DNA of 64,000 bases from an uncultured Clostridia bacterium (GTDB taxonomy: Bacteria; Bacillota; Clostridia; Oscillospirales; Ruminococcaceae), in the NCBI GenBank assembly GCA_947629905.1, contig CANRFM010000001.1, forward strand, positions 62,001-126,000, given 5' to 3'. Below, in pieces: positions 1 to 64,000 of this stretch (within the stretch, counting starts at the first letter, position 1; each line of letters starts with the position of its first letter). The notes beneath the pieces are model-generated. The model ran no database searches. It saw only the letters and a list, made by a program, of their open reading frames with translations, and was not told where the DNA came from. Position numbers and translations under genes: made by a program.

Positions 1-1651
1 TCTGTCGCTCAATATAGCCTTGGTATTTGATCTGAATTTCAGCCTGTTCCTGCTCCTCATAAGTAAGCTGCGGTCGCTCCGGGTCAAAATCTGCTAAATC
101 CGCATACCCAAGCTGCGGACGGCGCACCAGATCAGCCAGTTTGCAGCCCGTTTTCAAAGGCGCAGTCCCCTTTTGCGTGAGCATTTCGTTCAAAGCCTTG
201 GACGGTGCAATATTTGTTGTATTCAGCCTGTGAATTTCGGCTTCGGAATGCTTATATTTCTCCTGCATCTGTTTCAGGCGTTCCTCCGGCAGGAGTCCGA
301 CCTCAAACCCGATCGGCATCAGCCGGGCATCCGCATTGTCCTGCCGCAGCACAAGCCGATATTCACTCCGGGAAGTCATCATCCGGTAAGGGTCACTGCA
401 CCCCTTTGAAACCAGATCATCGATCAAAGTCCCGATATAAGACCCGGAACGCTCTAAAATCAGTGGCTGCCGCCCCTGCACAGCAAGTGCCGCATTGATG
501 CCGGCAACAAGTCCCTGCGCCGCCGCTTCCTCATAGCCGGAACTGCCGTTGAACTGCCCTGCCCCGTAAAGCCCATGGATCGTTTTACATTCAAGCGTAG
601 GGCGTAGGGCGGTCGGGTCAACGCAGTCATACTCGATCGCATAGGCAGGGCGCAGGATCTCGACCTGTTCCAGTCCCTTGATCGTCCGGAGAAAGAGTTC
701 CTGCACGTCCGCCGGGAGCGAACTGCTCATGCCCTGCAAATAAAATTCCTCCGTGTGCAGTCCCATCGGTTCAATGAAAAGCTGATGCCGGGGCTTCTCC
801 GCGAACCGCACCACCTTATCTTCGATAGACGGGCAATATCTCGGACCGACCCCCTCGATCCGTCCAGCATAGAGGGGCGAACGGTGCAGATTTTCCCGGA
901 TGATGCGATGTGTTTCCGCATTCGTATAGCTCACGTAGCAGCTCACCTGATTGCGCAGTCCGTCCGGATCCGTGGCAAAAGAGAACGGTGTGATGCGTTC
1001 GTCACCGTCCTGCCGTTCGAGGACGGAAAAATCAATACTTCTCCGGTGCACCCGGCAGGGCGTGCCTGTCTTGAACCGCCGCAGGGGAAGCAATTCCCGC
1101 AGCTGCACGGAGAGTGCATTTGCCGGCAAGGATGCATCCGGACCGCTTTCAAAAGAAGTCTCCCCGATATGCACCTTGCCCCGCAGGTACGTCCCCGTTG
1201 CCAAAATCACTGCCCTTGCCCCAAATTCCAATCCGAGCGTCGTCACAATGCCCGAAACAGAGCCATTTTCGATAATCAGCCGAGCCGCTTCGCCCTGCTT
1301 GACGAATAAATGCTCCTGCAATTCGCAGATCTGTTTCATGTGAATATGATACATCTGCCTGTCCGCTTGAACCCGGAGACTGTGAACAGCAGGACCTTTC
1401 CCCCGGTTGAGCATCCGGCTTTGCAGAAAGCATTGATCCGCCGCTTTGCCCATTTCACCGCCAAGCGCATCGATCTCACGCACCAGATGCCCCTTCGCCG
1501 TGCCGCCAATCGACGGATTACAGGGCATATTGGCGATCTGGTCAAGGCTGATGGTCAGCAAAAGCGTCCTGCACCCAAGCCGTGCCGAAGCCAGTCCGGC
1601 TTCCACCCCCGCATGACCTGCCCCCACTACGATCACATCATATTGTTCCAT
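1..1651 (-). CDS. mnmG: tRNA uridine-5-carboxymethylaminomethyl modification enzyme MnmG (GidA), 3' end cut by window edge
   Basis: Translating the minus strand from the ATG at 1651 gives one open frame of 550 codons that runs off the left edge. It opens with [19 protein letters not shown], the FAD-binding GxGxxG Rossmann motif, and continues with [20 protein letters not shown], typical of MnmG. A later segment reads [13 protein letters not shown]. The family is about 620-630 residues, so roughly 80 C-terminal residues lie outside the window. MnmG works with MnmE to put the cmnm5 group on U34 of certain tRNAs. The gene begins 7 bp after the mnmE stop, so the two are co-transcribed, the classic pairing near the origin in Firmicutes. 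I see no internal stop or frameshift. Confidence 0.97.
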
Positions 1652-1658
1652 AGCAAAC

Positions 1659-3014
1659 CTACTTTCCCACGCAGAATCGGGAAAAAACTGTATCCACGAC
1701 CTTGTCCGTCACACGTTCGCCCGTCAGACGCAGGAGCGCATCCGCTGCCGCATCCAAGCTCACTGTGACCGCATCATAGGCATATCCCGCCTGCAATGCC
1801 GTCAGACCCTCCTGTACCGCATCCATTGCCTCCTGTAAAGCTGTCCTCTGCCGTTCATTCACGATCATGCCATCTTCAGCCGGCACTGCCGACCTCGCCG
1901 CAAACCGACAGACCGCATCGGTCAGGGACTGCATGTTTATTTCGTTTTTTGCCGATATTTCGACAATATCCGAAAATTTCTCCATTTCCGGCTGCCAGAC
2001 TTTTGCAATGTCAGTCTTGTTGCAGACACAAATTGTACGTTCTACGGGCAGTTGTTTCAAAAGTGAAACATCCTCTTCCTCCATCGGACGACTCGTGTCG
2101 AATACCGCAAGGATCAGATCCGCCTCTTTCAGACAGGCAAGACTGCGCTCCACGCCAAGTCTTTCGACCTGTTCTGTCGTTTCCCGCATGCCGGCAGTAT
2201 CCGACAGCCGCAGTGTATAGCCCCCGACCCGCACCTGTTCCTCGACCACATCCCGTGTTGTCCCCGCCAATGACGTGACGATGCTCCGCTCATAGCCGGA
2301 GAGCGCATTGAACAGAGTCGATTTCCCGACATTCGGCTTCCCGGCAATGACGGTATACAGCCCCTCCCGGAGAATTTTCCCGTACCCGTAGGTATCCAGA
2401 AGCCCCTGCATATTCGCCAGCAGTCCCGAAAGCCGCCGTTCCAGCGCTCCCCCGTCCACCTCCGGGATGTCCTCGTCCGGGTAGTCCGCCCAGACTGCCA
2501 GATCAGACAGCACGTTCAGCAGTGTTTCCGAAAAGCCGGAGATCCGCCGAAACGTTGCCCCCTCCCGTAAACGGCGGGCAGCTTTTGCGGCATTTTCACC
2601 GGATGCAGAGATCAGATCAGCGACTGCTTCCGCCTGTGTGAGGGAAAGTTTCCCGTTCAGGAAAGCCCGTTTCGTGAACTCCCCCGGCTCGGCAAGCCGC
2701 ACAGCATCGCACAGCACCGCCCGCAAAAGCGTTTCCGTCAGATACCGCCCGCCGTGACAGGCGATCTCCACCACATTTTCCCCCGTGTAGCTATGCGGCG
2801 CACGAAAAACCGTCAGCACCACATCGTCAAGCCGTTCCCCGTCCTGCATCAGGTAGCCGTAAGCGCAGGTATACCCTGCCATTTCCGCCGGCATTCTACC
2901 CCGGATCGGCTGAAACAGTTCCTGCGCCCGGGCAATCGCCTGTTCGCCTGAAATCCGTATCACCGCAAGACCGCCTGTTCCATGCGGTGTTGCGATCGCT
3001 GCGATCGTATCCAT
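1659..3014 (-). CDS. mnmE: tRNA modification GTPase MnmE (TrmE)
   Basis: This 451-residue protein is the GTPase partner of MnmG in U34 tRNA modification. The N-terminal formyl-THF-binding domain begins [15 protein letters not shown]. The G domain inserted in the helical domain has its P-loop GKPNVGKS at about 225-232 and DTAG near 272. The protein ends CVGK, matching the C-terminal CxGK that carries the catalytic cysteine in the family. I start it at 3014 rather than the in-frame ATG at 3038, because an AGGGCAGG Shine-Dalgarno region lies just before 3014 and homologues begin at this point. It sits 57 bp after jag in the rpmH-to-mnmG gene string. Confidence 0.97.
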
Positions 3015-3071
3015 ATCCTGCCCTTTCCATTTCTGCAAAAAGGGGCTGAACCTCCGTCCAGCCCCTGCTGC

Positions 3072-4253
3072 TTAAAATTCAATTTTCCCGTACAGCCCTG
3101 CGTTGATCTCGTCCTCAGCCTTGGGACGCTTATAGTCCTTTTCAAAGCTCGTTTTCATGGAATCCATCGAGATCCGTTCGGACGGTACCTGTTCATCCCG
3201 GCGCTGACTGCTGCGGTAACGATTATTGCGGTCGCCCCGGTTATTCCGGTCGTTCCGGTCATTTCTGCGGGGTCTGCGGCGCTTGTCCTCGCACTCGACA
3301 ACGACTTTCCGGTAGGGCTCTTCCCCGATACTCTTCGACAGCACGCCCTCAATTTCTGCGATCGCCGAATGGATGATGCGCCGTTCATACGGGTTCATCG
3401 GCTCGAGCACCTGCGACCTGCCCGTGCGGAGTACGCCCCTTGCCACCTTGGCAGCCAGTTCCTGCAAGGTCTTGCGGCGGCGCTCCCGGTAATTGGCACT
3501 GTTCAGAATGATCCTGTAATACTCCTTATCCCCTCTGTTTGCAACGAGGTAGGTCAGATATTGCAGCGCATCGAGGGTCTCGCCCCGTCTGCCGATGATC
3601 ATGCCATTGCTCTCCGCTGAAATATCAATGATCGCACTTTCACTGCCAGCATTGACCGTCATTTGCGGATTCACACCCATGCTCGTAAGTACTTTCGTCA
3701 AGTAGGTCTTGGCACGCTCAATCTTTTGCAGCGCCTCCTCAGAGGGTTCCCCGGAAATCAGATCCTCATCGGAAACCGTAGCCTGCTTTTCCGCTTTCGG
3801 TGCTTCTTCTGCCGGAGCAGTTTCTTCCACAGGAGAGACTTCCTCAACGGGAGTAACTTCTTCTACAGGAGCGACTTCCTCGACCGGAGCAGCTTCTTCC
3901 ACCGGAGCGACTTCCTCGACCGGAGCAGCTTCTTCCACCGGAGTAACTTCTTCTACCGGAGCAGCTTCCTCAACGGGAGTGGCTTCTTCCTCTGCCGGTT
4001 CATCTTCCGGCACTTCGTCAAACTCAACCGGCGGCGGAACAAGAACATCCTCCCGCACACGTCTGTCCTGATCGGGCACATCAATGGAAACATATGTCGC
4101 CCGCACAGTCGCCTGTCCTTTCAGGATGCCGAACAGTCCCCGCTTCGGCTCTTCGATGACCTCAAAGCGAATATCCGTCACAGGCACGCCAAAGGCACGT
4201 GCTGCAAGCCCCTTTGCTTCCTCAACCGTCTTGGCAGTAAAATTCTGTGTCAT
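3072..4253 (-). CDS. jag: Jag/KhpB RNA-binding protein with expanded acidic linker
   Basis: This 393-residue protein sits downstream of yidC, its usual place. Residues 1-50 form the Jag_N domain. Residues 92-148 are a low-complexity linker of repeating PVEE units. The KH domain carries GMIIGRRG at 217-224, and the R3H domain carries RRIIHS near 291-296. After it comes a basic Arg/Asn-rich tail (about 323-355) and a C-terminal extension ending GLYGKIEF. In streptococci and clostridia, Jag/KhpB binds RNA together with KhpA and affects cell elongation and sporulation; here that role is taken from the family. The linker is far longer than in many relatives and may vary between strains by repeat slippage. 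Confidence 0.92.
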   Translation of the reverse strand: MTQNFTAKTVEEAKGLAARAFGVPVTDIRFEVIEEPKRGLFGILKGQATVRATYVSIDVPDQDRRVREDVLVPPPVEFDEVPEDEPAEEEATPVEEAAPVEEVTPVEEAAPVEEVAPVEEAAPVEEVAPVEEVTPVEEVSPVEETAPAEEAPKAEKQATVSDEDLISGEPSEEALQKIERAKTYLTKVLTSMGVNPQMTVNAGSESAIIDISAESNGMIIGRRGETLDALQYLTYLVANRGDKEYYRIILNSANYRERRRKTLQELAAKVARGVLRTGRSQVLEPMNPYERRIIHSAIAEIEGVLSKSIGEEPYRKVVVECEDKRRRPRRNDRNDRNNRGDRNNRYRSSQRRDEQVPSERISMDSMKTSFEKDYKRPKAEDEINAGLYGKIEF

Positions 4254-4265
4254 TTCATGACCTCC

Positions 4266-5546
4266 TCACTTCTTCTTTTTCTTTTTTGTATTCTGAGAAG
4301 TCTGCGGTGTTTCCTCAATTTCCTCACCGTACTTCTCAGCCATACGCCGTCTTGCCTCACGGATGACGGCAGTATTATATTCTTCCAGTTCCGAACGGCT
4401 CAGCTTACGCTCACCATCATCGTCCGAATACCGTACACGATTCGTCGGACCGCCCCCAAGCCTTGCCTTGCTGCTCTCCTGTTCCCTTAACAGTTCCTCC
4501 TGCTGTTCCATGATGCGCTGCATCATAGAGGGACGGCGGCGTGCCTTCTGCGCTTTCTTCCGCTCTGCTTCGCCGATCTTCTCCACACGCTTTTCATTAA
4601 ACCACGCATACAGCAGTGCCGACTGCGCAAAGCCGATCACCGACGAACACAGCCAGTAGAAACCGACACCGGCAGGCACGGTAAATGCCAGCCAGATCGA
4701 GAACAGCGGCATACCAAACAGCATTGCATTCATGCAGCCCATATTCGGCATATCCGGGTTGCGCTTTTTCTGCATATACTGCATATAGATCGTCATCAGA
4801 AGCTGCGCCACACCGGAAAGGATCGGGATCAGGAACAGGAAAACCGTCGAATTTTCGCTGAAATTCGTGCTCGGCGTTTCGCTCAGGTTCGTCTTGCCGA
4901 TCGTGAACGTATCCGAAAATTCCACCACATCTGCCATAAACTGATTGTCTATCGCCGTCAGTGTCAGCTTTTCTCCGGTCTCCTCGCCGTTGTTGCTGTA
5001 GGTCTTGACCGTTCCCTGCTCCACAGCCGCCGCAAAGGCATCCTGCTCACGCACCATCCTGTCCATGAGGATGAGTTCCTGCCGCATCTGATTGCCCTGC
5101 AAGGACTTCTGCAAGGCAGCCTTGTCCTCATCGATCGAGATGACGATCGCCTTTGCCTCTTCGATCACAGGCTTGTCATACTGTAAAATAAACGTCATCG
5201 GCTGATACACGACCGCCAGCACACCCCACAGCAGCAGCAGCGGAATGAACGAGGTCAGGCACGAGGCATACGGGTTTATGTTCTCCTCCTGCATCAGCTT
5301 TGTCTGTTCGAGTGAAAAACGGTTCGGGTCGCTGCCGTATTTTTCCCGCAGCTTTGCGATCTTCGGGTTCAGCAGCTGCTGCCGGGCAGCATTTTTCTGC
5401 TGTTTGTAGGAAACCGGCAGCAAGATCAGCCTTGTCACCAGCGTAAACAAAATAATGGCAATACCATAATTTCCAACGAGATCATAGATCAGCCGCATGA
5501 CAAAGCCAAGCGGTATACCGATCAGGTTACTCAGCGCATTGATCAA
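4266..5546 (-). CDS. yidC: Membrane protein insertase YidC (Oxa1 family)
   Basis: This 426-residue polytopic membrane protein inserts and folds membrane proteins, alone or with Sec. The first transmembrane region contains VTRLILLP, with the conserved hydrophilic-groove arginine. It is followed by the cytoplasmic coiled segment (KQQKNAARQQ) and later hydrophobic helices, and it ends in a Lys-rich tail (TKKKKKK) that may touch the ribosome. It is longer than typical Gram-positive YidC (about 260-290) because of an insertion of roughly 110 residues between the second and third hydrophobic segments. It is unlike Bacillus SpoIIIJ in having no lipobox. It lies 54 bp after yidD and 12 bp before jag. 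Confidence 0.95.
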   Translation of the reverse strand: MINALSNLIGIPLGFVMRLIYDLVGNYGIAIILFTLVTRLILLPVSYKQQKNAARQQLLNPKIAKLREKYGSDPNRFSLEQTKLMQEENINPYASCLTSFIPLLLLWGVLAVVYQPMTFILQYDKPVIEEAKAIVISIDEDKAALQKSLQGNQMRQELILMDRMVREQDAFAAAVEQGTVKTYSNNGEETGEKLTLTAIDNQFMADVVEFSDTFTIGKTNLSETPSTNFSENSTVFLFLIPILSGVAQLLMTIYMQYMQKKRNPDMPNMGCMNAMLFGMPLFSIWLAFTVPAGVGFYWLCSSVIGFAQSALLYAWFNEKRVEKIGEAERKKAQKARRRPSMMQRIMEQQEELLREQESSKARLGGGPTNRVRYSDDDGERKLSRSELEEYNTAVIREARRRMAEKYGEEIEETPQTSQNTKKKKKK

Positions 5547-5600
5547 TTTGTTACCTCATTCCTTATTCCAAGATGAAACCACAGCCCCGGATCTCTGCAT

Positions 5601-5840
5601 CTATCTTCTGATCCGGCGGTAGTCAATTTTCGGGGGAACTTCATCCACACCGCCCTTTGCCCACGGGTGACAGCGCAGCAGTCTGCACAGCGCAAGCCAG
5701 CTACCTTTCACAGCCCCGAACCGTTCCAGAGCCTGTAACGCATACGCCGAACAGGTCGGATAATAGCGGCAGCAGGGCGGAAAAAGGGGCGAAATGCATT
5801 TCCGGTAAAACCGGATGAGCTGCATCAACACGTACCGCAT
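5601..5840 (-). CDS. yidD: Membrane protein insertion efficiency factor YidD
   Basis: This 79-residue protein has the YidD signature: RFYRKCISPLFPPCCRYYPTC near the N-terminus, then SAYALQALERFG and LLRCHPWAKGGVD. The conserved cysteines and the basic amphipathic character are clear. YidD is a small peripheral membrane protein thought to help YidC-dependent insertion. Its start lies 2 bp after the rnpA stop and yidC follows, the invariant rnpA-yidD-yidC order. The length matches the family (70-90). Confidence 0.95.
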   Translation of the reverse strand: MRYVLMQLIRFYRKCISPLFPPCCRYYPTCSAYALQALERFGAVKGSWLALCRLLRCHPWAKGGVDEVPPKIDYRRIRR

Positions 5841-5842
5841 AC

Positions 5843-6208
5843 TTACCCTTTCCCGTGCATCGGCTTGTCCGCATAGACATCATGCAGCGCCGGAATGCCG
5901 TATTTCCGCAGATAGTGACTCAGCGAAACCGAATTTTCCGCCAAAAGCCTTGTCCTTGCCACAATGACAATATCGAGACCGACCGGGGCATTCAGCTCAT
6001 TTTCCCGCCATGCCTGCCGGATGAGCCGTCTTGCCCTGCTCCGGCACACGGCATTGCCGAGCTTTTTTCCGGTCGTAATGCCAAGCCGATTCACCGCAAG
6101 CTGATTTTTCCGGGCGTAAAGCACGACCATCCGGGACGGAATGCAAGTCCCTTTCCGGTAACAGAGCTGAAACTGCCTATTTTCCGTCATGACTTCCGTC
6201 AACAGCAA
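5843..6208 (-). CDS. rnpA: Ribonuclease P protein component RnpA
   Basis: This is the protein subunit of RNase P, which matures the 5' ends of tRNAs. The core motif reads NRLGITTGKKLGNAVCRSRARRLIR, the RNR-type RNA-binding signature. The start is not obvious. The frame is open back to an ATG at 6253, but that ATG lies inside the rpmH terminator hairpin. A near-perfect Shine-Dalgarno GAGGTGA lies 5 bases before a TTG at 6208, which I take as the start (121 residues). The next ATG, at 6190, has a weaker ribosome site. It lies between rpmH and yidD as expected. Confidence 0.9.
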   Translation of the reverse strand: MLLTEVMTENRQFQLCYRKGTCIPSRMVVLYARKNQLAVNRLGITTGKKLGNAVCRSRARRLIRQAWRENELNAPVGLDIVIVARTRLLAENSVSLSHYLRKYGIPALHDVYADKPMHGKG

Positions 6209-6230
6209 TACGCTCACCTCATCCTGCGAT

Positions 6231-6264
6231 AAAACAAAAAGACCACAAATCATGATTTGTGGTC
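6231..6264 (-). terminator. Perfect 24-bp palindrome with U-tract between rpmH and rnpA
   Basis: On the minus strand, eight bases after the rpmH stop, GACCACAAATCA is followed at once by its exact reverse complement (6241-6264) and then TTTTTGTTTT (6231-6240). This has the form of an intrinsic terminator and probably acts as a partial attenuator that keeps rpmH mRNA more abundant than rnpA mRNA. Confidence 0.75.
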
Positions 6265-6271
6265 TGACTCG

Positions 6272-6406
6272 TCAATGGGAAAGTCTCTTTCTGCCCTTTG
6301 CTCTCCTGCGAGCTAAAACCTTTCTGCCGTTTCTGTCGGACATTCTCTTCCGGAATCCATGTTCCTTTTTTCTATGGATCTTCTTCGGCTGATACGTTCT
6401 TTTCAT
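6272..6406 (-). CDS. rpmH: Ribosomal protein L34
   Basis: This 44-residue protein reads [20 protein letters not shown] and ends GRKRLSH, the L34 family from end to end. The start at 6406 is set by a GGAGGAGAA ribosome site just upstream; the frame is open further, but that extension is not L34. It heads the rpmH-rnpA-yidD-yidC-jag-mnmE-mnmG string. Unlike in Bacillus, rpmH is not divergent from dnaA. Here it lies downstream of gyrA on the same strand. Confidence 0.97.
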
Positions 6407-6461
6407 GTGTTCTCCTCCTCTCCACAGCCCCGTCAAAACACGGGCGCTCTCATACTCTATT

Positions 6462-6490
6462 ATTATACCGCATTCCGTCAACCCTGTCAA
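6462..6490 (-). promoter_or_regulatory. Sigma-A promoter of rpmH
   Basis: The minus strand shows TTGACA (6485-6490), a 17-bp spacer and TATAAT (6462-6467). This is a full consensus match 56 bp before the rpmH start. Confidence 0.85.
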
Positions 6491-6567
6491 GTGTTTTTTT
6501 CCATTTTCACGAATTTAAGCAAATCCGGCAAAAATCCTATGTGGAAATCGTTACATTTGCACAGTAT

Positions 6568-7362
6568 CTACGGCACAAGCGTCAGATCCACGATCTCCGC
6601 AGGGTTGCAGACACGGAATTTCCCGATCCCTGCCGTCAGCGACAGAATGCTGCCCCGTTCCTGAAAAAGCCCAATATCATATAGGGGGAGAAATTTTCGC
6701 TCCGGCGACAGAATGCCGCCTATCCCCGGCACACGCACGATACCGCCGTGCATATGCCCGGACAGCACTACATCTGCCCCCCACTGCGCATATGCCGGAA
6801 ATCCGGTAGGCGTATGTGCCAACAGCACACAGGGATGTGTCACCTGCCCGATGCACTGCTGCACCAGTTCTGCCGTAACAGGTCTTAAACCACAGTAGCC
6901 GTGCTTCCCCTTATAAACATCCCCCGGCAGTGTCAGCCCCCGGAATGTCAAGCCTGAAACTGTAACGCTGGCATTATTTAGCACCATTACGCCCCTGTCC
7001 CGCAGTCCGTCCAACAGTTCTGCACGCTGTCCGGCAGGGAGATCTGTTTCATGGTTGCCAAGGGAGAAAGCGACTGGTGCGATCTCCCGCAGCAGTGCCA
7101 TGAGTTTCAAGGCAGCTGGAATGCCGTACAGCCCCGGCTTCCGGGAGACCAGATCGCCCGTCACAGCGATCAGGTCGATCTTCTCTTTCCGTTCACACTG
7201 CCTGACACGGCGCAGAATTTCTGAAATAACCGCTTCATTCTGCGCCAAATTTGTTGCTTCACTGAAATGCACGTCCGAAAGATGCACGATGCGAAAGGCA
7301 GACCGGATCCCCCTTAAAGGGATCCTTTCCTGCCTGACAAGCAGTGTCCCGGAACGGAACAT
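6568..7362 (-). CDS. Calcineurin-like metallophosphoesterase (YkuE type)
   Basis: This 264-residue protein has the ordered metal-binding motifs of the calcineurin-like phosphoesterase fold: HLSDVHF near 28-34, VTGDLVSR near 66, GNHETD near 100, and the His-rich LSGHMHGG near 205. This is the YkuE/YaeI type, often membrane-associated and acting on phosphoester lipids or nucleotides; the substrate is not readable. The start codon overlaps the gyrA stop by one base (TAATG), so it is translationally coupled to gyrA. A role linked to gyrase is not implied. Confidence 0.85.
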   Translation of the reverse strand: MFRSGTLLVRQERIPLRGIRSAFRIVHLSDVHFSEATNLAQNEAVISEILRRVRQCERKEKIDLIAVTGDLVSRKPGLYGIPAALKLMALLREIAPVAFSLGNHETDLPAGQRAELLDGLRDRGVMVLNNASVTVSGLTFRGLTLPGDVYKGKHGYCGLRPVTAELVQQCIGQVTHPCVLLAHTPTGFPAYAQWGADVVLSGHMHGGIVRVPGIGGILSPERKFLPLYDIGLFQERGSILSLTAGIGKFRVCNPAEIVDLTLVP

Positions 7363-10007
7363 TACGCTTCATCCTCCGCTGTCTCTTCCGTCACTGTCTC
7401 TTCCTCCGGTTCATCCGGTACGGCAGATTCCTGAGCAGCAGCCTCCTCATCGGAAAGCTGTTCAACCTCGGCAGTCTCCTCCGAGGCATCGTGTTCCGCC
7501 CTCGTAAAGGCAACCACAGCATTACCGTCTGAAACCTTCATCACACGCACACCCTTGGCAGCCCTGCCCATAATGCGGATGTCGCTTGCCAGAATGCGGA
7601 TAATAATGCCCTCTGTCGAAATCAAAATAATATCGTCTGTCTCATCCACGACCTTGATGCCGCAGACCATACCTCTTGTCTCGTCCGTATGGTAATTGCG
7701 CAGCCCGTAGCCGCCACGTCCCTGCACACGATATTCATCCAGTGAACACCGCTTGCCGTAGCCCTTTGTGGTAACGGTCAGCACAGCCGCACCGGCACGG
7801 ACTCTTGCCATGGAAACGACTTCATCGCCCTCACGCAGCTTGATCGCCCGCACACCATGTGCCGAACGGGACTGCGGACGGATGCAAGTCTCATCCAAAC
7901 GCAGTGCCATGCCGTTTTTCGTGGCAACGATAAGCTGTGCACTGCCGTCCGTCATGCGGACTCCGGCAATCTCATCACCCTCGTGCAGCCCGATAGCAAT
8001 CAGACCCTTCTTGTGAATGTTCCGGTACGCATGAAGCGGTGTGCGCTTGATCTGTCCCTGCTTTGTGACCATGACAACGTATTCTTCGCTGTCAAAATAC
8101 CTTGTTTTCAGCATTGCCGTGATGCGTTCTCCCTCCTGCAAATTGAGCAGGTTCGCAAAGTGGAATCCCCTCGAAGCCTTTGAGCCGTCCGGAATTTCAT
8201 AGCACTTGAGCTTGTACATATAGCCCTTGTTCGTGATGAACAGAATATTGTCATGCGTGGAGCAGATGAACATTTCGGAAACGAAATCTTCCTCCCGCTG
8301 TTTCATGCCCTGCACACCTCTGCCGCCACGTTTCTGCGTTTTATAGGCATCCAGTGCCATCCGCTTGATATAGCCGTTATTGGTGTAGGTGACAACGCAG
8401 TCCTCGACCTCGATCAGTTCCTCAATGTCCAGTTCCCCGCTGACGGCAGTGATCTCCGTGCGCCGCTTGTCGGAAAATTTGCGCTTGATCTCGCCCAATT
8501 CCTCGGAAATGATCTGATATACCCGCTGCTTGTCGGCTAAAATATCCTCGAAATCGGAAATCTTCTCACACAGCCCGAACAGCTCGTCCGTGATCTTCTG
8601 CCGTTCCAGACCGGTCAGAGAACCGATCGTCATCTTCGTGATCGCATCCGCCTGTTCCTCGGATAGTCCGATCGTGTGCGGCAGATGCAGCCCTGAAAGG
8701 TCATACTCCGCACGTTCGAGCAAAGCATTCATGTCCACATCCTTGAAGCGTTCTTTCAGCCTTTCCTTACCTTCCGGAATGTTGGAAGAACTCCGCATGA
8801 TGTTGATGACCTCGTCAATATAGTCCGCTGCCAGCATGAAGCCCTGTAACAGGTGCGCCCGCTTGAGTGCCTTGTCTAAATCGAATTTCACCCGCCGGGT
8901 GATGACATCTACCTGAAATTCCAGATACTGTTCCAGTACCTGTTTCAGCGTGAGTACTTTCGGCACACCGCCCGAAAGCACCAGCATATTCACACCGCAG
9001 GTATCCTGTAACTGCGTGTAGGAGAACAGCTTGTTCAGTACCACATCCGGAATGGCATCCTTGCGCACACCGATCACGATGCGCATACCGTCTCTGCCGG
9101 ATTCATCCCGGACGAAAGTCGCACCGTCAATGCGCTTTTCCTTGATCAGTTCGGCAATGTGCTGTACCAGTCTTGCCTTGTTGACCATGTAGGGGATCTC
9201 ATGGACGATGATGTGTGTCTTGCCCTTGATCTCCTCAATGGAAGTCTTTGCCCGGACGATAATTTTCCCCCGCCCCGTGCCATAAGCCGCACGGATGCCG
9301 GATTTGCCCATGATGATGCCGCCGGTCGGGAAGTCCGGACCCTGAATGCACTCCATGAGGTCGTCCAGTGTGCAGTCCGGGTCTTGGATCAGCAGATTCA
9401 GCCCGTCAATGACCTCTCCCAAATTGTGCGTTGGAATATTGGTCGCCATGCCGACTGCAATACCCACCGAACCGTTGACAAGCAGATTCGGGAAGCGGGA
9501 GGGCAGGACGGACGGTTCTTTCAGGCGGTCGTCATAGTTGCTGTCCCAGTCGATGGTATTCTTGTTGATGTCCGTGACCATTTCGAGGGAAAGTTTGGAC
9601 ATCTTCGCTTCCGTATAACGATAGGCAGCCGGCGGATCGCCATCCACCGAACCGAAGTTCCCGTGTCCGTCCACCAGCGGATAACGCAGGGAAAAATCCT
9701 GCGCCAGCCGGACAAGGGCATCATACACGGAAGCATCACCATGCGGATGATACCGGCTGAGTACCGCACCGACCGTATCTGCACATTTCCGGTAGGGCTG
9801 ATCGGGTGTCAGACCGTTTTCGTGCATGGTGTAGATGATGCGCCGGTGCACCGGTTTCAGACCGTCACGCACATCCGGCAGCGCACGGGAGATGATGACA
9901 GACATCGCATACGCCAAAAACGAATCATGCATCTCGTCTGCCACATCGACCGGAATGACCTTTTCCTGCGGCTGCGTGGGCTGTGTGTTTTCTGTTTCGT
10001 TACTCAT
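7362..10007 (-). CDS. gyrA: DNA gyrase subunit A
   Basis: This 881-residue protein has the breakage-reunion domain first ([16 protein letters not shown] near 42-57). The active-site tyrosine is Y131 in [11 protein letters not shown], and the GyrA box is [12 protein letters not shown] six-bladed beta-pinwheel C-terminal domain follows, then an acidic Glu-rich tail. The quinolone-pocket helix reads [10 protein letters not shown], so alanine (A92) sits where Escherichia coli has Ser83. GyrA forms the A2B2 gyrase with GyrB and introduces negative supercoils. It follows gyrB with one small membrane-protein gene between them. Confidence 0.98.
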
Positions 10008-10040
10008 GTTCTCACCTCAGAACCCCTTGTGCAAGGGGAA

Positions 10041-10637
10041 TTATACTTTCGACTGATAGGTACTGCCAAGCTGCTGCGAGAAATGCACCCGCAGTATTTC
10101 CAGTTCCTCTTCCGTAAAAGCAGCTTTCGGGACGACATAGAACATCGTTTTCTGCTGATAGATCATCAGAAAATCGGCATATTCCGTCACGTGCAGTCCC
10201 TTGTTATAATAAATTCTCGTCCCGGAGAAATTCTCCTCCGGTTCGTCGTTGAATAACTCGTCCGAGGGGTGTTCCTCCTCCGGCAGCATCGTACCGATCT
10301 CAAGGTATTCCGGAAAGATGCGCAGCCGGTACTCGTCATGTTCGATCTCCCGGACGGCTTCCATCAGGTTGCGCCGTATTTTCCGGGGGTTGTACCACTG
10401 AAACACCGCCAGTGCCAGACAGACGATAATGACCGTGCCGTATATCGCATTCTTCCCGTCATCCCCGAACAGGAAGAAATACCCGTAAATGCAGCAGACC
10501 AGCAGCAGAACGGCAATGGCAATGCGGCTTTTCGGATAGACAAACCGCTTCTGAAATGCCGTAAATGCTGCCCGGAACAGTGCAAACGGTATCGTATACT
10601 GCTTTTCGAGCAGCATACCCTCTGTTTTCAATGCCAT
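10041..10637 (-). CDS. YcxB-like membrane protein of unknown function
   Basis: The protein has about 198 residues with two adjacent transmembrane helices (roughly 38-85: AVLLLVCCIYGYFFLF and a second after a short turn). A soluble C-terminal part follows that resembles the YcxB-like domain (YNKGLHVTEYADFLMIYQQK, then a run ending VVPKAAF). The function is unknown. Two starts are possible: GTG at 10646, only two bases after the gyrB stop, or ATG at 10637. I prefer the ATG because AAGGG and AGGA lie at workable distances. It sits inside the gyrB-gyrA operon, so it is transcribed with gyrase. Confidence 0.7.
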   Translation of the reverse strand: MALKTEGMLLEKQYTIPFALFRAAFTAFQKRFVYPKSRIAIAVLLLVCCIYGYFFLFGDDGKNAIYGTVIIVCLALAVFQWYNPRKIRRNLMEAVREIEHDEYRLRIFPEYLEIGTMLPEEEHPSDELFNDEPEENFSGTRIYYNKGLHVTEYADFLMIYQQKTMFYVVPKAAFTEEELEILRVHFSQQLGSTYQSKV

Positions 10638-10648
10638 GTCCTGCACCC

Positions 10649-12577
10649 TTAAATGTCCAGATTGGACACAGTTCTTGCATATTTTTCGATATAATCTTTC
10701 CGTGGCAGGACTTTGTCACCCATGAGAATGGTAATAATTTCATCCGCCCGGATCGCATCCTCCATACGGACACGCAAAATTGTGCGGGTCTCCGGGTTCA
10801 TGGTCGTTTCCCACAGCTGTTCAGAATCCATTTCACCCAGACCTTTGTACCGCTGCACGGCAACTTTGGCAGTGCTGCCGTTTGCATCGGCAAGTTCTGC
10901 AATATACTTATCCCGTTCCGGATCGCTGAAAGCGTAGTAGGTCTTTTTGCCCCGTGCCACTTTGTACAGCGGCGGCTGTGCAATATAGATATTTCCGTTC
11001 TCGATCAGAGGACGCATATACCGGAAGAAGAACGTCAGCAGCAGTGTCCGGATATGGCAGCCGTCCACGTCGGCATCCGCCATGATGATGACCTTTTCAT
11101 ACCGGAGTTTTTCTAAATTGAAATCCTCCCCGATCCCCGTTCCCAAAGCTGTCACGACTGGCATCAGTTTTTCATTGCCGTACACCTTGTCAAGGCGTGC
11201 CTTCTCCACGTTCAGCATCTTGCCCCACAGCGGCAAAATTGCCTGATAGCGTCTGTCTCTGCCGCCCTTGGCAGAACCGCCGGCGGAATCACCCTCGACA
11301 ATGTAGATCTCGGTATTTTCCACACCGTGTTCCGAACAGTCTGCCAGCTTGCCCGGCAAAGAAGCGCTCTCCATAGCAGACTTGCGGCGGGCAGTTTCCC
11401 TTGCGTTCTTGGCAGCTTCCCGGGCACGGCGGGCAGCAAGGCATTTGTCTAAAATTTCCTGTGCCACAGCAGGATTTGCCTCTAAATAATTCATCAGCTT
11501 TTCCTGCACGAGCTTTTCCACAAAGGGCTTTACCTGCGGATTGCCGAGCCGTCCCTTGGTCTGTCCCTCAAATTCGCACTCCGTCAGCTTCACGGAGACA
11601 ATTGCCGTCAGCCCCTCACGCACATCATCGCCGGACAGCTTTTCATTTTCCTTGAGGAATTTGAACTGCTTCCCGTACTCGTTGATGACCTTCGTCAGTG
11701 CATTCTTGAACCCCGTCTCATGGCTGCCGCCGTCTTTCGTGTGGATATTATTGGCAAAGGAGAGGATCATCTCATTGTAGCTGTCGTTGTACTGCATGGC
11801 AATTTCTGCAAACGAATCCCCGTCCATGCCGGAAACATAGATCACATCGCCGACCGATTCATAGCCCTTTTTCCGGTGAATATGCGCAATAAATTCCCGG
11901 ATGCCGCCCTCGTAGTGCAGCACATCCTCCACCGGATTTTCCGGGTCACGGGTATCGGAAATGGTGATGTGCACACCTGCATTCAGGAATGCCTGTTCCC
12001 GCATTCTGCGGCGCAGAATGGTATAATCAAATTCCGTTGTTTCAAAAATTTCCGGATCAGGCTTGAATGTGACCATCGTGCCGGTTTCCGTAGTATCCCC
12101 GATGACTTTCAGCGGTTCCGTGTATTTTCCACGGTCAAAGTGTTGAAAGTGGATATGCCCCTCGTTTTTTACAGTAATTTCCAGCCACTCAGAGAGCGCA
12201 TTCACGACCGAAGCGCCCACACCGTGCAGACCGCCGGAGACTTTATAGCCGCCGCCGCCGAACTTACCGCCGGCGTGCAGTACTGTATATACGACCGTTG
12301 CCGCTGAAATACCCTCTGTCGGGTGAATGCCCGTCGGGATACCACGTCCGTTGTCCGTCACACGGATGACATTATCCGGTAAGATCTCGACCGTGATCCT
12401 TGTGCAGTATCCGGCAAGTGCCTCATCAATGGCATTGTCCACGATCTCATACACCAAGTGGTGCAGACCCTCTGCACTGGTTGAACCGATATACATACCC
12501 GGCACTTTCCGCACAGGGTCAAGCCCCTCCAGCACCTCGATCTGTTCCGCATCATACATTTCTTCCACAACATTCAC
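10649..12577 (-). CDS. gyrB: DNA gyrase subunit B
   Basis: This 642-residue protein has the GHKL ATPase motifs in order: [19 protein letters not shown] and [14 protein letters not shown]. The TOPRIM domain reads [15 protein letters not shown] and [13 protein letters not shown]. The C-terminus, [20 protein letters not shown], is the GyrA-binding region. It supplies ATP hydrolysis for supercoiling. The start (12577) overlaps the stop of the upstream unknown gene (ATGA overlap), indicating coupled translation within the recF-gyrB-gyrA run. Confidence 0.98.
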
Positions 12578-13155
12578 TCCTCATTTTCTTCAAGATATGC
12601 CATAATGACATCCAAAATCGTCCTGTCCTCGTCATACATTTCGATCTGGATCGGTCTGTATTTCTTCTCATGCACCACCCGCACGGAAAAAACGCTGTCC
12701 GGCGGCAGTTTTCCGCTCTCCTCGATCCGCCGCAGCGCCTCCGCTGCGGAATTCATGCGCAGGTCGTATTCATGGAAGATCATGGTCAGGTACTGCGCTG
12801 TCACTTTCCGCAGAGCAGCAGGCGACTTTCCGTTCACCATGCACCGCAGCCGCAGCATCCGCTTTCTGGCCGTTATAATTCTCGTATTATCCGGCTCAAA
12901 GCGCCGGTTCATATACGCCTCACTCACCGGAAGCGGACACCGGATCTCCGCTGTTTCCGAAATGCCGCAGCAAGCCACGCCTTTTTCCTCCCGGAACAGG
13001 ATCTCAAACCGTTTCAGGCGTTCTGCCGGATACCGTTCTGTCATTTTCCGGAACGCCCGCCCGGCTTCTTCCGTGAACACCTGCACCAGCATCTCATTGG
13101 CATAGCCGCACCGTCTTGCTTCCATGTATTCTTCCAGATCCATTTTGCCTGCCAT
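12574..13155 (-). CDS. Unknown protein between recF and gyrB
   Basis: I do not recognise this 193-residue protein. It is soluble and charged, with no signal peptide or membrane helix. Visible features are two neighbouring cysteines (GVACCGIS near 60), a basic helix ([17 protein letters not shown] near 95-110) and an acidic C-terminus (LEENEE). The position is where many Firmicutes carry a small DUF721/DciA or RemB-type gene, but I cannot match it to either. Its stop overlaps the gyrB start by 4 bp. It is probably real because it keeps an open frame with a tight overlap and sits in a co-directional operon. Confidence 0.7.
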
Positions 13156-13193
13156 TTCCTCACCTCACAGGCTCTATAAAATGCTTTTCAACA

Positions 13194-13222
13194 GAGTTTT
13201 CCACAATCAGTGTGGAAAACTC
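13194..13222. repeat. Inverted pair of DnaA-box-like 9-mers (12-bp arms)
   Basis: GAGTTTTCCACA (13194-13205) is followed by five bases and then its exact reverse complement (13211-13222). Each arm holds TTTTCCACA, one base from the canonical TTATCCACA. It lies in the 127-bp gap between recF and the gene upstream of gyrB and closely resembles 16230-16257 at oriC. It could be a DnaA-binding pair or an RNA hairpin; there is no U-tract. Confidence 0.55.
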
Positions 13223-13282
13223 ATGTAAAGGCAGTATCATTCTTTCTCCTATAGCAGGGCACTTGCCCGCATTTCCACTTTT

Positions 13283-14425
13283 TCAACAGTTTTCCCCGTG
13301 TAATTCTTCCAACATCCCTGCCTGCATCTGAAAGGTCTTTCCCTTCCGTTCGATCTGTAAGGAGGACGGGTGACACAGCGTAATAAACACCTGCATATCC
13401 GAAACCATGTCATAGATCAGCCGCTGCCGCCTCTCGTCCAGTTCCCCCATCACATCGTCAAGCAAAACCACCGGAGAACGCTGCATTCTTTGATTATACA
13501 AGTGTGCCTGCGCCAGTTTCAGCACGAGTGCCGTACTTTTGCACTGCCCCTGCGACCCGAAAACACGAACGGGCTTCCCGTTGATATTCAGGTGCAGCTC
13601 ATCTCGCTGCATTCCCCTTGTCGTGAAACCTGCCCGCAGATCCTCCTCCACGTGTTCGAGCAGCTTGTTCCGATAGATCTCCGCCAGTTCCGGCACGGGG
13701 CGTTCCGGCAGCGGTTCATCTCCGTACACAGCACTGTGATATGCCACCGAAAGCACTTCCCTGCCGCCCGTCATGATGCCGTATAATTCCGCACAAAGCG
13801 GTGCAATACTGCGTACATAGGCAGCCCGCATACAGGAGATCCAAGCCCCTGCCTGCGACAGCTGTGCGTCCCACATCGTCACATCTTCCCTGCGAAGCCG
13901 CTGCCGGTTGACATTCTGAATGCCCGCATTCCGCTGCGCCAACAGCAGCTGTGCCTGACTGACGTATTTCATGCTTGCCGGGTGCAGCTGACAGGCACAC
14001 AGATCCATGAATGCCCGCCGCCGTTCGGGGGCACCTTTTCCCTTGACGATCTCCATATCTGCCGGAGAAAATGCCACGCAGTGGAACGTCTCGAACAGTC
14101 CGCCCGTTTTCTGCACTTCCACGCCGTTGATCGTGATATGGCGGTTTTTCCGGCTGTTCTTCTGCACCGCATAGGTAATGCGCTGCTCCCGCCTGCCGTC
14201 GTCAAACCGCATATCGCACTGAAAAAAGTCCGCATCAAAGCCAAGATAATGCCTTTCCTGCGCCCCGTGAAAGCTCCTGCATCCCGTCATCAGCCAGATC
14301 GCATCGAGGAGATTGGTCTTGCCCTGCGCATTGTCCCCCGTTATGAGATTGAAACGGGCATCCGGAACGAACTGCACCGTATGCAGATTCCGGAAACCGT
14401 CTGCCGCAAAGGATGTGATATACAT
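13283..14425 (-). CDS. recF: DNA replication and repair protein RecF
   Basis: This 380-residue ABC-type SMC-like ATPase has Walker A GDNAQGKTN near 30-38, the signature-like FGSQGQCKST near 295 and Walker B VVLLDDVMGELD near 325. RecF loads RecA at gaps with RecO and RecR. It begins directly after the S4-domain gene stop (14426), in the conserved dnaN-yaaA-recF order. The length is the usual 360-380. Confidence 0.96.
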   Translation of the reverse strand: MYITSFAADGFRNLHTVQFVPDARFNLITGDNAQGKTNLLDAIWLMTGCRSFHGAQERHYLGFDADFFQCDMRFDDGRREQRITYAVQKNSRKNRHITINGVEVQKTGGLFETFHCVAFSPADMEIVKGKGAPERRRAFMDLCACQLHPASMKYVSQAQLLLAQRNAGIQNVNRQRLRREDVTMWDAQLSQAGAWISCMRAAYVRSIAPLCAELYGIMTGGREVLSVAYHSAVYGDEPLPERPVPELAEIYRNKLLEHVEEDLRAGFTTRGMQRDELHLNINGKPVRVFGSQGQCKSTALVLKLAQAHLYNQRMQRSPVVLLDDVMGELDERRQRLIYDMVSDMQVFITLCHPSSLQIERKGKTFQMQAGMLEELHGENC

Positions 14426-14638
14426 TCAGCAGACCTCGACCCGGAACTGATCGACCTCGACCACATCGCCCGGACGAATTTTTTTCCCCCGCATGGTGCA
14501 AACCTCGCCATTGACTTTCACTTGTCCCTGCTGCACAAGGGCTTTGGCAAATCCGCCTGTATCGCACAGCCCTGCAAATTTCAGGAGCGCATCAAGCCGG
14601 ATAAATTCTGTACGGATCGTCACTTTTTCCTGCTGCAT
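14426..14638 (-). CDS. S4-domain RNA-binding protein (YaaA/RlbA type)
   Basis: This 70-residue protein consists of a single S4 RNA-binding fold: [20 protein letters not shown], then [21 protein letters not shown]. It is always found between dnaN and recF in Firmicutes, which fits here (3 bp after the dnaN stop, directly abutting recF). In Bacillus the relative is linked to late 50S ribosome assembly; that is family knowledge rather than something seen here. Confidence 0.93.
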
Positions 14639-14641
14639 CTC

Positions 14642-15745
14642 TTATCCTTTCAGGTGAATGGGCATGATGAGATAGACAAAGCTCTCCCCCTCGAGCGGTG
14701 TGATCTTGATGACCTTGTTGCTGCCGCTCATGTGCAGGCAGACCTTGTCACATTCGCAGACACGCAGTGCCTCGAGCAGATAGCGGTTGCTGAAACCGAT
14801 CGTCATATCATTGCCCTGAATTTCCGCCGGCACACGGTCTACGATCTCACCGATGCCGGTCTTGCAGGAGATCTCCACACTGTTGTTGGAAAAATTGCAC
14901 TGCATGGGGGCTTTGTTTTTCTCGTTGATGAGCAGCGAACACCGCTCCGCACATCCGACAAGTTCCCGGGTATTCATGATGACTGTCGTAGACGTAGAGA
15001 TCGGAATGCTGCTCCGGTAGTTGTGGAACTGTCCCTCCAACAGCCTTGCAAACAGCTCAAAGCCATTGACACGGAATACAATATGCTTGCCGTTTGTCGC
15101 AAATTCACACATCTGTTCCGGGTCGTCCTGTAACAGTGTGATCAGCTCGCCCAGTGCCTTTTTCGGCACAACAAAGCGGAAACTGCCGATATTTTCCACC
15201 GGTTCCTGCCGCAGGGCAAGCCGGAATCTGTCCATTGCCACAACGCAGAAGCACCCGTTTTCAGCCTCAAACAGTTCCCCGGTCAGAATGGGCTTATCCT
15301 CCTTGACCGAAGCCGCAAAGCTCGACTGCTGTATCATCGAACGCAGCATCTGCTGGGAAACTGTCGTAATTGCCGTCGTATCCACGACCGGCAGATCCGG
15401 AAATTCCTCCGCATTCATCGCCGAAATGCGATAGCGTGTATCCTCCGAGGAAAGCGAAGCATTCAGCTTCTCATCCACGGTAAACGTGATCTGTTCGCCC
15501 GTCATGCGGCGGGACATTTCGCTGAACAGCCTTGCATTGAGGACACAGGAAAAGCTGTCCTCACAGTCCGCCTCGATCGTGGTACGGATGCCGATCTCTA
15601 AATCATAGCCTGTCAGAACCACAGCACCCGGCTTCATCTGCAAACAGATACCCTCCAATGCAGAAATGGTAGACTTGACAGAAACACCCTTGGAAACGTG
15701 TGTGATCGCATTACACAGATCTGCTTTATTACATGAAAATTGCAT
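14642..15745 (-). CDS. dnaN: DNA polymerase III beta subunit (sliding clamp)
   Basis: The protein has about 367 residues, starting MQFSCNKADLCNAITHVSKG and ending in the clamp-type IMPIHLKG, near the canonical MPxRL C-terminus. The dimeric ring tethers the replicative polymerase. The in-frame ATG at 15751 is only one base from AGGAG, while the ATG at 15745 has it 7 bases upstream, so I choose 15745. The gene is transcribed away from the origin region. Confidence 0.97.
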   Translation of the reverse strand: MQFSCNKADLCNAITHVSKGVSVKSTISALEGICLQMKPGAVVLTGYDLEIGIRTTIEADCEDSFSCVLNARLFSEMSRRMTGEQITFTVDEKLNASLSSEDTRYRISAMNAEEFPDLPVVDTTAITTVSQQMLRSMIQQSSFAASVKEDKPILTGELFEAENGCFCVVAMDRFRLALRQEPVENIGSFRFVVPKKALGELITLLQDDPEQMCEFATNGKHIVFRVNGFELFARLLEGQFHNYRSSIPISTSTTVIMNTRELVGCAERCSLLINEKNKAPMQCNFSNNSVEISCKTGIGEIVDRVPAEIQGNDMTIGFSNRYLLEALRVCECDKVCLHMSGSNKVIKITPLEGESFVYLIMPIHLKG

Positions 15746-15860
15746 AGCCATTCTCCTCTATCAAAAATAAAATACTTCCCCGTTTTTGGGTTCTCCACAA
15801 CCGGCTTCAGAAACTTCCCCTTTGTGTGCATCTATCAATCCATCATAAGAAAGAAAAAAA

Positions 15861-15875
15861 TAGTAGTAGTAGTAG
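15861..15875 (+). repeat. Five tandem DnaA-trio motifs (TAG x5)
   Basis: Read 3'-to-5' away from the DnaA boxes these are five GAT triplets, the consensus of the DnaA-trio that guides DnaA onto single-stranded DNA in Bacillus. They are separated from the adjoining box pair (15880-15896) by AGGC, a short GC-containing gap as in the Bacillus origin. Confidence 0.75.
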
Positions 15876-16165
15876 AGGCTGTGAAAAAGTGGATAACTGC
15901 CCGGAACCGCAGTGTTTCGGGAAAACTTTTTCGACAGCGGCACTGTTGATGTTCTGTGGAAATGTGGACAAACTGTCCTGCCCCCTGTACTGCTGTGGAA
16001 ATGTGGAATCTTTGTGGAGTGGAAAAGGAAAAATTCTTGAAAACTTTGTGGAAAACTGTTCCGACACTTTTCAACAATCTTCTCCCTGTGGAAATTGCTT
16101 CGCTGAAAAAGTGGAAATCCTTAGCATAAGCTGCAAGAATCCGGAATTTTCTTACATAATCTATT

Positions 16166-16200
16166 CACCGACTTTTCAACGGACTGTTGAAAAGTCGGTG
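16166..16200. repeat. 15-bp perfect inverted repeat in oriC
   Basis: CACCGACTTTTCAAC (16166-16180) and its exact reverse complement (16186-16200) are separated by GGACT. Each arm holds a TTTTCAAC box-like core. It lies 56 bp beyond the dnaA stop and could be a paired DnaA-binding site or a 3' hairpin of the dnaA mRNA. No U-tract follows. Confidence 0.6.
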
Positions 16201-16255
16201 GAAAACTGTTTGAAACTATTTTTTTCACAGAGTTTTCAACAGTGTTGTGGAAAAC

Positions 16256-17632
16256 TCAGTTGGAAGATTGTGGGTTCTTTTCCCGGATGTCCTTGATAAT
16301 ATCATCCACCAGTGTTTTGAGGTTTTCATCCTTCTTGATGGCTTCACTGACATTGTTGATCGCATAGACAATGGTAGAATGATCCCGACCGCCGAACTCC
16401 GTACCGATGACCGTCAGCGGCATATCCGTGACTTCACGGACAACATAGGCAGCCACCTTGCGGGCTGTGGAGATCTGTGCCGTGCGCTTGCTGGAGCGGA
16501 TGTCATCCGGCGAAATGCCGTAGACATTGGCAACCTCCGCAATGACCTTTTCTACCGTGATCGGCACAGGCTGATCGTCCGTGAGAATATCCCGGATCAC
16601 GCTCTGCGCCATAGAAATGGTTGGCGGGCTGTTGGCAAGTGTCTTGAGCGCCTTGAGCTTTTTCACAGCGCCCTCTAACTGCCGGATATTGGTTTTCAGC
16701 CGGGTAGCGATGAACTCCGTCACCTCGTCCGGGATCTGTAGGTTCAGCAGTTCCGCTTTCCGGCGGATAATGGCAAAGCGTGTCTCAAAATCCGGTACAC
16801 TGATGTCAGCGATCAGCCCCCACTCAAAGCGGTTGCGGATCCGTTCCTCCAGTGTCTGCAGATCTCTCGGCGGCTTATCAGAAGTGATGACGATCTGCTT
16901 CCCCTCGGAATGCAGCTTGTTGAATGTGTGGAAGAATTCCTCCTGCATACCTTCCTTGCCGGAGAAGAACTGAATATCATCGACGATCAGCACATCGGCA
17001 TTGCGGTATTTATCATGGAACACGGAAGTATCCCGCTTGTCGATCGCCTTGATCAGCTCATTACCGAAGGATTCACCGGTCACATAGATGACATTCTTGG
17101 AGGGGTCTTTCTGGGAGATCTCGTGCTTGATCGCCGTCACAAGATGTGTCTTGCCCAGACCGGACGGTCCATAGATGAACAGCGGATTGTAGGTCGCACG
17201 CTGATCGGTCGTGATCGCCTTGCAGGCGGCGTAGGCAAATTCATTGGAGCGCCCGACAATAAAAGTATCAAACGTATAGTCATACTCACCAAATTCAAAG
17301 CTCCGCTGCAATTCCTTGTTTTTTTCGTCTATTTCGGACAGATCCAAAGCCGGAGAAGATTTGTCCGTCTCCTTGGCAGGTACAACGACCTCCACCACAA
17401 AATTGACCGGAAATCCCATCAGCTCTGTCATGACATTTTCGAGCATGGTTTTGTAATTATTCAGAAGTATTCCCTGCTGAAATCCCGTATCGACCTGAAA
17501 CACAGCATTCTGACCGTCAAGCCGTACAGGGATCATGGTGCTGATCCACGTGTTGCAGGCAACATCGGAAATCAGTTCATGTTCAGTGATGTAGTGCTTG
17601 ATCTGTTCAAATACTTCATCAAACGATTTCAT
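16256..17632 (-). CDS. dnaA: Chromosomal replication initiator DnaA
   Basis: This 458-residue AAA+ initiator has domain I at the N-terminus and a linker near 85-110. The ATPase domain follows, with Walker A GPSGLGKT at 155-162 and Walker B VLIVDDIQFF. The C-terminal DNA-binding domain carries the DnaA signature GGRDHSTIVYAINN. The length is normal. The start has GGAGGGTGAG upstream. It is transcribed toward oriC and dnaN, and the feoB/recombinase locus lies immediately upstream. Confidence 0.98.
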   Translation of the reverse strand: MKSFDEVFEQIKHYITEHELISDVACNTWISTMIPVRLDGQNAVFQVDTGFQQGILLNNYKTMLENVMTELMGFPVNFVVEVVVPAKETDKSSPALDLSEIDEKNKELQRSFEFGEYDYTFDTFIVGRSNEFAYAACKAITTDQRATYNPLFIYGPSGLGKTHLVTAIKHEISQKDPSKNVIYVTGESFGNELIKAIDKRDTSVFHDKYRNADVLIVDDIQFFSGKEGMQEEFFHTFNKLHSEGKQIVITSDKPPRDLQTLEERIRNRFEWGLIADISVPDFETRFAIIRRKAELLNLQIPDEVTEFIATRLKTNIRQLEGAVKKLKALKTLANSPPTISMAQSVIRDILTDDQPVPITVEKVIAEVANVYGISPDDIRSSKRTAQISTARKVAAYVVREVTDMPLTVIGTEFGGRDHSTIVYAINNVSEAIKKDENLKTLVDDIIKDIREKNPQSSN

Positions 17633-17669
17633 ATCTCACCCTCCATTTATACAATCTTACCTATTATAT

Positions 17670-17698
17670 ATTCTACCACATTTCACGAAAAAAAGCAA
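17670..17698 (-). promoter_or_regulatory. Promoter of dnaA
   Basis: On the minus strand TTGCTT (17693-17698), a 17-bp spacer ending GTGG and TAGAAT (17670-17675) lie 38 bp before the dnaA start. No canonical DnaA box is visible between this promoter and the gene. Confidence 0.65.
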
Positions 17699-17771
17699 GT
17701 CTTTTTTCACGAAAAGACAGCTATACATCATATTTTATTTTTACCATACAAAAACAAAAATCCATTCACTG

Positions 17772-19043
17772 TCATTTCCGCAGTGAAAGGAAAGAATGCT
17801 GAAAAATCGTTTGCACCATGCACATGGTCAATGCTTGTTTTCCGCACGCACCGCATTTCCGGAGGCTGCTGTCCATGAGAAAGGCGACCCGTGGCAGATA
17901 GCCCGCATCTTCGAGCAAAGTGAACAGCGGAAAGAAGATCGCCATCGGCGGCAGCATCACAGCCACCACCCATGAAAGCACCCGGTACATCCCGTCAAAG
18001 ATCACGCTGCACAGCCATTCCGGGGCATGGACAGAATGCAGCAGGGAACGTCCTTTCTCCCCCAGTGCCGTCAGCACCCCCGAAAGCCATTCAGACGGGT
18101 AGTTTGCCCCGACGATCGTGATCCATAAAATGCCAGCCAACAGCAGCAGCATGACCGGAATGCCCCACCGCTTCCCCATGAAGATCCGATCGAGCCGCCT
18201 GTCTGCCGCATCACTGCCGGGCGGCTGCGCCGTAACGGCAGCGGCGATCTGTTCGGCACGTTTCACGACAGCGGCAATGATGCTGTCCCGTATCCGCTCC
18301 GGTGTATAGCCAAGCTGTAACAGATTTTCCTGCAATTCAGCAATGTGACTTGTCAGGTGCGGCGGCGCTTCATACAGCGGCACTTTCTCCGTGAAGGCAG
18401 TATCCTGTTCGAGAAAGCGCAGCGCTGCCCACCTTGCCGGAACGGTCAGTTCCAGTGCCCCGATCAGCCCGGTCAGCACCTGTAAGCGGGGTTCTAACAC
18501 TGCCCCGTAATCCACAGCACACCCCGCCGGCGCTTCCTCTGCCGTCAGCAGGTCGGCAAGCCGCTCCTGTAGGGCTTTCAGACCCGCTCCGCTCCTTGCC
18601 GCCATGCCCACGACCGGAACACCGAGCAGGCGTTCCAGTGCCGGCAGATCAACGGTAATGCCCTTCTTTTCCGCCTCGTCAAGCAGATTCACACAGACCA
18701 GCACCCGTGGTGTCAGCTCCAGTGTTTGCAGGACGAGATTCAGGTTGCGCTCCAGACAGCAGGCATCGCAGACCACAGCCACGGCATCCGGACGGGCAAA
18801 ACAGATGTGATCACGGGCAGCCTCCTCCTCTGCCGAACTTGCCCGGAGGGAATATGTTCCGGGCAGGTCGGTCAGGATACAGTGCATCCCGTTGAGCTCA
18901 AATGTCCCCTCCGCCCCGGAAACCGTCTTGCCTGCCCAGTTTCCGGTGTGCTGGTGCAGCCCCGTGAGGGCATTGAATACGGTCGATTTTCCGACATTGG
19001 GATTTCCGGCAAGGGCGACATGATAGGCAGTCAGTTCCGGCAT
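17772..19043 (-). CDS. feoB: FeoB ferrous iron transporter, N-terminal part (split gene)
   Basis: Residues 1-409 are true FeoB: GTPase P-loop GNPNVGKS at 13-20, switch region TGNWAGKTV, DLPGTYSL, NLLDEAEKKG, then the first membrane helices and GYLPRVAFLMDS. The FeoB frame stops matching exactly at MCM (407-409), inside the repeat at 17816-17827. After it come 14 unrelated residues (VQTIFQHSFLSLRK) and a stop. The start has a strong AAGGAGG site. The missing rest of FeoB lies upstream on the same strand, at 19145-19981. FeoB takes up ferrous iron through the membrane; this piece alone keeps the G domain and only part of the pore. No feoA is seen nearby. Confidence 0.9.
   Translation of the reverse strand: MPELTAYHVALAGNPNVGKSTVFNALTGLHQHTGNWAGKTVSGAEGTFELNGMHCILTDLPGTYSLRASSAEEEAARDHICFARPDAVAVVCDACCLERNLNLVLQTLELTPRVLVCVNLLDEAEKKGITVDLPALERLLGVPVVGMAARSGAGLKALQERLADLLTAEEAPAGCAVDYGAVLEPRLQVLTGLIGALELTVPARWAALRFLEQDTAFTEKVPLYEAPPHLTSHIAELQENLLQLGYTPERIRDSIIAAVVKRAEQIAAAVTAQPPGSDAADRRLDRIFMGKRWGIPVMLLLLAGILWITIVGANYPSEWLSGVLTALGEKGRSLLHSVHAPEWLCSVIFDGMYRVLSWVVAVMLPPMAIFFPLFTLLEDAGYLPRVAFLMDSSLRKCGACGKQALTMCMVQTIFQHSFLSLRK
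17798..17827. other. Recombination site (B-P' hybrid) at the end of the feoB N-terminal part
   Basis: The 12-bp core CCATGCACATGG (17816-17827) recurs in the same orientation at 19972-19983. It is a palindrome except for its two central bases, as in serine-recombinase crossover sites. The arm at 17798-17815 pairs with the arm at 19984-20001 as an imperfect inverted repeat (about 12 of 18 matches). Confidence 0.75.
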
Positions 19044-19125
19044 GGTACATTCCTCCTTGTTTCTATTTTACCATATGCAGCACAGAGAGAAAAAATGAAC
19101 ACACCATGAATTAAAACTCTGTCGG

Positions 19126-19138
19126 AATGAATGTCATT
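19126..19138. promoter_or_regulatory. Small inverted repeat between the feoB halves, possible operator
   Basis: AATGA-ATG-TCATT lies in the 101-bp gap between the stop of the C-terminal part and the start of the N-terminal part. A TAAAAT -10-like hexamer and AAGGAGG follow toward the N-terminal start. It could be an iron-regulator site, but it does not match the canonical Fur box well. Confidence 0.25.
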
Positions 19139-19144
19139 TTCCCG

Positions 19145-19981
19145 TCATATAAACCACATCCCGACCCCATGCAGCACAAAGCACACGCAGAGTCCGCACA
19201 CAGTCGGCAGCACAGCGGCAAATAGTGTCCATTTCAGGCTGCCGGTCTCTTTCCGGATCGTCAGAAGTGTCGTGGAACAGGGGAAGTGCATCAGGGAAAA
19301 TGTCATGGTACACAACGCCGTCAGCCACGTCCAGCCGTTTTCCACAAGGATGCTGTGTAATGTGGAAAGTTCACCCGTTTCCACCAGTGTGCCCTGTGCA
19401 AGGTAGGACATCAGCACGATCGGCAGAACGATCTCATTCGCCGGAAAGGCAAGCAGAAAGGCGAGCAGAATGCTCCCATCCATCCCGAACCACCTTGCAA
19501 ACGGATCAAGCACCCCCGCACAGAACGAAAGCAGACTGCCCTCTCCCACCGAAATATTGGCAAAGATCCAGATCACCAACCCTGCCGGAGCTGCAACCAT
19601 ACACGCCCTGCCGAGGACAAATACTGTCCTGTCGAGCAGCGAGCGGAGCAGCACTTTCCCGATCTGCGGACGGCGGTAGGGGGGCAGTTCGAGCATAAAA
19701 GAAGAGGGCATCCCCCGCAGCAGCGTGCCGGAGAGTATGCGTGAGACGAGCAGCGTCATCCCCACGCCGCAGAGTATTACCCCCAGTAAAATCAGCGCCG
19801 AAACCACCGAACCCCCTGCCCCCGTCACAAAAAACATCCCGATCAAGGAGATCAGCAGTGGAAAACGCCCATTGCACGGCGTGAAAACATTCGTCAGAAC
19901 AGCGATCAGGCGCTCCCGTGGGGAATCCATGATCCGGCAGCCCGTCACCCCACAGGCATTGCAGCCTAAGCCCATGCACAT
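19145..19981 (-). pseudogene. feoB: FeoB C-terminal part, separated and placed upstream of the N-terminal part
   Basis: The 278 codons from the ATG at 19981 encode the rest of FeoB. They open MCMGLGCNACGVTGCRIMDS and continue with PRERLIAVLTN and CNGRFPLL, the conserved core after the first helices, then the remaining transmembrane segments to the end. The first three residues (MCM) repeat residues 407-409 of the N-terminal part, and joining the two gives a continuous 684-residue FeoB. There is no ribosome-binding site before the ATG, which lies in the recombination site. In this configuration the piece is therefore probably poorly translated or silent. It is not a frameshift: the halves are in permuted order. 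Confidence 0.85.
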
Positions 19982-20001
19982 GGGGCATATGATTTTGCGC
20001 T
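19972..20001. other. Recombination site (P-B' hybrid) between the recombinase and the feoB C-terminal part
   Basis: The 12-bp core CCATGCACATGG (19972-19983) is identical to and co-directional with 17816-17827, 2,156 bp away. The arm beside it overlaps the last codons of the recombinase gene. Combining this arm with that at 17798-17815 reconstructs a near-symmetrical attP-like site of about 48 bp. Confidence 0.75.
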
Positions 20002-21370
20002 ATATCCGCCATTCGATCTCCACAGATCTGCCGTCTATCCGGATAGTTTGGATCATGGAGGCAACCAAAAGCCGTTTTTCAGCAAGTGTTCCGCTATGTA
20101 GGACGGAATGGAAGTTTTCCACAGAGAGGGTGCAGTTTGTGTGGAAAACTTGCTCCGCCTGTTCGATCTGATTTTGCAGCAGCAGCTTCCGGGAGCGCAG
20201 GGCTTCTGCCCGTTCCTGAACCTGAGAAAAGGGTATAGCAGCGATCTGATACAGTTCCATCACACGGGACAATGCCGCTTCCGTGTCGGCGATCTCCTGC
20301 CGGAGAGCCGCCGTGTCTACAGCGCCCGGCACGGGCAGAAATTCCCTGCTGCCCGCTATGGTGATCTGCTTCATTTCGTGCAGTATGACCGCATCAAGGT
20401 CTTCGATTTTCCAGTTATCATTCCGGCAAGCGGGATCTTGTATGCATTTTTTGGCACATTTCGAGCGTGAATAACATCTGTAGCAGCCATGCCCGGCGCT
20501 GTATCTTGCCCCGCAGCGTTTGCAGTACACAATACCGGAAAGCAGATAGCCAGCCCGGAAAGGCGTTTTCTGGGCGCTGTTTTTCCTGTGCTCACGGTCG
20601 GCATCCTGAAGCAGGCGGTTCGCTGCCGCATAGATCTCCTCGCTGATGATCGCCTTGTGCCGTCCGGGATATTCCACACCGGCAAATTTTACCTTTCCGG
20701 TGTAGATGCTGTTTTTCAGGCAGCCGGAAACTTTAGCGGCACTGTTCCAGAGGGTATTGTGGAATTCTTCCTCCATTTGTTTTGCAATGGCATGGATACT
20801 CATACCGGACAGGAAGAGCGAAAAAATACGCTGCACTTGTGCCGCCTCTGAGGGGACGATGTGCAGCGCTCCGTCCTGATAGCGATAGCCTTTCGGGGCA
20901 TTGCCGCCGCCGTGAAAATAGCCAGCCCTGCCCCGCCCGATGCGCCCCATTGTAAAGCGCTCCGTGATCTGATCCTTTTCGAGCTGTGCAAATACAGAGA
21001 GTATCCCGATCATTGCCCTGCCAAACGGCGTGGTCGTGTCAAAATTCTCACAGACGGAGATGAAGTCCACATGATTGGCAAGAAATGCATCCTCGATCAG
21101 TGACAGCGTGTCTTTCTGTGACCGGCTCAGGCGGTCGAGTTTATACACGACCACCGCCTCAATGCAGCCCCTGCGGATGTCATTCAGGCATTCCTGTAAA
21201 GCAGGGCGGTTCATATTGCCGCCGCTGTAGCCGCCGTCTGTGTAAAATCGATAGATGCTGTAGTCTTTCGCCTTGCAGTAGGCTTTCAGCCGTTCCGTCT
21301 GTTCCTCAATGCTGTAGTTGTCAAGCTGATTTTCCGTAGAGACCCGGACATAACAGGCAACCGTTTTCAT
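20000..21370 (-). CDS. Large serine recombinase
   Basis: This 456-residue protein has the N-terminal resolvase/invertase catalytic domain (ACYVRVSTENQ with catalytic Ser11, YKLDRLSRS, and the helix GRAMIGILSVFAQLEKDQ). A recombinase domain follows (GGGNAPKGYRY to about 250), then a zinc ribbon (YCKRCGARY and a second CysCys group, KCAKKC) and a coiled-coil-containing C-terminus (VQERAEALRSRKLLLQNQIE). This is the integrase class used by phages and conjugative elements such as Tn4451. All domains look intact. Its stop is 17 bp from the crossover core next to the feoB C-terminal part. No excisionase, phage or conjugation gene accompanies it. Confidence 0.93.
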   Translation of the reverse strand: MKTVACYVRVSTENQLDNYSIEEQTERLKAYCKAKDYSIYRFYTDGGYSGGNMNRPALQECLNDIRRGCIEAVVVYKLDRLSRSQKDTLSLIEDAFLANHVDFISVCENFDTTTPFGRAMIGILSVFAQLEKDQITERFTMGRIGRGRAGYFHGGGNAPKGYRYQDGALHIVPSEAAQVQRIFSLFLSGMSIHAIAKQMEEEFHNTLWNSAAKVSGCLKNSIYTGKVKFAGVEYPGRHKAIISEEIYAAANRLLQDADREHRKNSAQKTPFRAGYLLSGIVYCKRCGARYSAGHGCYRCYSRSKCAKKCIQDPACRNDNWKIEDLDAVILHEMKQITIAGSREFLPVPGAVDTAALRQEIADTEAALSRVMELYQIAAIPFSQVQERAEALRSRKLLLQNQIEQAEQVFHTNCTLSVENFHSVLHSGTLAEKRLLVASMIQTIRIDGRSVEIEWRI

Positions 21371-21424
21371 AAGCTCACCCCTTTATAGTAATAGTATAGG
21401 ATATGCAGTGTGCGCATGATTTAA

Positions 21425-21452
21425 TAAAAAAATGCCAGAGATTTCCGGCATA
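21425..21452 (-). terminator. Intrinsic terminator upstream of the recombinase
   Basis: On the minus strand ATGCC and GGCAT flank a short loop and are followed by a run of seven T residues. It would stop transcription coming from the rpsT side before the recombinase gene. It overlaps the -35 of the opposite-strand promoter at 21448-21476. Confidence 0.5.
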
Positions 21453-21476
21453 AAACAAGGCGCAGCGCACATACTA
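21448..21476 (+). promoter_or_regulatory. Forespore-type (sigma-F/G) promoter of the DUF378 gene
   Basis: GCATA (21448-21452), a 17-bp spacer and CATACTA (21470-21476) match the sigma-G pattern GMATR and CATnnTA. No TTGACA/TATAAT pair is seen before the gene. Confidence 0.5.
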
Positions 21477-21555
21477 TCTCCGTGAGCCATGTAACGGTTT
21501 GGAAAAATTCCGAGCCGGCTTGCAAAAAGCGGCTCGCAGAAAAGAGGGAAAGCAC

Positions 21556-21786
21556 ATGAATCATATCTGGGATAAGATTTTCCTGACGCTGCTGATCATC
21601 GGCGGCATTAACTGGGGTCTGGTCGGTATCTTTGAATTTGACCTCGTTGCATGGCTGTTTGGCGGTGCAGGTTCGATCCTGAGCAGAGCGGTCTATATCC
21701 TTGTGGCAATTTCAGCCATCTGGACGACCACGCTGCTTTTCCGTCTTGGCGATGAGACGCCGGAGCAGCTTGGTTCTATGGGCTGA
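21556..21786 (+). CDS. DUF378 family small membrane protein (YuzA-like)
   Basis: This 76-residue protein has two transmembrane helices. It begins MNHIWDKIFLTLLIIGGINW, and the GGINWGLVGIFEFDLVAWLFG motif defines DUF378. The function is unknown. The start at 21556 follows GAGGGAAAG; the open frame upstream (from 21499) is not family-like. A leader hairpin (GAGCCG paired with CGGCTC, 21521-21538 region) precedes it. The upstream promoter looks forespore-specific, so a spore role is possible but unproven. Confidence 0.85.
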   Translation: MNHIWDKIFLTLLIIGGINWGLVGIFEFDLVAWLFGGAGSILSRAVYILVAISAIWTTTLLFRLGDETPEQLGSMG

Positions 21787-21790
21787 CAAC

Positions 21791-21829
21791 AAAAATCCCC
21801 GCTCCTGTGAGATGGGAGCGGGGTTTTTA
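21791..21829. terminator. Bidirectional terminator between the DUF378 gene and rpsT
   Basis: CCCCGCTCC (21797-21805) pairs with GGAGCGGGG (21815-21823). There are T residues after it on the plus strand and on the minus strand, so it serves both converging genes. Confidence 0.85.
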
Positions 21830-22084
21830 TTATGCATTGAGAAGCTTTGCCAGATGAGACTTCTTTCTTGCTGCATTGTTCTTGTGCAGCAGATTCTTAG
21901 CGCAAGCCTGATCGACACGCTTGATGGCAGCTCTTACAGCTTCCTCTTTGTTGGCATCGTTGTTTGCGCAAGCCAGCTCAGCCTTCTTGATCATGGTCTT
22001 GAGATTAGACTTTCTTGCCTTATTGGCAGCAGCCTTTGTCTTGTTTACCTTGACTCTTTTCTTGGCAGATTTGATATTCGGCAT
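21830..22084 (-). CDS. rpsT: Ribosomal protein S20
   Basis: This 84-residue protein reads MPNIKSAKKRVKVNKTKAA and ends RKKSHLAKLLNA, the S20 family along its whole length. It binds 16S rRNA early in 30S assembly. I start it at 22084, the family start, with GGAGGTG just before it; the open frame back to 22189 is leader. It is divergent from gpr, as in Bacillus. Confidence 0.96.
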   Translation of the reverse strand: MPNIKSAKKRVKVNKTKAAANKARKSNLKTMIKKAELACANNDANKEEAVRAAIKRVDQACAKNLLHKNNAARKKSHLAKLLNA

Positions 22085-22215
22085 TCCTGAATGCACCTCC
22101 CTTTGTTTGCGTATAAAAGCGCTGATTCGGCACAAAATAGAAAAGCAGTGAGACACTTCTGCTTCCGGACGGTACGACCGTTCCTGCATAGTATGCCGTT
22201 ACTACACCTTTTACT

Positions 22216-22244
22216 ATTATACCACGCTTTCCGGAAAAAAGCAA
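22216..22244 (-). promoter_or_regulatory. Promoter of rpsT
   Basis: The minus strand has TTGCTT (22239-22244), 17 bp ending GTGG, and TATAAT (22216-22221), leaving a leader of about 125 bases before rpsT. Confidence 0.75.
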
Positions 22245-22329
22245 GAAATTTTTTCACGAATTTCTGCTGAAAAGTTTTCCACTTTTTCGGCAGTTAGTAC
22301 AAATTTCCGGAAACCGGAAAGGAGCGCAT

Positions 22330-23178
22330 ATGCAATACCGGACTGACCTTGCCGTAGAAAGCCTTGCCGCCGTGCGAAAACCCGCCGGCATCACGGAACA
22401 CAAGCGGGGCAAGTATTTCCGCATCACGGAAATTCACATTGCCGACGATGAGAGCGGCAGACCCCTCGGAAAGGGAAAGGGGCGCTATATTACACTGGAG
22501 GGACAGGCGCTGTCCCGTTTTTCAGACGACCATGAACCCATGGCGCAGGAACTTGCCGCCGAACTGCGCCCCCTGCTGCCGGAAGAGGGCTGCGTATTGG
22601 TTGCGGGCTTGGGGAATATGGACATTACCCCCGATGCCCTCGGACCTCGCACGACCGCAAAAGTCCTTGCGACCCGCCACCTGAAACAGGAGTTAGCAGA
22701 CGAGGATGAAGCTTTCCTCAAGGATCTCCGCCCCGTCTGCGTCCTTGCAGGGGGCGTGCTGGGGCAGACAGGCATCGAAACAGCCGAACTCCTGCACGCC
22801 GTGGCAGACCACGTCAAGCCCTCTGCGGTGATCGCCGTGGATGCGCTTGCCTGTTCCTCGCTGGAAAGGCTTGGGACGACGATCCAGATCTCCGATACCG
22901 GGATCTCCCCCGGCAGCGGTGTTGCCAATCACCGGGCAGCCCTGAATGCGGAAACGTTCGGCATTCCGGTCATTGCGATCGGTGTACCGACTGTCATCGG
23001 TATGCGCACCATAGCCGAAGATCTGACAGGCAGACTGCCCCTGCCCACCAAGCAGGACATGATGGTCACGCCCCGTGACGTGGACAGGCTGATTTTACAG
23101 GCGGCGCAGCTGTTGGCTTGCGGTATCAATTTGGCACTGCATCCGCAGATGGAGTATGCGGATGTGGCATCTTTATAA
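22330..23178 (+). CDS. gpr: Spore germination protease Gpr (SASP endopeptidase)
   Basis: This 282-residue A25-family protease degrades small acid-soluble spore proteins at germination. The motifs are MQYRTDLAVES at the very start, LVAGLGNMDITPDALGP, GVLGQTGIETAELL, AVDALACSSLERLGTTIQIS, DTGISPGSGVANHR and VIAIGVPTV. The protein begins at the residue where Bacillus Gpr begins after autoprocessing, so almost no propeptide is present. It also lacks the insertion of about 65 residues before the C-terminal MVTPRDVD segment. A GGAAAGGAG ribosome site supports the start. It is divergent from rpsT and converges with serA. Confidence 0.92.
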   Translation: MQYRTDLAVESLAAVRKPAGITEHKRGKYFRITEIHIADDESGRPLGKGKGRYITLEGQALSRFSDDHEPMAQELAAELRPLLPEEGCVLVAGLGNMDITPDALGPRTTAKVLATRHLKQELADEDEAFLKDLRPVCVLAGGVLGQTGIETAELLHAVADHVKPSAVIAVDALACSSLERLGTTIQISDTGISPGSGVANHRAALNAETFGIPVIAIGVPTVIGMRTIAEDLTGRLPLPTKQDMMVTPRDVDRLILQAAQLLACGINLALHPQMEYADVASL

Positions 23179-23191
23179 TAGAAAAGCAAAA

Positions 23192-23225
23192 AAAGAGGAC
23201 ACCGCTCTTCCGCCGTGTCCTCTTT
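23192..23225. terminator. Bidirectional terminator between gpr and serA
   Basis: AAAGAGGACAC (23192-23202) and GTGTCCTCTTT (23215-23225) form an 11-bp stem with A and T runs on its outer sides, serving converging gpr and serA. Confidence 0.85.
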
Positions 23226-23244
23226 ACAAGTCAGATCAAGCTGT

Positions 23245-24354
23245 TCAGCCGATCACTCTTACCTTGATCACGCCATCCTTGGCAGCAAGGGCATCTGCAT
23301 CGGCGTCTCCTGTGAAGATCGCATAGCCGAAGCCTTTCTTCACGCCGGAGCAGCAAGCACCGGTCACGTCTGCACCCTCCTTGAAGAGGACACAAACCTT
23401 TCTCCCGGCAGCATCGCAGGCAACGTTCGGGAAGTTGACACTGTTCCGGATATTGCCGTTCTCGATGTAGTCAATCAGCTCATCGGCTGCCATTTTAGCA
23501 CAGTTGTCCTCGGATTCAGGCGTAGATGCACCCAAATGCGGAATAGCCACAACACCGTCCATGGCAACGGTTTTAGCATTCGGGAAATCAGTCACATAGC
23601 AAGCGACCTTGCCAGATGCGATCGCAGCCTCGAGGTCGGTATCGTTCACCAGCTCACCTCTTGCGAAGTTCAAGATCCTTGCGCCGTCCTTGAGCTGTGC
23701 AAATACAGCAGCATTCATAAAGCCCTTGGTATCCGCATTGCACGGTACATGGAGCGTGATATAATCCGCAGCGGCATAGACTTCTTCCTTGGTCGCAACG
23801 ACCTTGCAGAACGGAGCAATTTCCGCAGCAGCAGCTTCACTCAGGAACGGGTCAGTACCAATAACTGTCATGCCCAGTGCAGCAGCAGCCTCTGCTACCT
23901 TGCGCCCGATCGCACCCAGACCGATGACACCAAGTGTCTTGCCCAGTACTTCCGGACCTGCAAACTGGCTCTTGCCCTTTTCGACCTGCTTTGCCACGTT
24001 CATTTCCTCTGTGTCTTTCAGGTCTGCTGCCCATGCGACAGCCTTTGTCACCTTACGGGAGGACAGGAACAGCCCGGCAAGTACCAGTTCCTTGACGGCA
24101 TTGGCATTTGCGCCGGGGGTGTTGAATACAACAATGCCCTGCTCTGCGCACTTGTCGACCGGGATATTATTTGTGCCCGCACCTGCTCTGCCGATGGCAA
24201 GCAGATCTGCACCGAATGTCATGTCATGCATCACAGCGGAACGCACCAGAATGCCGGTCGGGTTCTCCACGGAATCCGATACCGTGTACTTTGCCTTGTC
24301 GAATTTCTCCGTACCGCAGGCAGCGATCTTGTTGAGTGTCAGAATATTGTACAT
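23245..24354 (-). CDS. serA: D-3-phosphoglycerate dehydrogenase
   Basis: This 369-residue enzyme oxidises 3-phosphoglycerate to 3-phosphohydroxypyruvate, the first step of serine synthesis. The NAD-binding motif is TLGVIGLGAIGRKVAEAA. The catalytic segments are GRAGAGTNNIP, NFARGELV and the His-containing IPHLGASTPES. A short C-terminal segment of about 70 residues resembles a reduced ACT domain. It follows serC by 24 bp, so SerC supplies the next step from the same mRNA. The length is between the short and the full ACT-bearing forms. Confidence 0.93.
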   Translation of the reverse strand: MYNILTLNKIAACGTEKFDKAKYTVSDSVENPTGILVRSAVMHDMTFGADLLAIGRAGAGTNNIPVDKCAEQGIVVFNTPGANANAVKELVLAGLFLSSRKVTKAVAWAADLKDTEEMNVAKQVEKGKSQFAGPEVLGKTLGVIGLGAIGRKVAEAAAALGMTVIGTDPFLSEAAAAEIAPFCKVVATKEEVYAAADYITLHVPCNADTKGFMNAAVFAQLKDGARILNFARGELVNDTDLEAAIASGKVACYVTDFPNAKTVAMDGVVAIPHLGASTPESEDNCAKMAADELIDYIENGNIRNSVNFPNVACDAAGRKVCVLFKEGADVTGACCSGVKKGFGYAIFTGDADADALAAKDGVIKVRVIG

Positions 24355-24378
24355 GGGTATTTCCTCCTTGCTGTGCGC

Positions 24379-25464
24379 TTATGCGTTTTCTTCCTCGAAC
24401 TTCTTCATGAAAGCGACCAGCTTCTCTACGCCCTCAATTGGCATTGCGTTGTAGATAGAAGCTCTCATGCCGCCGACCGTTCTGTGACCCTTGAGGTTCT
24501 CAAAGCCGGCTTTCTTTGCCTCTGCAACGAATTTTGCATCGAGGTCTGCATCGCCCGTAACGAACGGCACGTTCATCAGAGAACGGTCTTCCTTGCGTAC
24601 CGTCCCCTTGAACATCTTGCTCTGGTCGAGGAAATCATACAGGATCGCAGCCTTCTTCTCGTTGTGTGCCTTCATAGCTTCGAGACCGCCCATTTTCTTC
24701 AGCCACTTGAAGACCTTGCCGCAGATGTAGATACCATAGCAAGGCGGTGTGTTGTAGAGAGAACCTGCGTCTGCCTGTGTTTTCCATGCAAGCATGGTCG
24801 GTGTATCCTTGATGGGTGTTTCATCAGGGATCAGATCCTCACGGATGATGGCGATGACCACGCCGGCAGGTCCGACATTCTTCTGCACGCCGCCGTAAAT
24901 CACGCCGTACTTCGTCACGTCGATCGGCTCACTCAGGAAGCAGGACGAAACGTCAGCGACAAGCTCCTTGCCCTTGGTGTTCGGCAGCTCCTTGAATACG
25001 GTGCCGTAAATCGTATTATTCTGGCAGATGTATACATAGTCCGCATCCTCCGGAATGTCCAGATCGGAGCAGTCCGGGATATAGGAAAAGGTCTTATCCG
25101 CAGAGGAAGCAAGCTCTACAGCTTCACCATATTTCTTTGCTTCCTGAAATGCCTTCTTTGCCCACTGACCGGTGATGATGTATCCGGCTTTGCCGTTCTT
25201 CATCAGGTTCATCGGAACAGCCGCAAACTGCTGGGAAGCGCCGCCCTGCAAAAACAGTACCTTGTAGTTGTCCGGAATGCCCATCAGGTCACGCAGATCC
25301 TGCTCTGCTTCGTCAATGATCTGCTGGAACATCTTGGAACGGTGGGACATTTCCATGACGGACATACCGCAGCCCTTGTAGTCCAGCATTTCCTCTGCTG
25401 CTTCACGCAGAACTTCCTCCGGCAGAACAGCCGGTCCTGCGCTGAAATTGTACACTCTGCTCAT
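24379..25464 (-). CDS. serC: Phosphoserine aminotransferase
   Basis: This 361-residue PLP enzyme of class V converts phosphohydroxypyruvate to phosphoserine with glutamate. It opens MSRVYNFSAGPAVLPEEVL. The lysine that holds PLP lies in GVIYGGVQKNVGPAG, and HRTVGGMRASIYNAM is the C-terminal family signature. It is the first gene of the serC-serA operon with a GGAGGT site. No phosphoserine phosphatase (serB) is seen nearby. Confidence 0.96.
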   Translation of the reverse strand: MSRVYNFSAGPAVLPEEVLREAAEEMLDYKGCGMSVMEMSHRSKMFQQIIDEAEQDLRDLMGIPDNYKVLFLQGGASQQFAAVPMNLMKNGKAGYIITGQWAKKAFQEAKKYGEAVELASSADKTFSYIPDCSDLDIPEDADYVYICQNNTIYGTVFKELPNTKGKELVADVSSCFLSEPIDVTKYGVIYGGVQKNVGPAGVVIAIIREDLIPDETPIKDTPTMLAWKTQADAGSLYNTPPCYGIYICGKVFKWLKKMGGLEAMKAHNEKKAAILYDFLDQSKMFKGTVRKEDRSLMNVPFVTGDADLDAKFVAEAKKAGFENLKGHRTVGGMRASIYNAMPIEGVEKLVAFMKKFEEENA

Positions 25465-25569
25465 TGCAATAACCTCCAGATTGATAGTAAGTATGGCAGG
25501 AACAGCGGCTTGGTTCGTTAAAAAATTAACGAATGAATCCTATATCTACCGCAACACCTGAACACATCT

Positions 25570-25598
25570 ATTATACTATTTTTTCCGGAATAAGTCAA
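25570..25598 (-). promoter_or_regulatory. Sigma-A promoter of serC-serA
   Basis: The minus strand has TTGACT (25593-25598), a 17-bp spacer and TATAAT (25570-25575). The leader of about 100 bases holds a palindrome (25514-25533) that could be an operator. Confidence 0.8.
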
Positions 25599-25725
25599 GA
25601 CATCCGGGCAGATTCTCCGCATTTTGTTGAAAATGCTGTGTTCTGACAGTTTTTTTGTGTGCATTATGCATTATAACAGATTATAACAGAAATCCCCGAA
25701 GGCAGCGTGACGCTGCACCCGTTGT

Positions 25726-25803
25726 GCCTCCCAATGCGCCTACGGCGCAAAGGTCGGCTTGCGTGACTGCTGCTTTTATCTTACCTAAAAGCAGTCGCCC
25801 TTT
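25726..25803 (-). repeat. Interspersed intergenic repeat, copy A
   Basis: Read on the minus strand this 78-bp stretch matches 28435-28514 on the plus strand at roughly 90% identity, including AGGTAAGATAAAAG and GCAAGCCGACCTTTG. The two copies form an inverted pair around sigG-spoIIGA-sigE. Confidence 0.8.
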
Positions 25804-25819
25804 GCGCCTCAGAATTTTC

Positions 25820-26593
25820 TTAAATAGCTTCTTTAATTTTGGCGATCGCACCTTTTTCGAGGCGGGAGACCTGTGCCTGTGAAATGCCGATCTCCCGTGC
25901 GACTTCCATTTGTGTCCGTCCGCAGAGGAAGCGCAGGTATAAAATATTTTTCTCCCTGTCCTCCAGTGCTTTCATGGCATCCCGCATGGAAAATGCAGCG
26001 ATCCAACTGTCCGCACTGTCCTTGTCGCTGATCTGATCCATGACATAAAGCGTATCGCCCGCATCTGAATATACAGGTTCATACAGCGAGACCGGGTCGC
26101 TGATACTCTCAAGGGCGATCACAATATCGGAGCGTTTTTCGTCGATCTCCTGTGCAATTTCGTCCATGGTCGGTTCTCTTTGCAGGCGTGCTGTGAGGAC
26201 ATCCTTTGCCTGAATCGCCTTGTATGCTAAGTCCCGCAGCGAACGGCTGACCTTGATCTGGTTATAGTCCCGCAGATGCCGCCGCAGTTCGCCGCTGATC
26301 ATCGGCACGCAGTAGGTCGAAAACCGCACTTCCTTGCTCAGGTCGAAATTGTGAATGGCTTTCATCAGCCCGACCACCCCGATCTGAAACAGGTCGTCCA
26401 CGTCCTCTCCCCGTCCTGCAAACCGCTGCACCACGCTCAGAACAAGCCGCAGATTCCCCTGAATGAGCTTGTCCCGGACGGCTTTGCTGCCGGTCTCCTT
26501 GTATTCCCGGAGGAGAGCCATTTTTTCCTCCTCCCGCATGACTTTCAGTTCAGCCGTATTGATCCCTGCAATGACCACCTTATGATATGCCAT
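25820..26593 (-). CDS. sigG: Sporulation sigma factor SigG
   Basis: This 257-residue sigma factor controls late forespore transcription. The N-terminal tag VVIAGINTAELKVM is characteristic of SigG. Region 2 reads GNLRLVLSVVQRFAGRGED and DDLFQIGVVGLMKAI. Region 4 ends in a helix-turn-helix, VAREIGISQAQVSRLEKG. I start at the ATG 26593, with AAGGA upstream, rather than at the GTG 26602. In Bacillus the order spoIIGA-sigE-sigG is co-directional. Here sigG is divergent from spoIIGA, so it cannot be read through from that operon and has its own forespore-type promoter. Confidence 0.94.
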   Translation of the reverse strand: MAYHKVVIAGINTAELKVMREEEKMALLREYKETGSKAVRDKLIQGNLRLVLSVVQRFAGRGEDVDDLFQIGVVGLMKAIHNFDLSKEVRFSTYCVPMISGELRRHLRDYNQIKVSRSLRDLAYKAIQAKDVLTARLQREPTMDEIAQEIDEKRSDIVIALESISDPVSLYEPVYSDAGDTLYVMDQISDKDSADSWIAAFSMRDAMKALEDREKNILYLRFLCGRTQMEVAREIGISQAQVSRLEKGAIAKIKEAI

Positions 26594-26618
26594 CAGATGC
26601 ACTTCCTTTCGCTAAAAT

Positions 26619-26649
26619 TAGTATGCACTGGAAGAAAGTGCTTCATGCA
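26619..26649 (-). promoter_or_regulatory. Forespore-type (sigma-F/G) promoter of sigG
   Basis: The minus strand shows TGCATG (26644-26649), 18 bp and CATACTA (26619-26625), a very good match to the sigma-F/G pattern and only 25 bp before the sigG start. It fits autoregulation of sigG. Confidence 0.7.
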
Positions 26650-26674
26650 ATGAAAAATTTTCCGCCTGTCCGCA

Positions 26675-26709
26675 TTCCGACAAGTTCCGCCGTCCCGGCG
26701 TGTTATAAT
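26675..26709 (+). promoter_or_regulatory. Probable Spo0A-activated promoter of spoIIGA-sigE
   Basis: TATAAT (26704-26709) has no good -35 at 17 bp. TTCCGACA (26675-26682), one mismatch from an inverted 0A box, lies 21 bp upstream. The wide spacing recalls the Bacillus spoIIG promoter, which needs Spo0A. Confidence 0.45.
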
Positions 26710-26727
26710 ACAAGCAGGGGGGATCGG

Positions 26728-27516
26728 ATGAGGACGGTCTATGTGGATGTACTGCTCGTGTGCAACCTGTACATGAATTTCCTGCTCCTGCGCCTGACCG
26801 CAAGGCTGACCCACACAAAATGCCGCACCGGGCGGGGTCTGACAGGGGCAGGGCTGGGGGCTGCGGGTTCGCTGATGATCCTGCTGCCGCCCCTGCCGTT
26901 CCTGCTGTCGCTCCTGTGCAAAGCAGGACTGGCAGCCGGGATGTGCCTGATCGCATTCGGAAGAAGGCAGTTCTGGCAGAAACTGCTGTGTTTCGGGGGT
27001 GTGAGCTGTGGAATGGCAGGCATTCTGTTAGCGCTGTCACTCTCCGGGCGTGTCTGGTATGCGAACGGGAGCTGGTATCCGGACATCAGTCTGCGGGCGC
27101 TTGTCCTGTGGACGATCGCTGCCTATGGGGTGCTCTGTATCGTGCAGTATTTCCATGACCGTGCCCACCCCACGGCAGACGGCTACACGGTGCATATCCG
27201 CTACGGGACACACACGGCAGCCGTGGAGGGGCTTGCCGACACCGGAAATACCCTCGTGGACTTCTGCACGGGCAAGCCGGTCATTCTCTGCGAACGGGAA
27301 GCGCTTTCTGCTTTGCTCCCGGAAACGCTCCCGCCCGCCCGTTTCCGTCCGCTGCCGTATGCCACGGCTGCCGGAACGGGTCTGGTGTACGTATTCCGGC
27401 CGGATGAAGTCCTCATCCGGAAAGAGGGAACTGCAAAATCCGTGGACGTGCTCGTCGGTATCGGCGGACAGACGGAACATAAGGCAATTTTCAACCCGAA
27501 ACTGCTGCGCTGTTAG
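26728..27516 (+). CDS. spoIIGA: Sigma-E processing peptidase SpoIIGA
   Basis: This 262-residue membrane aspartic protease activates pro-SigE in the mother cell. About five hydrophobic segments fill residues 1-150, beginning [20 protein letters not shown]. The soluble domain carries the active-site motif [11 protein letters not shown] and a later [14 protein letters not shown], resembling the SpoIIGA C-terminus. I start at 26728, after GGGGGGATC; the frame upstream is not family-like. It lies 11 bp before sigE, its substrate. The sequence is divergent but the motif and context are convincing. Confidence 0.9.
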
Positions 27517-27527
27517 GAGGTCTTTTC

Positions 27528-28232
27528 ATGAACATTTTACAAGCCGTCAAGCAATTCCTGCACAAGCTGTTCCGCCCCTGCCGGGTGGACTACATCAGCG
27601 GGTCGGACACGTTGCCGCCGCCCCTTACCAAAGAGGAAGAAGCGGCTGTATTTGTCCGACTTGCACAGGGCGACACACAGGCACGGGAAACGCTCATCGT
27701 CCACAATCTCCGGCTTGTTGTCTACATCGCAAAAAAATTCGAGACATCCAGCATCTGTCTCGAAGATCTTATTTCCATTGGCACGATCGGCTTGATCAAG
27801 GCAGTCGGCACATTCTGCCCGGACAAAAATATCAAGCTTGCGACCTATGCTTCCCGGTGTATCGAAAATGAAATTCTGATGTTCCTGCGGAAGTCCTCAC
27901 AGTACCGGGGCGAAATTTCCATTGACGAACCGCTGAACGTGGACTGGGACGGCAACGAACTCCTGCTGTCGGACGTACTCGGCACGGAAGAGGACATTGT
28001 CAGCCGTGGCATCGAGTGGGAATCGGAACGGGAAATGCTGCTGAATGCCGTTCACGACCTGCCGCCCCGGGAGCGGGAGATCCTCGAATACCGCTTCGGG
28101 CTTGGCGGGAAAAAGGAGATGACACAGAAAGAAGTCGCCGACCGCATCGGCATTTCACAGTCCTACATCTCCCGTCTGGAAAAGAAGATCATCCGGAAAT
28201 TACGGGTGGTTTTAGAGGAACAGTTAGTTTGA
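27528..28232 (+). CDS. sigE: Sporulation sigma factor SigE precursor
   Basis: This 234-residue protein is the mother-cell sigma factor. The N-terminal pro-sequence of about 25-30 residues ([18 protein letters not shown]) is amphipathic and is removed by SpoIIGA. Region 2 reads [17 protein letters not shown] and [15 protein letters not shown]. Region 4 has the helix-turn-helix [19 protein letters not shown]. It is coupled to spoIIGA with a TTAGGAGGT site. Confidence 0.96.
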
Positions 28233-28245
28233 AAGTAGAATTAAA

Positions 28246-28285
28246 GCAGTCGCCCAATGCGCCTGATGGCACAAAGGGCGACTGC
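28246..28285. repeat. 40-bp hairpin unit, copy 1
   Basis: GCAGTCGCCC pairs with GGGCGACTGC around a 20-base centre that can pair further (TGCGCC with GGCACA). It is identical to 28408-28447 and starts 14 bp after the sigE stop, so it may act as the sigE terminator or mRNA end. Confidence 0.75.
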
Positions 28286-28407
28286 TCAGCTTGTAAAAAA
28301 ACCCCCTTTTGAATGAAAAAAGTCGGAATCGGCTAACGTAGAATAGCCATTTTCGAGCTATTTTTTGAGGGCAAAAAACATGATTTCAGACTTTTTTGAC
28401 AGCCTGA

Positions 28408-28447
28408 GCAGTCGCCCAATGCGCCTGATGGCACAAAGGGCGACTGC
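28408..28447. repeat. 40-bp hairpin unit, copy 2
   Basis: This unit is identical over 40 bp to 28246-28285. Its right arm runs into the interspersed repeat copy B. A shortened version of its left arm ends copy A near 25790-25808. Confidence 0.75.
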
Positions 28448-28514
28448 TTTCAGGTAAGATAAAAGTAGCAGTCATGCAAGCCGACCTTTGCCGCCGTAGG
28501 CGGCATTGGGAGGC
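28435..28514 (+). repeat. Interspersed intergenic repeat, copy B
   Basis: This 80-bp stretch is inverted relative to 25726-25803 with roughly 90% identity. Compensating changes such as GCCGCCGTAGGCGGC against GCGCCGTAGGCGC suggest that the hairpin structure is kept. Confidence 0.8.
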
Positions 28515-28555
28515 AAATCGGAAGCGGCAGCCTGCCGCCGGGCAGACTTTTGCTA

Positions 28556-31315
28556 TTATCCTTTAGAAATACCAGAGACAAAATGCTTGAGCAGTCCGAG
28601 ATCAAAGACATCGATCATCCCATTCCTGTCCATATCCGCATTCTGCCATGCCGTCAGAGTTCCGCTGCCAAGCAGCCATTTCTGGAGCACGACAATATCG
28701 GCAAGCGTGGACGCCCCGTCCGCATTGACATCGCCTAAGACCGGAGGTGTATCCGGTTCAGTGGGTGGAACGGGTTCAGCGGGCGGAACGGGTTCGGTCG
28801 GCTTTACAGGTTCGGTAGGCGGAACAGGTTCGGTCGGCAGAACGAGGGGCGCTGTTTCGACAAGCCATCTCTGCCCGGCTACACCGCTGAAAGTCTCCAC
28901 GGAGGAAGCCCCGACCGCCTGCGTGTAGCGCTCTGCTGTCTTGTCATAACCGGCACGGGGTACAATGGTATATGTGCCGTCCGGATCTTTCACGAAGCGC
29001 ATCATCTGCACATTGGTGGTGGTATCCGCATCCGCAAGTACTGCCTTGCCGTCCTGCACGGTGAGATACTGCCCGCCCGAGATCAGGTAGTACAGATCTC
29101 CGGTCGCCGGTTTCACCGTCCATGCATCCTGTCCTGCAAGGGGCGTTCCGGCATCCGCATTCGTGAACTGATAGGAAAGCGCCGTGTCCATGGTCTCCCC
29201 GGCAAAGGTCACCTCATCCAAGAACCAGTTCTGACACGCAGAACCCGTTTTCCCCCAGAGTGCGCAGTTTGCGCCGGCTTCTTCCGATGCGGAAGCGATC
29301 TCCACAAAGGAAGAAGTATCTTTCTTCGGGTGGATCTGATAGCTGCCGTCAGTATTGGCAGTCAGGAGGAATTTCTGGTTGTCATTGCCCTTAAAGGCAT
29401 ACAGCTCTATATTGGTGCCGTTTTCCGTCTTGCCGCCTGTCACGTCAAGCACATACGTCTTGTCCCCGACCATGGACTGGATGTAGTAGTACCCATCTTC
29501 TGCCGGAACGAACCGGAACGTATTCTGTGTACCGGCTTCGGAAGCGCCCCACTGCTGCACATTCGTGCCGTTGGCAGCTTCTCCGCCTGCAATGTCCAAA
29601 TACAGTCCGCTGTTGGCATTGCGTATCATGAAGTACGCATTCGTAGGCAGTTCTGTCGGGGCAGTACTCCCCCAGCCGTCCTCTACACCTGCCATGAACC
29701 CCGGCGAGGGAACACCTGCGGCGGCATAGGTGGTGTAATTGACATTGCCCGCTGTTTTCTGTGCACCGCTGTAGGCAGTCGTGTAGGTCTTTGCCTGTTC
29801 AGCGGTCAGTGCCTTGTAGGTGTAGTTCGATGCCGGTCGCCATGTGCAGGGCTGTGCTGTGCTGTTGGAGTCACCGCCCTGTTTGGTGCGCTGGCAGTTC
29901 TGGAATATAGAACCCGTTTCCGAATAGTAGCCGTTGAAAGTCATCTGATCCCAGTCACAGATGACATTTCCGCCGTTTTCATAGACGCAGTTCTCAGCGA
30001 AAATTTTACCCTTGGTGATGACAGTATATGCCATGCTGAAGGTATTCACATAGTTGTTGAGCGAATGGTAATACCCCCACCGCATCAGCCCCGGTCCTCT
30101 GGTATGCGTATCGTGGAAACTGTTGGCGATCAGAGACATACGGGGGTAGTTGTCATACTGCGCCTCCAGATCTGCGCCGTCTGCCGGATAGCCTAAGATC
30201 AGCCCGTACTTGTGCGCCCCGAACGAACAGTCCGAAACCGTGCAGTAGTCCGCATCATAACAGCACGCAAGGAATTTATCCTCGTCCACTTCTCCATTGG
30301 ACGATTCCCCGTAGCCGTCATGCCCGACAAAGGTCACATGATCGACCCAGATATTTTCCCCCGAACCAAAATAGAACTGGATGGAGTCATTGTTGTTGGA
30401 ATCCCTGTCATGGGTGCTCTCAAAGTTTTTGAGAATGATATTATTGCCCGTGCCGCTTTTGCTTGCGGTGCAGAACTGCACATTGAACAGCGTGTGCTTG
30501 TCGTAGCTGCCGATGATGGTCTTGTTGCTGTGGACATAGATCCGCCCGGCGGAACACATATAGCGAGTGCCGTTCAGGTTCAGCTCCGTCACGGAAATAT
30601 TGTCGGTGACAACGATCGTGTACGGCTCGTCAGCAGTCGCATATTTCTGCAAATCGGCAAAGTTGGAAACTTCCACCGTCTCCCCGAGCAGTCCGCCGAT
30701 GTCCGCAGCCTTGACCTTTCCGGTCGTGTCGTCAAAGCAGTACCCCGCAAAGCCCTGTAAACCTGCCGGATCGAGCAGCCACTGCTGCCCCTTTTCCCCG
30801 GCATAATCTGCCACCGTCAAGCCAGTTCCCCCGGCAGTCAGCGCAAGGTCGGTATCGGCATAATTTATAATTTTATAATGCAGATCATTCCCAAGACTGT
30901 CCTTGTCGGTCGGAACGATGTACCAGTACTGCGCATGGTCGTTTTCGTTGCCGTAAATGACAGCTTCCATTCCCGAAGAAAGCCCGTACTGCATGGGCGT
31001 GAGCAGCCTGCCGGAAGCGGCATTGACGATCTTGAAGTAGCTCCCGTTCCCGTCCGCACCGCAGTAGTCGATGCGCCACTGTTCGCCGAGCGTACCGTTC
31101 TCCGCTGTCAGGGCAAGGTGGGAAGCATCTTTCGTGTCCGCCGCACTGAGGTTGGCGCTGTCGTCATAGGCAGCAATGTGCATGAGCTGCGGTGCATATT
31201 CCACACCCGCAGCGCTGACTTCCGGCGCTGTCTGGATACAGGGTACAGCCGTCAGTGTCAGCATTGCCGAAAGTGCCGCTGCAAGGCATTTCGGCAGGGA
31301 AAATCGCTTTTGCAT
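28556..31315 (-). CDS. Secreted pectate lyase (PL1) with ricin-type CBM domains and a C-terminal dockerin
   Basis: This 919-residue secreted enzyme cuts pectin backbones by beta-elimination. A signal peptide (MQKRFSLPKCLAAALSAMLT, cleaved near 37) is followed by a ricin-like carbohydrate-binding region with QW motifs (GEQWRID, QYWYIV, GQQWLLD). The PL1 parallel beta-helix has NIWVDHVTF, HDRDSNNNDS and the downstream THTRGPGLMRWG. Further ricin-like repeats and Pro/Thr/Glu linkers come next. The type I dockerin has two calcium loops, GDVNADGASTLADI and ADMDRNGMIDVFDL, which would dock it to a cellulosomal cohesin. The start at 31315 has AAGGAG 9 bases before it; the frame upstream is not signal-like. 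Confidence 0.93.
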   Translation of the reverse strand: MQKRFSLPKCLAAALSAMLTLTAVPCIQTAPEVSAAGVEYAPQLMHIAAYDDSANLSAADTKDASHLALTAENGTLGEQWRIDYCGADGNGSYFKIVNAASGRLLTPMQYGLSSGMEAVIYGNENDHAQYWYIVPTDKDSLGNDLHYKIINYADTDLALTAGGTGLTVADYAGEKGQQWLLDPAGLQGFAGYCFDDTTGKVKAADIGGLLGETVEVSNFADLQKYATADEPYTIVVTDNISVTELNLNGTRYMCSAGRIYVHSNKTIIGSYDKHTLFNVQFCTASKSGTGNNIILKNFESTHDRDSNNNDSIQFYFGSGENIWVDHVTFVGHDGYGESSNGEVDEDKFLACCYDADYCTVSDCSFGAHKYGLILGYPADGADLEAQYDNYPRMSLIANSFHDTHTRGPGLMRWGYYHSLNNYVNTFSMAYTVITKGKIFAENCVYENGGNVICDWDQMTFNGYYSETGSIFQNCQRTKQGGDSNSTAQPCTWRPASNYTYKALTAEQAKTYTTAYSGAQKTAGNVNYTTYAAAGVPSPGFMAGVEDGWGSTAPTELPTNAYFMIRNANSGLYLDIAGGEAANGTNVQQWGASEAGTQNTFRFVPAEDGYYYIQSMVGDKTYVLDVTGGKTENGTNIELYAFKGNDNQKFLLTANTDGSYQIHPKKDTSSFVEIASASEEAGANCALWGKTGSACQNWFLDEVTFAGETMDTALSYQFTNADAGTPLAGQDAWTVKPATGDLYYLISGGQYLTVQDGKAVLADADTTTNVQMMRFVKDPDGTYTIVPRAGYDKTAERYTQAVGASSVETFSGVAGQRWLVETAPLVLPTEPVPPTEPVKPTEPVPPAEPVPPTEPDTPPVLGDVNADGASTLADIVVLQKWLLGSGTLTAWQNADMDRNGMIDVFDLGLLKHFVSGISKG

Positions 31316-31372
31316 CCTAACCATCTCCTTTGTTACATTTGCAGGGATCTGTAAACATTGCCTGTTACATAT

Positions 31373-31401
31373 AGTATACCATAAACAAAACGAACTTGCA
31401 A
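31373..31401 (-). promoter_or_regulatory. Promoter of the pectate lyase gene
   Basis: The minus strand has TTGCAA (31396-31401), a 17-bp spacer ending ATGG and TATACT (31373-31378). It lies just beyond the 3' end of the upstream amidohydrolase gene. Confidence 0.65.
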
Positions 31402-31409
31402 GAGATTTT

Positions 31410-32624
31410 TCAGCAATTTTCAGCAAGCCAGTTCATCGCCGTATGGACAAAAGCCGCACTGCCCCGCCACAGGACAGAATCATCAAACCGCACCTGCGGA
31501 TGATGCTGCCCGAATTCGTAGCCGTCCTGCTTGCTGCCCGCCGTGAGGAACATACTAACTGTCGGTACATGATGGCTGACAAAGGCGAAATCCTCACTGC
31601 CGCCCCCTGCCTTGCCGCCGGAGACGACCGAGAGGTCGATCGCTGCCTCCCCGAACAGCGTGCGCATGGAAGCCATTGCCGAAGCCGCAAGCGTCCCGTC
31701 GATCATCATGCACGGGCAGAAATCGAAGAATGTCACCTCCGCTTCACACCGGAAAGCAGCCGCAATGCCCTTGCAGATCTGTTCCATGCGTGTGCGGATG
31801 AGTGCGCCGACGGCGTTTTCGGGGTCGGTCGTGCGGATCGTGCCCCACATTTCGGCAGTGTCGGGAATGACGTTGGAAGCCTTGCCCGCTTCAAACCGTC
31901 CGGTCGTGAACACCCCGAACTGGTTGCCCTCCAGTTCCCGGCTGTTGATCTCCTGTAAAGCGATGTGCATATGCGCCGCCGCCGTGATCGGGTCGATGGA
32001 TTCATGCGGTGTCGAACCGTGTCCGCCCTTGCCTCGGACGGTGATGTGGTACTGTTCGCAGGAAGTGGAGGAAATGCCGCCCCCTGCCACGAGGAACATT
32101 CCCGAAGGCATGGGCATCCCGGCAGTGACGTGAAGCATCATGGCAGCATCGACTTTTGGGTTTTCGAGCAGTCCTGCCTGTATCATATCGGGCGAACCCT
32201 GAAAGATCTCCTCTGCCGGCTGAAATTCGAGCTTGACCGTTCCGGCAATTTCATCTTCACGGGCTTTCAGGAGCTTTGCCGCCCCAAGAAGCATGGCGGT
32301 GTGCATATCGTGCCCGCAGCCGTGCATCTTGCCCGGAATTTCGCTGCAATAGGACACATCGGCTTCCTCCGTCATGGGGAGTGCATCCATATCCGCCCGG
32401 AGCAGGATCGTTCTGCCCGGTTTCTTCCCGCCCGCAAGCGCAACCACGCCGCAGCGCCCCATTTCCTGCGGTGTATAGCCCATTTCCGTGAGCTGTTCCA
32501 TGACGAGCGCTTTCGTGACCGGCAGGTCAAATCCGGTCTCCGGGTGGCGGTGGATCGTCCGCCGGAGTTCCGCCAAGGTGGGCTGAAGTGCCTGTGCCTC
32601 TGCTAAAAGCTGTTGTGTGTTCAT
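31410..32624 (-). CDS. M20D-family amidohydrolase/peptidase
   Basis: This 404-residue metallohydrolase of the HipO/AbgB/IlvA-like group cleaves N-acyl amino acids or related amides. Metal and catalytic motifs are RADMDALP, MHGCGHDMHTAMLLG and PAEE. The lid-domain motif is GKGGHGSTPHESIDP and the last metal ligand lies in GGKAGGGSEDFAF. No signal peptide is seen, so it acts in the cytoplasm. The substrate is not predictable. It has its own promoter and lies 94 bp upstream of the pectate lyase start. Confidence 0.9.
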   Translation of the reverse strand: MNTQQLLAEAQALQPTLAELRRTIHRHPETGFDLPVTKALVMEQLTEMGYTPQEMGRCGVVALAGGKKPGRTILLRADMDALPMTEEADVSYCSEIPGKMHGCGHDMHTAMLLGAAKLLKAREDEIAGTVKLEFQPAEEIFQGSPDMIQAGLLENPKVDAAMMLHVTAGMPMPSGMFLVAGGGISSTSCEQYHITVRGKGGHGSTPHESIDPITAAAHMHIALQEINSRELEGNQFGVFTTGRFEAGKASNVIPDTAEMWGTIRTTDPENAVGALIRTRMEQICKGIAAAFRCEAEVTFFDFCPCMMIDGTLAASAMASMRTLFGEAAIDLSVVSGGKAGGGSEDFAFVSHHVPTVSMFLTAGSKQDGYEFGQHHPQVRFDDSVLWRGSAAFVHTAMNWLAENC

Positions 32625-32679
32625 GTGAAATACCCCTTTCTGTCAGCCGTCCGCTGTATGGTAATGGTTTCTATCTTCT

Positions 32680-32708
32680 ATTATACAGCATTATTCCGGT
32701 AATTTCAA
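32680..32708 (-). promoter_or_regulatory. Promoter of the M20 amidohydrolase gene
   Basis: The minus strand has TTGAAA (32703-32708), 17 bp and TATAAT (32680-32685). Confidence 0.7.
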
Positions 32709-32729
32709 GTATAAAATCGAGCAGCAGCC

Positions 32730-32758
32730 TTTACAATTCAGGAAAAATATGTTATAAT
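32730..32758 (+). promoter_or_regulatory. Promoter of the small membrane-protein gene
   Basis: TTTACA (32730-32735), 17 bp and TATAAT (32753-32758) lie 32 bp before the start at 32791. It is back-to-back with the amidohydrolase promoter. Confidence 0.7.
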
Positions 32759-32790
32759 AAAACCGATACGAAAAGCCGGGAGGGAATGGA

Positions 32791-33156
32791 ATGGCAGAGA
32801 ACAGATCAGATACCGCACAGACAGCGGAAAATCCGCCGGAGCTGCCTGTCTATGAACACGCCGTCAGCCTGCAGGAAACCGGAACGGTCGAAGCGCTCGA
32901 AGCGGCAGTCATGCATTTCCGGCGTGTCGAACAGTATGCGGATGCCAAAGAACGCATTGCACAGTGCATGGAAAAGATAGAACAGCTTGAAGCAGAACGC
33001 ACCCGCCGCCGGGAAGATGTCATCGCATGGGATGCCGAAATGCAGCGCCGCCGGATGCGGAAAGCAGACCTGCTCGACAACCTGTTCCGGTTCGTGATGC
33101 TGCCGCTGTTTTTCGGTGTCGTGGTGCTTGCGGTGTATGCGATCAGTAAGACGTAA
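32791..33156 (+). CDS. Small C-terminally anchored protein with a TPR-like helical segment
   Basis: I do not recognise a named family for this 121-residue protein. The middle reads as helical-hairpin repeats of TPR-like type (ALEAAVMHFRRVEQYADAKER, then a charged coiled-coil segment rich in Glu and Arg). One C-terminal transmembrane helix (VMLPLFFGVVVLAVYAI) would anchor it with the bulk in the cytoplasm. The ribosome site GGGAGGGAATGG and a good promoter support it. It stands alone between divergent and downstream operons. Confidence 0.7.
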   Translation: MAENRSDTAQTAENPPELPVYEHAVSLQETGTVEALEAAVMHFRRVEQYADAKERIAQCMEKIEQLEAERTRRREDVIAWDAEMQRRRMRKADLLDNLFRFVMLPLFFGVVVLAVYAISKT

Positions 33157-33232
33157 GGCGGTAGGAATGGACAACAGAAGGTACAATGTGTGCCGTGGTT
33201 TTGTCAATGTTGTCAAATTCTCTGCCCGTGTC

Positions 33233-33261
33233 TTGACAATACCGCTGAATCATTGTAAAAT
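33233..33261 (+). promoter_or_regulatory. Promoter of the dideoxyhexose operon
   Basis: TTGACA (33233-33238), 17 bp and TAAAAT (33256-33261) lie 51 bp before rfbF. A further TTGTCAA pair just upstream (near 33200-33217) forms short repeats. Confidence 0.7.
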
Positions 33262-33312
33262 AATAAGGTGAGACAAATGGCAGTATTTCGCCAAAGCAGG
33301 GAGATGAAGCAA

Positions 33313-34095
33313 ATGAAGGTCGTATTATTGGCAGGAGGGCTTGGCACACGGATCTCCGAGGAATCCCAGTTCCGCCCGAAGCCGATGATCGAGATCGGCG
33401 GAAAGCCGATTTTATGGCATATTATGAAGGAATATGCCCATTATGGTATGTGTGAGTTCATCATTTGTGCAGGCTATAAGCAGCATATCATCAAGGAATG
33501 GTTTGCGGACTATTTTCTCCACAATTGTGATGTGACCTTTGACTATACAGCCGGCAGAAATGACATGATCATCCACAAACAGTACATTGAACCGTGGAAA
33601 GTCACAGTTGTGGATACCGGGCTGCAAACCATGACAGGCGGGCGCATCCGGCGCATTCAGGAATACGTGGGAAATGAAACATTCATGATGACCTACGGCG
33701 ATGCCGTCTGCGATGTGGACATAGAAAAACTGCTTGCGTTCCACCGGTCGCACGGCAAAATTGCTACGCTGACCGCCGTCCGGCAGGAACAGCAGAAAGG
33801 GGTGCTGGACATCGGCGGCGACAATGCTGTCAAGTCGTTCCGGGAAAAGAATCTTTCGGACAGTGCACCCATCAATGCAGGCTATATGGTGCTCGAACCG
33901 CAGGTGTTTGACTATATTGCCGGGGATGAGACTGTTTTTGAGCGGGAACCCCTCGAACGCCTTGCGGCAGAGGGGGAGCTGATGTCCTATCCGCACAGGG
34001 GCTTCTGGCAGTGCATGGACAACAAGCGGGAAATGGATGCCCTCGAAAAATTATTGCAGACCGGCAATGCCCCGTGGAAAAAATGGGCAGACTAA
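33313..34095 (+). CDS. rfbF: Glucose-1-phosphate cytidylyltransferase
   Basis: This 260-residue enzyme makes CDP-glucose from CTP and glucose-1-phosphate, the entry step to CDP-dideoxyhexoses. The nucleotidyltransferase motif is MKVVLLAGGLGTRISEES, then FRPKPMIEIGGKPILWHIM, and later MTYGDAVCDVD with the metal aspartates and FWQCMDNKREMD near the end. I start at 33313, where GGGAG lies 9 bases upstream; the frame back to 33268 is not family-like. First gene of the cluster. Confidence 0.95.
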   Translation: MKVVLLAGGLGTRISEESQFRPKPMIEIGGKPILWHIMKEYAHYGMCEFIICAGYKQHIIKEWFADYFLHNCDVTFDYTAGRNDMIIHKQYIEPWKVTVVDTGLQTMTGGRIRRIQEYVGNETFMMTYGDAVCDVDIEKLLAFHRSHGKIATLTAVRQEQQKGVLDIGGDNAVKSFREKNLSDSAPINAGYMVLEPQVFDYIAGDETVFEREPLERLAAEGELMSYPHRGFWQCMDNKREMDALEKLLQTGNAPWKKWAD

Positions 34096-34113
34096 CAGGA
34101 AGAATGGGAGGAA

Positions 34114-35463
34114 ATGACCATGGCAGAGTGGAAGAGTGAAGCAGAGGCAAGGGAACAGATCAAAGCCCTTGTCGCAGACTATTATCATGATTTTGTGGAA
34201 AAGAAAAAGCCCTTTGCAGAGGGTGACAGAATTACCTATGCTGCCCGTGTGTTTGATGAAAAGGAAATGCAGAGCCTGACGGATGCTGCACTGGATTTCT
34301 GGCTGACAACGGGCAGATTTTCTGACCGGTTTGAAAAGGAGTTCGCACAGTGGCTCGGCGTGAAGTATGCGCATCTGGTGAACAGCGGTTCTTCTGCCAA
34401 CCTGATTGCATTCATGGTGCTGACAGCCCCGGAGCTGGGCGAACGCCGGGTAAAGCGTGGCGATGAAGTCATCACCGTTGCCTGCGGTTTCCCGACTACC
34501 ATTGCACCGATCCTGCAATACGGCGCAGTTCCGGTGTTCGTGGATGTGACCGTACCGCAGTATAATATCGACGTGACACAGCTCGAAGCTGCCCTCTCCG
34601 AAAAGACAAAGGCAGTCATGATCGCCCACACCCTCGGCAATCCGTTTGACCTTGCCGCTGTGAAAGCTTTCTGTCAGAAGCATGACCTGTGGCTGGTAGA
34701 GGACAACTGCGACGCCCTCGGTTCTAAGTACACCATGGACGGCGAAACAAAATTCACCGGCACATGGGGCGACATCGGCACGAGCAGTTTCTATCCGCCG
34801 CACCATATGACCATGGGCGAGGGCGGCTGTGTTTATACGGACGATCCGCTGTTGCACCGGCTGATCCTCTCCTACCGGGACTGGGGACGGGACTGCGTAT
34901 GCCCCTCCGGACGGGACAATCTCTGCGGACACCGTTTTGACGGGCAGTTCGGGGAGCTGCCGCAGGGGTATGACCACAAGTACGTCTACAGCCATCTGGG
35001 CTATAACCTGAAAGTGACCGATATGCAGGCAGCTGTCGGCTGTGAGCAGCTTCAGAAATTCCCGTCCTTCATCGAACGCCGCCGCCACAACTGGGACAGG
35101 CTGCGCCAAGCCCTGCTCCCCGTGGCAGACAAGCTGATCCTGCCCGAACCTGCGGAAAACAGCGTGCCCTCATGGTTCGGTTTCCTCATCTCCGTGAAGC
35201 CGGAAAGCGGCATTGCCCGCAACGATGTGACACGCTATGTGGAAGAGCACAACATCCAGACGAGACTGCTTTTCTCCGGCAACATGATCAAGCACCCCTG
35301 CTTTGATGAACTGCGTGGCACGGATGCCTACCGGGTAGCCGGCAGTCTAAATGTGACGGAATTTATCATGAATCAGACATTCTGGGTGGGTGTCTATCCC
35401 GGCATGACGGACGAGATGATCGACTATATGGCAAAGATCATCACCGAAGCCGTCAGCCGATAA
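34114..35463 (+). CDS. rfbH: CDP-4-keto-6-deoxyglucose-3-dehydrase (E1, RfbH)
   Basis: This 449-residue aminotransferase-fold enzyme removes the C3 hydroxyl of CDP-4-keto-6-deoxyglucose with PMP and a [2Fe-2S] cluster. The E1 hallmark is visible: where aminotransferases have the PLP lysine, this has histidine in SSFYPPHHMTMGEGG. Cluster cysteines lie in RDWGRDCVC and the following DNLC. It needs an electron-donating reductase (E3, RfbI), which I do not see in the window. The gene is 18 bp after rfbF and 12 bp before the glycosyltransferase. Confidence 0.94.
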   Translation: MTMAEWKSEAEAREQIKALVADYYHDFVEKKKPFAEGDRITYAARVFDEKEMQSLTDAALDFWLTTGRFSDRFEKEFAQWLGVKYAHLVNSGSSANLIAFMVLTAPELGERRVKRGDEVITVACGFPTTIAPILQYGAVPVFVDVTVPQYNIDVTQLEAALSEKTKAVMIAHTLGNPFDLAAVKAFCQKHDLWLVEDNCDALGSKYTMDGETKFTGTWGDIGTSSFYPPHHMTMGEGGCVYTDDPLLHRLILSYRDWGRDCVCPSGRDNLCGHRFDGQFGELPQGYDHKYVYSHLGYNLKVTDMQAAVGCEQLQKFPSFIERRRHNWDRLRQALLPVADKLILPEPAENSVPSWFGFLISVKPESGIARNDVTRYVEEHNIQTRLLFSGNMIKHPCFDELRGTDAYRVAGSLNVTEFIMNQTFWVGVYPGMTDEMIDYMAKIITEAVSR

Positions 35464-35475
35464 GGGGAAAGCACA

Positions 35476-36414
35476 ATGAAACGGATCAGTATCTTAGTGC
35501 CGACCTACAACGAGATCGACAACGTCAGACCCCTGAGTGAAGCCATTATTGCGGAACTGAAAAAACTGCCGCAATATGACTATGAGCTGGTATTCATCGA
35601 CAACGATTCCAAGGACGGCACCCGTGATCTTCTGCGGCAGATGTGTGCGGAAAACAAGAAGATCAAGGCGATCCTCAATGCCAAGAATTTCGGGCAGAAC
35701 AATTCGCCCTGCTACGGGCTGATACAGACCACAGGCGACTGTGTGATCATGATCTGCGCCGATTTTCAGGATCCCATTGAACTGATACCGACTTTCATTC
35801 AGGAGTGGGAGAAAGGCTATAAGATCGTCAGTGCCATCAAGACCACCAGCAAGGAAAATAAATTCGTCCGTTTCCTGCGGACGTGTTATTACAAGCTGAT
35901 CAAGAAATTTTCGGACGTGGAGCAGATCGAACATTTTACAGGGTTCGGGCTGTATGACAGGTCGTTTATCAATATCATGCGGGATCTGGACGATCCCACC
36001 CCGTTCCTGCGGGGCGTGGTGGCAGAACTCGGCTACAAGCGCAAGGAAATTCCCTACGAACAGCAGCTGCGCAAGGCGGGCAAGTCGAAAAATAATTTCT
36101 TCACGCTCTATGACCTTGCCATGCTGAGTTTCACGTCCTACACCAAAATCGGACTGCGGCTTGCGACTTTCGTGGGACTGTTCATTGCGATCGTCAGCTT
36201 TGTCATTGCACTGATCTACTTCATCATGAAACTCTGTATGTGGGATTCGTTCAATACGGGCATGGCGCCTGTGGTCATCGGGATGTTCTTTTTGGGGGCA
36301 GTGCAGCTCATTTTTCTGGGGCTGATCGGGGAATATATTCTCAGCATCAACAAGCGCCTCATGAAACGCCCGCTTGTCATTGAAGAAGAGCGCCTGAACT
36401 TTGAGGAGGAGTGA
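35476..36414 (+). CDS. GT2 glycosyltransferase of the GtrB/polyprenyl-phosphate type
   Basis: This 312-residue membrane glycosyltransferase starts ISILVPTYNEIDNVRPLSEAI. It carries the metal-binding ADFQDP and a C-terminal pair of transmembrane helices (LATFVGLFIAIVSFVIALIY and VIGMFFLGAVQLIFLGLI). This is the architecture of GtrB and ArnC, which load a sugar onto undecaprenyl phosphate. Together with the GtrA-like protein at 39259 and the polytopic protein at 37485 it suggests a flippase and transferase route for decorating wall polymer. Its stop is one base from the rfbG start. Confidence 0.9.
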   Translation: MKRISILVPTYNEIDNVRPLSEAIIAELKKLPQYDYELVFIDNDSKDGTRDLLRQMCAENKKIKAILNAKNFGQNNSPCYGLIQTTGDCVIMICADFQDPIELIPTFIQEWEKGYKIVSAIKTTSKENKFVRFLRTCYYKLIKKFSDVEQIEHFTGFGLYDRSFINIMRDLDDPTPFLRGVVAELGYKRKEIPYEQQLRKAGKSKNNFFTLYDLAMLSFTSYTKIGLRLATFVGLFIAIVSFVIALIYFIMKLCMWDSFNTGMAPVVIGMFFLGAVQLIFLGLIGEYILSINKRLMKRPLVIEEERLNFEEE

Positions 36415-36415
36415 C

Positions 36416-37480
36416 ATGGAATTTTACAACCGGAAAAAAGTGCTCGTCACCGGGCATACCGGATTCAAAGGTTCGTGGATGTGCCGGCTTTTGTTGCAGG
36501 CAGGCGCAGAGGTGACAGGCTACGCCCTGCAGCCGCCGACAGACCCGGCACTGTTCACGCTGTGCGGACTGGACAAGGAAATGTCATCCGTAGAGGGCGA
36601 CATCCGTGACCTTGCACATTTGCAGCAGGTCATGGACGAGGTAAAGCCGGAGATCGTCATCCATATGGCAGCGCAGCCCATTGTCCGGGCATCCTACCAG
36701 AACCCCGTCTATACCTATGAAACGAATGTCATGGGCACGGTGCATCTCCTTGAGGCAGTCCGCCATTGTCCGTCCGTTGTCTCCGTCGTGAATGTCACGA
36801 CCGACAAGGTCTACCGGAACCGGGAATGGGCATGGGGCTACCGGGAAAATGAGGAGCTGAACGGCTTTGACCCCTATTCCAACTCGAAATCCTGTTCGGA
36901 ACTGGTGACAAGCAGCTACCGGAATTCGTTCTTTGCGGACGGGCAGGTCGCCATCACCACTTGCCGGGCAGGAAATGTCATCGGCGGCGGCGACTTTGCG
37001 GCGGACAGGATCATTCCGGACTGCATCCGGGCAGTGCAGCGGGGGGAGGAGATCATCGTGCGCAATCCTGCCTCGACACGTCCCTATCAGTTTGTCCTCG
37101 AACCCGTGTATGCATACCTGATGATCGCCGCACGGCAGTACACGGATAAAAGCCTTGCCGGGTGCTACAACATCGGACCGGACGACAAGGACTGCCTGAC
37201 GACCGGGGAACTGGTGACACTCTTCTGCGACAAGTGGAATGCGGCAAACGGCACATCCGTGCAGTGGAAAAATGTCAGCACCGGCGGACCGCATGAAGCG
37301 TCTTTCCTCAAACTGGACTGCTCGAAAGCGAAGTCCGTATTCGGCTGGAAACCCGTCTGGGGCGTGGAAGATGCCATTGCCAATATCGTGGATTTCAGCA
37401 AGATCTATCTTGCGGGCGGCAGCGTGAGAGACTGCATGGACAGGCAGATCGCAGCCTTCCTGCAGGAAGCGGAGAAATAA
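36416..37480 (+). CDS. rfbG: CDP-glucose 4,6-dehydratase
   Basis: This 354-residue short-chain dehydrogenase/reductase converts CDP-glucose to CDP-4-keto-6-deoxyglucose. The NAD motif is VLVTGHTGFKGSWMC. The family motifs follow: HMAAQPIVRASYQNPVYTYE, then NVTTDKVYRNREW, and the catalytic YSNSKSCSE segment. It starts at 36416, after GGAGGAG, one base after the preceding stop. The order here is rfbF-rfbH-GT2-rfbG rather than the enterobacterial F-G-H. Confidence 0.95.
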   Translation: MEFYNRKKVLVTGHTGFKGSWMCRLLLQAGAEVTGYALQPPTDPALFTLCGLDKEMSSVEGDIRDLAHLQQVMDEVKPEIVIHMAAQPIVRASYQNPVYTYETNVMGTVHLLEAVRHCPSVVSVVNVTTDKVYRNREWAWGYRENEELNGFDPYSNSKSCSELVTSSYRNSFFADGQVAITTCRAGNVIGGGDFAADRIIPDCIRAVQRGEEIIVRNPASTRPYQFVLEPVYAYLMIAARQYTDKSLAGCYNIGPDDKDCLTTGELVTLFCDKWNAANGTSVQWKNVSTGGPHEASFLKLDCSKAKSVFGWKPVWGVEDAIANIVDFSKIYLAGGSVRDCMDRQIAAFLQEAEK

Positions 37481-37484
37481 GCAT

Positions 37485-39254
37485 ATGCAGAAACGAACAC
37501 GCAGCCTGATAGGGCTGGCAGCGGCAATTTTGATTTCGCTTGGTATCATCTGTCTTTCTTTCCGGGTGTGGGAGGTCGATATGCATATCCCGGTAGGCTT
37601 TGCAGGTGATGGCGTGCTGCTGTCTATGTTGTTCCGGAGTATTGCAGAGGGCGGTCTGAAAGGCATCTGGTTCTGTGACAGACTGGGTGCACCGGACTGG
37701 TCGGCACTGATCGATGTGCCGTTTCTGGATTTGGACATCGCAGGAGAAGCATGGCTGCTGACACGGTTTCTCCCGGTCAATATGGCAGTGTATCTGATCT
37801 ACCTGCTGACCTATCCGTTGGCAGCGGCATCGATGTACCTGCTGATGGGGAAATTCACGAAAAAAACACCCCTGCGGGTGCTGCTGTCGGTGGCATATGC
37901 GGTAACGCCCTATCATTTTTACCGTGGCATGGGGCATATGACGCTTTCGCATTATTACACGATACCGTTTGCGGTGCTGTGTGCTTTGCTGATCGCAGAG
38001 GAGCAATTTCAGGGCATCGCACCGGAACGCTTCTCCCGTGTGAAAAAACTGCTCCTGTACGGCGGCTGCGTGCTGTTGGGGTTCTCCAATGTGTACTATG
38101 CCTTTTTCGGGCTGTTCTGCATGGGAATCGCCTTTCTGTACAAGCTTGTCTGCACTAAAAAGCTCTCCTGCCTGTGGAAAGAAGCTGTACCGCTGTATAC
38201 GGTTCTGCTCTGTGTGGGCATTTCCCTGCTCCCGAAAATAATTTACTCCCTGAAATATGGCAAAAATACACTTGCTGCCGTGCGTTCTGAGGTGGCAACG
38301 GAAATTTATGCGCTGCGCATCATTCAGATGCTCCTGCCGCCGGGCTATTCTGAAGCCGGCATACTGGCGAAGATCGCACAGCACTACAGCGCAGTCGGCA
38401 TGGGTGTCAATGAAAATCAGGATGCCGCCTTAGGGCTGTTGGCAGCGGTGGGTTTCCTGATCGCCTGCCTGTGGGTGATTTTCCGCATCATGCAGAAAGA
38501 CAAGACAGCGGACACCCGGCAGCGGGAAAGGCTGAATCTGCTGTCGCTGCTCATCCTCTGTCTGGTGATGTACAGTGTCACAGGCGGCTTTTCCATGATT
38601 TTTTCCATGCTGATCACACCGGAGATACGCTGTGTCAACCGTTCGAGCGTGGTGATCGCCTGTCTGAGTCTGTGTGTGCTGGCGATTGTGTCAGATGCCC
38701 TTTTCACGAAGCTGAAAGGCAAAGGCAAGGCGGTCGGCTGTGCGGTCATGGCAGCTGCGTCCATATTTGTGGGGTATGCGGAAATTCTGTGGTATCCGCC
38801 GCACTGGCAGGCTGCTGCCAAACAGACGGATGCTGTCCTGCAAAGTTTTTTTGCACAGGTCGAGGAAACTGCCGGGGAAAATGCCCTTATTTATGAATTG
38901 CCCTTCATGCAGTTCCCCGAAGTGCCGCCGATCAACGGCATGGCGGATTATCAGCCTGCAATCGGCTATCTCTATACGGACACCGTGCGCTGGAGCTATG
39001 GCGGTGTCAAGGGCAGAAATCCCTCTGCGGAGCAGCTTGCCATTGACGAGGGCATGAGCGAAGCCTTTTTACAGGGCATTCTGGATGCCGGATTCACAGG
39101 CGTGTATATCGACACAAAGGGCTTTTCGGACGGCGGCGCTGCCGTCAATGCCTATTATACAGAGACACTGGGGTTGACACCCATTGTTTCCAGTGACGGA
39201 TGGCTGTATTACTATTCGCTGGACGAAAGCGTATTGCAGCGGGCAGGGGCGTGA
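37485..39254 (+). CDS. Polytopic membrane protein, probable GT-C-type glycosyltransferase
   Basis: This 589-residue protein has about eleven transmembrane helices. An acidic residue pair (FAGDGVLLSM) sits in the first extracytoplasmic loop, as in GT-C lipid-phosphate-sugar transferases, and a soluble domain of about 140 residues follows the last helix (from roughly 450). I recognise no specific family motif. Its place, 4 bp after rfbG and 4 bp before the GtrA gene, suggests it transfers the dideoxy sugar onto a wall polymer outside the membrane. Confidence 0.7.
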   Translation: MQKRTRSLIGLAAAILISLGIICLSFRVWEVDMHIPVGFAGDGVLLSMLFRSIAEGGLKGIWFCDRLGAPDWSALIDVPFLDLDIAGEAWLLTRFLPVNMAVYLIYLLTYPLAAASMYLLMGKFTKKTPLRVLLSVAYAVTPYHFYRGMGHMTLSHYYTIPFAVLCALLIAEEQFQGIAPERFSRVKKLLLYGGCVLLGFSNVYYAFFGLFCMGIAFLYKLVCTKKLSCLWKEAVPLYTVLLCVGISLLPKIIYSLKYGKNTLAAVRSEVATEIYALRIIQMLLPPGYSEAGILAKIAQHYSAVGMGVNENQDAALGLLAAVGFLIACLWVIFRIMQKDKTADTRQRERLNLLSLLILCLVMYSVTGGFSMIFSMLITPEIRCVNRSSVVIACLSLCVLAIVSDALFTKLKGKGKAVGCAVMAAASIFVGYAEILWYPPHWQAAAKQTDAVLQSFFAQVEETAGENALIYELPFMQFPEVPPINGMADYQPAIGYLYTDTVRWSYGGVKGRNPSAEQLAIDEGMSEAFLQGILDAGFTGVYIDTKGFSDGGAAVNAYYTETLGLTPIVSSDGWLYYYSLDESVLQRAGA

Positions 39255-39258
39255 GAGA

Positions 39259-39729
39259 ATGATAGAGCATATCTGCCGGAAAGTCTGCACCTTGCTGCAC
39301 CTTTCCCCCTCTGAAAAAGTACTGGAATCACTGGTGCAGTTCGTGAAATTCGGCTTGGTCGGCGTGAGCAATACTGTCATCAGCTATGTGCTGAATGTGC
39401 TCGTCCTGCTTGCCCTCAAGCCCTATGCGCTCTGGTGGGACTATATCGCCGGGAATCTGGTCGCCTTTTTCCTGAGCGTGCTGTGGTCGTACTACTGGAA
39501 CAGCAAATTTGTCTTTACCCCCGAAGCCGGTGAACAGCGCAGCCACCTGAAAGCACTCCTGAAAACCTATATCTCCTACGGCTTTACGGGCATCATCCTG
39601 ACCAATCTGCTATCGAGCCTGTGGATCTATCTTGGCGTGTCCAAAATGATCGCACCGCTGATCAACCTGATCGTCAGCGTACCTCTGAATTTCATACTGA
39701 ACAAACTCTGGGCGTTCCGGAGCAAATAA
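39259..39729 (+). CDS. GtrA-like membrane protein (lipid-linked sugar flippase candidate)
   Basis: This 156-residue protein has four transmembrane helices and the GtrA pattern: VQFVKFGLVGVSNTVISYV, then FLSVLWSYYWNSKFVF, and near the end VPLNFILNKLWAFRSK. GtrA proteins are thought to flip undecaprenyl-phosphate sugars made by GtrB partners such as the gene at 35476. The start at 39259 is 4 bp after the preceding stop. It is the last gene of the six-gene operon. Confidence 0.9.
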   Translation: MIEHICRKVCTLLHLSPSEKVLESLVQFVKFGLVGVSNTVISYVLNVLVLLALKPYALWWDYIAGNLVAFFLSVLWSYYWNSKFVFTPEAGEQRSHLKALLKTYISYGFTGIILTNLLSSLWIYLGVSKMIAPLINLIVSVPLNFILNKLWAFRSK

Positions 39730-39732
39730 AAT

Positions 39733-39767
39733 AAAGCCTTCTCTGCTGCCGCAGAAGAAGGCTTTTT
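39733..39767. terminator. Bidirectional terminator after the dideoxyhexose operon
   Basis: AAGCCTTCT and AGAAGGCTT form the stem, with T residues after it on the plus strand and A residues before it. It serves the operon and the converging DHH gene. Confidence 0.8.
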
Positions 39768-39776
39768 CTGTTCCCG

Positions 39777-40703
39777 TTACTGCCTGCCGTTGAGTTTGTC
39801 TAAAATAACAGGCAGGTCGGTGTCTATCTTGTCATTGTCGATCTGACAAGTCCCGGCATTCGCATGACCGCCGCCGCCGTACTCAAGGCAAAGTGCGCCG
39901 ATGTTGAATTTGGAATTGCGGTTGATGATGGACTTGCCGATCATGACAGCCGTGTTCTGCTTGCGGAAACCCCACGCCACATGGACGGAGAGTTCCGTTT
40001 CCGGGTGCATGGCGTAGACCATGAAGCGGTTGCCGGCGTAGATCGTCTCCTCGTTGCGCAGGTCGATGACTGCCACCTTGCCGTCAATGCGTGTAATGCG
40101 CTCGAGCTGTGCCTTGAACAGTTCCTGCTGTTCAAAGTAGAGATCCACACGCTCCTTGACATCCGGCAGTTCGAGCACCTCATCGATGCTGTGATCCACG
40201 CAGAATGTGATCAGCTGCATCATCAGGTCATAGTTGGAAATGCGGAAATTGCGGAACCGCCCCAGTCCGGTACGGGCATCCATCAGGAAATTCATCAGCA
40301 CCCAGCCAGTCGGATGCAAGATCTCCTCCTCCGTAAAGTCCGCACTGTCGCCCTTGTCCACAGCCTCCATGATCTCCGTGGAGACCCGCTTGAATGTATC
40401 CGCCCCGCCGTAATAGCGATAGACGACACGGGCAGCGGATTTAGCACTGCCGTCAATGAAGTACTTGTCCTTGTAAGCGGCTGCATTGTTGCGGAGCAGT
40501 TCGCTCTCGTGGTGGTCGAAAGCCAGTCCCACCCGTGGGTCAAACGGCAGATTGGTGGTGATGTCGTTTTCGGAAAGCTCCACCTTGCCGTCCTGCACGT
40601 CCTTGGGGTGCACGAATTTGATCTCGTCAATGATATTCAGCTCTTTGAGCAGCATGGCGCACACCAGTCCGTCAAAATCGCTCCTTGTTACCAGTCGTTT
40701 CAT
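39777..40703 (-). CDS. DHH/DHHA1-family phosphoesterase
   Basis: This 308-residue soluble enzyme has the DHH phosphoesterase motifs: TRSDFDGLVCA at the start, FDHHESE near 66 and the DHHA1 motif GGGGHANAGTC near 285. The family includes nanoRNases, c-di-AMP phosphodiesterases and exopolyphosphatases; which applies here cannot be told. It stands alone with its own promoter. Confidence 0.85.
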   Translation of the reverse strand: MKRLVTRSDFDGLVCAMLLKELNIIDEIKFVHPKDVQDGKVELSENDITTNLPFDPRVGLAFDHHESELLRNNAAAYKDKYFIDGSAKSAARVVYRYYGGADTFKRVSTEIMEAVDKGDSADFTEEEILHPTGWVLMNFLMDARTGLGRFRNFRISNYDLMMQLITFCVDHSIDEVLELPDVKERVDLYFEQQELFKAQLERITRIDGKVAVIDLRNEETIYAGNRFMVYAMHPETELSVHVAWGFRKQNTAVMIGKSIINRNSKFNIGALCLEYGGGGHANAGTCQIDNDKIDTDLPVILDKLNGRQ

Positions 40704-40759
40704 CTACAGACCCTCCGTTATGTAAAGTAGCCGGTCATGCCGGAAATTGTTCTGATTCC

Positions 40760-40788
40760 ATTATAACACATATTTCTGAAAAATGCAA
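40760..40788 (-). promoter_or_regulatory. Promoter of the DHH phosphoesterase gene
   Basis: The minus strand has TTGCAT (40783-40788), 17 bp ending GTGT and TATAAT (40760-40765). Confidence 0.7.
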
Positions 40789-40975
40789 TACCCTACACAA
40801 GGATAATTCACACAGTGCATTTCATACATTTACCAGTTGCAAAACCGGAAAATCTGCATAAACTATAAGCAGCAGAACATTGTGTTTGCCGGAAAGGGGG
40901 TGACACCCCCCCAAAGGGAGATGTCCTTGACTTGCCCCCTTCACATTCGGAAAGCACAAGACGCTGCTTTCCGAT

Positions 40976-41007
40976 AAAAGCCCGCTGCCGTCTTTCAGCA
41001 GCGGGCT
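40976..41007 (-). terminator. Terminator of the zinc-ribbon gene and upstream operon
   Basis: On the minus strand AGCCCGCTGC pairs with GCAGCGGGCT and is followed by TTTT. It begins 8 bp after the stop at 41015. Confidence 0.8.
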
Positions 41008-41014
41008 GTTTGTA

Positions 41015-41500
41015 TCATTCGTCTTTCAGGTACTCCCCCGGAACGGGATAGCCGTTTTCCGCCAAAAGCCGTGCATAGTCCGGGTCTTGCAGACGGGCGA
41101 CAGATGCCTGCCGCTTCTTCTCATAAGCCCTTGCCACTCTGCCGGTCTTTACGCCAAGCACTTGCCACAATTCATACAATACCCCAAGCACGCTGCACGC
41201 AACCAAGACCCACAGCACAGGATAATAGCTGTTTTCAAAGTAGAGCAGTGCCAGATTGAAACCCGCTGCCGCCAGTCCGAGCACAAGCAGAAGCCCTGCC
41301 CCTTTCAGCCATGGCAGCACGGAATGGACATTTTCCGGTTCGCTGTACAGAGCGATTTCGCTGTAACGGTCATCGAGATAAGTACCCCCGCACTTCTTGC
41401 AGGTACGCAGGGGACTGTCCTCGTACCTTGCCTGCGGATGCCCTCCCACAGCCTTGCCGCAGTGCGGACAGTAGCCGTGGGCGTGTTTGATTTTTTCCAT
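41015..41500 (-). CDS. Zinc-ribbon membrane protein of unknown function
   Basis: This 161-residue protein opens with two CxxC pairs (YCPHCGK and RTCKKCGG), a zinc ribbon. Two transmembrane helices follow (AGLLLVLGLAAAGFNLALLYF and PVLWVLVACSVLGVLYELW) and then a basic C-terminal tail. I do not recognise a named family. It lies downstream of ftsH with a terminator-like hairpin between them, so it may be transcribed only partly with ftsH. Confidence 0.75.
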   Translation of the reverse strand: MEKIKHAHGYCPHCGKAVGGHPQARYEDSPLRTCKKCGGTYLDDRYSEIALYSEPENVHSVLPWLKGAGLLLVLGLAAAGFNLALLYFENSYYPVLWVLVACSVLGVLYELWQVLGVKTGRVARAYEKKRQASVARLQDPDYARLLAENGYPVPGEYLKDE

Positions 41501-41515
41501 ATAATTCCTCCTGAA

Positions 41516-41546
41516 AAAGCAAGCCCCGCTTAGGAAAGTGGGGCTT
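41516..41546 (-). terminator. Hairpin between ftsH and the zinc-ribbon gene
   Basis: On the minus strand AAGCCCC and GGGGCTT pair after the ftsH stop and are followed by GCTTTTTC. It could be a terminator or partial attenuator. Confidence 0.6.
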
Positions 41547-41550
41547 CATT

Positions 41551-43488
41551 TTATTCTTCCGTGAAATCGTCCGTTTCTGTCGGTGCAGGGGCTTCTCCCT
41601 CACGCATATCGGTCGTTTCCGGTGTTTCAGCCGGGGCAGTCTCTTCCGTCTGCTCCAGTTTCCCCTCCATCAGCAATGCAAAATCATCCCCGTCGATCTT
41701 TTCATGCTCCATCAGGTACTTCGCAACGGTGTGCAGCTTATCGGCGTGATCCGTGAGGATCTGCTCTGCCTTTGCATAGCCCTCCTCCACGAAGGCACGG
41801 ATCTCCGCATCGATCTCCGCAGCCACTTCATCCGAATAGTTCGGCGTACTGCTGAAATCCCGTCCGAGGAACGGTTCGCTCTGATCATGTCCGTAGACCA
41901 CCGGACCGAGCTTTTCACTGAAACCAAAGCGTGTGATCATGCTCCGAGCCGTCGAAGTCGCACGCTCCAGATCATTCGATGCGCCCGTAGAAATATCGTC
42001 CAAAATCAGTTTCTCTGCCACACGTCCGCCGAGCAGGACAACAATTTCTTCCCGCATTTCCATCATGCTCCGGTAGGACTTGTCATGCTCCGGCAGCGAC
42101 AGCGTATAGCCGCCCGCCATCCCTCTTGGAATGATCGAGATCTGGTGTACCTTGTCCTGATGCGGGCAGTAGTACGTGCAGACTGCGTGCCCTGCTTCAT
42201 GGTAAGCCGTCAGGCGTATTTCCCGTTCGGTAACGACACGTGACTTCTTCTCCGGTCCTGCAATGACCTTGATCGTTGCTTCCTCGATGTCCTCATTGGT
42301 GATCGCCTTGCGGTTCTTGCGGGCTGCCAACAGTGCTGCCTCATTGGCAAGATTGTCAAGGTCTGCCCCCGTAAAGCCGACCGTACCTTTGGCAATATTG
42401 GCAAGGTTGACATCCGGTGCAAGGGGCTTGTTGGCGGTGTGGACTTTCAGGATCTCCTCCCGTCCCTTAATATCCGGATAGCCGACCACGATCTGCCGGT
42501 CAAACCGTCCCGGACGCAGCAAAGCCGGGTCAAGGATGTCTCTCCGGTTGGTAGCCGCAATAACGATGACGCTTTCCTTTCCGGTAAAGCCGTCCATCTC
42601 GACCAGTAACTGGTTGAGGGTCTGCTCCCGTTCGTCATGTCCGCCGCCTAAACCGGCACCTCGATGCCGTCCTACGGCATCGATCTCGTCAATGAAGATG
42701 ATCGACGGCGCATTGCGCTTTGCCGTCTCAAACAGATCCCGCACACGGGAAGCGCCGACACCGACAAACATCTCCACGAAATCCGAACCGGAGATCGGGT
42801 AGAACGGACAGCCTGCCTCCCCGGCAACTGCCCTTGCGAGCAAAGTCTTACCAGTACCGGGCGGTCCGAGCAGCAGCACGCCCCGTGGGATACGTGCGCC
42901 CAAGTCAGCGTATTTCTTCGGGTTCTTGAGGAAGTCCACGACTTCTGCCATCTCAAATTTTTCTTCCTCCGCCCCGGCAACATCCGCAAAGGTCGCCTTC
43001 TTGCCGGAGGGCTGGCTCTTGATATTGGCACGCCCGAAATTGCTGTACCGTCCGCCGCCTGCCTGTCGCATCATGAAGATGAACAGCGCAATGCCCATGA
43101 TCATGATGATAAACGTCGGCACATAGGTGATCAGCCACGAATTGTCCCGGATTTTATAGTAGTCCTGATCGAGCGGATGTTCTGGGTTTGCCTTGTTGTA
43201 GTCCAGACGGTAGTTCTCCGTCTCTTCGAGGAATTTCCCCACATTCGGCACGCTGTATTCGATCTCTGTTTCGTCCTTGAGTTTCAGTTTCAGTTCACCC
43301 GTCCCCAGATCGAGCGTATATGCCGTGACCTCTAAATCATCGAAATGCTCCATGATCTCCGAGTAGGTATATTCCGGCTCTTTCACATTCATCCGGGGAA
43401 TCCAGTAGGCAAAGAGAAAAATGAATATCGCTGCGATCAGCAGATAAATGACGATACCCCTGCTTCTTTTCGGTGTCAAACGATCCAC
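41551..43488 (-). CDS. ftsH: ATP-dependent zinc metalloprotease FtsH
   Basis: This 645-residue membrane AAA protease has two transmembrane helices (about 12-30 and 120-140). The AAA domain has Walker A GPPGTGKT at 208-215, [12 protein letters not shown] as Walker B, and the SRH segment [19 protein letters not shown]. The zinc site is HEAGH at 430-434. The acidic C-terminus (after 600) is Glu/Thr-rich. It degrades unassembled or unstable membrane and regulatory proteins. It follows tilS, as in many Firmicutes, but no hpt gene lies between them. Confidence 0.98.
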
Positions 43489-43554
43489 TCCTTTTCATGT
43501 ATGATACGGGCTGTCCATTTATAATACAACGCCCTTGTGAAATTGGGATGTTCT

Positions 43555-44886
43555 TTACGTGTCCGTCCGGTGAACAGTCAGCAGCAGCATCCGCTGTGTC
43601 TGTTCCGTCACCGCTGCCCGTGCCGCTGCTCCGAGTCCCTCGACCCACAGCAGCCCCTCCGCATCGGAGAGAAAATGCACAGCAGCCCGCTTTTCCGGGG
43701 CGACCTGTTCCTGTAACCATTTTTTGACAGTTACATGATGTTTCCGCCCGGCAAGCTGAATACGCAGTCCGGGTACTCTGCCATGCAGCCCGGCATACCC
43801 TTTTATTATATCATAATCGAGAGCAGAATCTGTGAACATTGTGTAAACACTTGAGAATTTTTTCACATTTTTCCTTAAAATCAACTCTGCTTCCACAAAA
43901 CAGCCGGGGAAAATCTGATTTTTTCCCAATTGCAGCTTGCAATACGGTGTTTCTTCCGGTTTTACCCGCAGAAAAAGCACATCCCTACTCACACAGACAC
44001 GGGGCATCCCCCGGACGAGTTCCGCACTGCCGCCCGTTTCGAGCAGGTGTGCCACGGTGAAGATCTGCACCCGGCTGACCGGGTAGCCATTTTCTTCCAG
44101 AAATTGTGCAATACACCGGAGCTGCAATGCCGGCTGCACCCCCGAAAGCCCTTTCAGCGAACCGTCCGCCTGCCGCAGCCGTGCATAGGTTTCCGCCGTC
44201 AATTGTTCGAGCAGTGTTTCATCGAGCCGCAGCAGTTCCGCCGTCTGTGCGGCGTGTACGGCAGCCGCCGGATTGACCGCTTTCAGGACAGGAACGGCAT
44301 GGTGCCGCAGCGCATTGCGGGCATAGCGGTCTGTGAGGTTAGAGGAATCCGTTACATAGTCTGCCCCGATCTCCCGGAGATACGCTTCAATTTCCGCACG
44401 GGTAACAGAAAGCAGCGGACGCAGATACCGCTCCCGCACCCCCGGAATACCGCAAAGCCCTTTCAGACCCGTCCCCCGGGATAGCCGCAGGAGCAGCGTT
44501 TCCAACTGATCGTCCGCTGTGTGTGCTGTAGCCGTATAGCCCGGTATTTCCGCAAAAACGGCATACCGGAGATCCCTTGCGGCAGTCTCCTCCGAGCTGC
44601 CGTCCTGCATCTGCCTTGCCTTCACATCGACCGGAATTACCGTCAGCGGCACACCGAGTGTTTCGCAGAGCCTGCGGCAGAAAGTTTCATCCCGAAAACT
44701 TTCCTCTCCCCGCAGCTGATGCTGCACGTGTACCGCCGCAATTGTCAGCCCGTAAGCTTCCCGCACGGACAGCAGGCAGTACAGCAGACAAACGCTGTCC
44801 GCCCCGCCGGAAAGCGCAGCCGTGACCGAAACGTCCCGGATCTCCTGCTCTGCAAAAAAGCGGCTAACGGCTTCAGGTGGGTTCAC
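43555..44886 (-). CDS. tilS: tRNA(Ile)-lysidine synthase
   Basis: This 443-residue PP-loop ATPase modifies C34 of tRNA-Ile2 to lysidine, which makes it read AUA. The PP-loop motif ALSGGADSVCLLY lies near 23-36. HVQHQLRGEES follows, then the catalytic-domain segments GYTATAHTADDQLETLLLR and TDSSNLTDRYARNALRH, and a C-terminal domain of about 80 residues. Its start overlaps the dnaB stop by 14 bp, so translation is coupled. Confidence 0.95.
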   Translation of the reverse strand: MNPPEAVSRFFAEQEIRDVSVTAALSGGADSVCLLYCLLSVREAYGLTIAAVHVQHQLRGEESFRDETFCRRLCETLGVPLTVIPVDVKARQMQDGSSEETAARDLRYAVFAEIPGYTATAHTADDQLETLLLRLSRGTGLKGLCGIPGVRERYLRPLLSVTRAEIEAYLREIGADYVTDSSNLTDRYARNALRHHAVPVLKAVNPAAAVHAAQTAELLRLDETLLEQLTAETYARLRQADGSLKGLSGVQPALQLRCIAQFLEENGYPVSRVQIFTVAHLLETGGSAELVRGMPRVCVSRDVLFLRVKPEETPYCKLQLGKNQIFPGCFVEAELILRKNVKKFSSVYTMFTDSALDYDIIKGYAGLHGRVPGLRIQLAGRKHHVTVKKWLQEQVAPEKRAAVHFLSDAEGLLWVEGLGAAARAAVTEQTQRMLLLTVHRTDT

Positions 44887-46219
44887 TTCTGTGCTCCGCT
44901 GTGGTAAAGCGTGTAAACTGCCCGTCCCAGTTCAGGAAAACCGTTCCCGTTTCTCCGTGGCGGTTTTTGGCAACGATGCATTCCGCCTCGTTCGGTTTCT
45001 GACTCTCCTTATGATAATACGCATCTCTGTACAGGAACAGAACAATGTCCGCATCCTGCTCGATAGAACCGGATTCACGCAGGTCGGAGAGCATCGGTCT
45101 CTTGTCTGTACGGCTTTCCGGTCCACGGGAGAGCTGTGACAGCAGAATGACCGGCACATTGAGCCGTTTTGCCATGATCTTGAGCTGTCGTGTAATTTCA
45201 CCGACGATCGTAACACGATTCTCCGTGCGCAAAGTCGTACCGATCAGACCAAGGTAGTCGATCACCACCAGCCCTAAATTCTTCATCCGCCGCAGTTTGG
45301 AATGGATCTGCTGCACGGTGATATTGGCTGTATCGTCGATATAGATCGGCATCCCTGCCAGATAGCTTGCACCGCTTGCCAGCCGTACCCAGTCATCTCC
45401 CGTCAGCCTGCCCGTGCGGAGTTTGTAGGAATCCACCTGAGAAGCACTGGACAGAAACCGGGCAGCAAGCTGTTCACGGGGCATTTCGAGCGAGAAAATG
45501 CACACCTGCTTGTCGGGATTATTTTTGGCAACATTCTGTGCAATATTCAGCGCAAAGGCAGTCTTTCCCATTGCCGGACGTGCGGCAATGAGGATCAGGT
45601 CGGAATTGTTCAGCCCCGAAGTTTTGGTGTCGAGGTACGAAAACCCCGAACTGATACCGACATACTTCTCCCGGTCAGGTCCGGCAAGCTGTCCGATGTG
45701 GATATACGTATCGGAAATAATATCCTGTAACGGGATCAGCCCCGTTACATTCCGCCCCTGCCGGATGTCGTAGATCCGCTGTTCCGCTGCATCGAGCAGC
45801 AGCTGTGCATCATTCTCACCGTTCTGAATATCCGCTAAAATTTCCCTTGCCGATTCTGCCAGCATACGGATATAGAATTTATTGAGCACAATGGCGCAGT
45901 AGCTGCCGATGTTGGAAACTGCCGGCACCATCTGCACCAGATTACCCAGATAATTTCTGCCCTCTGCCGCCGTGGCAAAAATTTTGGCAGAGACCGCTTC
46001 ATTGAGTACCGTCACAATGTCGATCTTGCCGCCTGCCGCAAACATAGAAAGCATAATGCCGAACAGCGCCCGATGCTGGTCGATGAAGAAACACTCCGGT
46101 TTCAGTTCTTCCAGCACTACAGGCATGACCGTACTGGCTTGTATCATGCAAGCGCCAAGTACGGTCTGTTCTGCTTCTAAGCTGTAAGGCAGTTCCATAT
46201 CATTGAATTCTGCTGCCAT
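44873..46219 (-). CDS. dnaB: Replicative DNA helicase
   Basis: This 448-residue protein is the hexameric fork helicase (called DnaC in Bacillus). The N-terminal domain reads LPYSLEAEQTVLGACM. The RecA-like domain has Walker A ARPAMGKTAFALN near 205-217, FSLEMPREQLAARF, Walker B LVVIDYLGLI and SDLRESGSIEQDADIV. The P-loop serine usual in RPSMGKT is alanine here. It follows rplI by 9 bp. Confidence 0.96.
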   Translation of the reverse strand: MAAEFNDMELPYSLEAEQTVLGACMIQASTVMPVVLEELKPECFFIDQHRALFGIMLSMFAAGGKIDIVTVLNEAVSAKIFATAAEGRNYLGNLVQMVPAVSNIGSYCAIVLNKFYIRMLAESAREILADIQNGENDAQLLLDAAEQRIYDIRQGRNVTGLIPLQDIISDTYIHIGQLAGPDREKYVGISSGFSYLDTKTSGLNNSDLILIAARPAMGKTAFALNIAQNVAKNNPDKQVCIFSLEMPREQLAARFLSSASQVDSYKLRTGRLTGDDWVRLASGASYLAGMPIYIDDTANITVQQIHSKLRRMKNLGLVVIDYLGLIGTTLRTENRVTIVGEITRQLKIMAKRLNVPVILLSQLSRGPESRTDKRPMLSDLRESGSIEQDADIVLFLYRDAYYHKESQKPNEAECIVAKNRHGETGTVFLNWDGQFTRFTTAEHRSEPT

Positions 46220-46228
46220 AGTACCCCC

Positions 46229-46675
46229 TTATTCCTCTGTGACTTCAATGGTAACAGAAGCGGCAATGCCCGCATACAGACGAATTTCAGCCGAAAAAGT
46301 CCCGAATGCCTTGATGTCGGACTTCAGGTTGATTTTTTTCTTCTCGATCTTGCAGCCGTACTGTGCTTCGATCGCCTGTGCGACCTGTGCAGCCGTCACC
46401 GACCCGAACAGTCTGCCGCCCGTGCCGGCTTTCGCTTGGATCGTCACCTTTTTCCCGTCAAGCTTCTGCTTCATCTCCTGTGCATTTGCCTTTTCGGTGT
46501 CAATGCGGAACTGTGCCGAGGACTGCTGTCCCTGTAAGCGGTTCAGATTTTCGGCAGTCGCCTCCACAGCGAGTTTCTTCGGCAGCAGCATATTGCGTGC
46601 ATAGCCGTCAGCGACGTTCTTCATTTCGCCTTTTTTCGCAGTACCTTTGACATCTTGTAAGAAAATGACCTTCAT
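46229..46675 (-). CDS. rplI: Ribosomal protein L9
   Basis: This 148-residue protein reads [20 protein letters not shown], the L9 signature at its N-terminus, followed by the long connecting helix and a C-terminal domain ([20 protein letters not shown]). It binds 23S rRNA near the L1 stalk. The start at 46675 is preceded by AAAGGATGAG. It lies between gdpP and dnaB, the conserved Firmicute order. Confidence 0.97.
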
Positions 46676-46689
46676 GCTTCTCATCCTTT

Positions 46690-48633
46690 CTATCTGCCGA
46701 AATTTTGCAGCACTTCGAGCAGCCGTTGTTTCGCCTCCGCCAAGGAGACATCCGGCAGCTGTGTCGCTGCCATCGTCTGATGCCCGCCGCCGCCAAGCTG
46801 TTCCATAATGACCTGTACATTGGAAGCCCCGTAGGAACGGGCAGAAATATTCACCACATGGTTGACATCATAGATCACAAAAGCAGCCTCCACGCCGGAA
46901 ATACCGAGCAGCTCATCCGCTGCCTGCGGCGCAACAAGCCGCACCTCCGGCGTATCGGGTGCAGCCACTGCGATCGCAAAACCGCCCCGGATCTCTGCCG
47001 ATCCGACAAGCTCCGTCCGGCTGCGGTAGGCTTCGATCGAGCCGGAAAACAGCCCTTTCACCCGTACCGTATCCGCACCGATCTTCCGTAAGTACGCCGC
47101 TGCCTCAAACGTCCGCACACCCGTGCGCATGACAAAATTCTTCGTATCGAGCATGATACCCGCCAGCAGACAGTCCGCATAGATCGAATCCACCGGCTCG
47201 CTGAGCTTGAAGTATTGCAGCAGCTCCGTGATCATTTCACAAGCCGAGGAGGCATAGGGTTCATGGTGGAATACAATGGCATTGTCCACAAAATTGACAT
47301 TTTTCCGGTGGTGATCGATGACGGCAACCCGCTTTGCCTCCTGATAGAGGGAGCGGCTTTCAAGGATGTCCTTGTTGTGGGTATCCACGATGATGAGCAG
47401 CGTGTCGTCCGTTATGGCTTCCAGCGCCTGTGCCGGCGTGAAAAACAGGTCACGTCCGACCTCATCCTCCACCAGTTCGAGCAGCTGCCCGGAAAGGGTC
47501 TTTTTCGGGTCGGCGACTACATGAACTTTCACGCCCATCAGCCGCACAGCCCCCGCCAGACCACAGGCACCGCCGACCGAATCGAGATCGCCGAACCGGT
47601 GTCCCATGATCAGCACCTGACTGCTCTCTAAAATCAGATCCTGAATTGCCCCGGCGACAATTCTTGTTTTCGCACGGGATTTCTTTTCCACACCCTTCGA
47701 CACGCCGCCGAAAAAGCGGTAGCCGTTTTCGGTCTTGACGGCAGCCTGATCGCCGCCCCTGCCGAGTGCCATATCCAGACACTGCTCCGCATAGGCTTCG
47801 CTCTCCTGTAAGGTAGCAGCCCCATGCCCGACACCGATCGAAAATGTCACATAATTCTTCTCATCCACGAAAATCGTCCGGGCATCGTCCAGTATCTTAA
47901 ATTTCCCGGCGATCAGTTCCTGTACGTGCTGTTCTTCGAGAACGGCAAGAAACCGCCCGTTCTTCAGCCGCCGCAGGACACCGTTCGTCCCTGCAATGAA
48001 ATCCTCGAGCAGCCGTTCAATTGCCGCACTTGCCGCAAGGCGCACGCTTTCTTTTGCATTCTGGATCAGGTCTTCATAGCTGTCCACCATGAACAGCAGC
48101 ACACACGGACGGGAATTGGCATAGTCGAGCCGCAGTTCTTCCAGTTCCGTTTCATCCGTCCAGAGGAAAGCCGTCAGCGCTGCACCGTCTTCTTCATAGG
48201 GCATGGCGGAAACATGATAATACCGCTGCTGCCAGAAAATGGACTGCTCCAGCGCAGAGGGGTTGAACGGTATCGTCTCATACAGATTCCGCCCGAACAG
48301 CTCCGCACCGCTCATGACCTGTTCCCGGAAATAGGCGTTGTAGCGCACAATGACCCCTGCCTTATCCAGTACGCAGATCCCGAACGGCAGCTTTTCCAGT
48401 GCCGCAAGTTCCGTCTGTTCCGCATCCTCACTCAGCTTTGCAATGTAGCGTATCTGACTTTTCCGGGAAAGCCCAAGCACAACTGCCCCGATGACAGAAA
48501 GCACCACCCCCGGAACGCAGTACAGCAGCCCATACGGGTCGCCCCGCTGATAGAGCATTGCCGCCGGCAGTACCGCCGCCAACAGCATCAGTGTCGCCAA
48601 GATCCAGACAGATACAGGGTATTTCAGCTTCAC
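46690..48633 (-). CDS. gdpP: Cyclic-di-AMP phosphodiesterase GdpP
   Basis: This 647-residue membrane protein hydrolyses c-di-AMP. Two N-terminal transmembrane helices (about 10-50) are followed by a PAS-like domain and a degenerate GGDEF domain (no intact GGDEF motif). The DHH/DHHA1 domain has [31 protein letters not shown] and [13 protein letters not shown]. It precedes rplI and dnaB as in Bacillus. Its level would set c-di-AMP signalling, which controls potassium and wall homeostasis. Confidence 0.95.
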
Positions 48634-48672
48634 GCCTTCACCTCCTTGCCCGTCTGCCGTATCCGGCAGAGG

Positions 48673-50499
48673 TCAGACTTCCATGATAATGGGGAGAATC
48701 ATCGGGCTGCGTTTGGTCTTTTCAAAAATGTAGTCCGAAAGTGCATCCCGCAGCTTCGCCTTGAGGGATGTCCATTCTTTCAGCTCAAAGGCAGAGCATT
48801 CGTCAAGTGTATGGCACATCAGCTGCTTTGCCTGTACCATCAGTTCCTCCGCCTCACGCACATACACAAAGCCCCTTGAAATGATGTCCGGACCTGCCAC
48901 GACCCGGTTGGATGCCCGGTTGATGCCGACCACGATGATGATCAGCCCGTCCTCCGCCAGATGCTTTCTGTCCCGGAGTACGATCGACCCGACATCGCCC
49001 ACGCCAAGCCCGTCCACAAGCACTCTGCCCGACGGTGCCTGCGATACGATCTGTAACTTTACGCCGTCCGTCTCAATGACATTGCCGATCGAGGCAAGCA
49101 GGACATTTTCTTTCGGCATACCCATTTCAATGGCAAGTTTCCGGTTCTTGACCAGATGCTTATATTCGCCGTGTACGGGGATGAAATATTTCGGGCGTGT
49201 CAGTGCCAGCATCAGTTTCAGTTCTTCCTGACAGGCGTGACCGGAAACGTGCACCTCGTACATGGACTCGTAAATGACCTCCGCACCGGACCGCAGCAGT
49301 TCGTTGACGACCTTTGTCACGTGCTTTTCGTTGCCCGGAATGGGCGTTGCCGAAATGATGATGAAGTCCATGGGAGTGATATTGACCTTCTTGTGGTCGT
49401 GCATTGCCATGCGTGTCAGGGCAGACATCGGTTCACCCTGACTGCCGGTCGTGATGAGTACGATCTGTTCCGGCGGATACTGTCCCATATCCTCAATGTC
49501 AATGATCGTGTTCTTCGGCACTTCGAGATAGCCTAATTCCAGTGCCGTCGTGATCACGTTGATCATGCTGCGCCCTAAAACAGCAACTTTTCTGCCGTTC
49601 CGGGCAGCCATGTTGATGATCTGCTGCACCCGGTGAATATTAGAGGAGAACGTCGCAATGATGATACGCCGGCTGCCTGCTTTGGCAAACAGGCGCTCAA
49701 AGGATTCGCCGACCTTGCGTTCGGACTGCGTGTAGCCGGGGCGTTCTGCATTGGTAGAATCCGCCATCAGTGCCAGTACCCCTCTGCTGCCAAGTTCCCC
49801 GAACCGGGCAAGGTCGATCGGACCGCCGTCAATGGGCGAAAAATCGACCTTAAAGTCTCCCGTATGCACCAGCACGCCTGCCGGGGTATGGATCGCCATA
49901 CCCATTGCGCCGGGGATAGAGTGGTTGACTTTGATAAATTCGACCGCCATACAGCCCATCTTCACGGTCTTGCGGGATTCGATGACATTCAGGGAGACCT
50001 TGCCAAGCAAGCCGTGTTCTTCGAGTTTGTGCTTGATCAGCCCGATCGTCATGCCCGACCCGTAAACAGGGGCATTGACCTTTTTGAGCAAGTAGGCAAG
50101 TCCGCCGATGTGATCCTCGTGTCCGTGCGTGATGACGATACCCCGGAGCTTTTCCTTATTGCGCTCCACATAGGTGAAATCCGGCAGCACAATGTCCACG
50201 CCGGGCATTTCCGCATCCGGAAACGCAAGCCCGCAGTCAAGGATGAACATATCATTGCTGCATTCAAACACGGTCATGTTCTTGCCGATTTCATTCAGTC
50301 CGCCAAGCGGGATGATGCGCACGGGGGTGCGCTTCTGATCCTGCGGACGGGGACGTCTCTGTACGGGTTGCGGTGCAGAGGGTGCAGGTACAGCAGCCTT
50401 CTTTGCGGCGCTGCCTGCCTGCTGTTTCGGGCGGTGTACCACATAGCGTCTGCGCTTCTGCGGTTCGTTCTGGTGATTCTGGTTGTTCTGGTTGTTCAA
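48673..50499 (-). CDS. rnj: Ribonuclease J
   Basis: This 608-residue metallo-beta-lactamase/beta-CASP RNase has both 5' exonuclease and endonuclease activity and drives mRNA decay. The core begins VRIIPLGGLNEIGKNMTVFE, the zinc motif is THGHEDHIGG, then HTGDFKVDF. The C-terminal segment DRKHLAEDGLIIIVV precedes the last domain. An N-terminal tail of about 55 residues is Asn/Gln- and Arg/Lys-rich. I take the TTG at 50499 as start because GAGGT lies 6 bases before it; no ATG is better placed. It heads the operon rnj-gdpP-rplI-dnaB-tilS-ftsH. Confidence 0.9.
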   Translation of the reverse strand: MNNQNNQNHQNEPQKRRRYVVHRPKQQAGSAAKKAAVPAPSAPQPVQRRPRPQDQKRTPVRIIPLGGLNEIGKNMTVFECSNDMFILDCGLAFPDAEMPGVDIVLPDFTYVERNKEKLRGIVITHGHEDHIGGLAYLLKKVNAPVYGSGMTIGLIKHKLEEHGLLGKVSLNVIESRKTVKMGCMAVEFIKVNHSIPGAMGMAIHTPAGVLVHTGDFKVDFSPIDGGPIDLARFGELGSRGVLALMADSTNAERPGYTQSERKVGESFERLFAKAGSRRIIIATFSSNIHRVQQIINMAARNGRKVAVLGRSMINVITTALELGYLEVPKNTIIDIEDMGQYPPEQIVLITTGSQGEPMSALTRMAMHDHKKVNITPMDFIIISATPIPGNEKHVTKVVNELLRSGAEVIYESMYEVHVSGHACQEELKLMLALTRPKYFIPVHGEYKHLVKNRKLAIEMGMPKENVLLASIGNVIETDGVKLQIVSQAPSGRVLVDGLGVGDVGSIVLRDRKHLAEDGLIIIVVGINRASNRVVAGPDIISRGFVYVREAEELMVQAKQLMCHTLDECSAFELKEWTSLKAKLRDALSDYIFEKTKRSPMILPIIMEV

Positions 50500-50639
50500 T
50501 CGTATACCTCGTCTTTCTTGTAGTGTGCAGAAAGAGCCGCTGCAAGAGCCGCTGTACCCCGGCACGGATGAAAGCTGCATGGTGTACAGTCAGGAGCTGC
50601 GTTGGAATTCTGCGTTGCATGGGTGATATTGTAAGTATC

Positions 50640-50730
50640 GGAAACGGCGCACCGTTTCCATGATATAAAGGCAACCCCGCACAAAGAACGCCTGATGGCT
50701 TTGTACGGTGTTACCTAAAGGCTTTCGCCT
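50640..50730 (-). ncRNA. Candidate structured 5' leader element of rnj
   Basis: Three consecutive hairpins occupy this stretch, about 50-60 bases after the probable transcription start. The middle one ends in TTT and could act as an attenuator. I do not match it to a known riboswitch or ribosomal-protein leader. Confidence 0.4.
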
Positions 50731-50772
50731 GATACCCGTTCCTTCTATCTGCGCATACAGATATACATTTTT

Positions 50773-50801
50773 ATTATATCGGATTTTTCTGCCTTTGTCA
50801 A
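50773..50801 (-). promoter_or_regulatory. Sigma-A promoter of the rnj operon
   Basis: The minus strand has TTGACA (50796-50801), 17 bp and TATAAT (50773-50778), a full consensus. Confidence 0.85.
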
Positions 50802-50891
50802 GTACGCAGAAAGCGCCCCGGCAGTAAATTGGGCAGTTTGGCTAATTTTTCCGGGAAAGCAATACCAAGGTTAGAAAGGTATTACAAATGC

Positions 50892-52757
50892 TTACCCCTG
50901 TTCCGCATGGCGCAGCTTTTTCTCCCACATCCCGCAAAGCTCCGCTGCCGTTTCCATGGAATCCGCATGCACACGCAGCTTCACCAGTCTGCCCTGCGGC
51001 GGCAGGGTCATTTTCACGGAAGGTTCGGGGTTGCGGTTTTGCAGGTTTTCCACTTCCTGCCGGGTGAGGGATGTGGAAAGTTCCCGCTGCACCGTGCAGA
51101 GTTTCGGCAGCAAAGAAGCCGCTTGCCGGAGTGTCAGTTTTCGTTCCGTCAGCACCCGCAGCACCCGCACGAAGAGCCTTACCCCGTCGCAGCAGACTGC
51201 CTGTTTTTCATAAAGCTGCGCCGCTGTCGGGGAAAATGCCGGACTGTGCATCCGCAGCACCCGGCAGCCGTTCCGGGCAGCGAAATCCTCCGCCGCCGGG
51301 TGGAAATCCTCCGGCAGCGCCATCGGTTCATCCCGGAAGGACAGCATAGCCAACAGCAAAAGCTGCTCTTCCCGCAGTAGTCCTGCTTCGAGGGAAAAAG
51401 CCCTTGCGCTCCGCCCGTCCTCCGAAAGGGTGAGGGTAATTTTCTCCCCTGCCCCGCCGGAGAACAGCCTTTGTGCCGCCTCCCGGAGAGCAGGGTTTGC
51501 GCAGCTCACGGTAATTTCCGGCAGACCGCTGTCCGGGAGCTGCCGGGCATTTTCGTCCTCCCAGAGGTGCAGCATCCCGGATGCATCCGAAAACCGCCCG
51601 CACCGCACGATCCTGTCCGAAATGCCGCTGTCCAGCGCCCGCCACAGCCGCATGGTCTGCGCCTGTGTGAGTGCCTGTCCCTGCGCCCCGAACGGCAGCA
51701 GCTGAATGGATTCTTCCCCGGAAGCCCACAGCACGGCATCGCACCCCGTCAGCCTTGCCGCATACAAAAGCTGCGAAAGCGCACAAGCGCCCGTCTGCCA
51801 GACCCTTGCCCCCTGCGAGACTGCCCCGGCAGCCGCTGCCAGAGCAAGTCCCTCCCCGGCAGGATGACTGTAGCCGACCGCCAGACGGCTGCCGAGGGAG
51901 ACCATTGCCGCCCCCGCCTGCAAAGCCGTTTCAGCCGTGTTCCACCGGGAAAGCCCGCCGCAGATACCGTCCTCCGGCAGGACGAGCAGATTTCTCGTCT
52001 GCGTATATCTTGCGTGCGGCGGGAGGACAGAGCCTTCCGGCACAACACCGCCCGTCAGGTGCGCCTCCCTGTCCACCAGTGCATGACGGCAGACCACGCA
52101 GTCTTTCAGCACAGCACCCTCTCCGACCTGTACGCCGTCACCAAGCACGCACCCCTCTAAAACCGCCTTATCCCCGATAATGCAGTCATTGCCGAGGATG
52201 CTTGTCCGGTCAACGGATGCCCCCTGTCCGATGTGAACGCCCTCCCCGATGCGCCGTGCGGACTTGCCGGACAGGAGCATCTCCTGCTGCAATTTCCGGT
52301 AGGCTGCCGGGGTATCGGCATGACGGAAATGCGAAAGCCGCAGGGCTGCCGTTTCTTTTGGTTCAAGTAGTGCCGAGCCGGTCGGGTGCAGTTCCGCTTC
52401 GGCAGGAGAACCGTCCGGAGCGGAGAGCTTCACGCCGCTGCCCTTACAGAGGGCATACAGCTCCCCCATATCCCATTCCGGCAGGCAAAGCCGCCGCAGC
52501 AGCAAGGTCGGCGCTTCCGCCCGCAAAGATGCCAGAGAATCCACGAACCGCACCGGCATTTGCAGATGCAGCCCGTCCAGTGTGCGCCGGATGCGCTCTT
52601 CTGCCGCTATCAGCACCGCATTCTGAAAGCCGCTTTTTTCCAGATACGTCAGCAGATGTGTCAGCAAAGGCACATTGCAGAAAGGCAGGAGCGCTTCGGG
52701 GCAGTCCTGCATGGGGATACATTCCGCTGTTTTGTCACAATAGAGAATCGCTTGCAT
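50892..52757 (-). CDS. Degenerate nucleotidyltransferase / hexapeptide / phosphohexomutase fusion
   Basis: This 621-residue protein has the layout of the mannose-1-phosphate guanylyltransferase/phosphomannomutase-like fusions. Residues 1-125 have the nucleotidyltransferase fold (CPEALLPFCNVPLLTHLL) but lack the GGxGTRL motif. Residues about 175-240 are left-handed beta-helix hexapeptides (SILGNDCIIGDKAVLEGCVL). Residues about 260 to the end follow the phosphohexomutase pattern, but the active-site TASHNP loop is replaced by WASGEES. At 621 residues it is well short of the roughly 800 typical of such fusions. It is probably a pseudoenzyme or regulator. The start at 52757 has AAGGAGG 7 bases before it. 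Confidence 0.75.
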   Translation of the reverse strand: MQAILYCDKTAECIPMQDCPEALLPFCNVPLLTHLLTYLEKSGFQNAVLIAAEERIRRTLDGLHLQMPVRFVDSLASLRAEAPTLLLRRLCLPEWDMGELYALCKGSGVKLSAPDGSPAEAELHPTGSALLEPKETAALRLSHFRHADTPAAYRKLQQEMLLSGKSARRIGEGVHIGQGASVDRTSILGNDCIIGDKAVLEGCVLGDGVQVGEGAVLKDCVVCRHALVDREAHLTGGVVPEGSVLPPHARYTQTRNLLVLPEDGICGGLSRWNTAETALQAGAAMVSLGSRLAVGYSHPAGEGLALAAAAGAVSQGARVWQTGACALSQLLYAARLTGCDAVLWASGEESIQLLPFGAQGQALTQAQTMRLWRALDSGISDRIVRCGRFSDASGMLHLWEDENARQLPDSGLPEITVSCANPALREAAQRLFSGGAGEKITLTLSEDGRSARAFSLEAGLLREEQLLLLAMLSFRDEPMALPEDFHPAAEDFAARNGCRVLRMHSPAFSPTAAQLYEKQAVCCDGVRLFVRVLRVLTERKLTLRQAASLLPKLCTVQRELSTSLTRQEVENLQNRNPEPSVKMTLPPQGRLVKLRVHADSMETAAELCGMWEKKLRHAEQG

Positions 52758-52802
52758 GGGTAAACCTCCTTGCGGCAGTGTCTGCCGCTGCATTTTTCTC
52801 TA

Positions 52803-54083
52803 TTATGGGCTTTTTTTAGTATTCCTATGCATTATGATATGCGGATAGAGGAGCAGAATGCCCGGCAGGTTGCAGTATGCCATACCGGCATTGGCAATGT
52901 CTGCTATTAGCCAGACCGTTTCGAGCCGCATCACAGCTCCCACCGCAGCAGCAAGGCAGAAAGCAGCACGGTAGACCGTGACCCATTTCTGCCCTGCAAT
53001 GCTTCGCAGGGCGCTGCTGCCGCAGTGCGACCAACCCACCAAAGTACACAGCGCAAAGAGTGCAATGACAGGCGGCAAGAGCACATCCGCTGCGCTCCCC
53101 ATGCCCTTCCGGAACGCCAGTAAAACCATCCCTGCCCCGTCTGCCCCGGAATCCAGTACTCCTGCCGAAAGCACTGCCAGTGCCGTTGCCGTGCAGCAGA
53201 GAAAGGTATCCGCAGCGACCTCGAGCATACCGCACGCCCCCAAAAATCCCGGCAGTGCGCCCTCCGTGCTGCTGTGCAGCATACTGCTGCTGCCCAGTCC
53301 GGCTTCATTCGAGAATACGCCCCGGCGCACCCCGACGGAAACCGCCTGTCTGACAGCTTCCCCGGCAATGCCGCCGGCAGCTGCCTGCCACCCGAATGCG
53401 CCCCGGAAAATCGACAGAACTGCTGCCCCTAAATTCTCCCGGCAGTGCCAGATCACCACCCCTGCCCCGAGCAGGTATACCGCCGTCAGCCCCGGAACGA
53501 CCGCTGCCGCAAACTGCCCGATCCGCTTTGCACCGCCGAAAATAATTGCCGCCGTGATGCCGCCTGCCGCAAGCCCCGTCACCCATGCCGGGATGCCGCA
53601 GGCTTCTTGCAGTGTCTGCGCCATAGCATGGCTTTGTGTCATGTTTCCCATGCCGAAAGAAGCTGCCACGCAGCAGACCGCAAAGGCAGTCCCCAGTGCC
53701 GGGTGAATGCCGTATTTCAGATAGGCAGCTGCCCCGCCAATTTCTCCCCGGCGGTAATGGCAGCCAAGCACATTTTCCGCATAGATCAGCCCCATGCCGA
53801 GCAGGGCAGCGACCCACATCCAGAACACAGCACCTGCGCCCCCGAGCGTCAGCGCCGTGCCGACACCCGCAATATTTCCCGTCCCCATTGCGGCAGCGAG
53901 CGAGGTCATACACGCCTGAAATACGCTCTGCTTTCCGCTGCCCCGGTGTTTTTTCCCAAGCAGCCGCAGACTGCGCAGCGGCTGAAAACCGCCGTAAATA
54001 TGGCAGAAAGCCCCCGTGCCGAGCAGCAGCCCGACCAGTCCGCTGCCCCAGAGCAATTGGTTCAGGGAAGTCAGAAGATCCAT
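52803..54083 (-). CDS. Sodium:alanine (amino acid) symporter, AGCS family
   Basis: This 426-residue protein has about ten transmembrane helices. The AGCS motifs are visible: SVFQACMTSLAAAMGTGNIAG near 53-73 and later VRRGVFSNEAGLGSSSMLHS. It carries alanine or glycine in with sodium. It is divergent from the PH-domain operon and lies 45 bp upstream of the fusion gene, with which it may be co-transcribed. Confidence 0.92.
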   Translation of the reverse strand: MDLLTSLNQLLWGSGLVGLLLGTGAFCHIYGGFQPLRSLRLLGKKHRGSGKQSVFQACMTSLAAAMGTGNIAGVGTALTLGGAGAVFWMWVAALLGMGLIYAENVLGCHYRRGEIGGAAAYLKYGIHPALGTAFAVCCVAASFGMGNMTQSHAMAQTLQEACGIPAWVTGLAAGGITAAIIFGGAKRIGQFAAAVVPGLTAVYLLGAGVVIWHCRENLGAAVLSIFRGAFGWQAAAGGIAGEAVRQAVSVGVRRGVFSNEAGLGSSSMLHSSTEGALPGFLGACGMLEVAADTFLCCTATALAVLSAGVLDSGADGAGMVLLAFRKGMGSAADVLLPPVIALFALCTLVGWSHCGSSALRSIAGQKWVTVYRAAFCLAAAVGAVMRLETVWLIADIANAGMAYCNLPGILLLYPHIIMHRNTKKSP

Positions 54084-54120
54084 ATGCCAACTCCTTTTTT
54101 CAGATATGCCTCGTTTCCCC

Positions 54121-54150
54121 TTGCAATTTGATATGCATTTATGCTATAAT
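54121..54150 (+). promoter_or_regulatory. Promoter of the PH-domain operon
   Basis: TTGCAA (54121-54126), 18 bp and TATAAT (54145-54150) lie 48 bp before the start at 54199. Confidence 0.65.
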
Positions 54151-54198
54151 AGAAATGGAAACTTCTTTGCCATGATTTACTCGAAAGGGGGCGTTGCC

Positions 54199-54645
54199 AT
54201 GCAGGAATACCGTGCCGATCTTGCCGCACTCCGGCTGATACAGGTCTGCCTGTGCCTGACCGCAGCCCTCATCACGGCGGCAGCGGCTTATTTTCTGAAA
54301 GAATGGCGCATTGCCGTCTATTGCATCGCCGGTGTATTCTGCGGCAGTGCCGTGCTGATCGGCTTTTTCTGTCTGCCTGTCTGGTTCAGCCGGCTGCGGT
54401 ATGTGGTCAGTTCCTCCCGGCTGACGGTCTGTTCCGGTCTGGTCGTGAAAAAAGAACAGTCCATCCGCCTTGACCGCATTCAGTTCGTGCAGATCCTCTC
54501 CGGTCCGTTCAACGGGCTGTTTGGAATGAATTTCATCCTCCTCCACGTCTACGGCGGGCAGCTTTCCCTGTTGTTCCTGAAACGGCAGGACAGGGATGCC
54601 CTCATCACCATGCTCCAGCAAAGGGGGGTCTTTCATGCACCATGA
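54199..54645 (+). CDS. Bacterial PH-domain (bPH2/YdbS-like) membrane protein
   Basis: This 148-residue protein has two transmembrane helices (about 13-32 and 38-58) and then a bPH2 domain (LRYVVSSSRLTVCSGLVVKKEQ, then SIRLDRIQFVQILSGPFNGLFG). YdbS/YdbT pairs are linked to sporulation or stress, and in Bacillus to resistance against certain bacteriocins. The start at 54199 follows AAAGGGGGC. Its end overlaps the start of the next gene by 11 bp. Confidence 0.85.
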   Translation: MQEYRADLAALRLIQVCLCLTAALITAAAAYFLKEWRIAVYCIAGVFCGSAVLIGFFCLPVWFSRLRYVVSSSRLTVCSGLVVKKEQSIRLDRIQFVQILSGPFNGLFGMNFILLHVYGGQLSLLFLKRQDRDALITMLQQRGVFHAP

Positions 54646-56071
54646 ACACCCCCTGCGGATCATTCGCTACACCAAAAAAACCCTCTGGCTGCTGATTTTC
54701 CCCATTCTGCGTGGTGCTTATCACGTGTTCAACCGTGAAGTCCTCCTCGAATGGCTGGAGGGGGCATGGATGGACCTGCTGATCTTGCTGTTCATCATTG
54801 CCTACGGCTGGCTGTGCTGGTATATGCGGGTATTCACTGTCCGGGACGGGCAGATCTATGTAAAGGAAGGCATTTTCTTCACCCGCAGGCGTATCATTCC
54901 GGTGCGCAATCTTTCCGCCCTTACGATTGAGCACCCGTTCCTGCTCCGCCCCCTCAAGGCTGCCTACCTGAATGCCGATACCGCTTCGGGGCTGTTGGGG
55001 ACGACCGACCTCAAGCTCATGATCCGCTACCGGGACGAGGAGCTGTTCCGCAGGGCGCTCCCCCGCATCCGGCAGGGCAAGCGCCACAACACCAAGCACA
55101 AGGGCAGTTTCCTGCGGACGGTGATTTTTTCGGTCATCTTTTCAAGCAGCTTTTCGGGGACGGTGTACATGGTCGTGTTCTGGTTTCAGAGCGGCAGAAT
55201 TGCAAGAGACCTGATCGCCGAATGGCAGATACAGGAGCGTTTCGGCACAATGACCGAGGAGATCGCCCGGCACCTGACGGGCATTCCGCCCATTGCCGTG
55301 GCAGTGGGGCTGCTGTTCCTGTCCACGTGGTTTCTGTCGTTTTTCAGCAATATGCTCCGCTACGGCGGCTTTCTCATCGAGGGCGACCGGCGGATGATCT
55401 CCGTGCGCAGCGGACTGCTGACCAAGCGGCTGTTCTACCTCACGAACCGGAAGATCAACTTTGCGGACATCCGGCAGAACCTGCTGACGAAATTTTTCCG
55501 CATCTTCTCCCTTGCCGTCAACTGCCCCGGCTATGGTACGCAGCGGGGCAGCATCCCGATCTGTATGCCCATCCTCACGAGAAAGGAAATGGACGAGGTC
55601 GTTCCCCTGATCTTCCCCGACATCCGCCTGACCGGGAACACCCTGCGCACCCCGTGGACATCGTGGCTGAGTTATGTGAACACACCTGTTTTCTGGGGCA
55701 TCATGATCATCCCGGCTGCACAGGCGGCAAGGCACTACTTTCCGCAGATGGCAGAGGCGACAAATTTCTTTCAGGTGATGCTGCTGTTGCCGCTGGCATG
55801 GAAATTAGCAGTGCAGATCACGGCACTGGTCACGACCGGGCTGAGTATCACGGATGGGCGTATCTGCGTGCGCTGGTGCAAGGGTACGACATTCCATACG
55901 ATCATCACGGACACGGACTGCATTGCCAAGATCCGCATCCGCCGCAATCTTTTTCACAGGATCAACGGCAAATGCCACCTCATCCTCTATTTCCAGTCCG
56001 AAGTCACCCGAAAATGTGTACTGCGCAACCTGTACTATGCGGAAGTGCAGAAATTACTGGCATTTTCGTGA
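54635..56071 (+). CDS. PH-domain membrane protein YdbT-like
   Basis: This 478-residue membrane protein has several helices and three bPH2 modules. Examples are VRDGQIYVKEGIFFTRRRIIPV near 80-101, IEGDRRMISVRSGLLTKRLFYL near 260-281, and a third near the C-terminus. It pairs with the smaller YdbS-like protein upstream in an 11-bp overlap, the standard arrangement. The substrate is unknown. It converges with the peptidoglycan-binding operon, with no gap at 56071/56072. Confidence 0.85.
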   Translation: MHHEHPLRIIRYTKKTLWLLIFPILRGAYHVFNREVLLEWLEGAWMDLLILLFIIAYGWLCWYMRVFTVRDGQIYVKEGIFFTRRRIIPVRNLSALTIEHPFLLRPLKAAYLNADTASGLLGTTDLKLMIRYRDEELFRRALPRIRQGKRHNTKHKGSFLRTVIFSVIFSSSFSGTVYMVVFWFQSGRIARDLIAEWQIQERFGTMTEEIARHLTGIPPIAVAVGLLFLSTWFLSFFSNMLRYGGFLIEGDRRMISVRSGLLTKRLFYLTNRKINFADIRQNLLTKFFRIFSLAVNCPGYGTQRGSIPICMPILTRKEMDEVVPLIFPDIRLTGNTLRTPWTSWLSYVNTPVFWGIMIIPAAQAARHYFPQMAEATNFFQVMLLLPLAWKLAVQITALVTTGLSITDGRICVRWCKGTTFHTIITDTDCIAKIRIRRNLFHRINGKCHLILYFQSEVTRKCVLRNLYYAEVQKLLAFS

Positions 56072-56578
56072 TCATAATAAATCTCCGCCTGCCTGTGCCA
56101 ATAAATTCCACGTTTTGCAGTCCACGCAGCCGGTCATGGGGAGTGCGCACATTTTCTGGAACGGCTGTATCGCCCGCTGCGTATCGCCGTCAAATTCCCC
56201 CGTCACTTTCACGGGCGGCACATCACCATATTTTTCCGAAAGGGAATGCAGAATGGACTGAATGATGAGAATGGGGAACCCCTGTTCCCCCGGCAGCATC
56301 ACTGCCCCTGCCTGTTGTGGAAATGCCCGCAGCGGCTGCGGCGGCTGATCGACCAGTTCCCGGTAGACGATCACAATTCTGTCCCATGTCGCCTGATTTG
56401 TCTCCCCTGTCACACGCAGTCCGTAATACTGCTGAAACGCCCGCACGGCAGCTTCCGTTTCCTTGCCATAGATGCCATCCGGAATAATTCTCGGCACGGC
56501 AGGATTATAGTAGGAAATGCCGTGCAGCAGCCCCTGTAATTCCCGGATATGCGCCTGTTGTTGTATATTAGTGTACAT
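56072..56578 (-). CDS. Protein with two peptidoglycan-binding (PG_binding_1) domains
   Basis: This 168-residue protein has two PG_binding_1 repeats: IPDGIYGKETEAAVRAFQQYYGL at 32-54, and VTGEFDGDTQRAIQPFQKMC near 124-143. There is no signal peptide or catalytic domain. It overlaps the stop region of the next gene upstream (56578) by one base and ends a three-gene operon. With a mother-cell-type promoter upstream (58707-58735), it may act in the coat or cortex. Confidence 0.85.
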   Translation of the reverse strand: MYTNIQQQAHIRELQGLLHGISYYNPAVPRIIPDGIYGKETEAAVRAFQQYYGLRVTGETNQATWDRIVIVYRELVDQPPQPLRAFPQQAGAVMLPGEQGFPILIIQSILHSLSEKYGDVPPVKVTGEFDGDTQRAIQPFQKMCALPMTGCVDCKTWNLLAQAGGDLL

Positions 56579-57990
56579 TATGCGCCCTCCTCTGCCCGTA
56601 TCGTGTAGCCCGGTGCCTGATACGGGCGTTTTTCATACCCGAACCGCAGATCGGAATACAAACCCGCAATGCTGTCCCACGTGACAGCCCCCACAACGCC
56701 GTTCGGTGTCAGCCCGGCATAGCCCTGAAAAGCGGTAACTGCCTGCCTTGTCAGCGGTCCGAAATAGCCGGTATTCTTTACCGCCGGGATCTCCGGTATG
56801 GTTTCGTGGATGTAGGTCAGGTACTCCTGCAATACCCGCACATAATCGCTCGTGACACCCTCTTGTAAAACCGTTCCGGGGTATAAGATCGGCACAAGGT
56901 CGGAACGGTCGGGCGGCATGGATGCCACGATCCCCGCATACGCCCGGTAGATGTCATTCCATGTCGCCTCATCTACTGCACCCGTGACCGGAAGCCCGTA
57001 GACACGCTGAAAGGACTTGACGGATTCTTCGGTCTGCTTGTCATAGATGCCTGTGATCTGGATCGGCTGCACCGATTCGTAATAAGCACCTACGACCGCA
57101 AGAAAATACTGCAAGCCCCGCACCTGTTCGTTCTGCATTTCGGGGGAGAGATTTCCGGTGAACTGCAACGGAAATTCGTCCTGCCGTATCCCCTCCGAAT
57201 CTAACTCGGCAAGGCGCTTGACACTCGTGTAAATGTAGGCGATCCTGTACCATGTGGATTTCCCGACCGTGCCTGTTTCCGGCAGGTCAAAGATCTGCTG
57301 GAATGCCCGGACTGCTGCTTCCGTGGCAGCGTCATAAGTGCCGTTGGCATCCGGAATTTTGGGGATCGCCGGATAGTTCCGGGAAATGCGGTTGAGCTGG
57401 ATCTGAATGGTCTGCACGGGCAGCCCTGCCGAACCTGCCGCTAACAGCGTACCCGGATAGGAAAGCGTATTCGTGCGTACCGGTGCATCTTTCACAATGC
57501 CAATGTCCTCCCCGTAATAGTATTGCAGGATCTCATACGGTATCAGTCCATCCCGTGCCAGATCTACCGTGCCCCACTGCGAAAGCCCGTTGCAGGTCAC
57601 GGTCGTTCCGTTGCAGAAGGCGGCAAACAGCGGCTCGATAAAGCCCTCCCGGCGGATGTAGTCGTCAAACAATTCATCGACCAGTATGCCGATATTTTCG
57701 TAGATCTGCCGCCCTTCAACGTATTTCTGGTCAAAATTGGTATTGTTGGTGATGTCAAAGTCATAGTCCCTCGACCGGTACCATTCTGTATAGATGCGGT
57801 TGAGCGCAAAGCTCACAATGGCGTAAATATTCGCCCGCAGTGCCGCTTCCGGCCATGTCGGGTAGATCTCACTGGACACTACGTTCTTGATATATTCCGG
57901 AAAGGGAACGGTCACATTCGGGGCATCTTCATCCGGTGCGCCGAGGTGGACGGTGATCGTTTCGGGGACAAAGGGTTCTCCTGTCAGCAT
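56578..57990 (-). CDS. SpoIID-like domain protein with tandem PG_binding_1 domains
   Basis: This 470-residue protein has an N-terminal SpoIID/LytB-like domain (VVSSEIYPTWPEAALRANIY near 36-55, then DFDITNNTNFDQKYV). Three PG_binding_1 repeats (about 210-250, 290-345 and 375-425) follow, each with a run of the type AVRAFQQIF or SVKSFQRVY. It has no signal peptide, which fits a protein made in the mother cell and placed on the forming spore. SpoIID trims peptidoglycan during engulfment, but catalysis here is inferred only from resemblance. It begins 12 bp upstream of the stop region of 58002. Confidence 0.8.
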   Translation of the reverse strand: MLTGEPFVPETITVHLGAPDEDAPNVTVPFPEYIKNVVSSEIYPTWPEAALRANIYAIVSFALNRIYTEWYRSRDYDFDITNNTNFDQKYVEGRQIYENIGILVDELFDDYIRREGFIEPLFAAFCNGTTVTCNGLSQWGTVDLARDGLIPYEILQYYYGEDIGIVKDAPVRTNTLSYPGTLLAAGSAGLPVQTIQIQLNRISRNYPAIPKIPDANGTYDAATEAAVRAFQQIFDLPETGTVGKSTWYRIAYIYTSVKRLAELDSEGIRQDEFPLQFTGNLSPEMQNEQVRGLQYFLAVVGAYYESVQPIQITGIYDKQTEESVKSFQRVYGLPVTGAVDEATWNDIYRAYAGIVASMPPDRSDLVPILYPGTVLQEGVTSDYVRVLQEYLTYIHETIPEIPAVKNTGYFGPLTRQAVTAFQGYAGLTPNGVVGAVTWDSIAGLYSDLRFGYEKRPYQAPGYTIRAEEGA

Positions 57991-58001
57991 AGCGCCCCTC
58001 C

Positions 58002-58679
58002 TTACGACCGTCCGGAACGCCCGGCAGAATTTTGCGTAATGCTGTCATCCGCTTCACTCTGCAAGGGCAATGGCACAAGCTGAAACACCTGCCGTGTCGT
58101 GATGCCGGGGAAAATATGGACATCCTCCGCTTCACTCCGGAAAAATCCATAGGCAAAGATCTCAATATCACACAGGGCATACGGGGCAACGTTCTCCGCT
58201 TCCTGCGACAGATCGGCAGACGGGGCAGGCAGCGTCACGACGGGCGTTTCACCGCTTTCATCGGTCGTCAGCAGGTAATTCAGATGCCGCTTGTTCCCGA
58301 TCTCCGTGAAAACGGCGACCCTTGCCCCCGGCACGGGATAGGCACTCCCGGCAGTAGATGCCACGACCCGGAGTTTCCCCTCGGAGGTGTTGCGCTCCTC
58401 ATAGGCTTTCTGCGCTTCCCACTCCTCCGGAAAGACGGGCGCAGACGGGCGGATATAGGACGGCAGCACCGGATCGCCGTCCTCATCTACCGGAAGATCC
58501 GGCTCACCCTCCACGATTTCTTCCTCGGCTGCGGTAGGCTGCTCCGCTTCGTTCGCTTCATCGGGCACTGCCGGTTCACCGGGCGGCGGGGTGTCCTCCA
58601 TGTCCTGCGAACGCATTCCGTACAGACGCAGCATTTCCTCCCGGTATTTCCGGGAAAGCTCGGATAGGTTTTCCTGCAT
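58002..58679 (-). CDS. Unknown protein, first gene of the peptidoglycan-binding operon
   Basis: This 225-residue protein has an acidic, proline-rich N-terminal half (PPPGEPAVPDEANEAEQP) and a compact C-terminal domain from about 95. That domain reads VASTAGSAYPVPGARVAVF, then a strand-rich segment ending IFPGITTRQVFQLVP. The second half resembles a carboxypeptidase-regulatory-like beta-sandwich, but I do not recognise it firmly. The start at 58679 follows AGGAGG by 7 bases. It stands 11 bp before the SpoIID-like gene. Confidence 0.7.
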   Translation of the reverse strand: MQENLSELSRKYREEMLRLYGMRSQDMEDTPPPGEPAVPDEANEAEQPTAAEEEIVEGEPDLPVDEDGDPVLPSYIRPSAPVFPEEWEAQKAYEERNTSEGKLRVVASTAGSAYPVPGARVAVFTEIGNKRHLNYLLTTDESGETPVVTLPAPSADLSQEAENVAPYALCDIEIFAYGFFRSEAEDVHIFPGITTRQVFQLVPLPLQSEADDSITQNSAGRSGRS

Positions 58680-58706
58680 AGTCATTCCTCCTGTTCCGTT
58701 TGGTGT

Positions 58707-58735
58707 ACTATATGCAGGAAACGGCTGCGCTATGA
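58707..58735 (-). promoter_or_regulatory. Mother-cell-type (sigma-E/K) promoter of the peptidoglycan-binding operon
   Basis: The minus strand has TCATA (58731-58735), 16 bp and CATATAGTA (58706-58714). The -10 fits sigma-E (CATACAnT) with one mismatch and sigma-K (CATAnnnTA) exactly. It lies 28 bp before the operon start. Confidence 0.6.
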
Positions 58736-58773
58736 AAGAAATGTGAGTATTTCCTGAAATTTTCCGCCGGGTC

Positions 58774-58802
58774 TTGCATTCTCCGGAAATATGTGGTATA
58801 AT
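58774..58802 (+). promoter_or_regulatory. Promoter of the RING-like membrane protein gene
   Basis: TTGCAT (58774-58779), 17 bp ending GTGG and TATAAT (58797-58802) lie 42 bp before the start. Confidence 0.7.
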
Positions 58803-58844
58803 AAAACAAATGACTATCTTCCTGTTTTCAAAAAGGAGTTGCCT

Positions 58845-59780
58845 ATGATCAATTATACAGGCAGTACCTGCCTTGTGTGCCATGAAAAATTCAAGGACGG
58901 CGATGACATTGTTGTCTGCCCCGACTGCGGTACACCCTACCACAGAAGCTGCTGGGCAAAGGAAAACCGCTGCATCAACACCACACTGCACGAAACAGGC
59001 GCAAGCTGGCAGCAGCTGCGCCGGGAAAAGGCAGAGGCAGAAGCACAGGCGATCATCGACCAGAACCGGGGAACTTCGTCGCAGCAGGTGCGCATTGACC
59101 TGCCGGGCGGAGAGAGTATGTTCTTTGATGCGGCAGACCCCTGCTGCGGGATGTCGCCGGAAGAACCCATAGAGGGCGAAAAGCTTGGCGATGTGGCTAA
59201 TTTTGTCCAGAAGAACACCCTCTACTATATCCCGCTGTTCCGGCGTTTCCGGGATACGGGCAAAAAGCTTTCCCTCAATTTCACGTGCGTGCTGTTCCCG
59301 CAGCTCTATTTTGCCTACCGGAAAATGTGGGGCTTCGCACTGTTGAGCGTGATTTTGCTGCTATTATGCGATATTCCGTCGCTGCTGCTCAGTCAGCTGA
59401 CCATGCTCACCAATACGGAGCTGATGCAGCAGTTCAGCACCATGTACGGCATGGATCTGAGCAGTATGTTCGGGGGGCTGACTGCATTTTTACAGGCGCA
59501 TGAGGCATTTCTTTCGACACTGTCCGTGCCGCTGTATCTGATCAATCTCTTGGTGCGGGCATTGCTGTGCCTGTTCGGGAATTACCTGTATTTCCGCTTT
59601 GTCATCAAGTCCGTGAACCGCATCCGCACTCAGGCAGCCACACCGCAGCTCCGAAGTACGCTCCTGCGTACCGAGGGCGGCACAAACCTCTGGAACGTGA
59701 TCGGCTGTGCAGCGCTCGGCTATCTGGCGCAGTTCCTGTTCATCTATGCCGTCATGCTGTTCTGTCAGATGACAGCGTGA
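58845..59780 (+). CDS. RING-finger-like zinc domain plus membrane domain (DUF2628-like)
   Basis: This 311-residue protein has an N-terminal prokaryotic RING-like zinc domain. Its Cys/His pattern is CLVCHEKF, VVCPDCGTPYHRSCW and ENRC. A middle hydrophilic part precedes about four transmembrane helices from 155. The hydrophobic half resembles the DUF2628 type that follows such fingers in clostridia. The function is unknown. It has a strong vegetative promoter and AAGGAG before the ATG at 58845. Confidence 0.8.
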   Translation: MINYTGSTCLVCHEKFKDGDDIVVCPDCGTPYHRSCWAKENRCINTTLHETGASWQQLRREKAEAEAQAIIDQNRGTSSQQVRIDLPGGESMFFDAADPCCGMSPEEPIEGEKLGDVANFVQKNTLYYIPLFRRFRDTGKKLSLNFTCVLFPQLYFAYRKMWGFALLSVILLLLCDIPSLLLSQLTMLTNTELMQQFSTMYGMDLSSMFGGLTAFLQAHEAFLSTLSVPLYLINLLVRALLCLFGNYLYFRFVIKSVNRIRTQAATPQLRSTLLRTEGGTNLWNVIGCAALGYLAQFLFIYAVMLFCQMTA

Positions 59781-59798
59781 TGCAGCTCAAAAATCCTG

Positions 59799-59834
59799 AA
59801 AAAAGCCCCCTGACCACATCGGTCAGGGGGTTAT
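59799..59834. terminator. Bidirectional terminator between the RING-like gene and the repeat protein gene
   Basis: CCCCCTGACC (59806-59815) and GGTCAGGGGG (59821-59830) form the stem with A and T runs outside. It serves both converging genes. Confidence 0.8.
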
Positions 59835-59846
59835 CTGTGTTTGCGG

Positions 59847-62800
59847 TCATGCAACTGTGAACTGCTTGTTCACCAGTGCGTAGTTACTGTTCTTGGCGTT
59901 GGTCGCAATGACGGCATAGACATACTTGCCAGCCGGGAGCTTGTTGAATTCTACGTAAGAATCGAGCTTGTGCAGATCGTAGGACTTGGCATTCGGAGCG
60001 ATCGTCCTGCCGGTCACGAACTTGCCGTCGATGCTGTACACACCCACGGTCAGGGCAGTGATATTGGAGCTTGCCGAAGTGACAGTGCCCGTCACGCTGA
60101 GCGCCTTGCCCTTGGCAAGGGTTGCCGGAACGGTCGTTCCGCCGGAGATCGTCAGCTTGTCGTCTGCATTCGGGGTCGTTGTGGTCGTATTGCCGCCGCC
60201 GCTGCCGACTGTGAAGTTCTGGTTCACGAGTGCATAATTCTTATTTGCCGCATTGGTCGCAATGACGGCATAGACATACTTGCCCTCCGGGAGCTTATTA
60301 AATTCGACATAGGCATCGAGTTTGTGCAGATCGTAGGACTTCGCATTGGGGTTGATCGTCTTTCCGGTCACGAACTTGCCTGCGCTGTCATACACACCTA
60401 CGGTCAGGGAAGTCATTGCGGAACTTGCCGAAGTGACGGTACCCGTCACGCTGACAGCCTTGCCCTTGGCAAGATTTTCCGGAACGGTCGTTCCGCCGGA
60501 GATCGTCAGCTTGTCGTCTGTGCTTGGGGTCGTTGTGCCTGTATTGCCGCCGTTGCCGACTGTAAAGCTCTGGTTCACGAGCGCATAATTGCTGTTCGCT
60601 GCATTGGTCGCAATGACAGCGTAGACATAAGTACCGTCTGTCAGCTTGTTAAATTCGACATAGGCATCAAGATGTTTCAGGTCATAGTTCTTTGCCTTCG
60701 GGTCGATGGTCTTGCCGGTCACGAACTTGCCCGCACTGTCGTAAACGCCTACGGTCAGGGAAGTCATCACGGAATTTGCCGAGGTGACGACACCACGCAC
60801 GCTGACAGCCTTACCCTTGGCAAGCTGTGTGGGAACGGTCGTGCCGCCGGAAATGGAGAGCTTATCGTCCGCAGAGGGGGTCGTTACGGATGTATCACCG
60901 ACCGAGAACGTCTGGTTCACGATGGCATAATTGCTGTTTGCGGCATTGGTCGCAATGACGGCATAGACATACTTGCCCTCCGGCAGCTTGTTGAATTCCA
61001 CATAAGCATCAAGCTTGTGGGTGTCGTAGGTCTTGGCATTCGGGGCAATGGTCTTTCCGGTCACGAATTTCCCTGCGCTGTCATATACGCCCACGGTCAG
61101 GGAAGTGATATTGGAGCTTGCCGAGGTGACAACACCCTTGACGGAAAGTGCCTTGCCCTTAGCGAGATTGTTCGGTACGGATGTGCCGCCTGTGATCGTC
61201 AGCTTGTCATTGGTGCTTGGCGTGGTCGTGCCTGTACCCGTGCCGTCACCTACGGTAAATGTCTGATTGACAAGGGCGAAATTCGTATTGGCAGCATTGG
61301 AAGCGATAACGGCATAGACATATTCCCCTGCCGGCAGCTTGCTGAATGCTACATCGTTGTCGAGCTTTTTCAGGTCATAGGACTTGGCATTGGGGTTAAT
61401 GGTCTTGCCGGTCACAAACTTGCCTGCCTTGTCATAGACCCCTGCCGTCAGTGCCGTCATATTGGAGCTTTCGGAAGTGACAACGCCGGTCACGTTGAGT
61501 GCCTTGCCGACAGGCAGTGTTGCCGGAACGGTCATGCCGCCTGTGATAGACAGCTTATCCTCCGCAGAGGGCTGCTGTGTCGTCCCCGAACCCACGGTAA
61601 ATGCCTTTTCATAGAGCTTCACACTGGTATTGGCAGCATTGGAAGCGGTAACGGCATAGACATATTTCCCTGCCGGGAGCTTGTTAAATTCTACATAATT
61701 GTCGAGCTGTTTCAGGTCATAGCTCTTGACATTGGGGGAAGCCGTTCTGCCGGTGATGAGCTTGTTATTCGCATCATATACGCCCACGGTCAGGGAGCTG
61801 ATGGCGGAATTGGCGGAAGTGACAACACCCCGGACATTCAGCGCTTTTCCGACAGCTAAAGTATCCGGAACGGCTGTTCCGCCTGTGAGCGTGAGCTTGT
61901 CCTCTGTGGCAGCCGGCGGGTCGGGTGGGTTTTCAGCCGGCGGGTCGGTCGGGTTTTCGGTGGGTGTGTCAGAAGAAGTGCCAACGGTGAATGCCTTGTT
62001 CACGAGGGCATAATTGCTGTTGGAAGCATTGGTCGCAATGACAGCGAAAACATATTCGCCCTCTTCGAGCGTGCCGAAACTGATGTAATTATCCAGATTT
62101 TTCAGGTCATAGGACTTGGTGTTCGGTGCAATGGTTCTGCCGGTCACGAATTTGCCGTCCTTACTGTAGACACCGGCTGTCAGGGCTGTAATTGTGGAGC
62201 TGGACGAGGTGACAACACCGGTCACACGGACTACCTGCCCTTTGGCAAGCGTTGAGGGCATATCGTTTGCGCCGGAAATGCTCAGGGTGTCGTCATTCTC
62301 CCCTGCGCCTGTGATGGTGAATTTCTTATTGACAAGTGCCTTGTTCGTCAGGGATGCATTGGAGGCGATGACTGCAAAGGTATAAGACCCTGCCGGGAGC
62401 TTGTTGAAGCTGATATACTGGTCTAACTGGCTCAGGTCATAGGTCGTTGCCTTGGGGGCAATGGTCTTGCCGGTCACGAATTTGCCGTTGGCATCGTAGA
62501 CACCTGCCGTCAGTGCGGTCATATTGGAAGAACCGGAAGTCACAATGCCCTGGATGCTGAAGCTTTCGCCCTGTTTCAGGGTAGCAGGAACTTCCGTTGC
62601 GCCGGAAATGGACAGCCCGTCAGAAGCGGCTTCCCCGTTATCCGTTACGGTGAAACGCTTATTGACAATGGCATAATTGGTATTGGCTGCATTGCTTGCG
62701 ATGACAGCATACGTATACGTACCTGCCGAAAGCGTATTGAAAGCAACATAGGAGTCCAGACGCTGCAGGTCATAGGACTTTACATTGGGGGCAATGGTCT

Positions 62801-63617
62801 TGCCGGTCACGAATTTGCCGTTTTCGTCATACACCCCGACCGTCAGTGCGGTAATATCCGAGGAAGCGGAAGCAACAATACCACGTACAGAGAAAGCTTC
62901 TCCCTTTTTGAGGGTATCCGGTACTGTGGAGGGGTTGGTGATGCTCAGGACATCCCCGCTTTGTGTGCTGCTGCCCGTTCCGGAAGCGGTCACGGTGAAA
63001 TTCTGGCTGACCAGAACCGAACCGGCATGGCTGTTGTTGGATGCTGTTACCTTATATGTATAACTGCCGGCTGTGAGCTTGTCAAAAGCAAGCGCACTGT
63101 CAAGCTGGCTCAGGTCATAGGTCATGGCATTCGGTTCGGCAGTCTTGCCCATGATCATCTGTCCGCTGCTGTTGTAAATGCCGACAACCAATGAGGAGAT
63201 GACGGTAGAAGCGGAAGAGACTGTCCCCTTGACAGCGACCGTTTTCCCCTGTGTCAGGGTAGAAGGCACCTGTGTCCCGCCGGAAATACTCAGGGCATCG
63301 GCTTCTGCCTGCACCTCGGAAGCATCTGTGGTTACAGTGACCTGCTCTGTGGTTGCTTCGGTTTCCGGTTCAGTAGCTGCCTCTGTTTCGGGTTCTGTGG
63401 GGTCCTGCGCTTCCGGCTCTGTAGCAGAAGGCTCAGAAGGCTCTGTTGCCGGCTCTGTGGTTTCCGTTGTATCACTTACGGTTGCATCTGTCGGCAGCGG
63501 CGGCGCTGTCAGTTCATCTGCCTGTACGGGCAGTGTCAGCACGCCCTGCAGGACCATCTGTACAGCGAATACCCCGGCGGCAATTCTGCCGGCACTGCGT
63601 TTCTTATCTCTGTTCAT
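59847..63617 (-). CDS. Giant secreted protein with ten Ig-like tandem repeats
   Basis: This 1,256-residue secreted protein has a signal peptide (KRSAGRIAAGVFAVQMVLQG, cleaved near VQA). A Thr/Glu/Pro-rich linker (about 50-110) follows, then ten repeats of about 95-110 residues. Each repeat carries a form of TVPATLAKGKALSVTGTVTS, VGVYDSAGKFVTGKTIAPN, SYDLHKLDAYVEFNKLPAGK and YVYAVIATNAANSNYALVNQ. A second linker rich in Pro/Asp (NPTDPPAEN) separates repeats 4 and 5. No cell-wall anchor, dockerin or catalytic domain is seen. The last four repeats are the most alike. The start at 63617 follows GAGGT by 7 bases. Confidence 0.85.
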   Translation of the reverse strand: MNRDKKRSAGRIAAGVFAVQMVLQGVLTLPVQADELTAPPLPTDATVSDTTETTEPATEPSEPSATEPEAQDPTEPETEAATEPETEATTEQVTVTTDASEVQAEADALSISGGTQVPSTLTQGKTVAVKGTVSSASTVISSLVVGIYNSSGQMIMGKTAEPNAMTYDLSQLDSALAFDKLTAGSYTYKVTASNNSHAGSVLVSQNFTVTASGTGSSTQSGDVLSITNPSTVPDTLKKGEAFSVRGIVASASSDITALTVGVYDENGKFVTGKTIAPNVKSYDLQRLDSYVAFNTLSAGTYTYAVIASNAANTNYAIVNKRFTVTDNGEAASDGLSISGATEVPATLKQGESFSIQGIVTSGSSNMTALTAGVYDANGKFVTGKTIAPKATTYDLSQLDQYISFNKLPAGSYTFAVIASNASLTNKALVNKKFTITGAGENDDTLSISGANDMPSTLAKGQVVRVTGVVTSSSSTITALTAGVYSKDGKFVTGRTIAPNTKSYDLKNLDNYISFGTLEEGEYVFAVIATNASNSNYALVNKAFTVGTSSDTPTENPTDPPAENPPDPPAATEDKLTLTGGTAVPDTLAVGKALNVRGVVTSANSAISSLTVGVYDANNKLITGRTASPNVKSYDLKQLDNYVEFNKLPAGKYVYAVTASNAANTSVKLYEKAFTVGSGTTQQPSAEDKLSITGGMTVPATLPVGKALNVTGVVTSESSNMTALTAGVYDKAGKFVTGKTINPNAKSYDLKKLDNDVAFSKLPAGEYVYAVIASNAANTNFALVNQTFTVGDGTGTGTTTPSTNDKLTITGGTSVPNNLAKGKALSVKGVVTSASSNITSLTVGVYDSAGKFVTGKTIAPNAKTYDTHKLDAYVEFNKLPEGKYVYAVIATNAANSNYAIVNQTFSVGDTSVTTPSADDKLSISGGTTVPTQLAKGKAVSVRGVVTSANSVMTSLTVGVYDSAGKFVTGKTIDPKAKNYDLKHLDAYVEFNKLTDGTYVYAVIATNAANSNYALVNQSFTVGNGGNTGTTTPSTDDKLTISGGTTVPENLAKGKAVSVTGTVTSASSAMTSLTVGVYDSAGKFVTGKTINPNAKSYDLHKLDAYVEFNKLPEGKYVYAVIATNAANKNYALVNQNFTVGSGGGNTTTTTPNADDKLTISGGTTVPATLAKGKALSVTGTVTSASSNITALTVGVYSIDGKFVTGRTIAPNAKSYDLHKLDSYVEFNKLPAGKYVYAVIATNAKNSNYALVNKQFTVA

Positions 63618-63678
63618 GCAATTTACCTCTTTTCCTTTGTTCATTTGTTCATTCGGATAGATCCATCCTTATTTTATA

Positions 63679-63707
63679 ATTATAGCATTTTCGACCGGCA
63701 ATGTCAA
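63679..63707 (-). promoter_or_regulatory. Sigma-A promoter of the repeat protein gene
   Basis: The minus strand has TTGACA (63702-63707), 17 bp and TATAAT (63679-63684), a perfect consensus. Confidence 0.85.
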
Positions 63708-63762
63708 GTAGCGACATGAACAAATCCATGGTCTTTTTCTTCCCATTCAAAAGCAAATAAGA

Positions 63763-63801
63763 CAAAATCCCTGAAACAGTGTTGCTTGCTGCTTCAGGGA
63801 T
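63763..63801 (-). terminator. Terminator of the HMA-domain gene
   Basis: On the minus strand, ATCCCTGAA and TTCAGGGAT enclose an inner stem and are followed by TTTGTCTTATTT. It begins about 7 bp after the HMA gene stop. Confidence 0.7.
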
Positions 63802-63807
63802 GCTGTT

Positions 63808-64000
63808 TTAACCGACTACCTCATAGCCTTTGGCTTCCACGGTCTGTTTCAGGACAGCGGCATCCACGGCAGTTTCCATGGTGATGACGGCTGTTCCCGC
63901 TTCGTGGCTGACTTCTGCACCGGTCACGCCCGGAACGGCTTCGAGCGCCTGTTTTACGGTCGCTTCACAGTGGGGGCACATCATGCCCTTGATCTGTAAC
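63808..64000 (-). CDS. Heavy-metal-associated (HMA) domain protein, 5' end cut by window edge
   Basis: Translating the minus strand from the right edge gives LQIKGMMCPHCEATVKQALE and continues to KGYEVVG and a stop at 63808. The MxCPHC metal site and length of about 64 visible codons fit one HMA domain, binding copper or a similar metal. It is either a CopZ-like chaperone or the C-terminal end of a metal-transporting ATPase; the edge prevents a choice. Confidence 0.8.
   Translation of the reverse strand, partial: LQIKGMMCPHCEATVKQALEAVPGVTGAEVSHEAGTAVITMETAVDAAVLKQTVEAKGYEVVG

Follow-up and report, generated by a model that had tools for sequence, protein, structure and literature searches.

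A permuted feoB gene between the crossover cores of a feoB-targeting serine integrase family

Large serine integrases of the phage type integrate site-specifically into a conserved gene through a short core, and the familiar role of serine integrases is to carry their own element into and out of a site. In the window (the whole 64,000-nucleotide stretch of DNA that was analysed), an integrase of this kind lies beside a feoB gene whose two halves stand in permuted order. The enzyme combines Resolvase, Recombinase and Zn-ribbon domains, the last barely at the cut-off (25.3 bits), and it fits a feoB-targeting family whose members have about 450-510 aa and unite these three domains in a single protein. 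Relatives of this family in genome contigs are 45-59% identical to the window integrase. In a phage collection, the nearest enzymes were those of BUCT702, BL3 and phiFC1/EFC-1, with 36-44% identity in alignments over nearly the whole enzyme. Those systems are distant, and in contrast with them the phage body is gone here, and the two parts of the host gene have exchanged places instead of being separated in their normal order. Among the openly accessible titles listed, none describes feoB as an integrase target, which is not proof of absence.

The family occurs in phages and in smaller elements, and its matched integrases end less than 600 bp from the same feoB break (codon 409/410) in 42 of 52 genomic loci. 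Insertions at feoB are found in both orientations, and the orientation tracks the central dinucleotide of the core, a dependence of which the family is a clean natural example. An intact attP with inverted-repeat arms is present in phage-like and viral contigs, namely three contigs with phage-type genes according to their open reading frames (L027, L036 and L044) and seven IMG/VR contigs.

At the locus studied here, an insertion of about 3.7 kb, made up of a phage-type arm, the permuted feoB and the integrase, lies between dnaA and a DUF378 gene (Table 1). Beside the integrase and feoB, no further gene was recognised in it. The permutation itself is real: the C-terminal FeoB part precedes the N-terminal part on the minus strand, as the initial annotation had described, and the order N-terminal part, element, C-terminal part expected of a normal insertion is absent. 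Domain profiles assign FeoB_N, FeoB_Cyto and the first half of the Gate domain to the N-terminal part, which follows FeoB sequence through codon 409 and then continues with 14 foreign codons. The break cuts the Gate domain, of which the N-terminal part covers no more than profile positions 3-53 out of 104. The C-terminal part begins inside the core, and no Shine-Dalgarno sequence was seen upstream of it, in line with the earlier remark that it lacks a ribosome site. When the halves were joined across the core by script, a single 684-aa frame resulted, with the length of the intact FeoB of the sister species and no difference from it in the 30 residues displayed about the join. The claim of an intact 684-codon feoB on a 2,156-bp circle, with 101 bp between stop and start, was thereby reproduced, and the feoN ribosome site in the junction agrees with the statement that the circle would have a ribosome site of its own. 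Among the fetched loci, the middle of the 101-bp junction matches only copies of this very locus.

Table 1. Features of the permuted feoB locus, in positions of the window. P and P' denote phage-type arms; G007 is the sister species.
Feature	Position	Strand	Remarks
Left edge of inserted DNA, dnaA to core	17717..17795		Homology to G007 ends near 17716
feoB N-terminal part	17772..19043	minus	423 codons; aligned to intact feoB of G007
Putative arm P, dnaA side of core	17796..17815	minus	13/20 identity as inverted repeat to integrase-side arm
Core, hybrid site 1 (feoN half + dnaA-side arm)	17816..17827	minus	Same core position at feoB break in relatives
101-bp junction	19044..19144		feoB downstream flank joined to feoB upstream flank; carries feoN ribosome site
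feoB C-terminal part	19145..19981	minus	278 codons; FeoB_C, Gate; aligned to G007
Core, hybrid site 2 (feoC half + integrase-side arm)	19972..19983	minus	12-bp core match
Arm P' beside integrase	19984..20003		Profile score 10.7, top 0.004% of window positions
Large serine integrase	20000..21370	minus	456 aa, intact frame, feoB-targeting family
Right edge of inserted DNA, upstream of integrase	21371..21435		G007 homology resumes at about 21436

Both ends of the permuted gene share the 12-mer CCATGCACATGG; the two copies are direct repeats spaced by 2,156 bp. An assembly-wide search verified that this core falls exactly at the FeoB frame break; the 12-mer is matched exactly at these two places and nowhere else in the 2.01-Mb assembly, and the reversed-pattern control has no match, which rules out a chance repeat as the origin of the cores. 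The same feoB break in relatives identifies them as attachment sites used by the family to which the adjacent recombinase belongs, as had been proposed. The recombinase does adjoin a core, but its stop codon lies 16 bp away rather than the 17 bp first given. In the reconstructed attP, the integrase-side arm is strong and the dnaA-side arm, despite its resemblance to the other arm, is weak by profile. Its identity to that arm was equalled by 25 of 127,958 other 20-mers in the window and by 6 of 16,654 GC-matched ones (arms left out). Its profile score of 2.5 compares with 6.5-27.9 for the arms of intact attP sites and was reached by 7 of 316 local 18-mers, the P arm itself included. On this sequence evidence both core sites look like hybrid attL/attR sites, and the arrangement therefore looks like the product of an integration via either a feoB circle or a feoB::element circle.

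The sister species has an intact feoB between UDG and GH94 genes, and its dnaA and DUF378 genes are neighbours. In the genome of the window, the UDG-GH94 interval, which lies on the same contig as the permuted gene, lacks feoB and holds a YafQ/RelB toxin-antitoxin pair instead. Judged from this comparison, feoB most likely left the sister-type place in this lineage; its location differs within the genus (G018), which weakens the polarity argument. The left edge of the inserted DNA has no counterpart in the sister species, and beyond its dnaA-side end it gave a single short match at chance level among the fetched loci (17 bp, L066). Repeats flank feoB in the sister species. Excision through such repeats is unsupported, because the 101-bp junction matched only copies of this locus among the fetched sequences.

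The synonymous divergence of the two feoB halves from the sister species (dS 0.40 and 0.44) lies within the range of nine other genes (0.23-0.72). This makes feoB the lineage's own gene and rules out import from another species. Likewise, the dN/dS ratios of 0.128 and 0.055 lie within the range of the nine genes (0.023-0.222), and amino-acid changes on the window branch and the sister branch number 13 and 13 in the N-terminal half and 4 and 5 in the C-terminal half. Decay of the split gene was thus not seen in either half in comparison with the sister species. Since both halves evolve like those of the sister, either the rearrangement happened recently or a function has been retained; an inert feoB fits this constraint only if the event is recent.

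The permuted order was not found elsewhere. It was absent from all 21 type I loci whose sequence extends more than 2.5 kb past the break, and from all 19 fetched loci with a short C-terminal frame and 2.5 kb downstream. The latter come from a second set of 20 short-frame loci among the matches listed, of which one (L226) has only 1.5 kb downstream. The set includes loci that are not true splits: L234 continues in frame into the N-terminal part where its contig ends, L222 begins 77 bp away from such an end, and in L229 the break lies near codon 355. Six listed rows with frames below 430 aa (G600, G702, G626, G515, G542 and G704) were left out. A search of IMG/VR found no match to the circle junction and none to the empty attP, and no intermediate stage of the rearrangement was seen there or among the examined loci.

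On balance, we consider it probable that the insertion near dnaA arose by attP x attB recombination of a feoB-specific integrase, together with a circular intermediate that joined the outer flanks of feoB; the permuted order is most simply explained by a circle. For the course of events we lean slightly toward a feoB::element circle. An element would first have occupied feoB at the native locus in the usual manner, and the whole feoB::element unit would then have left as a circle with the outer feoB flanks joined in the 101-bp junction. This circle may have re-entered near dnaA through a break inside the element, which would later have been lost save for its integrase end and one arm. With the element body missing, we infer that in this lineage the element did lie inside feoB. 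The feoB copy in the chromosome is split and probably inert, and the locus is probably a rare rearrangement, a relic rather than a working switch. The weak dnaA-side arm, the lack of an intermediate stage and the missing element body count against the feoB::element history.

The same end topology would result if a minimal integrase-attP module had been resident between dnaA and the DUF378 gene and a 2,156-bp feoB circle had been inserted there by attP x attB recombination in an integron-like capture. This history, one of the two that the initial annotation had put forward, does account for the end product but is not the one favoured, and we regard it as possible though rather doubtful. It predicts the attL/attR-like sites, agrees with the absence of feoB from the sister-type locus and its presence near dnaA, and suits the fact that the remaining foreign DNA is almost only integrase and arms. 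However, apart from the ambiguous L043, every integrase seen with an intact attP lies on a phage-like or viral contig, and none of the 36 other genus members has a close relative of the integrase (best E 2.4e-32). Moreover, formation of a circle with feoB only would need a separate unexplained event.

The other history, a reversible switch for iron uptake in which the integrase excises feoB and the gene is expressed intact on the circle, is not supported and appears very unlikely. The intact integrase frame, the identical cores, the 684-aa frame on the circle and the near-equal amino-acid changes on the two branches would all suit it. However, according to the abstract of PMC3783163, serine integrases do not recombine attL with attR unless a phage-encoded factor is present, and no candidate for such a helper is evident in the insert. 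A 2.1-kb circle with no gene except feoB would be predicted to be lost unless re-inserted, the dnaA-side arm is weak, and a simple consensus called no promoter-like site in the 101-bp junction. On another contig, the genome also encodes a second FeoB, an 828-aa ORF that holds the full set of FeoB domains and goes unmentioned in the initial annotation. The N-part search at E 1e-40 had missed it, and the permuted gene is thus not the sole FeoB of the cell. Finally, no examined relative shares the permuted order.

We find it highly improbable that a working two-piece FeoB assembles from halves that are both expressed from the integrase-feoC-feoN strand: both frames are open and under constraint typical of the genome's other compared genes, but the C-terminal half has no visible Shine-Dalgarno sequence, the break lies inside the Gate domain, and a recent event explains the constraint equally well. 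An assembly artefact likewise appears highly improbable even for a draft of 40 contigs with an estimated completeness of 89.65%, as it would require several simultaneous false joins, two of them precisely at the integrase crossover core, while feoB is also missing from the native locus on the same contig.

Among known systems, the integron resembles this locus in having an integrase beside its own site, where a gene circle apparently lies. It differs in its tyrosine recombinase, IntI, where serine recombinase domains are found here, and in that the present locus holds one gene, itself cut by the site. In active lysogeny and phage regulatory switches, a gene is likewise interrupted at a phage attachment site and restorable by excision. 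There, the phage leaves and the chromosomal gene is restored, whereas here it is the gene that would depart, with the integrase staying behind in the chromosome: beside the integrase and feoB no gene was recognised in the insert, and excision between the cores would remove feoB. Aberrant prophage excision that carries host flanks, as in specialised transduction, also links host DNA to phage ends on one circle, but in the present case an entire host gene, its two flanks joined, appears to have been reinserted elsewhere. At the permuted feoB, then, a host gene appears to have moved, beyond the element alone, with the permuted gene as its signature. If the capture history were true, feoB would have moved about 62 kb and been permuted at the crossover, and a serine enzyme would perform integron-like capture of host genes bearing its attB. 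If integrases do relocate host genes that bear their attB, this would be a route of gene relocation that annotation misses, since it leaves two pseudogene-like fragments.

The permuted order proposed for feoB by the initial annotation was confirmed: the C-terminal part lies ahead of the N-terminal part on the same strand, and both FeoB breaks fall within a shared 12-bp core. In the 2,013,685-base assembly this core occurs exactly twice, both times at the permuted locus, and its reversed control gave 0 matches there. When the halves were joined across the core, the claimed intact 684-codon frame was reproduced, equal in length to the intact FeoB of G007, the sister species and nearest genome of the genus, and identical to it at all 30 residues printed around the join. 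The source genome is a draft assembly in 40 contigs, with an estimated completeness of 89.65%.

Features of the permuted feoB locus in the window
Feature	Position	Strand	Order or remark
Serine recombinase, 456 aa	21370-20000	minus	first in strand order
FeoB C-terminal part	19981-19145	minus	second, after the recombinase
Gap between FeoB parts, 101 bp	between 19145 and 19043		between C part and N part
FeoB N-terminal part	19043-17772	minus	after the gap
dnaA		minus	last, after FeoB N part
12-mer core CCATGCACATGG	17816-17827 and 19972-19983		each contains one FeoB break

In G007, the intact 684-aa feoB is located between genes that we take, from reading the ORFs, to be those of uracil-DNA-glycosylase (UDG) and a GH94-phosphorylase, with a presumed typA next, and dnaA adjoins the DUF378 gene without integrase or feoB between them. 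Homology between the window and G007 stops near 17716 and restarts near 21436. The place by the glycosylase and typA looks old, because in G014, a more distant genome, feoB has a glycosylase (40% identity) and metF nearby, and in G001 it has typA nearby. The position of feoB nonetheless varies within the genus, as G018 has it about 2.7 kb away from DUF378. The corresponding interval of the window genome, about 62 kb from the window feoB (contig positions 143,999-144,782, between the GH94 and UDG genes), is without feoB and holds YafQ-type toxin and RelB-type antitoxin genes (L174:18127-18733). The dS values of feoB against G007 (0.40 for the N part and 0.44 for the C part) are inside the range of nine other genes (0.23-0.72), so the window feoB is the lineage's own gene. 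A GC-rich repeat family that matches many contigs of this genome was also observed at 25699-25808 and 28411-28540 of the window, and it flanks feoB in the sister species (L115:8548-8799 and 11090-11225).

Searching GTDB genomes for relatives of the recombinase, we obtained 52 integrase loci at 45-59% identity. In 25 loci (type I, the arrangement of the window), the matched end of the integrase is closely followed by the FeoB C part, both being encoded on one strand; in 17 (type II), it lies against the N part in the opposite direction. The feoB break, at codon 409/410, is identical across both types. In 10 loci, neither FeoB part is within 600 bp of the matched end, and in three of these (L029, L043 and L066) the C part is farther off on the same strand. 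In L043, an integrase with an intact attP precedes a run of N, past which the end of another integrase is joined to the FeoB C part; this is possibly a tandem element. Element size was 2.7-9.1 kb in the nine printed loci with both ends in one fetched locus, the length for L050 being taken from a different feoB break near codon 352. The distance from integrase to C part is about 41 kb in G570 and 29 kb in G574, which is prophage size. At E 1e-90, 9 of 394 genomes of the order encode a close integrase, and at E 1e-80, 6 of 396 genomes of the family do, the window's own genome counted in both; none was found among the 36 other genus members searched.

An arm profile was built from the intact attP sites (arm, core, inverted-repeat arm) of 11 loci, on four genomic and seven viral contigs; those of L027, L036 and L044 presumably carry phage-type genes, judging from their ORFs. 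The profile places the integrase-side arm of the window in the top 0.004% of window positions, at 10.7 bits, and the dnaA-side arm in the top 0.1%, at 2.5 bits, a value reached by 7 of 316 local 18-mers including that arm itself. The 22 known arms, from which the profile was built, score 6.5-27.9. As an inverted repeat, the dnaA-side arm matches the integrase-side arm at 13 of 20 positions, as do 25 of 127,958 other window 20-mers, or 6 of 16,654 when GC-matched. Based on these scores and the match, each window site appears to combine one feoB half with one phage-arm half, the arm on the dnaA side being the less secure of the two.

Given the order of integrase, C part, N part and arm, together with the joined outer feoB flanks in the window genome, the simplest explanation of the arrangement is a circle that carried feoB. 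An element sitting inside feoB would have left together with the gene as a circle, which would have opened within the element on reinsertion, and the element body would have been lost afterwards. Alternatively, a resident integrase-attP module may have taken up a feoB circle, giving the same end product through about as many rare events. We lean slightly toward departure of feoB with its element, because sitting in feoB is the documented habit of this integrase family and because intact attP sites were seen in phage-like or viral contigs rather than in evident chromosomal platforms, leaving aside the attP of L043, whose context was assigned to neither class.

As for the present state of the split gene, dN/dS is 0.128 for the N part and 0.055 for the C part (0.023-0.222 in nine other genes). 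Assigned to branches with four outgroups, amino-acid changes number 13 on the window branch, 13 on the G007 branch and 11 unresolved in the N part, and 4, 5 and 4, respectively, in the C part. Such ordinary ratios and even changes point either to a recent permutation or to some retained function. The genome also encodes a second FeoB, an 828-aa ORF with FeoB_N, FeoB_Cyto, Gate and FeoB_C domains, so the permuted copy need not be essential. A consensus scan, which is a weak test, called no promoter in the 101-bp junction.

For 21 type I loci, more than 2.5 kb of sequence is available past the break, and in none of them does the N part follow the C part. From the matches listed, we took 20 more loci whose C-part frame is short; at least three of them (L222, L229 and L234) are contig-edge or other-break cases, and the permuted order was found in 0 of the 19 with 2.5 kb downstream. 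Several breaks among these 20 adjoin distant serine recombinases (23-30% identity), which makes feoB a shared target. In L229 and L050, integrases of a second subfamily (about 42% identity) have their ends next to feoB codon 352-355, a break point distinct from that at codon 409/410. In L237-L241, the feoB match begins at residue 18-38 of the window C part, probably marking further insertion points, and a distant serine recombinase match lies within 2 kb of it in four of the five.

Within the feoB-inserting family, the central dinucleotide of the core, read on the integrase strand, is CA throughout type II (17 of 17 loci). Among the 25 type I loci it is TG in 23 by script, or 24 by eye, as the script frame of L053 was off by one codon; that of L023, also type I, is CT. 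Insertion orientation in feoB thus tracks the central dinucleotide, and the pattern agrees with the established behaviour of serine integrases.
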